IMG/VR virus record: IMGVR_UViG_3300032278_003247
Span: 1 to 23,937 of that record
Reading direction: 5' to 3' (one strand)
From: a virus
Length of the DNA stretch: 23,937 bases
The notes beneath the pieces are model-generated. The model saw only the letters and a list, made by a program, of their open reading frames with translations. It had not been told where the DNA came from and ran no database searches. Shown here piece after piece: positions 1 to 23,937 of the stretch. Position 1 is the stretch's first letter. Each line of letters begins with the position of its first letter. A program made the translations under genes and the position numbers.

Positions 1-2
1 AT

Positions 3-566
3 TCATTGTTGGAGCTCCATGAATCGCTCGAGGAGGCCTGTGTAAAGGTCATCGCGTGGTAAGCCGGCTGCCTTGAAGCGAGCGATAAGAGGTGGAATTT
101 CGGCTTGCAACGCCCTCGCGCGGCGTGCTTTCCAAAGTACTTGATGACGCAGCAGGCCAAGGTTTAGCTGCTTGACGATGTATTGGCCAAGAACCGACTT
201 ACCAATAATCCGCCCTTCTTCATCACGCTCGATATGATCATCGTAGTCGGCACAGCACGGGTCAATGAACCCTTCTGATCCATCATGATGGCTGGCTGCA
301 TCGGCACCGGTCCACTTGCTGGACTTGTGAATGTTGCAGAAGCGACAGGCGTAGACGAGGTTCGTATAAGTGCAGGTCAGATCAGGGAAGCGCACCTTGG
401 GTGCGAAGTGGTCAATGTGGAAGCAAATTGCGTCGACGCACCAATCACTGTCGTCGCAGTAGCCACAACAGCCATTGAAGTCCTGCCTTAGCTCATTGCG
501 ATAGTCTCTGTAGTTGGTGCGTGCGGGCACAGCCGAACGTGTCGGCTTGATATCTTGTATTTTCAT
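3..566 (-). CDS. HNH endonuclease, probable effector of a three-gene signalling/nuclease operon
   Basis: This 187-residue protein carries a complete HNH (beta-beta-alpha metal) nuclease motif: C34-x2-C37, H50-I-D-H53, N69, C74-x2-C77 followed by N78, then K81 and K84. The two CxxC pairs probably hold a structural zinc, and the His residues of the HIDH block are the expected catalytic and metal-binding site. The local pattern (CGYC, HIDHF-PK, Y-NL, C-FCN-HK) resembles the HNH class of the Septu PtuB/TIGR02646 proteins, so DNA or RNA cleavage is the expected activity. The start lies two bases after the stop of the receiver gene and has no Shine-Dalgarno of its own, which suggests translational coupling. 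The stop (3-5) is inside the window, so the gene is complete. The C-terminal 100 residues are not recognised. The nuclease assignment is firm; a defence role is inferred from context. Confidence 0.85.
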   Translation of the reverse strand: MKIQDIKPTRSAVPARTNYRDYRNELRQDFNGCCGYCDDSDWCVDAICFHIDHFAPKVRFPDLTCTYTNLVYACRFCNIHKSSKWTGADAASHHDGSEGFIDPCCADYDDHIERDEEGRIIGKSVLGQYIVKQLNLGLLRHQVLWKARRARALQAEIPPLIARFKAAGLPRDDLYTGLLERFMELQQ

Positions 567-568
567 TT

Positions 569-1243
569 CTATTCGCCCGTCGGCTTTTCTTCGGCGGTTG
601 GGCCGTTCTCCAACGCTCGCTTCATTTCAGTGACGAGCCGCTCAGTTTCTTCGAGCAGCCCATCGCGCACATCGAACAGCGACTTTTTCGTGTCTGCCGG
701 TAGCGCCATATCGCTTCCTATGCTCGACTCTAGCTTGCCGTCGAGTTCGAGGATACGTGCGATATCTGCGGCATTGCGATCTGATTGCGCAATCGCCATC
801 AACGCTTCCAGTTCGGAACTCCAAGTAGCCAACTGCTGTTCATAGCGCTCGATCTGGAGTGCGATGCGATGGAACAAGGTTCGACCTGCGCGTTCGTCAT
901 CCCGCGGATTCTTGGAGTAAATCCTGTTCACGTCTGCTGAGGTGCGTAAGGCATCATCCTCAAATGACGTGCGGATGAAACAAGGGAATTCCTTTCGAAT
1001 TGAGAGGAATTTCGCAACGAGGTCTTCGCCGGAATAGCTTAGCGGACCGGCATCAGATAGGTTGAAGTCAGTCACGAGGGCTTCAATTTTGAGCTCTATC
1101 AACTCTGCCAAGGTAACGTTGATGTCCGGATTTGGCGCAATCAGATGAATATTCTCAAATAGTTCGCTGTCGTAGGCGTCACCGAAGAAATTATCCCGTT
1201 CATCTTGCTGTTCGTCCACATATGCAATGCTTGGTCGTGGCAT
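569..1243 (-). CDS. Receiver-domain (response-regulator-like) protein with helical C-terminus
   Basis: This is a 224-residue protein. Residues 1-115 have the layout of a CheY-like receiver: acidic pair D10/E11 after a short beta strand, a probable phosphoacceptor D59 in LVTDFNL, T92/S93 at the switch position and K111 in YSKN. The remaining ~110 residues are charged and helix-forming, with no DNA-binding domain visible, so it is unlikely to be a transcription factor. It starts nine bases after the stop of the GHKL/kinase gene, with AAGGGG (the kinase gene's last codons) as a possible ribosome-binding site, and ends two bases before the HNH gene. Known of the family: receivers accept phosphate from a kinase His. 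Inferred here: it relays the state of the upstream ATPase to the HNH protein. The sequence is divergent, so a degenerate, non-phosphorylated receiver is possible. Confidence 0.72.
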   Translation of the reverse strand: MPRPSIAYVDEQQDERDNFFGDAYDSELFENIHLIAPNPDINVTLAELIELKIEALVTDFNLSDAGPLSYSGEDLVAKFLSIRKEFPCFIRTSFEDDALRTSADVNRIYSKNPRDDERAGRTLFHRIALQIERYEQQLATWSSELEALMAIAQSDRNAADIARILELDGKLESSIGSDMALPADTKKSLFDVRDGLLEETERLVTEMKRALENGPTAEEKPTGE

Positions 1244-1252
1244 ATTCGTCGT

Positions 1253-3844
1253 TCACCCCTTATGATCTGTGGAGCGGGAAGTTTCCTTTTTGGGGAAGCT
1301 GATCGAGATAAAAAAACCTGGTTCGCCGACTGCGGACATCGAATTGATGCGACCCTGATAGTCGTCGACGATAGTCTTAAGCAGCCACATTCCGATGCCA
1401 GTGCCGGTAATCTCGGTATCGTCACGATCAGATTTCGACGATCGACCATAGGCGAAAATTTCTTCGGGTGTTTTGAAGTTGGAAGAAAGGCCCGGCCCGG
1501 TGTCCCGATAAATGACGGTGATCGTCGTCTCACTATCGCCAACGAGTTCGATACCGATTTGTCGATTGGTGATACCGGACGGCAGTGCGAAGGCCTCGAT
1601 CGAGTTAATGATAAGGTTGTAGAAAATGCTATCGATATCAATCTCGTGAGCGAGAATTTGAAAAGCCCCATCCTCTGGGCTGGACGCAATTAACTCGATC
1701 TGCTTCGAAACTGTGAATTCGCGCCAATATTCGACAAGTCCATCCAAATACTCCCTCATGTCGATCCTGCGCTTGCGGCGCTTGACAGGAGATACAGAGG
1801 CCAGCGCGAAGTCGACCCAGCGACTTACCTTCTCGTCTTCACGGCCCCAGCGCTGTACGATGTCGAAAGGGTTGACCTGATTGGGAACGGCTCCGAGCAG
1901 CTGGGGGTCGACCACCCTCTTCAAAGCATTTTCCATGCGCGTCTGGCGCAATTCCATGTTTGCCTTGATCTGCTTGAGCTCATGAGTGAAGGAGACCAGC
2001 ACTGTTCCCAAAGTCGCCATCCCGCGCAGTACTTGGATGTTATCTTCAAGGTTGGTGGTGAGTTGCTTTTGGGATTTGAGGGCGGACGCTAACAGGATAC
2101 TGTTAGCAGCATCATCTGAGGGTGATTGACCTGGTGTTGACGAAGGCGCCGGATCGGTCTTCTGCTCTTGGTTGGTAGCCGCCGCTTCAGCGAGAATTTT
2201 GTCGGCAAGCGCATTGCCGTCATCAAGTGTCTTCTGCTGTGGGTGGTCCCTGTCATAGGCAGTACTGAAATTGTTGAGGATGTAACTCCGATCACTCTCA
2301 AAGTCGCGAATCAGTGCAAGGATGATGCGGCGAAAGGTTGCAAAGGCACGTTCATTCATGATGCCTTCGCGATTCGACTGGTCGCTCAATAAAGGGTTAT
2401 CTGCCTTGGTGATATGAATGGTGCCAGCAAGCTGTTGCGGTGGCACTCGCCAACCTATTCGCTTGGCTGCGGCCGGATTTGCTGCGACACGTTGGCCAAG
2501 CAGTAGCCAGTCCGAGCCCTGAGTATTGGGCTCGCCATACGGGCGTACCCGGAATTGGTCCCGATACAACCGTATCCCTCCGGACTGGCGCAACCATCGT
2601 CTCCGTTTACTGACGTCGAACGATTTCTGTGGATATCGCAGCAGGTTATCGGCCGTCGGGTTAGATAGCTTCATGAAGTAGAGCGTAAAGTCGAAGGGCC
2701 CTATTGCGAGATAATCTCGCTCGTCCTGCTCATCCTTCAGATTGAGGATGTTGCGCAGACTCGTTACATAGTGGTATGAGCCTTTTTCGAAATCCGATTG
2801 CCGGAAGCCATCTGCATTCATGGCTGGCAATGCGAAGACGGTCGGGCGTATCTTGGCTGCTTCGATTTCCTGCCGTTCGATAAGTATGTCGACGTTCCCA
2901 TCTTCTTTGACCTTGGCGGTCAACCGGTAATCGAATTGATCCGGGGGGAGATTGTCGATCCAGCCCGATTCCTCAGCCTCACGATGATCATAAACGTAGA
3001 TGTTGAAGCCGCCACGGTCCCGCGGTGGCAGCAGGGCTTCAAGCGTCTCCTTGAGCTTAATGCTGTCCCGTGCATCCCATCTGTCGTGAAGTCGCGAGAT
3101 CCGGATCGCGGTGCCATGATGGAAGTTTACAGCGTTGCCTTGGCACGCATCTTGTCCCTCGGCTGCCGGTAGCCTTGTCGGAAGAATGGTCTCGAGCTGC
3201 TGCTCCTGATAAACCGTCGACATTGTGCGTGCCTCAACTTCGATCACTGCCGATACGTCATCAATGATCTTTCCTTCACCTTCAAAGTCACCCCAGTCGA
3301 CAATCCAGTGGACGATATCCGCACGATTGCGCTCACCAGAGAATAACTCGCACTCTTGGCCGAGCCGGTCCAGCGCGAAGCGACCGATGCCCTTGGCACC
3401 GGTGACCACGCGACCACCTGCCGAAAGTCCATTCATCTCCTTCGCGTCGGTACCAATGACCATCCAATGGTTTTCGATGATGGCAGCCGACATGCCACTA
3501 CCGTTATCGACGATCCAGAGATCAAGGACATGGTCGAGTGCGGCTTCAAGGTTGGACTGATCGGTGGTGGAGATTTCGGCAGACAGGATGGACTTGCCGT
3601 CTTCAGCGGCTTCATAGCAGCGTCTAATGTCAGGGAATATGGCCTCAAGCTCGGTGAGCTCAGAGTCCGACAGTGTCTTTGGTGGCTGTTCATGACGACG
3701 AACGAAGAGGATTGCGCAGGCCGACGCATCGGCATCATAGGTATTCTTGACGAGTTCAGTGACGGCGCCTTGGGACGTGGCGACATTCTCGCGACCGATC
3801 AAGCGGGCAGCGCGGGCTGAAACGCGAAAGGGAATTTTGACCAT
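1253..3844 (-). CDS. Double GHKL protein: Hsp90/MutL/MORC-like ATPase plus histidine-kinase-like core
   Basis: This 863-residue protein has two Bergerat-fold ATPase signatures. The first has E30-x3-N34 with D37 (N box), DNGSGM at 113-118 and GAKGIGR at 149-155. It is followed by a middle region ending in a QLAG-IHITK-NP segment and NREG at 491-494, the arrangement of HATPase_c_3 (Hsp90/MutL/MORC-like) proteins. A low-complexity linker (about 535-580) leads to a helical segment with FTHE (H621-E622), which resembles a histidine-kinase dimerisation/phosphoacceptor helix. Then comes a kinase-type ATP lid: N743 and N747, DTGPGL 781-786, and GTGIGM 814-819. No transmembrane helix is visible, so it should be cytosolic. 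An in-frame TAG lies 12 bases upstream of the start, so the ATG at 3844 is the first possible ATG; no clear Shine-Dalgarno precedes it. The gene is lower in GC than the phage genes. It probably senses a signal and acts through the receiver protein encoded next. Confidence 0.82.
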   Translation of the reverse strand: MVKIPFRVSARAARLIGRENVATSQGAVTELVKNTYDADASACAILFVRRHEQPPKTLSDSELTELEAIFPDIRRCYEAAEDGKSILSAEISTTDQSNLEAALDHVLDLWIVDNGSGMSAAIIENHWMVIGTDAKEMNGLSAGGRVVTGAKGIGRFALDRLGQECELFSGERNRADIVHWIVDWGDFEGEGKIIDDVSAVIEVEARTMSTVYQEQQLETILPTRLPAAEGQDACQGNAVNFHHGTAIRISRLHDRWDARDSIKLKETLEALLPPRDRGGFNIYVYDHREAEESGWIDNLPPDQFDYRLTAKVKEDGNVDILIERQEIEAAKIRPTVFALPAMNADGFRQSDFEKGSYHYVTSLRNILNLKDEQDERDYLAIGPFDFTLYFMKLSNPTADNLLRYPQKSFDVSKRRRWLRQSGGIRLYRDQFRVRPYGEPNTQGSDWLLLGQRVAANPAAAKRIGWRVPPQQLAGTIHITKADNPLLSDQSNREGIMNERAFATFRRIILALIRDFESDRSYILNNFSTAYDRDHPQQKTLDDGNALADKILAEAAATNQEQKTDPAPSSTPGQSPSDDAANSILLASALKSQKQLTTNLEDNIQVLRGMATLGTVLVSFTHELKQIKANMELRQTRMENALKRVVDPQLLGAVPNQVNPFDIVQRWGREDEKVSRWVDFALASVSPVKRRKRRIDMREYLDGLVEYWREFTVSKQIELIASSPEDGAFQILAHEIDIDSIFYNLIINSIEAFALPSGITNRQIGIELVGDSETTITVIYRDTGPGLSSNFKTPEEIFAYGRSSKSDRDDTEITGTGIGMWLLKTIVDDYQGRINSMSAVGEPGFFISISFPKKETSRSTDHKG

Positions 3845-4131
3845 ATTGACCGTCTAGCTCTTGTCCGTTGTCCGCAAGTGTCCCCTTATTAATCAGGTTC
3901 ATGCAGCGGGAACACAAGCCTTTGCGATGCGGGCCCATTTCGCTGAAGATTTTTTGGCCAAAGTAAATTGCTGAGGGAGGCACTGCGGCATGACGACCTC
4001 TTCCGGTCCCACGCCGCAACTGTCAATCGAGCGCTCTCTATCTCTGCAGCAAACGGCTGCGCCAACGCTCGCTGCCGGATGGCGCATCGGCGCTGGTAGA
4101 TGCCCCGGCCGAGGCGTCCTGACACCGGCGA
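3845..4131. other. Spacer between lysis cassette and the GHKL/receiver/HNH operon
   Basis: These 287 bases separate the spanin stop from the start of the three-gene operon. The short reading frames here (for example minus strand 4019 to 3756) have no recognisable domain and overlap the N-terminus of the ATPase gene. No intrinsic terminator with a T tract follows the spanin genes, and no convincing sigma-70 promoter is visible before the operon; a TAATAA at about 3890 on the minus strand lacks a well-spaced -35. It may hold a degraded gene fragment or part of an attachment region, but neither can be shown. Confidence 0.4.
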
Positions 4132-4383
4132 TCAGTCAGCGCACACCCGCGCCTGTGCCCGCATAACCGCATAATCCGCCATCATCCCGACCAGCGCGGC
4201 ATCTTCGGGCAGCGCCTCCAGCTCCGCCGCCGCCCGGTCCCGTACCGCCTGATCGTAAGCCACAACCGGCGGGCAGCCCGCGCGGCCCGGATCAGAACCG
4301 CCCGTCGCGCAGGCGGTCAGCGAGATCATCGCGATCACGAGGGCGGGTGCTGGATGCCTCCAGCATGCGGCGTTGGATGTCAT
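4132..4383 (-). CDS. Outer-membrane spanin lipoprotein (Rz1-like)
   Basis: This 83-residue protein has a hydrophobic stretch (about 13-22) ending in the lipobox LTAC with C25, the mark of signal peptidase II cleavage and lipidation. The mature part contains CPPV-Y, LPEDA and DYAVMRAQARVC, a pattern common in Rz1-like proteins of alphaproteobacterial phages. The gene overlaps the 3' part of the Rz-like gene by 92 bases in another frame, the classic Rz/Rz1 nested arrangement. A GGAG about 8 bases before the ATG supports this start; M19 is an internal alternative but would cut the signal sequence. Expected role: it joins the inner spanin across the periplasm and fuses the membranes in the last step of lysis. 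Confidence 0.75.
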   Translation of the reverse strand: MTSNAACWRHPAPALVIAMISLTACATGGSDPGRAGCPPVVAYDQAVRDRAAAELEALPEDAALVGMMADYAVMRAQARVCAD

Positions 4384-4546
4384 TCTGGCGCTCCATCTGT
4401 TTCAGACGCTCGGCATGGCGACCGGCGATTTCGCCCGCCCGTCGCAGGTTGAGGAGGAAAAGAAGGACCGCGCCGATCAGCGCGATCCCGATGGCCAGAT
4501 GCCGCGCCCAGCGCGACGCCATCAGCGCAGTCAGGACGCCCATCAC
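4292..4546 (-). CDS. Inner-membrane spanin (Rz-like)
   Basis: This is an 84-residue protein with one transmembrane helix (about 17-34) near the N-terminus. It is followed by a charged, coiled-coil-prone helix (about 36-65) and a short basic/acidic tail. Length and topology fit a small i-spanin: N-terminus anchored in the inner membrane, periplasmic coiled coil reaching toward the outer-membrane lipoprotein encoded in the overlapping gene. It shares an ATGA overlap with the endolysin stop, so the lysis genes are translationally coupled. Primary sequence alone would not identify it; the call rests on topology, overlap with the lipoprotein gene and position after the endolysin. Confidence 0.7.
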   Translation of the reverse strand: MMGVLTALMASRWARHLAIGIALIGAVLLFLLNLRRAGEIAGRHAERLKQMERQNDIQRRMLEASSTRPRDRDDLADRLRDGRF

Positions 4547-5217
4547 CGCTGCCCCCGGTTCCAGTCGTCGAGCCGGGCCCAGATTGCCAGGCCGATCCCG
4601 GCCAGCGCCAGAGCGATGAAGGCCCAGCGCAGGGTGTCGAGATAGGGGATCAGCGGCTGGATCGCGGTCTGCGCATCGCTGAGGGTGTCCTGGGCAATTT
4701 CGATGCCTGCCGCACTGAGCGTTGCCAGTCCTGCCGCGCCACTACCCTTCATCGTGCGGCTGTCCGACAGATGTTCCCGCGCGGGCGGCTGATCCTCGGC
4801 GAAGGGGATAGTGCGGGCCGGGAAGGGCTCGCCCCAGCGCCGGGCGGGGCCGAGATCGATATGCATGAAGCCCGAGCGGGGATAAGTACCAAAACCCAGA
4901 AACCCTTCCGCCCGCGCGGCTTTCTCGAAGGCCGCCGGATCGTGATTGGCCATGGAGATGTCGAAGGCGATGCCCTCAAGATGCTTTGAGCGTTTGGCAC
5001 CACGCACCCGGGCATTGTGCTCGGGGCTGCGATAGGCTGAATTGACGATCAGCGGCTTGTCGAGACGGCTGCGCAGCGCCTGCAGCCGGTCGAGGGCTGC
5101 GTCATGGATCAGGATCGATCCGGTGCCGCGGCAGGCGATTTCGGCGGGCGAGAAGTTGGGCCAGCGCCAGCTGTCTTTCGGCACATCGCGCCAGTGGCGG
5201 TAGAAACGGGTGGTCAT
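4543..5217 (-). CDS. Endolysin: M15-type peptidase with C-terminal membrane anchor
   Basis: This 224-residue protein has a peptidase M15_3 (D-Ala-D-Ala carboxypeptidase-like) domain over residues ~15-125. The zinc site is visible as S-K-H79-x6-D86 and H119 in GFMHIDLG, and SAYRSPEHN (60-68) is also typical. It should cut peptide cross-links in peptidoglycan. After a variable linker a hydrophobic segment (about 197-214) forms a probable transmembrane helix near the C-terminus. That is unusual for a soluble endolysin and suggests membrane tethering. A strong GGAGGA lies 5 bases before the start. An intrinsic terminator sits directly upstream and the ATGA overlap with the Rz-like gene lies downstream, so this is the first gene of the lysis cassette. 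Confidence 0.88.
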   Translation of the reverse strand: MTTRFYRHWRDVPKDSWRWPNFSPAEIACRGTGSILIHDAALDRLQALRSRLDKPLIVNSAYRSPEHNARVRGAKRSKHLEGIAFDISMANHDPAAFEKAARAEGFLGFGTYPRSGFMHIDLGPARRWGEPFPARTIPFAEDQPPAREHLSDSRTMKGSGAAGLATLSAAGIEIAQDTLSDAQTAIQPLIPYLDTLRWAFIALALAGIGLAIWARLDDWNRGQR

Positions 5218-5235
5218 CAGGATCCTCCGGATACG

Positions 5236-5259
5236 AAAAAGCCCGCCGGGATGGCGGGC
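5236..5259 (-). terminator. Intrinsic terminator between the tail/holin genes and the endolysin
   Basis: On the minus strand a 7-bp perfect GC stem (5259-5253 pairing with 5247-5241; arms GCCCGCC and GGCGGGC, five-base loop) is followed by five T residues (5240-5236). It lies 46 bases after the stop of the DUF6127 gene. The Shine-Dalgarno of the endolysin follows a few bases after the T run, with no room for a promoter in between, so endolysin expression probably depends on read-through or antitermination. Confidence 0.65.
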
Positions 5260-5305
5260 CGTGGGGTGATGGGATTGTGGTGGTCGGTGTGAGCCGCACA
5301 GCGGC

Positions 5306-5593
5306 TCAGCCGCCGTGGCCGAAGAGTTTCAGCTTCAGCGCAATCCCGGCCAGCAGCGTCAGGATGAGACCTGCGGTCAGCATGCGGATGATTGTCTGGG
5401 CAGCGGTGCGGCGCATCAGGCGGATGCCCTCCAGCAGCGCCCGCAGATCGCGGATATCGAGCGCGGCTTCCTTGCCGTCGAGCCCGGCATCGACAAGGGC
5501 GCGTCGGGCACCTTCCTGCGCGGCCCTTGCCAGCAGTTCTTCAAACTCGCTCTCGCTCATCTGCAACATGTCATCGAGACGTTTGGGTGTCAT
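5306..5593 (-). CDS. DUF6127 family small membrane protein, holin candidate
   Basis: This 95-residue protein is mostly a charged amphipathic helix, with the family-typical GARRAL and DIRDLRALLEG blocks (about 28-56), then one hydrophobic helix (about 70-90) ending in KLKLFG. It matches the DUF6127 proteins found next to lysis genes in alphaproteobacterial phages. A single C-terminal transmembrane helix and position right before the endolysin make a holin or holin-accessory role plausible, but this is inference; DUF6127 has no function that I know to be proven. Its start overlaps the DUF2793 stop by ATGA. Confidence 0.7.
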   Translation of the reverse strand: MTPKRLDDMLQMSESEFEELLARAAQEGARRALVDAGLDGKEAALDIRDLRALLEGIRLMRRTAAQTIIRMLTAGLILTLLAGIALKLKLFGHGG

Positions 5594-6666
5594 CCGATCT
5601 TCGCTCCCCAGAATGTCGTGTGGTCGGCGGCGAAATACCCATCCGCCGCGCGAAAGCTGCCCTGCAGCGCGACGGTGTCGCCCGCACCCAGCGGGACCAT
5701 CGTCTGCAACCAGAGCGCTGTCGCCTCGGACACATGCGCCCCGGAAATCTCGCCGAACGATCCCCGGATCTCGGTCGATCCGTTCAGGACCAGCCGCCCG
5801 CGCATCCGGGCGTTGCTGCTGGCATTGATCTTGAAGAGCAGCGATGCGCCGAGGAGATATGTTCCCGCGACCGGCGCGACGAAACGGTTGGTCGAGGCAT
5901 CGAAACAGCCTTGATCATTATATTCGGCCACATTGATGCCGAGCGTCGTCCAGCTATCGGTCGCCACGTAATTGTCAAAATTCGTCCAGGCCTTGAAGCG
6001 CGGCAGGTTTGGCTGATCGACGATGCCCGTCTCCGGATCGACGCCCAGCGCATCGCGGAAATTGCTGCCGTCGGGCGAGACGGCGATGCGCAGCTGGTCC
6101 GATCCGAAGAGGCCGATCAGCGCCCGGGTCGAGAAATCCGTCTGCAGGATCAGCCCGGCATCGTCGCCCGCTGTTTCCCGGTTCAGTGTCTGGGTCAGGT
6201 CGCCGCTGCCGCCATCGGCTGTATAAAGCGCGGTCCAGAGGGCGCTGTTCAGCTTGGCCGAAAAGGGCGCGCCCGCGCCCGCTGCCATGCCGATGCCGAG
6301 ACGGGTCAGATTGTCGAGGGCAGTCGGGATCACCGGCCGCCAGCTCACGTCGGTCCGGACCAGCAGGACCGCCTCATCCTCGACCCATGCCCGCCAGCCC
6401 TCGCGCGGCGGCAGGCGCAGCCAGATGCCATCGGTCCAGAGGGCGACATTCAGATCCCAGCCCGCCCAAGCCCCGGTCGCGCCGGAGGCGACGATATAGC
6501 GGTCGCCATCTGCCGGGCTCGCGGGCGGCGCGGTCAGTTCCCGGCTCTTCACGGAAAGCTGCACCAGCCCGTCGAGCAGGCGCAGGGCCTCATTATGGGT
6601 GACGTGTTTCTGCGCCTGCGCCGCCATCAGATATGGCAGCAGCAGGTTCGTCGTGCTGTCGGACAT
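5590..6666 (-). CDS. DUF2793 tail-associated protein with C1q-like C-terminal domain
   Basis: This is a 358-residue protein. Residues ~8-105 match DUF2793: the opening LLLPYLMAAQAQKHVTHNEAL, the PADGDRYIV block and the W-rich G-W repeats. The middle part is less conserved. Residues ~225-358 look like a C1q/TNF-type jelly roll: F-A-W opening, FDASTNRFVAPVAGTYLL in the core and a closing aromatic FWGAKIG strand. Such domains form trimers and bind ligands at fibre tips. Position after the tail-tip gene suggests a fibre or receptor-binding component. The DUF2793 call is firm, the C1q call is from pattern, and the receptor role is inference. Confidence 0.83.
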   Translation of the reverse strand: MSDSTTNLLLPYLMAAQAQKHVTHNEALRLLDGLVQLSVKSRELTAPPASPADGDRYIVASGATGAWAGWDLNVALWTDGIWLRLPPREGWRAWVEDEAVLLVRTDVSWRPVIPTALDNLTRLGIGMAAGAGAPFSAKLNSALWTALYTADGGSGDLTQTLNRETAGDDAGLILQTDFSTRALIGLFGSDQLRIAVSPDGSNFRDALGVDPETGIVDQPNLPRFKAWTNFDNYVATDSWTTLGINVAEYNDQGCFDASTNRFVAPVAGTYLLGASLLFKINASSNARMRGRLVLNGSTEIRGSFGEISGAHVSEATALWLQTMVPLGAGDTVALQGSFRAADGYFAADHTTFWGAKIG

Positions 6667-6684
6667 TTTTGGGCTTCCCGGTCT

Positions 6685-9600
6685 TCAGAGATAAAGCGTG
6701 GTGGTGATGGCCGTGCCGCGCCCGATGCGGGCCGAGATCTGGCAGATGCGGATCGTCAGGCTGTCACCCTGGGTCAGTTCTGCGCCCCAATCGGCGACCT
6801 GCTGCGCGGCGGTGTAGATGACCGAGGGCGCATTGCTGGTCAGAGTCCGCTTCACATCAGCGCCTGCCATGACCCGGATCTCGTAGCCTTCCAGTTCCTC
6901 GCCCAGTGGCACTTCCATGCCCTGCCAGCTGTCTGCGGCGAGGCTGCGGGAGCGCCGTGTCCATCGGATCACCAGATCGCCCGGCACATGTGGGCGTCGC
7001 CATGGCTGGTCGACATGGACCGGCGAGAAGGGCCGCAGCCCTGCGCCCTCGGGTGCGAAGGTAAGGGCGGCGAAGGTCTCGCTGCTGACCGGATGACGGG
7101 CGGGCCCGATGCGCCAGTTGAAAGGAATGCCAAGATCGCCTTCCGAAATCGGCAGCGGGGTCAGGGCCTCGTTCAGCAGGACCACCCGTGCCCCGGCCGG
7201 GGTCGGATTGCCCATGGCCTGTTCGGTGCCGCGCTGGCCGCGCAGGAGCCGGGTCAGGCGGTATCGCCCCGGCGCTATCAACTCGGCATGGCGCGCCTGT
7301 ACGATCTCCCAGCGGCCCGGCGCGGATTCCACGGCCAGCGCATTGGCGCCACCGAAGAGGGCCAGATCGCTGACGCTGTCCAGCTGGCCGCTGGCGAGAT
7401 CGAGGGTCAGCACGTTGCCCATGTCAAAGCGGGAGGTGGGGCCGGGCCAGAGGTCCGAGACCAGACGACCCATGTTCGCACGGCGACGCACAGTCGTCAC
7501 CAGTTCGAACCCATCCTCGCCGGGGCTGCGATACACGGCCAGCGCGCCGGGCCAGGGTTTTGCGGTGGCGGCGATCAGCGGCTGATGGGCGGGGATCTCG
7601 TCCCGCAACTGAGGTAGATCCAGCAGAATCACCTCGGGAGGTCCGAATGTCACGGCACGGGGCAGGGTGGCGGGTCGCTCGGCGCCGGGCGGCAGATCAT
7701 AGGCCTCGCGGTCCTGCCGCACGGCTTCGATGCCGCGCGCTTCGGCATCGGCAATGGCGGTCAGGCGGAACTGCTGCTGGCGCCCGTTGTGATCCAGCGC
7801 GATGACATCCGTCGGATCCAGCGCCAGTTTCGAGGGTGGCAGGCGGAAGACGGCGCTTTCCCGACCTGCCCAGGCTTCCTGCAGGGCGCGACGGCAGCGG
7901 CGCTCGGCCTCTTCGGGCGGCACCGCCATGGGAAAGCTCTCAGAGGCGATGCGGCTGGTGTCCACGGTGATGCGCGCGGCCTCGACCAGCGCCGCGTCAT
8001 AATCCTCATCGGCCCGGGCCACCTGCCATTTGAGCGCCTGTGGCAGTTCGGTTTCTTGGGCCCTAGTCAATTCGATCGCCTCGCCATCGCCTGTCGATAC
8101 AAGATCTTCATGGGCGATGGCGGCAACCGGCGCTCGGCCGCGCATGATGAAGCGGATGACGCCCTCGCTTTCGACCGCATCGAAGCCGAAATGCCGCGCC
8201 AGTGTTGTGATCGAGGCACGGGGGCTTTCGAGCGCGGTGATCGCATAGCCCTCGGTCGCGCCCCAGAGACCCGAGACATCGATGCGGGATTCCGGCAGCC
8301 CGGCGCGCAGGCAGAGATGGCGGACGAGGGCCGCGAGTGACACCGCGCCCAGCCGTCCGGTCAGCCAATGTCCCAGCCGCCAGTTGGCGCCATCGGTCCA
8401 GACATCGCCCAGCGCCGGAAAGAACGGATAGGGTCGGGCATCCCAGGTCCAGGCGGCGCATTCCGAAACTTCGACCATGCGACCGGCATATTCCGTCGAG
8501 ACCGGTTTGTTCGATGCCTTGCCCCAGAAGAGATAGCTGGCCTCCAGATAGGCCCGCTGGATGGCATCGTCGCGCCAGCCCCGCGAATGGTAGGGCACGA
8601 AACTTTCCGACGACTTCGGGTCATAGAAAACATTCGGCTGGTTGGTGCCCCGGTCGATGGCCGGGCAACCGAGTTCCGTGAAGCGGATCGGTTTTGACCC
8701 GGGCAGCCATGGCGTCGGTGTCGCAGCCTCGACACCGCCCGGCCGGTCGTAGTGGCGGTTCGACCACCAGGCCCGCAGATCTTTGGGGCGGAACACCCAG
8801 GGCTTGCCATGGGCACCGTCGGTGATCGGCGTCCGGACCTGTGCAGACCGATCCGCCTCCGAGGCATAGAACCAGTCGAAGCCCTCGCCGCCGGAAACAT
8901 TCGATTGCAGATAGGCACGGTCATGGATCGCTGGCCATCCGTCTCGGGCGTCCAGATGATCGAAGCCGTCGCGCCAGTCCGAGAGCGGCAGATAGTTATC
9001 GATGCCGATGAAATCGAGATTCTGGTCCGCCCAGAGCGGATCGAGATGGAAGAACACATCGCCGCTGCCGTCACTTGGCTGATGCCCGAAATATTCCGAC
9101 CAGTCGGCGGCATAGCTGATCTTCGTGCTCGGCCCGAGGATGGCGCGCACATCGGCGGCCAGCGTGCGGAGGGCGGCGATGGCAGGATAACTGTTCAATC
9201 CCGACCGGATTGTGGTCAGCCCGCGCATCTCGGAACCGATCAGAAAACTGTCCACGCCGCCTGCTGCCGCGCAGAGATGGGCGTAGTGCAGCACCATGCG
9301 GCGCAGCCCATGATCGGCCGGATCACCCGCCCAGCGTACATCCTCGCCGCTGACGTTGAAATCGCCCGTGCTGGCCGTGCCAAAGAAAGCCGCGACCTGA
9401 TCCCCGGCAGCCGACATCTTGTCGACGCTGCCCGCCTGACCGGCGGCAGGCGAACAGGTGATCCGCCCGCGCCAGGGAAAAGCGGGCTGGCCAGTCCCGG
9501 CGGCATGGTCAGAATAGGGATCCGGCAACACATTGCCCGGCGGCACATCCATGAGGATGAAGGGATAGAAAGTGACGCGCAGCCCGCGTGCCTTCATTTC

Positions 9601-10647
9601 CCGGATCGCCTGCACCACCGCGAAATCCGCTGGCGTGCCGCCATAGACCGGGCGATCCAGATCATCGCGACTGACGAGATGGGCATCGGCCCGGCTGACA
9701 CCATTCACAGACCATGTTTTTGGGGTACTGGCCTTCTCGGCCACCTCGACGCCCGGCCGGATGGTGCAATGCCCGCAGCGCAGATCGTTGCCGAACCAGG
9801 CCACCACCAGACTGACGCTTTCCACTTTCGGCGCCATGGCCTGCAGCCGGTCCAGCGCCACGATCATGTCCGGGCTGTCCGGCATGGCGTTCAGGTTCTC
9901 GGCCGAGGTGGAGCCATTGCCGCCCTTGCGCACCGGCTCGGTGGCATAAGTGAATTCGCCCGAGGCCGGGATCAGGGTCACAGCGCGGGTCAGCCCCTCG
10001 GCGGTATCCGGATCGGCCAGCGGCCGAAAGACCTCGAAGGAAAGCTGCGGCAGGCGATTGCCGTAATCACTCAGCGGCAGATCCTCGAAGACAACATAGG
10101 CCGTGCCGCGAAAGGCAGGTGTTTGGTCCGCACCCATGGTGGCGGTGATAAAGGGATCAGCCTCCTGCGTCTCACTGCCGGGATACCAGCGCCAGGTGAC
10201 GCCCGAGGTATCGAGCGGCTTGCCGTCGGCCCAGATACGCCCGATGCCGGTAATCTCGCCCTCCGCCAGTGCCACCGCGAAGGACGCATAATAGAGATAT
10301 TCCGTGGTCTCGACCTTGGGACCGCCGCCCTTGCCGCCGCCCTGTCGGCTGGTTTTGGTTTCCTCGCGGAAATCGGTGGCCCAGACGATGTTGCCGCCCA
10401 TGCGCATGCCGCCGAAGACGCGCGGAATGACCGCGCCCTCGGTCGAGGCGGTGATGCGCAGATTGTCGAGCCGCGCGCCTTCGATGCGCTGGGCGGGGGC
10501 GAGGGAGGAGACGATCCAGCTGTCCACGGCCGCGCCGATGGTCGATCCGATCATGCCGCCGATGGCAGCGCCGGAAAAACCGAGGATCGCGCCCCCGAAG
10601 CCGCCGCCAATCGTGGCGCCGACCGAAGCCAGAACAAGTGTAGCCAT
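6685..10647 (-). CDS. GTA-type TIM-barrel baseplate/tail-tip megaprotein
   Basis: The protein is about 1320 residues. It begins with a Gly-rich hydrophobic segment (ATIGGGFGGAILG onward, about 8-45). A glycoside-hydrolase-like TIM barrel of the GTA_TIM family covers about 420-720 (GSEMRGLT near 471, FTELGCPAIDRG near 654). A Phage-tail_3-type domain follows (about 790-950), and near 1130 lies RYRLTRLLRGQRGTE, typical of this family. This is the equivalent of the large host-contact protein of the Rhodobacter gene transfer agent tail; it forms the tail-tip hub and may cut surface glycans. I place the start at 10647 (MATLVLA), 11 bases after the NlpC/P60 stop. An upstream ATG at 10704 would give 1339 residues but add a non-family N-terminus overlapping the previous gene by 46 bases. 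Confidence 0.9.
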   Translation of the reverse strand: MATLVLASVGATIGGGFGGAILGFSGAAIGGMIGSTIGAAVDSWIVSSLAPAQRIEGARLDNLRITASTEGAVIPRVFGGMRMGGNIVWATDFREETKTSRQGGGKGGGPKVETTEYLYYASFAVALAEGEITGIGRIWADGKPLDTSGVTWRWYPGSETQEADPFITATMGADQTPAFRGTAYVVFEDLPLSDYGNRLPQLSFEVFRPLADPDTAEGLTRAVTLIPASGEFTYATEPVRKGGNGSTSAENLNAMPDSPDMIVALDRLQAMAPKVESVSLVVAWFGNDLRCGHCTIRPGVEVAEKASTPKTWSVNGVSRADAHLVSRDDLDRPVYGGTPADFAVVQAIREMKARGLRVTFYPFILMDVPPGNVLPDPYSDHAAGTGQPAFPWRGRITCSPAAGQAGSVDKMSAAGDQVAAFFGTASTGDFNVSGEDVRWAGDPADHGLRRMVLHYAHLCAAAGGVDSFLIGSEMRGLTTIRSGLNSYPAIAALRTLAADVRAILGPSTKISYAADWSEYFGHQPSDGSGDVFFHLDPLWADQNLDFIGIDNYLPLSDWRDGFDHLDARDGWPAIHDRAYLQSNVSGGEGFDWFYASEADRSAQVRTPITDGAHGKPWVFRPKDLRAWWSNRHYDRPGGVEAATPTPWLPGSKPIRFTELGCPAIDRGTNQPNVFYDPKSSESFVPYHSRGWRDDAIQRAYLEASYLFWGKASNKPVSTEYAGRMVEVSECAAWTWDARPYPFFPALGDVWTDGANWRLGHWLTGRLGAVSLAALVRHLCLRAGLPESRIDVSGLWGATEGYAITALESPRASITTLARHFGFDAVESEGVIRFIMRGRAPVAAIAHEDLVSTGDGEAIELTRAQETELPQALKWQVARADEDYDAALVEAARITVDTSRIASESFPMAVPPEEAERRCRRALQEAWAGRESAVFRLPPSKLALDPTDVIALDHNGRQQQFRLTAIADAEARGIEAVRQDREAYDLPPGAERPATLPRAVTFGPPEVILLDLPQLRDEIPAHQPLIAATAKPWPGALAVYRSPGEDGFELVTTVRRRANMGRLVSDLWPGPTSRFDMGNVLTLDLASGQLDSVSDLALFGGANALAVESAPGRWEIVQARHAELIAPGRYRLTRLLRGQRGTEQAMGNPTPAGARVVLLNEALTPLPISEGDLGIPFNWRIGPARHPVSSETFAALTFAPEGAGLRPFSPVHVDQPWRRPHVPGDLVIRWTRRSRSLAADSWQGMEVPLGEELEGYEIRVMAGADVKRTLTSNAPSVIYTAAQQVADWGAELTQGDSLTIRICQISARIGRGTAITTTLYL

Positions 10648-10658
10648 GTATGGAAATC

Positions 10659-11093
10659 TCAGATGCTGGGGAAGAGAAAGGCGAAAGCGATGCGTCGCTG
10701 CCAAGCAGGCGTCAGAGGTTCCTCGATGACGCCCAGCCGCTCATAAGCATGGATGAAGCGGTCCTGCGTGGTCAGGATGCCGACATGTTTGGCAATGGCG
10801 CCGGGGCGCATGCGGAACAGGACCAGCGCGCCCGGACCGGCTTCCGTGACCGGCAGCTCGATCATCATCCGCCGTGCGCCCTCGGCCAAGACTTCGTGGC
10901 AACCCGTCTCGCCCCAATCGCGGCTATAGGGCGGGATCGGAAAGGGCTCATCGCCCACAACCTCCCGCCAGACGCCGCGCGCCAGCCCGAGGCAGTCGCA
11001 ACCGACACTCTTCAGGCTGGCCTGATCGTGATAGGGCGTGCCGAGCCAGCCACGCGCGGCGGCGATGATGCGGTCCGGATCGGCGGGCCTCAC
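10659..11093 (-). CDS. NlpC/P60-family tail peptidase
   Basis: This 144-residue protein has the NlpC/P60 fold pattern: GTPYHDQ at 18-24, the catalytic Cys in GCDCLGL (C34 by alignment to DCSGL, with C32 two residues before), catalytic His H103 in AKHVGIL, and H115 as probable third polar residue. It corresponds to the GTA cell-wall peptidase placed between DUF2163 and the TIM-barrel protein, and should locally open peptidoglycan during DNA entry. It overlaps the DUF2163 stop by ATGA. Its last codons run to 10659, just before the start I chose for the tail-tip gene. Confidence 0.9.
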   Translation of the reverse strand: MRPADPDRIIAAARGWLGTPYHDQASLKSVGCDCLGLARGVWREVVGDEPFPIPPYSRDWGETGCHEVLAEGARRMMIELPVTEAGPGALVLFRMRPGAIAKHVGILTTQDRFIHAYERLGVIEEPLTPAWQRRIAFAFLFPSI

Positions 11094-11974
11094 AGCACGT
11101 CTCCGTCATGACCGCCATCGTGGCTGGCATAGCGCAGAATGGTGTCCTGACCGGGGATATGCGGAAAACCCCGGAAGTTGACCACATTGCCGAATTTTGC
11201 GCTACAGGTGGCGATGCGCTTGTCGCAGCCAGCGCGGATTATGAAGCCATCGCCCGCCGCAATCGGCCTGATCGGCGCTTCCAGCAGCGTGATGACGGCA
11301 ATCCCGTCGCTGCGGTCATGGGCCAGGACTTCCGCCCGCCGCCCGGCATTGGGCCCGGTGGTCCAGTCCAGCGTGCCGAAGCGGAACCAGCCGCGCGCGA
11401 AGCCGCCGAGCCCGGAGGCGGTGAACGCCCGGTCGCGCAGGTTCTCGATCACCATGCCGGTGCCTCGAAAGGCCGGATCCTCCAGATCGATGCCGCAGCG
11501 GGCATCGCCGAGCGCGGCGTCGCAGCTCGCCTGAAACGTCCGGCCGACGGTCTGGCCGAGGATATGCGACATCGACCGGATCTCGGCCACGAAGGCATGA
11601 CGCCCGCGCCGGATCTGGCCGATGGCGCCGCGCCGCATCAGAACGCGCTGGCCCGGCGCATGCCAGTTGACCCGCCAGAGTTCGACCTCGGCATTGTCCC
11701 AGCGCCCATCCAGAATATCTGCCTCGGTGATCCGGTCCGATCTCAGCGCGCCAGCCGCATCCTGCGCATCGACCGAGAGATCGGCGCCCGACCTGATCTC
11801 GCTCGCGGTCAGCCCGCTTTCCGGCTCGAACTCCGTGCCATCGAAGCTCAGGGTGCAATCGTGATCGGTGAAGCCGAAGGCGATGCCATCGGCCCGCGTG
11901 ATGCGCCAGCACCAGGCGAGCGTCGTGGTTCCGCTGTCGAGATGAGTCTGCAATGCGGGCGGGATTTTTTTCAT
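11090..11974 (-). CDS. DUF2163 tail protein (GTA hub-like)
   Basis: About 294 residues starting MKKIPPALQTHLDSG, then LAWCWRITRADG and GFTDHDCTLSFDG, the standard opening of DUF2163 proteins; the C-terminal half holds the usual CDA-LGD-RC cysteine region. These proteins form part of the distal tail hub in gene transfer agents and related phages. The open frame extends upstream to 12340, but that part is only the DUF2460 gene read in another frame. The start at 11974 overlaps the DUF2460 stop by ATGA, which fixes it. The C-terminal cysteines (C32-like cluster and a pair near the end) could bind iron or zinc, as reported for GTA hub proteins; this is not shown here. Confidence 0.9.
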   Translation of the reverse strand: MKKIPPALQTHLDSGTTTLAWCWRITRADGIAFGFTDHDCTLSFDGTEFEPESGLTASEIRSGADLSVDAQDAAGALRSDRITEADILDGRWDNAEVELWRVNWHAPGQRVLMRRGAIGQIRRGRHAFVAEIRSMSHILGQTVGRTFQASCDAALGDARCGIDLEDPAFRGTGMVIENLRDRAFTASGLGGFARGWFRFGTLDWTTGPNAGRRAEVLAHDRSDGIAVITLLEAPIRPIAAGDGFIIRAGCDKRIATCSAKFGNVVNFRGFPHIPGQDTILRYASHDGGHDGDVL

Positions 11975-12597
11975 CGCCGGATCTCCAGCAGTGGAATGGA
12001 GGTGATCGAGCCCAGCCGTTCGATATCCAGCGTCACGCCCAGCGCGTCGCTGTCGAAGCGGACCGGGACGTCGAATTCGAACCCGGCGCTGATCGCGATG
12101 CCATCGGTTGGTGCGGTGTCGAAGCTGACGAGGCCGGTTTTGTGATCGACCGACCAGCCGGAACCTTGCGTGACGCCGTTCAAGGCGACTTGGACGGTGC
12201 TTGCGACAGGCTTGGTGATGGTCCGCACCCAGCTTTGTCCACCCGAGGCATAGCGTTTGACCAGCTGAAAACTGGTCGTCACACCATCGCCGGTGCCGAT
12301 CTGCTGATCCGAGGGCGAAGGGGCTCGTGATGGCAGGCAAGACTGATGATCGGCCCAGTCCTTGAAGCGAAAGCCGTAAAGCCGTCCGTTCCGCGCCTCG
12401 AAGAAGGCCACGACCACCGCCAGATCGTCAGCGCGGCGGATGCCATAGCTGACATCATAGCGGCGACGGCTGTTGGCCCAGCTCGCGTTGCGCTCCTCGT
12501 CGCCCGAGGCCAGCTCGACGATCTGGGTGCGCCGCTCCGGCCCGCCACGCGCGCCGCGGCTGATAGTGTCCGGAAACCGGACCTCGTGAAATGCCAT
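11971..12597 (-). CDS. DUF2460 distal tail protein
   Basis: This 208-residue protein matches DUF2460 across its length: MAFHEVRFPDTISRGARGGP opening, the YDVSYGIRRADDLA block, F-RFKDWADH in the middle (about 77-84) and a C-terminal beta-rich half ending in FDVPVRFDSD. In the Rhodobacter GTA the homologue forms the distal tail ring that links the tube to the hub. It lies 15 bases after the tape-measure stop and overlaps DUF2163 by ATGA, the conserved GTA-like order. Confidence 0.92.
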   Translation of the reverse strand: MAFHEVRFPDTISRGARGGPERRTQIVELASGDEERNASWANSRRRYDVSYGIRRADDLAVVVAFFEARNGRLYGFRFKDWADHQSCLPSRAPSPSDQQIGTGDGVTTSFQLVKRYASGGQSWVRTITKPVASTVQVALNGVTQGSGWSVDHKTGLVSFDTAPTDGIAISAGFEFDVPVRFDSDALGVTLDIERLGSITSIPLLEIRR

Positions 12598-12612
12598 GGT
12601 CTGATCTCTCTT

Positions 12613-14799
12613 CTATAACCCGCGCCGCCCCAGCGAGACGGCACGGGCGATATCGGCGGCGATCTGGGTACGGGATTGCCGAAAGCTCTCGGCGTCTCTT
12701 GCGTTGATGTTCACCGTGACGCCTTGGCCGTAATCCTGCGCCTCGCGGCGGGAAAGCACCCGTTCTCCACGCTGCAGGATCGCGGGCACCTCGTCATGGC
12801 GCAGGCCGACCATGCCGCCGCTATGCATTCGCGGGGCGCCAGCAAAGGCCAGTGCCGGAACCATGCGGCCAGCACCTGTGGCCCCGACCATGCCGCCCGT
12901 GTGCATGATGCTGGCAAAGATTCCGCCTGCGCCGCCCAGCGCGCCCGAAAGCGCGTTGGCGATGGGGCCCAGCAGAAATCTCCGGGCGGCCAGCTTCGAC
13001 AGATCGGCCAGCAGCGAGGTTACCAGATCGCGAAAGTCGAGCTTGCCGGTCTTCACGAATTCCCCGACCGCATTCTCGGCGCTCTGGAACGCGCCGACCA
13101 GCGCCTGGCCGATATCGGCACCGATCTCCTTTGCCTTCTTCGCATAATCCGACAGCGCCTCGGTCACGGCCTTCCAGCCGGTGGCCGTGGCCTCGGTGGC
13201 GGGCCTAGCCTCTTCAGCAGCCGCCTTGCCAGCTTCACCGGCGTCCTTCGCGGCCGTGCCCGCGCCGCTGGCGGCGGTTGCCACGCCATCCAGCGCATCC
13301 TCATAGCGGCCGGCCGCTTCGGTTGCGATGTCCAGTGCCTCGCCCCCGACATCTTCATCCTCGCCGCCCGACATCGCGGCGCGCAGGGCGTCCATGGCCG
13401 GTCCGACCCCATCGAAGGCGGAAGCCCGGCTGGAACTGGCCCGGTCGCGATAGCGCCCCGCCATATGCGCCGAATTGCTGGCCGAATGCTCCAGCATCGA
13501 GGCCCGGCCCAGCGCCTCGAACACATCGATGCGGGTGTCCGAGCCGATTTCCTCGGCCACCTTGTTGAAAGTCGGCGCGATCATCCCCAGAAAATCCGCC
13601 CATTTGCCCGCCAGAAAAGCCATCAGCCGGGTCCAGATCGCCTCGATCTCCGATTGCATGGCCCGGAAATCGTCGGCGAAGGACATGGCCGTGGTCTTGA
13701 TCCCCTCCCAGACCGCCTTGGCCACATCGCCCATCAGCGCCATGGCATTGCCGAAGCCGCCCGCGCCCCTGACCAGCTTCGTGAACTGATAGACGAGTTC
13801 CCCGGCCCCGACGATCAGGGCGCCGATGCCGGTGCGGATCAGCGCGCCGCGCAGCACGACCAGCGCCGTGGCAAGACCGCGCACCGAGAGTGCTGCCGCT
13901 GCCAGACCTGCCACCCAGCGCCCGGCCATGAAACCCGCGAAACTGGCCGCATAGGTCGACAACCTGCCGATCTGGTCGAAGAGGCCAGAGATCGCCATCC
14001 CCAGCGGCCCGGTGCGGCTGGCCAGCGCGGCCATGGCATCGGCGACGGCTTCCAGCGCGGGTGCTGCAGCCACCGCCAACTGGTTCGACAGTCCGCGCCA
14101 AACCAGCCCCAGCCGGGAGATCGCGTCATTGGTTCGCTCGATCCGGTCGGCATCATGTTCCGAGACCACCACCCCGAAGGCGCGGACATCGTCGGTCGCC
14201 TGGCGCAACGTGGCGGTGTCGATGCGCGACATGGCGATGGAGCCTTCTTCGCCGAAGAGCTGGCCCGCGACGGCCGCGCGCTGGGCTACTGGCACAAATT
14301 CGGCGATGGCGGCATTGATTGCCCCGACGCGTTCGTCCAGCGGCAGGGCCAGAAGATCGGCGGCGGTCAGGCCCAGCCGTTCCAGCGCATCGGCGGCCGG
14401 ACCACCGCCCGCCGCCGCCTGGCTCAGCCGCCGTGTCAGATCCTTGGTCGCCTGATCGATGCCGGACATCGACACGCCCGCCAGTTCCCCCGCGCGCTCC
14501 AGCGTCTGGATCGACGCGACCGTGGTGCCGAGCGATTGGGCGAGCTTGGCCTGTGCATCCACCGTCTGGAGCCCGGATCGCACCATGGCGATGCCCGCTG
14601 CCGTGGCAGCGGCCACCGCTGCGGCGGCCGCGACACCGACCTTCCGCGTAAACCCGGCCATGCGGGCATTCGCCGCCTCCATCTCGCGAGAGAGCCGCCC
14701 GAAGCCGCGCGATCCGGCCTCGCCGACACCTTCCAACTCCGCACGCACCTGCCGCCCGCCCACCGCCGCAAGGCGGACGCTGACCCGTTTTTCTGCCAT
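12613..14799 (-). CDS. Tail tape measure protein
   Basis: This is a 728-residue protein. The N-terminus is a basic/helical segment followed by an Ala-rich hydrophobic stretch (about 50-75). Long helical, Ala-rich regions fill the middle, with further hydrophobic patches around 280-330. Residues ~563-615 (ALVGAFQSAENAVGEFVKTG, then a DF-DLVTSLLADLSKLAARRFL run) match the lambda tape-measure C-terminal family. The end has two HxGGMVG repeats, ERVLSRREA and a VTVNINARD strand, all usual in this family. It sets tail length and is ejected into the cell with the DNA. It starts on the opposite strand to vapB with about 57 bases between the two starts, so the vapBC promoter region lies over its ribosome-binding region. 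Confidence 0.92.
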   Translation of the reverse strand: MAEKRVSVRLAAVGGRQVRAELEGVGEAGSRGFGRLSREMEAANARMAGFTRKVGVAAAAAVAAATAAGIAMVRSGLQTVDAQAKLAQSLGTTVASIQTLERAGELAGVSMSGIDQATKDLTRRLSQAAAGGGPAADALERLGLTAADLLALPLDERVGAINAAIAEFVPVAQRAAVAGQLFGEEGSIAMSRIDTATLRQATDDVRAFGVVVSEHDADRIERTNDAISRLGLVWRGLSNQLAVAAAPALEAVADAMAALASRTGPLGMAISGLFDQIGRLSTYAASFAGFMAGRWVAGLAAAALSVRGLATALVVLRGALIRTGIGALIVGAGELVYQFTKLVRGAGGFGNAMALMGDVAKAVWEGIKTTAMSFADDFRAMQSEIEAIWTRLMAFLAGKWADFLGMIAPTFNKVAEEIGSDTRIDVFEALGRASMLEHSASNSAHMAGRYRDRASSSRASAFDGVGPAMDALRAAMSGGEDEDVGGEALDIATEAAGRYEDALDGVATAASGAGTAAKDAGEAGKAAAEEARPATEATATGWKAVTEALSDYAKKAKEIGADIGQALVGAFQSAENAVGEFVKTGKLDFRDLVTSLLADLSKLAARRFLLGPIANALSGALGGAGGIFASIMHTGGMVGATGAGRMVPALAFAGAPRMHSGGMVGLRHDEVPAILQRGERVLSRREAQDYGQGVTVNINARDAESFRQSRTQIAADIARAVSLGRRGL

Positions 14800-14810
14800 G
14801 TAAGGTTTCC

Positions 14811-14839
14811 TTGATCTTCCCGGATGCGCGTCTTACATT
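14811..14839 (+). promoter_or_regulatory. Possible vapBC promoter with an overlapping dyad
   Basis: TTGATC (14811-14816) and TACATT (14834-14839) are separated by exactly 17 bases; each matches four of six bases of the sigma-70 consensus. A partial dyad surrounds it: TTGATC plus GATGCGC (14823-14829) on the left, and GTGCATC plus GATCAA (14842-14854) on the right. An AbrB-type antitoxin often binds such a site to autoregulate. Transcription would begin close to the vapB ATG, giving a very short leader. This is a prediction from sequence only. Confidence 0.35.
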
Positions 14840-14856
14840 CTGTGCATCGATCAATA

Positions 14857-15081
14857 ATGGGTATGACAATGGCCGAGACCGCGACCCTGTCCACGAAATT
14901 CCAGATCTCCATCCCCAAGGCGATCCGTGCTGCCCAGCACTGGGAGGCCGGGTTGACCTTTGCCTTCATCCCCAAGGGGACCGGGGTGCTCTTGGTGCCG
15001 GTGCCCAAGCGCGAGGCATTGCGCGGGCTGGCGAAGGGCGCCAATGCCGACGGCTACCGCGACCGCAAGGACCGCCACTGA
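14857..15081 (+). CDS. vapB: AbrB/SpoVT-type antitoxin of a VapBC pair
   Basis: A small protein (74 residues from this ATG) containing ATLSTKFQISIPKAIR and FAFIPKGTGVLLVPV, the swapped-hairpin AbrB DNA-binding fold in its usual VapB form. The C-terminal tail (GANADGYRDRKDRH) is basic and should wrap the toxin. The start is uncertain: ATGs at 14857, 14863 and 14869 are all in frame, none has a Shine-Dalgarno, and an earlier one at 14824 would lie upstream of the predicted transcription start. The stop TGA directly abuts the vapC ATG, so the pair is co-translated. It is on the plus strand, opposite to every flanking phage gene. Confidence 0.85.
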   Translation: MGMTMAETATLSTKFQISIPKAIRAAQHWEAGLTFAFIPKGTGVLLVPVPKREALRGLAKGANADGYRDRKDRH

Positions 15082-15462
15082 ATGATCCTTGTCGATACCT
15101 CTGCCTGGATCGAGTGGCTGATCGCATCACCCACAGGAGACAAGCTCGTCGATCAGCTCCCGGAACAGGCCGACTGGCTGGTGCCGACCATGGTGCAGCT
15201 GGAACTGGCTAAATGGCTGACCCGCGAGATCGGCGAGGACAAGGCCGATCAGGTTATTGCGTTTACCCAGATCTGTCAGGTCGTGACTCTCGATACCGAA
15301 ACCGCGTTAGCAGCGGCCGAAGCCTGTCGTACCCATAAATTGGCCACGGCCGACGCGATCATCTTCGCCACCGCACAGGCCCATGGCGCACAACTGCTGA
15401 CCTGCGACGCGCATTTCGACGGGCGGCCGGGCGTTATACTGGTTCCCAAGGTCAAAAGCTGA
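15082..15462 (+). CDS. vapC: VapC-type PIN-domain ribonuclease toxin
   Basis: This 126-residue protein is a complete PIN domain with the four acidic residues expected for magnesium binding: D5 in LVDTSAW, E41 in QLELAKW, D91 in TADAIIFATA and D109 in TCDAHF. Such toxins cut tRNA or rRNA when free of antitoxin. It begins immediately after the vapB stop. Its 3' end overlaps by 11 bases the convergent 3' end of the frameshift extension of the tail chaperone. All catalytic residues are present, so the toxin should be active. Stabilising the prophage or defending the host are both plausible roles; neither is shown. Confidence 0.9.
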   Translation: MILVDTSAWIEWLIASPTGDKLVDQLPEQADWLVPTMVQLELAKWLTREIGEDKADQVIAFTQICQVVTLDTETALAAAEACRTHKLATADAIIFATAQAHGAQLLTCDAHFDGRPGVILVPKVKS

Positions 15463-15787
15463 TCGCCTCTGACCCGTTCGCGGCCATCTGTTCGTTCGTC
15501 TTCCGCACCATCACTGCTTCGATGATGGGCAGCAGTTCAGCTGCGGCCGTCGCCGGGATGCCCAGCGCCGCCGCCAGCCTAAGCGCGGCATTCAGATCCC
15601 AGCCGATCACCGCGCCCGGCAGCACCCGCAGCTGGCCGCCAAGCCGCCCGACCAGATCCCAGACCTGCCAGCCCTCGAAGGTCAGTGGCTGGTTTTGCCG
15701 CGTCGGGCAGTCTTCGCAGGCTTGCGTGCAGGCTGCGCAGTAGCTGTCGCCCCCACCGAAGGACCATTCGGCGAGGGCGCGGAGACG
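15452..15787 (-). CDS. Frameshift extension of the tail assembly chaperone (gpGT-like product)
   Basis: A 111-codon open frame, -1 relative to the chaperone gene, running from the slippery site to a TGA at 15454-15452. It has phage-protein-like sequence but no ATG, GTG or TTG at or soon after its beginning, so it must be reached by frameshifting. It opens RLRALAEWSFGGGDSY, then has four cysteines in a C-x2-C-x3-C-x2-C array (YCAACTQACEDCP), then FEGWQVWDLVGRLGGQL and a helical end with AVMVRKTNEQM. Joined to residues 1-115 of the chaperone it makes a 226-residue protein. By analogy with lambda gpG/gpGT, the extended form would bind tail tube subunits or the tape measure. The paired cysteines suggest a small zinc site. 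It overlaps vapC by 11 bases. Confidence 0.8.
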   Translation of the reverse strand, partial: RLRALAEWSFGGGDSYCAACTQACEDCPTRQNQPLTFEGWQVWDLVGRLGGQLRVLPGAVIGWDLNAALRLAAALGIPATAAAELLPIIEAVMVRKTNEQMAANGSEAISF

Positions 15788-16131
15788 TTTTTTTCCTGTT
15801 CCAGCAGCAGGCCCTTCGAGACATAGACCAACTGGAACGCCTCGAAGATCGGCCAGATATCCAGCAGCGCATCGATGGCTTCCGGGCTGGGTGCGATGAC
15901 CTTGCCATCGACATCGCCGACACCCTCCCAGTCTAGCACCGCCCGGCGGGCCAGCGCCTTGGCGAAGACCAGCGCCCGTTCTTCATCGCTGGTCGTGTCC
16001 GGCACTGCCTCGACATCCTGATCGCTGCGGGTGGCCACCATCAGCGCGGTGGTGAGCGGTCGAAGCTTAACCCGGACGCCAGGCGCCAGATCGTGCCAAC
16101 GCGGTTCATTGTTCAGGTCGAGAGTCAGCAT
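15682..16131 (-). CDS. Tail assembly chaperone (gpG-like)
   Basis: This 149-residue protein begins MLTLDLNNEP and has an acidic, helical core with ALVFAKALARRAVLDWEGV, ALLDIWPIFEAFQLVYVSKG and then a basic, Ala/Pro-rich tail. The core is the pattern of phage tail assembly chaperones encoded between the tube and tape-measure genes. Those proteins coat the tape measure before tube polymerisation. The basic tail after residue ~116 is low in complexity, as expected where the -1 frame rather than this frame carries the conserved protein. It follows the tube gene by four bases. The vapBC insertion separates it from the tape measure gene. Confidence 0.78.
   Translation of the reverse strand: MLTLDLNNEPRWHDLAPGVRVKLRPLTTALMVATRSDQDVEAVPDTTSDEERALVFAKALARRAVLDWEGVGDVDGKVIAPSPEAIDALLDIWPIFEAFQLVYVSKGLLLEQEKNVSAPSPNGPSVGATATAQPARKPAKTARRGKTSH
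15752..15793 (-). promoter_or_regulatory. Programmed -1 ribosomal frameshift signal
   Basis: The chaperone codons GAA AAA AAC contain the canonical heptamer A_AAA_AAC (15793-15787). Eleven bases later a stem-loop can form: CTCGCCGAA (15775-15767) pairs with TTCGGTGGG (15760-15752) in nine pairs, two of them G-U, around a six-base loop. The -1 frame is open for 111 codons with recognisable protein character and lacks a start codon. Slippery heptamer, downstream structure, start-less second frame and gene position between tube and tape measure all agree with the lambda G-GT system. Confidence 0.82.
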
Positions 16132-16135
16132 GGTT

Positions 16136-17074
16136 TCAATATTCCTCGCGGTCGTTGATCAGGGTGGCAGTGCACATGCGGCCCAGCGCGCCGTCGCGCG
16201 CGGCCTGCCAGTCGAAGGTGGCCTGAACGCCCTGCGGCCCGGAAATCTCGATCCGGGGGCGCGGCAGATAGACGGCATGAACGGTGAAGATGAAACTCTC
16301 GCCAGAGGGCAGGGCATAGGAGAAGTCCAGCGCGCAAGGATCCCCGTCCATGGCCTGTGTGACCAGCGTGCTGTCCGAGAACCGGACCTCGATGGAGCCG
16401 GTCAGGGCCGCGATGGACGGGTCTGCGCCATCGATGCGGCCATCGGCGCGGATGGTCTCGATCCGGTCGAGATTGTTGGCATAGCTGATCTGGGCCGAGA
16501 CCACATTGCCCAGCGCCACGCCGTTGCGGGTGATCGATCCGTTGAAATGGCCGAAGCGCTTCAGATCGATGGGGGCGGGCGCGCCAGCGGCGCTGATGGT
16601 GTCGATCGTCTCGCCCTGTGCGACCAGCCGGGCGGTGGCGGTCAGCAGCCCGGAGCGCTGCATCTGCCAGCTGAGCTGGTCCAGCACGCAGCCGGAATAC
16701 GTGGCGTAACGCGGCACCTCGGGCATGCCGGTCTCGATCGAGAGGCTGGGCAAGGACCAGGCGCCCGACCGGAACTCATGTGTCCATGGGCCGGTGCCGG
16801 TGGTGAACGGGTCTCCGAAGGCTGCCTTCAGCCAGAAGCCGAAGGCTTCGGCATCGATGGGCAGGACGATATCGCCATCGGCAGTCACCGCATCCTTGAT
16901 CGGGGCCAGCGGATCACGGCCATAGCCCAACAGTTCGGAGTTCAGCAGCGGTTGCTCCGCGCCAAGCGTCGTGCTGGCGAACGGCATCTTCGTGAAACCG
17001 CCCACCGGCGGCGTCCCATAAACGGTCTCGAACGCCAGCGCCATCTGCGCCCGCGCCCCCTGGGCTCGTGCCAT
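16136..17074 (-). CDS. Major tail tube protein
   Basis: This 312-residue, beta-rich protein matches the phage tail tube family typical of these phages (Phage_tube_2): MALAFETVYGTPP near the start, FWLKAAFGDPFTTGTGPWTHEF (about 79-101), SLSIETGMPEVPRY and a repeated-domain layout with LTGSIEVRFSD in the second half. It polymerises into the tail tube. It lies 25 bases after the tail terminator stop and four bases before the chaperone, the usual order. Confidence 0.88.
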   Translation of the reverse strand: MARAQGARAQMALAFETVYGTPPVGGFTKMPFASTTLGAEQPLLNSELLGYGRDPLAPIKDAVTADGDIVLPIDAEAFGFWLKAAFGDPFTTGTGPWTHEFRSGAWSLPSLSIETGMPEVPRYATYSGCVLDQLSWQMQRSGLLTATARLVAQGETIDTISAAGAPAPIDLKRFGHFNGSITRNGVALGNVVSAQISYANNLDRIETIRADGRIDGADPSIAALTGSIEVRFSDSTLVTQAMDGDPCALDFSYALPSGESFIFTVHAVYLPRPRIEISGPQGVQATFDWQAARDGALGRMCTATLINDREEY

Positions 17075-17099
17075 CGTGTTCTCCTCGATTTTGGGTGAC

Positions 17100-17525
17100 T
17101 CAGCCGAGCGGGTCGGCGGTGGTGTAGTGAAGGACGACCGGGATCACCGCCGCCTTAAGACTGGCCGCCCCCTCGACAGGCAGATCGACCGGGCGCGGTG
17201 CTTCTGCTTCGACCCAGTCGCAAAGCCCGCCAAGCGTTCGGTCGGCGGCGATTGTCGTTCCGATGCTGGCACAGAGGAGGTCGAAGGCGGTGTCACGGTC
17301 GGCGCCCTGAACGACCGCCTCGATTTCGGCGCGGTGCTGGTAGTGATAGCGCATCGGCGACAGCGTGACCTCCGGCTCGCCCGGTTCGCCGTCGCGCAGG
17401 ATCAGCAGGCCGTCATGGGGAGCGCGTTCGGGCACGACGTCACCGCGCAATGCGGTCGCAGGCAATTCTGACAGCCGCGCGTGAAGTGCGGTGAGGATGG
17501 TTTCGCGGGTGGTGGGCATGAGCAT
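17100..17525 (-). CDS. Tail terminator / tail completion protein (gpU-like)
   Basis: From this ATG the protein has about 141 residues. It has the shape of small tail terminators: an N-terminal helix (TRETILTALHARLSEL), RDGEPGEPEVTLSPMRYHYQHRAEIE in the centre, and a C-terminal strand pair. Homologues are often labelled acyl-CoA transferase in databases, which I think is a carried-over error. The frame is open up to 17585, but the upstream part runs into the divergent cassette. ATGs at 17525 and 17519 (MPTTRETI) are the likely starts; no Shine-Dalgarno helps to decide. Its original upstream neighbour in the operon is now 803 bases away because of the plus-strand cassette. Confidence 0.7.
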   Translation of the reverse strand: MLMPTTRETILTALHARLSELPATALRGDVVPERAPHDGLLILRDGEPGEPEVTLSPMRYHYQHRAEIEAVVQGADRDTAFDLLCASIGTTIAADRTLGGLCDWVEAEAPRPVDLPVEGAASLKAAVIPVVLHYTTADPLG

Positions 17526-17551
17526 TTTGTTTTGCGTTGGCAGGAGAGGTT

Positions 17552-17566
17552 GATCCTTCAGGATCT
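17552..17566. repeat. Short inverted repeat upstream of the unknown cargo gene
   Basis: GATCC and GGATC flank TTCA at about 17552-17565, about 40 bases before the ATG of the cargo gene and 27 bases from the tail terminator start on the other strand. It overlaps a TTGATC that could serve as a poor -35 element (17550-17555). It may be an operator for the divergent pair, but a five-base arm is short and could be chance. Confidence 0.25.
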
Positions 17567-17605
17567 GACGGCTTATGTCGCCCAAACAGGTCTACAGGAG
17601 AAAGA

Positions 17606-18301
17606 ATGTCGATTTCGGAACAGCAGCGAGCCGCAGAGCGATATGCGATCGAGGGTGCGGAAATGGACCGCCTGAGTGAAATCGTTGCGATGATTCCAGA
17701 TGTTAAGCCCCGACTGGCCATGCAGGCGTTGCGTCAGGCTATCGAGAAAGGAACCCACGGAGCGGGCGCGTTCGATGATCGTGACCGTAGCCTCGCATGG
17801 CGTGACGGTTGGGTGCAGAAAACATCACCTGTCGGGGCTCGCGTACTGGTGGCTCTGTTCCGGGATGGCAAGATAAAGCAGAATCCTCCACGCTCGCGAG
17901 ATATACTTGGGCTCGAGACATATTCCGCCACTGAAACAGCGTTTAGGAGCAAGGTCACAAAGAAACTTGCCGACTGGGAGGCCAGCGAAGCCCGGTTGGG
18001 TGAAATCGCCGCGAACCCGGATCTGGCTCGACCGGACGAAATCACCGCTGGCCTGATCGATCAGATTTTTCTTCGGCGGCTTGGCTACGGTAAATTCGGC
18101 TCTATGCGCATTGGAGGGCTGGAGTGCCACAAGCAATCTACAGGGGCCTATTTATCGAATAGCGGCAAGACACACTATTCCGGCGAGGTCTATTGCTGGT
18201 GGATCGACGAGGATGGCAACAGGCGGGGACAGGACAAACCTGAAACGCGCCCGAATCGTCGAAACGACCCAGTGCGAAACTGGGGTCTGGGCCGCGAATA
18301 A
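17606..18301 (+). CDS. Unknown 231-residue cargo (moron) protein on the opposite strand
   Basis: I do not recognise this protein. A perfect AGGAG (17596-17600) five bases before the ATG fixes the start, although the frame is open from 17537. Visible character: soluble, no signal peptide or transmembrane helix; a helical, acidic N-terminal 60 residues; a middle block EKGTHGAGAFDDRDRSLAWRD; and a C-terminal part rich in Gly, Tyr and Trp (GKTHYSGEVYCWWIDEDG near 190-207) that looks like a small beta domain, followed by an Arg/Asn-rich tail. Codon use is less GC-biased than in the flanking phage genes. It is divergent from the tail terminator and converges on DUF6441 with a 27-base gap. A lysogenic conversion or exclusion role is only a guess from its placement. 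Confidence 0.75.
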   Translation: MSISEQQRAAERYAIEGAEMDRLSEIVAMIPDVKPRLAMQALRQAIEKGTHGAGAFDDRDRSLAWRDGWVQKTSPVGARVLVALFRDGKIKQNPPRSRDILGLETYSATETAFRSKVTKKLADWEASEARLGEIAANPDLARPDEITAGLIDQIFLRRLGYGKFGSMRIGGLECHKQSTGAYLSNSGKTHYSGEVYCWWIDEDGNRRGQDKPETRPNRRNDPVRNWGLGRE

Positions 18302-18328
18302 TCGTCGGTTTCCTGAGAAAAGGAGGCG

Positions 18329-18961
18329 TTACCCAGCTTTCCGCTCCACCCACTTCCCGACGATCCTCCCCGGCACCGCATCCGCCGCCCTTTCCGCCTC
18401 CCTTGCCAAGTCCAGCCGCTTGGGCAGCCTGACCTGCGGTACCAGAACAAAGATCGGCACGGTGGCCCGCCCGCGCCCGGTCTTGGACCGTGACGCCACC
18501 GCGCGGCCCTTTGTGTTCAACCGCCCCTCGGCCACCAGCAGGCTGGGCCCGGGCCGACGATAGACGAAGCGCAGGTGCAACCCGGTCCGCCTCTCCCATT
18601 CTCCGGGGGTAATGCGCCCGCCGCGCAGGGATTTCCCGGCGGCTTCGGTCGGAATCGCCAGCCAGAACCCGTCCTTGGATCGGATCAGCGGCCCGGCATT
18701 ATGGACGCCGATGATCACTGGGGCCTTGGACCAGACCAGCGCGGTGGCGCTCAGGCTATCTCCGGCCTCGGGATAGGTGGCATTCCGGATCGAATTCGCC
18801 AGCCGCCGCCCCAGTCCGGCGCCGGTGATCTGACCGCGCCATGCGGTTTTCAGCTCTGCGCCCGCGTCGCGCATGGCGCCGGTCGCGGCCTTTTCGCCCG
18901 CCTTGATCTCGGCCTGCATCATGGCGACGAAATCGGGATCGATATCGAGTCGCAGCCTCAT
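18329..18961 (-). CDS. DUF6441 family protein (head-tail or minor tail component)
   Basis: This 210-residue protein begins MRLRLDIDPDFVAMMQAEI and contains WRGQITGAGLGRRLANSIRN, the VHNAGPLIRSKDGFWLAIPTE block and GITPGEWERRTGL-LRFVYRR, the signature of DUF6441. It sits between the gpFII-like connector (ATGA overlap) and the tail terminator, the position of the gpZ/HK97 gp10-like neck and tail-completion proteins. A role at the head-tail joint is therefore likely but inferred from place. It is basic overall. Confidence 0.82.
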   Translation of the reverse strand: MRLRLDIDPDFVAMMQAEIKAGEKAATGAMRDAGAELKTAWRGQITGAGLGRRLANSIRNATYPEAGDSLSATALVWSKAPVIIGVHNAGPLIRSKDGFWLAIPTEAAGKSLRGGRITPGEWERRTGLHLRFVYRRPGPSLLVAEGRLNTKGRAVASRSKTGRGRATVPIFVLVPQVRLPKRLDLAREAERAADAVPGRIVGKWVERKAG

Positions 18962-19272
18962 GCAGGCACCAGTTCCACTGTCCAGATCAGCCGGTCACGG
19001 TCGCGGATGGGCTCGCCCTGAATGGCGAAGCTGTCGGCGCCGACAACGATCAGATCGCCCGGCCGGGGGTCGGGAAGATCGCTGATCCGGATATCGGCGG
19101 ACTGCGTTTCGGACAGGATCCGCGCCGATCCGAATTCGGTGATCCGGCCCGGCGCGCGGCGGATGAGGCGGATCGGGCGTTCCTCCGATGTGCCTCCGGC
19201 GATCCAGACGGCGGAGGTGCCCATGTCGGGATGGCCGAAGATGCGGTCCATTGCAGATGCGAAAGCGTTCAT
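18958..19272 (-). CDS. Head-tail joining protein (gpFII-like)
   Basis: This 104-residue protein starts MNAFASAMDRIFGHPDMG, then a compact beta-rich region (AVWIAGG, IRLIRRAPG, ADIRISDLPDPRPGDLIVV) and ends WTVELVP. Length and pattern fit the lambda FII / phage head-tail attachment family, in which PRPGD begins a conserved turn. It caps the portal side of the head to accept the tail. It lies 11 bases after the capsid gene and overlaps DUF6441 by ATGA. Confidence 0.78.
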   Translation of the reverse strand: MNAFASAMDRIFGHPDMGTSAVWIAGGTSEERPIRLIRRAPGRITEFGSARILSETQSADIRISDLPDPRPGDLIVVGADSFAIQGEPIRDRDRLIWTVELVPA

Positions 19273-19283
19273 CGCGTTGCCGG

Positions 19284-20306
19284 TCAGTTCGAGCTGTGCA
19301 GCCGGATGGCCAGACGCGGCCGCTTGTTGACCGGCAGGATCGAGGCCTCGGTCATCAGATCGATCCAGCGGCCCTTCGGATCGAGATGCTGGCGGGCATA
19401 GAGCGGCAGGCCGATGGTATTGGCGGTTTCCAGAAGGTTCGCGGGACCGCCATAGGTGGTGAACGTGTCCATGGTGCCGGTCGGGAAGGCGATGCCTTCA
19501 TTGGCCGGGACCAGACGCTCCGAGGCCTTGGTCGAGAGGGTGACCGCACCCGCATATTCCTCGAAGAGGATGCCCGCGAAGGGGAAGTTGCGGCGGACAT
19601 CCTGCCGGAGCGGCTGGGCGCCGGTCGCGGCATAGAACTTGTAGGCCTCCTCCGTTTTGGGGTGCGAGATCAGCTTGTCGAAGAATTCGCGGCTGACCAG
19701 CGCGTGGACGCCCGACATGCTTTCGCCCAGCAGATTGTCCTCGACGGCGCGCAGCACCTCGCGGACCTTGCCCTGAATGTTCGTGCCAGCGGTGCCCAGC
19801 ACGAAGTCGACGCTGATCTGGGCGATGCCGAATTCGGTAAAATAGTTGTAGAGTGTGGTCCCGGCGCCGTCCTTCACGATGCCGCGCAGAGCGTTCATTT
19901 CCATATATTCCCGGGTCTGGGCATGTTTGCGGCGCATCAGGGTCAGCTTGCGGGTCATCACCGCGACCAGCGGATCGGCCTCGTCAATTGCGCCGATGGC
20001 CGGAACCCCCTGAATATCGGCGGGCAGGATGACATCGTCATGCGGGATCCAGGGGAGCGCAAAACTGCGCATGGCGCGGCCTTCGCGCGAACCGACGGTC
20101 GCTGGACCGCCCAAAGGGACCGAGGGCAGGAGGTTCAGCACGCCCTCGATCTGTTCGATGATGACGCTGCGCTGGCTGCCCCCCTCGAAGCGGAAGAGGC
20201 CCAGCTCGCCGAGGCGGGTGTAGAGGTTCGGCAGGATATTGATGGCCTGCGTCATCTCGGCCAGCGAATAGCCGCCGGCATCGAAGGGATTGCGGATGAT
20301 GGTCAT
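19284..20306 (-). CDS. Major capsid protein (lambda gpE family)
   Basis: The 340-residue protein matches the lambda E family: N-terminal NPFDAGGYSLAEMTQAINILPN, then HDDVILPADIQGVPAIG, the MRRKHAQTREYMEMNALRG spine helix (about 123-141), LISHPKTEEAYKF and GIAFPTGTMDTF near the C-terminus. Length is close to lambda gpE (341). Together with the decoration protein it forms the icosahedral shell. The ATG has an AAGG seven bases upstream. Two small hairpins lie between the decoration gene and this one. Confidence 0.93.
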   Translation of the reverse strand: MTIIRNPFDAGGYSLAEMTQAINILPNLYTRLGELGLFRFEGGSQRSVIIEQIEGVLNLLPSVPLGGPATVGSREGRAMRSFALPWIPHDDVILPADIQGVPAIGAIDEADPLVAVMTRKLTLMRRKHAQTREYMEMNALRGIVKDGAGTTLYNYFTEFGIAQISVDFVLGTAGTNIQGKVREVLRAVEDNLLGESMSGVHALVSREFFDKLISHPKTEEAYKFYAATGAQPLRQDVRRNFPFAGILFEEYAGAVTLSTKASERLVPANEGIAFPTGTMDTFTTYGGPANLLETANTIGLPLYARQHLDPKGRWIDLMTEASILPVNKRPRLAIRLHSSN

Positions 20307-20351
20307 GGGGAAGCCTTGTCGGGAAGGAGGAAGATAGGATCTTGGTCGGGC

Positions 20352-20384
20352 GGGTCCGTGACCCCCGGGCCGGTTCGCAACCGG
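20352..20384 (-). other. Tandem hairpins between decoration and capsid genes
   Basis: Immediately after the decoration-gene stop the transcript can form a perfect 6-bp hairpin (20384-20379 with 20375-20370, three-base loop), then a perfect 5-bp hairpin (20364-20360 with 20356-20352, three-base loop). Neither has a T run, so they are not standard intrinsic terminators. They could stabilise or delimit the transcript, helping set the high capsid-protein level. Confidence 0.45.
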
Positions 20385-20765
20385 TCAGGCGCTGTCGCGG
20401 ATGACGATGCCCAGAGCGGTCAGCTCGACATGTTTGGCAGCGATCTTGGCCGCGTCATCGACGCTGCCATCGTAGAAGAGGGCGTCGCGCGACAGGATCG
20501 CCGGGCCGCGGGCCAGAAGAATCCCGGTCGCTTCCGCCAGCCTTGTATCGACCGGGTAAAGCAGGATGCCTGCGGCCGTTTCCGCGCCATCGCTGCCGCC
20601 ATGGCTGGCATAGGTGTACTGGCCGCTGGTGGTGATGCGGCCGAGAACCGCCCCGGCGGGGTATTCGGTGCCTTCGGCCAGGGTCACGGTCTCGCGGGTA
20701 TAATTGGGGTTCAGCTCATATTTGAGCGCATCGCCCATCGAGGGCGGCTGGGACAAAACGGGCAT
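20385..20765 (-). CDS. Head decoration protein (gpD-like)
   Basis: This 126-residue protein matches the HDPD family: YELNPNYTRETVTLAEG opening, YPAGAVLGRIT, the AAGILLYPVD motif, and a C-terminal ALGIVIRDSA strand. Lambda gpD is 110 residues. Trimers of such proteins bind the three-fold sites of the expanded capsid and stabilise it. It lies between the scaffold/protease gene (26-base gap) and the capsid gene, the lambda order C-Nu3-D-E. Confidence 0.92.
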   Translation of the reverse strand: MPVLSQPPSMGDALKYELNPNYTRETVTLAEGTEYPAGAVLGRITTSGQYTYASHGGSDGAETAAGILLYPVDTRLAEATGILLARGPAILSRDALFYDGSVDDAAKIAAKHVELTALGIVIRDSA

Positions 20766-20791
20766 CTTGGTCTCCGAAAAAGGTCAGGCGA

Positions 20792-21205
20792 TCAGCGGCT
20801 GGCGCTGTCGGCGGATTTGCGGGCGGCAGCCACGAGCGGGCTCGACTTGTTGGTCGGCGCGGGTGCGCTGGCCAGAATGCCGCTGGCATCGCTTTTGGCC
20901 GCGAGGCTGTCGAGGATCTGGCCGCGCAATGCATCAGGGCTTACGCCGCGCCGCACCGCATCGGCGGCGTCCAGGGCGACGCCCAGCTTTGCCGCCTGCG
21001 CGCAGATCGAGGCCACCTCGGCGGCTTCGGCGCGGATGGCATCGGCATCGCTCTGGGTCGCAGCCGCTGCGGTGACGGGCGCGGGCGGCACTGCCGCCGG
21101 TTCCTGTGCCGTCGACGAGGCGGTTTGCGTCGGCGCGGCGGTTGCATCAGGCGCTGCGGCTTGCGGGTCCGGTGTTTGGGCATCGGCATCCGTCTGATCG
21201 CTCAT
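20792..21205 (-). CDS. Nested scaffold protein from an internal start (Nu3-like)
   Basis: Within the protease gene, codon 328 is an ATG (MSDQTDADAQTPD) preceded at six bases by a perfect AGGAG (21216-21212). Starting there gives a 137-residue, acidic then Ala-rich helical protein identical to the protease C-terminus. This copies the lambda C/Nu3 arrangement, in which the scaffold is translated in-frame from within the protease gene. A second ATG two codons earlier (M326) is less well spaced. Confidence 0.72.
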   Translation of the reverse strand: MSDQTDADAQTPDPQAAAPDATAAPTQTASSTAQEPAAVPPAPVTAAAATQSDADAIRAEAAEVASICAQAAKLGVALDAADAVRRGVSPDALRGQILDSLAAKSDASGILASAPAPTNKSSPLVAAARKSADSASR

Positions 21206-22186
21206 GATCATCTCCTGTTGAGGGTGAGGGTTCGAAAGGGTCTGGGTGGCTGGTGTCCGCCCGATCTGCACAGCCGGGCGGTTCACGCTTTCAGTGAAGG
21301 CGCGGAAGGCGGTGCGGGGATCGGCCACGGCATCGGCGAGACCGGCCTCCACAGCCGCCGCGCCGCGAAAAACTGCCGCTTCGGTGGCCAGCGCCGTGTC
21401 TCTGCTGAGTTTTGCGCCGCGCCCTGCCGCCACCGTTTCCGCGAAGAGGATGCGCAGATCCTCCAGCTCCGCCTGCAGCCGGTCGCGGATGCCCTCGGGC
21501 AGGGCGGCATAGGGATTGCCATCGGCTTTCCGGGCCCCGGCATGGATCAGCGTCACCGCGACGCCCTTTTGGGCCAGCATGCCGGACATGTCGGTATGCA
21601 TGGTGATGACACCGATGCTGCCCGCCGCCCCGGTGCGGGGCAGGGTGATGCGGGTCGCCTGCGAGGCCAGCGCATAGCCCGCCGACAGCGCATGTTCGGC
21701 AAGAAAGGCATGCACCGGTTTGACATCTTGCGCCGCGCGGATGCGGTCGGCGAGATCGAAGGCCCCGGCGACCTCGCCGCCGAAACTGTCGATCTCCAGC
21801 GCGATGCCGCGAATGGCCTTGTCAGAAACCGCCGCGTCGATCTGGTCGGCGAGACCCTCATAGGAGGTCAGGCCCGAACTCTGGCCGATCCAGGCGCCGC
21901 GATGGACCAGCGTTCCGGCAATGGCAATCACCGCCACGCCATCGATGATCGGGAAGGGCGCGTCTGCGTCATTACCATGGCGCTGGGCGAGATCGCCGCC
22001 GATCAGCGAGGCACGGGCCGTCTGCCGCGCGGCCGTCAGATCGGGTTCGGCGACCGCCATGCCGTCAAAGCGAATTTCCTGCCCGGTGATGCGGGGTCCG
22101 AGGCCGGAGAGAAAGGCCAGCGCCTTGGCCGGGGCGATCATCAGCGGCGTGTCGAAGGCGCGCTGGGCGATCTGGGCGTGATGCAT
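20792..22186 (-). CDS. Prohead S49-type protease with C-terminal scaffold domain (lambda gpC-like)
   Basis: This 464-residue protein carries an S49/SppA-like (ClpP-fold) protease domain over ~80-280: EIDSFGGEVAGAFDLAD (131-147), nucleophile S168 in EHALSAGYALAS, oxyanion-side GSIGV (189-193) and probable general base K220 in AGARKADGNPY. The remainder (about 300-464) is Ala/Pro/Gln-rich and helical, as in scaffold proteins, and is also made separately from an internal start. It should cleave scaffold and portal during head maturation. Its ATG shares one base with the portal stop (TGATG), indicating coupled translation. Confidence 0.92.
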   Translation of the reverse strand: MHHAQIAQRAFDTPLMIAPAKALAFLSGLGPRITGQEIRFDGMAVAEPDLTAARQTARASLIGGDLAQRHGNDADAPFPIIDGVAVIAIAGTLVHRGAWIGQSSGLTSYEGLADQIDAAVSDKAIRGIALEIDSFGGEVAGAFDLADRIRAAQDVKPVHAFLAEHALSAGYALASQATRITLPRTGAAGSIGVITMHTDMSGMLAQKGVAVTLIHAGARKADGNPYAALPEGIRDRLQAELEDLRILFAETVAAGRGAKLSRDTALATEAAVFRGAAAVEAGLADAVADPRTAFRAFTESVNRPAVQIGRTPATQTLSNPHPQQEMIMSDQTDADAQTPDPQAAAPDATAAPTQTASSTAQEPAAVPPAPVTAAAATQSDADAIRAEAAEVASICAQAAKLGVALDAADAVRRGVSPDALRGQILDSLAAKSDASGILASAPAPTNKSSPLVAAARKSADSASR

Positions 22187-23694
22187 CAGCGATCCTCCTT
22201 GAATTTGTCGTCTTCGTCATCAGGGTCAGCGGCAGGATCGTCATCATCGTCTTTGCCGTCGGTGGCATCGCTGCCATCGCCAGCTGCCTCGCCCTTCGAC
22301 CCCTGCGCGGGCGAGCCGGGGCGACGGAAGTCGAGGCCCAGCGCCGCTTCGCGTTTCCGCTCGGCCGCGATCTCGCGGTCGACCTGTTCGGCGTCATAGC
22401 CGCGCTCAGATATGGCCTGGCTGCGGGATTTGAGGCCCGCCTCGATCTGCAGGATCTCGGCCGAGGCATCCTTCATCGGATCGACCCAGTCCCAGCGCGT
22501 CGGCAGCCAGCTGACCGCCTGAAAGCTGCGCCGGTTGCGGTCATAGTCGGGCAGGTCGATGGCGCCGGACAGCACCGCCAGATCGAGCCAGCGCTGCCAG
22601 ATTGGGCGGCAGAGCTGATGCACGATCACGCTGTGCTGGATCGCCGAGACCCGGCGCCGAAAATCCAGCAGCGCCACCCTCGTGTTCGAGAAATTGCCGC
22701 GCGCCGCATCGCCGGTCAGATACGGGTAGGGAATGCCCAGCGCCGCCGCGATCTGCAGCAAGGTCCGGTATTGGAAGGGTTCATAGGTCGAGCCTGAATC
22801 CGGTGTGGCAGGCGTCGAGACATCCTCGCCCGGGTCCAGACGGACCACCTGACCGGGCTCGACCTCGAGATCCTCTTCCGCCGGTTCCAACGGCGTTTCC
22901 GGGGCGGGCGAGGTGATGAACATCGCAAACATCGCCGCGGTCTTCTTTCGCTCCAGCTCGGCATCGTCATAGAGATCCAGCGTGAAGAGTTTGACGATGG
23001 CCGGGGCGAAACGCGACACGCCGCGCAGCTGTCCGGCCTCGACCGGGTCCAGCAGATGGACGATCTCCGAGGCCTGAACGCGCACCGTCTCGCCTGCCAG
23101 CCCCGGATCGGTCATGTCGCCCGGATGGCGGCGGAGCAGGTGATAGGCCACGCGCCGCCCGATGCCGTCGAATTCGATGCCCTGACGGATGGACCCGCCG
23201 CCGGCCAGTTCCCGGTTCAGATCCATCGGCAGCATCTCCGAGGGCAGCATCTGCAGTTGCAGCGGTACCGACAGCCCGTCCTCGGGTCGTCGCGGACGCA
23301 ACCGCAGAAACACCTCGCCCGCCAGAAACAGTTCCCGGGCTGCGCGACGCTGCAACCCGTAGAAATCCGTCAGCCCCTCGGCATCGGTCTCGTCGGTCCA
23401 GGTGAGCCAGAGCTTCTGCAATTGCTCTTTCTGCCCGGCATTGGCGATGGAGGAGGAGGGTTTGATCCCATCGCCGACGACATTGCTGGCAAAGGCCTCG
23501 ACCGCACCGGATGCATAGCCATTGTTCCGGGCCAGCCAACGGGCGCGGGCCGTGATCGTTTCGCCCGCGCCCGCGATCAGGGTGTTCACATGGGCGCGAC
23601 TGGCGCGGAATCCGCGCAAGCGACGATGCGATTGCGCCGCATCGAACCCGCCGATGATGGCGCCGAGGCGTTGGCGGATGCCGTCAAACGCCAT
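22186..23694 (-). CDS. Portal protein (lambda gpB family)
   Basis: This 502-residue protein matches the lambda portal family: ARARWLARNNGYASGAVEAFASNVVGDGI near 48-76, RELFLAGEVFLRLRPR (about 120-135), QMLPSEMLP, the RVAYHLLRRHPGD block, EIVHLLDPVEAGQLRGVSRFAP and GIPYPYLTGDAARGNFSN. The C-terminus is acidic with runs of Asp (about 480-498). It forms the ring at the capsid vertex through which DNA is packaged. It lies three bases after the gpW-like gene. Confidence 0.94.
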   Translation of the reverse strand: MAFDGIRQRLGAIIGGFDAAQSHRRLRGFRASRAHVNTLIAGAGETITARARWLARNNGYASGAVEAFASNVVGDGIKPSSSIANAGQKEQLQKLWLTWTDETDAEGLTDFYGLQRRAARELFLAGEVFLRLRPRRPEDGLSVPLQLQMLPSEMLPMDLNRELAGGGSIRQGIEFDGIGRRVAYHLLRRHPGDMTDPGLAGETVRVQASEIVHLLDPVEAGQLRGVSRFAPAIVKLFTLDLYDDAELERKKTAAMFAMFITSPAPETPLEPAEEDLEVEPGQVVRLDPGEDVSTPATPDSGSTYEPFQYRTLLQIAAALGIPYPYLTGDAARGNFSNTRVALLDFRRRVSAIQHSVIVHQLCRPIWQRWLDLAVLSGAIDLPDYDRNRRSFQAVSWLPTRWDWVDPMKDASAEILQIEAGLKSRSQAISERGYDAEQVDREIAAERKREAALGLDFRRPGSPAQGSKGEAAGDGSDATDGKDDDDDPAADPDDEDDKFKEDR

Positions 23695-23697
23695 GGC

Positions 23698-23910
23698 TCA
23701 TAGCCCTTTCGTGGCCACGGTGCCCCAGCGCCGACGACGGGTGGTGCCGGATGCGCGAGCGATGCGGGCCTCCAGATCGCTGATCGCGGCTGCCAGTTCC
23801 GTGTCCGAGCCATATGTCAGGGTCTTGCCGTCATAGCTGACGCTGCGCAGCCCGCTGAACCGGGCCTCCTGCAGCGCGCTCAGCAGCGCCCGCATCCGGT
23901 CGATGTCCAT
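23698..23910 (-). CDS. gpW-like head-tail joining protein
   Basis: This 70-residue protein starts MDIDRMRALLSALQEARFSG, has a short beta turn (VSYDGKTLTYGS) and then a second helix (TELAAAISDLEARIARA) followed by a basic tail. That helix-hairpin-helix layout and its place directly before the portal gene are those of lambda gpW (68 residues), which joins the DNA-filled head to the FII protein. An AGGTGAG lies just upstream of the ATG. Confidence 0.85.
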   Translation of the reverse strand: MDIDRMRALLSALQEARFSGLRSVSYDGKTLTYGSDTELAAAISDLEARIARASGTTRRRRWGTVATKGL

Positions 23911-23913
23911 CTC

Positions 23914-23937
23914 TCACCTCATGAAACGCTGTGTGTA
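23914..23937 (-). CDS. Possible last codons of the terminase large subunit (cut by window edge)
   Basis: Seven codons (YTQRFMR) and a TGA run off the right edge of the window in a frame that ends three bases before the gpW-like ATG. In this head-gene order the preceding gene is the terminase large subunit, and a basic end is common. Nothing in seven residues proves identity; the call is from position only. Confidence 0.3.
   Translation of the reverse strand, partial: YTQRFMR

Follow-up and report, generated by a model that had tools for sequence, protein, structure and literature searches.

Why would a virus carry a histidine kinase with two ATPase domains, and what would such a kinase control? 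The question is raised by the gene found at positions 1253–3844 (minus strand) of the IMG/VR record IMGVR_UViG_3300032278_003247, a 23.9-kb record classed as viral, which we analysed over its 23,937 nucleotides (hereafter the window). A preliminary description of this DNA proposed that the gene product combines two GHKL ATPase folds with a possible phosphoacceptor histidine, and that it is a sensor which closes on DNA or protein and then signals by phosphotransfer. We argue below that this kinase is probably the sensor of a four-gene mobile defence cassette that resembles a restriction–modification (R-M) system, and in which phosphotransfer from the kinase to a receiver would gate a nuclease.

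Architecture and conservation of the kinase

The open reading frame encodes a protein of 863 amino acids, contains no internal stop, and has full-length homologues that are 54–61% identical. Two Pfam profiles match the protein above their curated cut-offs: HATPase_c_3 in the N-terminal half (E 3.1e-13, best stretch 107–195) and HATPase_c at the C-terminus (E 1.5e-9, residues 734–852). From the alignment and a structural model, which give approximate residue borders, we read the order of the modules as GHKL, transducer, helical linker, DHp and CA.

The N-terminal GHKL module (about residues 1–270, window 3035–3844, minus strand) is defined by Pfam, by the alignment and by Foldseek matches to topoisomerase VI-B and Hsp90. 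It carries the N box ELVKN..DA as motif I (E30, N34 and D37), DNGSGM as motif II (113–118), GAKGIG as motif III (149–154) and GT as motif IV (244–245). Motifs I and II are separated by an insertion of about 60 residues (about 50–105, window 3530–3700), which the alignment shows in the aligned proteobacterial cassette kinases and not in those of Bacteroides or Deinococcus. The next region (about residues 271–480, window 2405–3034, minus strand), delimited from invariant columns and secondary structure, carries the conserved GIRLYRDQFRVRPYG in invariant alignment columns, and a conserved DQSNRE motif (488–493) lies just past it. The match to topoisomerase VI-B suggests that this region is an S5-like transducer.

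The DHp helices (about residues 601–685, window 1790–2044, minus strand) are recognised from the conservation of H621, from long helices and from Foldseek matches to HK853 and ZraS. H621 (codon 1982–1984) and the adjacent E622 belong to an FTHE motif (619–622), and the AlphaFold2 model has long helices at 576–644 and 659–682. The C-terminal CA (HATPase_c) domain (about residues 690–852, window 1289–1777, minus strand), supported by Pfam, the alignment and Foldseek, contains N743 and N747, DTGPGL (781–786) and GTGIGM (814–819). The protein has what characterizes a two-component kinase: a His–Glu pair in a long DHp helix, and a CA domain with N, G1 and G2 boxes.

We aligned 30 homologues, the window protein included, from genomes, plasmids and viral contigs. 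All 30 have the residues of the first ATPase (E30, N34, D37, D113, G115, G117, G149, K151, G152 and G154) as well as H621, N743, N747, G814, G816 and G818; E622 is kept in 28, and the residue four positions after the histidine, which is the usual phosphatase position, is variable. The conservation of the catalytic motifs and of H621 across these homologues indicates that both ATPases and the phosphoacceptor histidine are under selection.

The full-length AlphaFold2 model, built from a nine-sequence alignment, is of moderate quality (mean pLDDT 72.6, pTM 0.55, residues 1–18 below 50). Compared with the PDB using Foldseek, it matches the histidine-kinase cores of ZraS, HK853 and CpxA, with E-values as low as 7e-12; topoisomerase VI-B and Hsp90 form a separate group of matches, with E-values of about 5e-10 to 1e-9. 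On the basis of this model, we read the kinase as an N-terminal Bergerat ATPase with a transducer, followed by a C-terminal kinase core. A sequence search of solved structures recovered the CA half only, and the N-terminal half emerged from the fold search; the Hfq matches returned by the sequence search were dismissed as chance. The presence of two GHKL folds in one polypeptide, as claimed in the preliminary description, is borne out both by the two profiles and by the model, which matches histidine kinases as well as topoisomerase VI-B and Hsp90; the motifs that it had listed, from the N box to GTGIGM, are all where it had placed them, and its candidate phosphoacceptor, H621, lies in a DHp helix and is conserved in every homologue. 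Neither of the two outcomes that would have refuted the description, a single Bergerat fold or a histidine that is not conserved, was thus observed.

The receiver, the nuclease and the methyltransferase

The gene that begins nine bases past the kinase gene (569–1243, minus strand) encodes a response-regulator-like protein of 224 amino acids. A Pfam search of this protein returns no receiver match, and the assignment is based on AlphaFold2, Foldseek and residue conservation. The model, of good quality (pLDDT 85.6), has five beta/alpha units, in which D59 and T92 close strands 3 and 4, respectively, and K111 comes immediately after strand 5; Foldseek matches it to PorX, PhyR, VraR and other receivers. 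The receiver domain (about residues 1–118) contains the acidic pair D10/E11, the phosphoacceptor D59 (codon 1067–1069), T92 and K111, as expected of a (beta/alpha)5 receiver, and is followed by a helical C-terminal region. D10, D59, T92 and K111 are present in all 15 aligned cassette receivers, so that the aspartate which the preliminary description had named is real. This receiver diverges too far for a Pfam match, and it could bind phosphate weakly. Neither Pfam nor the model reveals a DNA-binding or HTH output domain, and the protein may therefore act as a protein adaptor. Among the PADLOC models, none fits the kinase or the receiver well; the weak V-SNARE and coiled-coil matches to the latter were dismissed as chance.

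Since a conserved DHp histidine faces a conserved aspartate in the receiver encoded directly downstream, the kinase and the receiver are likely a phosphotransfer pair. This part of the sensor originally proposed stands. The other part, a possible closure of the N-terminal module on DNA or protein, is suggested only by analogy, from the topoisomerase VI-B-, Hsp90- and paraMORC-like architecture.

The third gene (3–566, minus strand) begins two bases past the receiver gene and encodes an HNH nuclease of 187 amino acids. It matches the PADLOC PtuB model with an E-value of 6.7e-17, and TIGR02646 with an E-value of 6.4e-9 that lies below the cut-off of this family; the cut-off of the NCBIfam PtuB equivalog is likewise not reached. 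Residues C34, C37, H53, N69, C74, C77 and N78 are conserved in 15 of 15 sequences. HNH enzymes of the PtuB/TIGR02646 type are not known to have a sequence specificity of their own.

The stop codon of the HNH gene overlaps an ATGAAT (positions 1–6, minus strand), and these six bases are suggestive of the start of a methyltransferase gene that the end of the contig truncates: in relatives, the methyltransferase gene overlaps the HNH end, and an in-frame MNF is seen in L028 and L029. Judging from these relatives, the fourth gene probably encodes an N6-adenine DNA methyltransferase. The arrangement of Type II R-M systems, a methyltransferase beside a nuclease, is observed in the relatives, the window's own presumed gene being beyond the contig edge. 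With a PtuB-like HNH encoded by the third gene and, in relatives, an N6-adenine methyltransferase by the fourth, the locus resembles an R-M cassette and is not just a signalling sensor; the preliminary description had missed these two partners, as well as the published architecture and the defence hotspot discussed below.

Distribution of the cassette

The order kinase–receiver–HNH is found in 16 other loci (L002, L003, L005–L009, L014, L028–L033, L117 and L118), whose hosts are Alpha-, Beta- and Gammaproteobacteria, Bacteroides and Deinococcus, in addition to several viral contigs. An adenine-methyltransferase-like gene is near these three genes in all 16. In 10 of them, an M.Eco57I-like methyltransferase gene is directly downstream of the HNH gene; the M.Eco57I C-terminal domain is found in the relatives' methyltransferases, and that of L002 matches, along its entire length, a PADLOC model for Type II methyltransferases (E 3e-117). 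In five others the methyltransferase-like gene is directly upstream of the kinase: it is annotated as Eco57I-type in L009, matches Pfam N6_Mtase or Eco57I in L014, L032 and L117, and in L033 is recognised solely from an NPPF motif, Pfam giving no match. Last, L005 has an N6_Mtase gene about 0.7 kb downstream of the cassette genes.

In 15 loci, the kinase, receiver and HNH genes are separated by −32 to +9 bases (−32 to +8 between receiver and HNH). The pairwise distances of the proteins are correlated (0.96 for kinase and receiver, 0.93 for kinase and HNH, 0.92 for receiver and HNH), values that none of 5000 permutations reach. The shared order, the tight gaps and the correlated distances indicate that the three genes travel together.

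The cassette is rare: besides the seed genome, 2 of the 398 genomes of a phylum sample contain it. Scanning viral contigs with the single kinase sequence gave no relatives, and a profile scan gave nine. Among phage GenBank records, the kinase matched a 13% fragment only, and the phage DNA of the window had no match. A promoter scan detected no sigma-70-like promoter upstream of the first gene, a result that is hardly informative for this host.

In L005, an in-frame TAG breaks the kinase gene of Rhizobium phaseoli (5001–7568, 54% identical), and the receiver and HNH frames are open. In L007 (Salipiger, 3431–5094), an IS66 transposase gene ends just upstream of the kinase, whose open frame reaches only to 4968; the kinase may have lost its start and promoter to the IS66 element.

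Phage context

Outside the cassette, the window consists of a siphophage structural module that encodes portal (22186–23694), protease, capsid, tape measure and tail proteins together with an M15 endolysin-like peptidase (4543–5217). The tail protein encoded at 6685–10704 has GTA_TIM, Phage-tail_3 and Rcc01698_C, which are tail-protein domains of gene-transfer agents, although the record looks like a siphophage or prophage.

The GC content is 0.53 in the cassette against 0.66 beyond it. The prophages L037, L038 and L041–L043 are about 86% identical to the window over the tail genes and colinear with it to about position 4063, where they diverge; together with the GC shift, this places the junction between cassette and phage DNA at 3845–4062. 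In these prophages, defence genes come after the endolysin and one more gene, which by eye may be SRAP/DUF159-like: Gabija GajA/GajB in L041 (PADLOC E 2e-236 and 1e-146), IetA/IetS (Ietas) in L042, and an OLD-type ATPase, RmrA, Vsr and a C5 methylase in L037. The position past the tail and endolysin genes (window 3845–4540) has the appearance of a defence hotspot carried by phages and provides good context for a defence role of the cassette.

Comparison with known systems

The dual-GHKL kinase is not a unique fusion. Kinases made of HATPase_c_3, HEF_HK and HATPase_c, with Response_reg_2 partners and R-M neighbourhoods, were published in 2021 (Bellieny-Rabelo 2021, PMC8011034; Pfam PF19191/PF19192). 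They are like ours in being soluble dual-GHKL kinases with a His–Glu helix and an adjoining receiver-like gene in an R-M neighbourhood, but their reported partners are mostly C5 methylases, Vsr and further nucleases (PMC8011034), whereas the cassette has fixed PtuB-like HNH and N6-adenine methyltransferase partners. At E 1, the HEF_HK profile matches neither the window kinase nor five cassette kinases, and the Response_reg_2 profile matches neither the window receiver nor four cassette receivers; at the level of Pfam, the window kinase is therefore not a HEF_HK member. The distant relatives L015 and L022 match HEF_HK below the cut-off.

MORC and paraMORC ATPases (PMC2292703) also have an N-terminal GHKL module and a transducer, with R-M and HNH neighbours, but the published description mentions neither a kinase core nor a receiver, and the cassette has no helicase. 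The window kinase, a candidate paraMORC member at most, has intact motifs I–IV, a topoisomerase VI-B-like fold and an R-M context.

The closest working precedent is VapKSC, whose adaptor is phosphorylated by a GHKL kinase, an event reported to free a nuclease toxin (PMC13373217); the gene logic is the same as that of the cassette. In VapKSC, as in CapK–CapS (PMC13373217), a GHKL kinase and a phosphoacceptor adaptor control a toxin nuclease or an immune operon; however, these systems use a single GHKL domain and phosphorylation of a serine in a STAS protein, and have no DHp histidine, receiver or methyltransferase.

With Septu and retron PtuAB, the cassette shares an HNH of the PtuB/TIGR02646 kind, but it has neither the PtuA ATPase nor a reverse transcriptase, in whose place are the kinase and the receiver. 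Defence or restriction also relies on a GHKL ATPase and a nuclease as a pair in the GHKL-Shedu protein VcSduA (PMC12137116) and in the restriction enzymes BbrUII/HgiDII, whose GHKL part is similar to the N-terminal module of the kinase (NF050001, E 1.6e-6, below the cut-off); the nuclease of VcSduA is fused, whereas that of the cassette is separate, with a presumed phosphorelay in between. The DefensePredictor study (PMC13092281) depicts a predicted, unvalidated system with HATPase and REC domains.

The architecture of the kinase was already known, and what is new here is its genomic setting. A literature search, with bioRxiv and most subscription journals outside its coverage, returned no paper on a cassette of kinase, receiver, PtuB-like HNH and adenine methyltransferase. 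Detocs, a phage defence system, also combines a histidine kinase with receivers, but it has no GHKL clamp, HNH or methyltransferase, and its effector cleaves ATP.

Proposed mechanism and alternatives

Methyltransferases mark self DNA, GHKL clamps close on ATP binding, and transfer from a DHp histidine to a receiver aspartate is established for families of histidine kinases and receivers. In the mechanism that we propose, the N6-adenine methyltransferase would mark the DNA of the host and of the prophage, and the topoisomerase/paraMORC-like clamp formed by the N-terminal modules of a kinase dimer would sense invading DNA that is unmarked or damaged, or a protein bound to it. Closure of the clamp would drive phosphorylation of His621 by the CA domain, and Asp59 of the receiver would then take over the phosphate. 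As a protein adaptor, the receiver would restrain the HNH nuclease, and its phosphorylation would release or license the latter, which would then cut the DNA of the invader or kill the cell. We infer the contact between adaptor and nuclease and the direction of the switch; the substrate of the nuclease could be DNA or RNA. Several of the observations above weigh against this mechanism: the methyltransferase is deduced from relatives, the receiver is divergent, the residue at the usual phosphatase position varies, this type of HNH is not known for a specificity of its own, and the kinase model is of moderate quality. That the nuclease is the direct output of a His–Asp phosphorelay, the receiver gating it according to the methylation state read by the clamp, is a possibility that we put forward tentatively.

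It may be, instead, that the kinase and the receiver are a two-component regulator of transcription, located beside an ordinary R-M pair (HNH and methyltransferase) whose expression they time like a controller protein, for instance so that a newly entered host is methylated before restriction sets in. Controllers are common in R-M systems, and it has been proposed that kinase–receiver pairs near R-M genes help control them (PMC8011034). We consider this quite unlikely, because the C-terminal region of the receiver is only helical, with no HTH found by Pfam or in the model, and because the close spacing of the receiver and HNH genes in 15 loci suggests one stoichiometric unit. Abortive infection, where the kinase would sense infection and free the PtuB-like HNH against host RNA or DNA, and where the methyltransferase would tune the sensor instead of protecting sites, has in its favour the precedent of VapKSC and the fact that the nearest relatives of the HNH are PtuB/TIGR02646 proteins: retron-Eco7 PtuAB depletes tRNA-Tyr and aborts infection, and Septu PtuAB is reported to degrade DNA (PMC11555353). 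Yet the PtuA partner is absent, and an adenine methyltransferase accompanying kinase, receiver and HNH in every locus better fits the restriction of unmethylated DNA, so that this explanation appears unlikely.

In a last hypothesis, a paraMORC-like ATPase clamps or loops DNA directly for the nuclease, the kinase half being a structural remnant or a dimerisation element. MORC and paraMORC GHKL proteins do occur in R-M operons with nucleases, and are proposed to loop DNA (PMC2292703). On the contrary, His621, N743, N747, the G boxes and D59 of the receiver are invariant among divergent homologues, which is not expected of a remnant; on the conservation of His621 and of the CA motifs we reject the idea that the kinase half is one, and the hypothesis as a whole is very improbable.

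The wider family and significance

In more distant dual-GHKL kinases the histidine is kept and, in the cases that we read, a receiver-type gene comes next, but the partners differ: the Campylobacter kinase (L016) is accompanied by a C5 methylase, that of Hymenobacter (L017) by an N6 methylase together with an MBL-fold protein, and those of Methylorubrum (L019, 3271–4074) and Chlorohelix (L022) by genes of the PAPS-reductase family, Chlorohelix also having DUF4007 (PAPS-reductase and DUF4007 genes at 1–648 and 8719–9534). These PAPS-reductase sets may be DNA phosphorothioation systems, hinting that the kinases of L019 and L022 accompany phosphorothioation or BREX-like systems. The wider theme is a DNA-modifying gene set together with a kinase–receiver pair and an exchangeable effector.

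The distant receivers L016:6665-7687, L020:6626-7699, L018:6456-8498, L019:6489-8510 and L022:6564-8708 share a C-terminal TPxCDL-like motif, with the variants ILTPSCDIV, IMNPACDLA, VVTPACDLI, VMTPSCDLL and IINNECDLT. No Pfam family matches this region among the distant receivers scanned, and it could represent an output domain that has so far escaped description and that keeps a cysteine.

The usual outputs of receivers are genes, second-messenger enzymes and motors. The cassette suggests that two-component signalling can be wired directly to a nuclease, beside a DNA methyltransferase. At a small size of about 5.5 kb, and with copies on plasmids as well as in prophages, it could be moved to a laboratory strain for testing. 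If the reading in which the phosphorelay leads to the nuclease is true, this would be an R-M system that is switched post-translationally and carried by phages and plasmids across phyla. It would add a His–Asp counterpart to the modification systems that are linked to Ser/Thr kinases, Pgl and BREX2, and to the serine-based switch of VapKSC, and the dual-GHKL kinases that are annotated merely as 'sensor histidine kinase' would gain a testable role.
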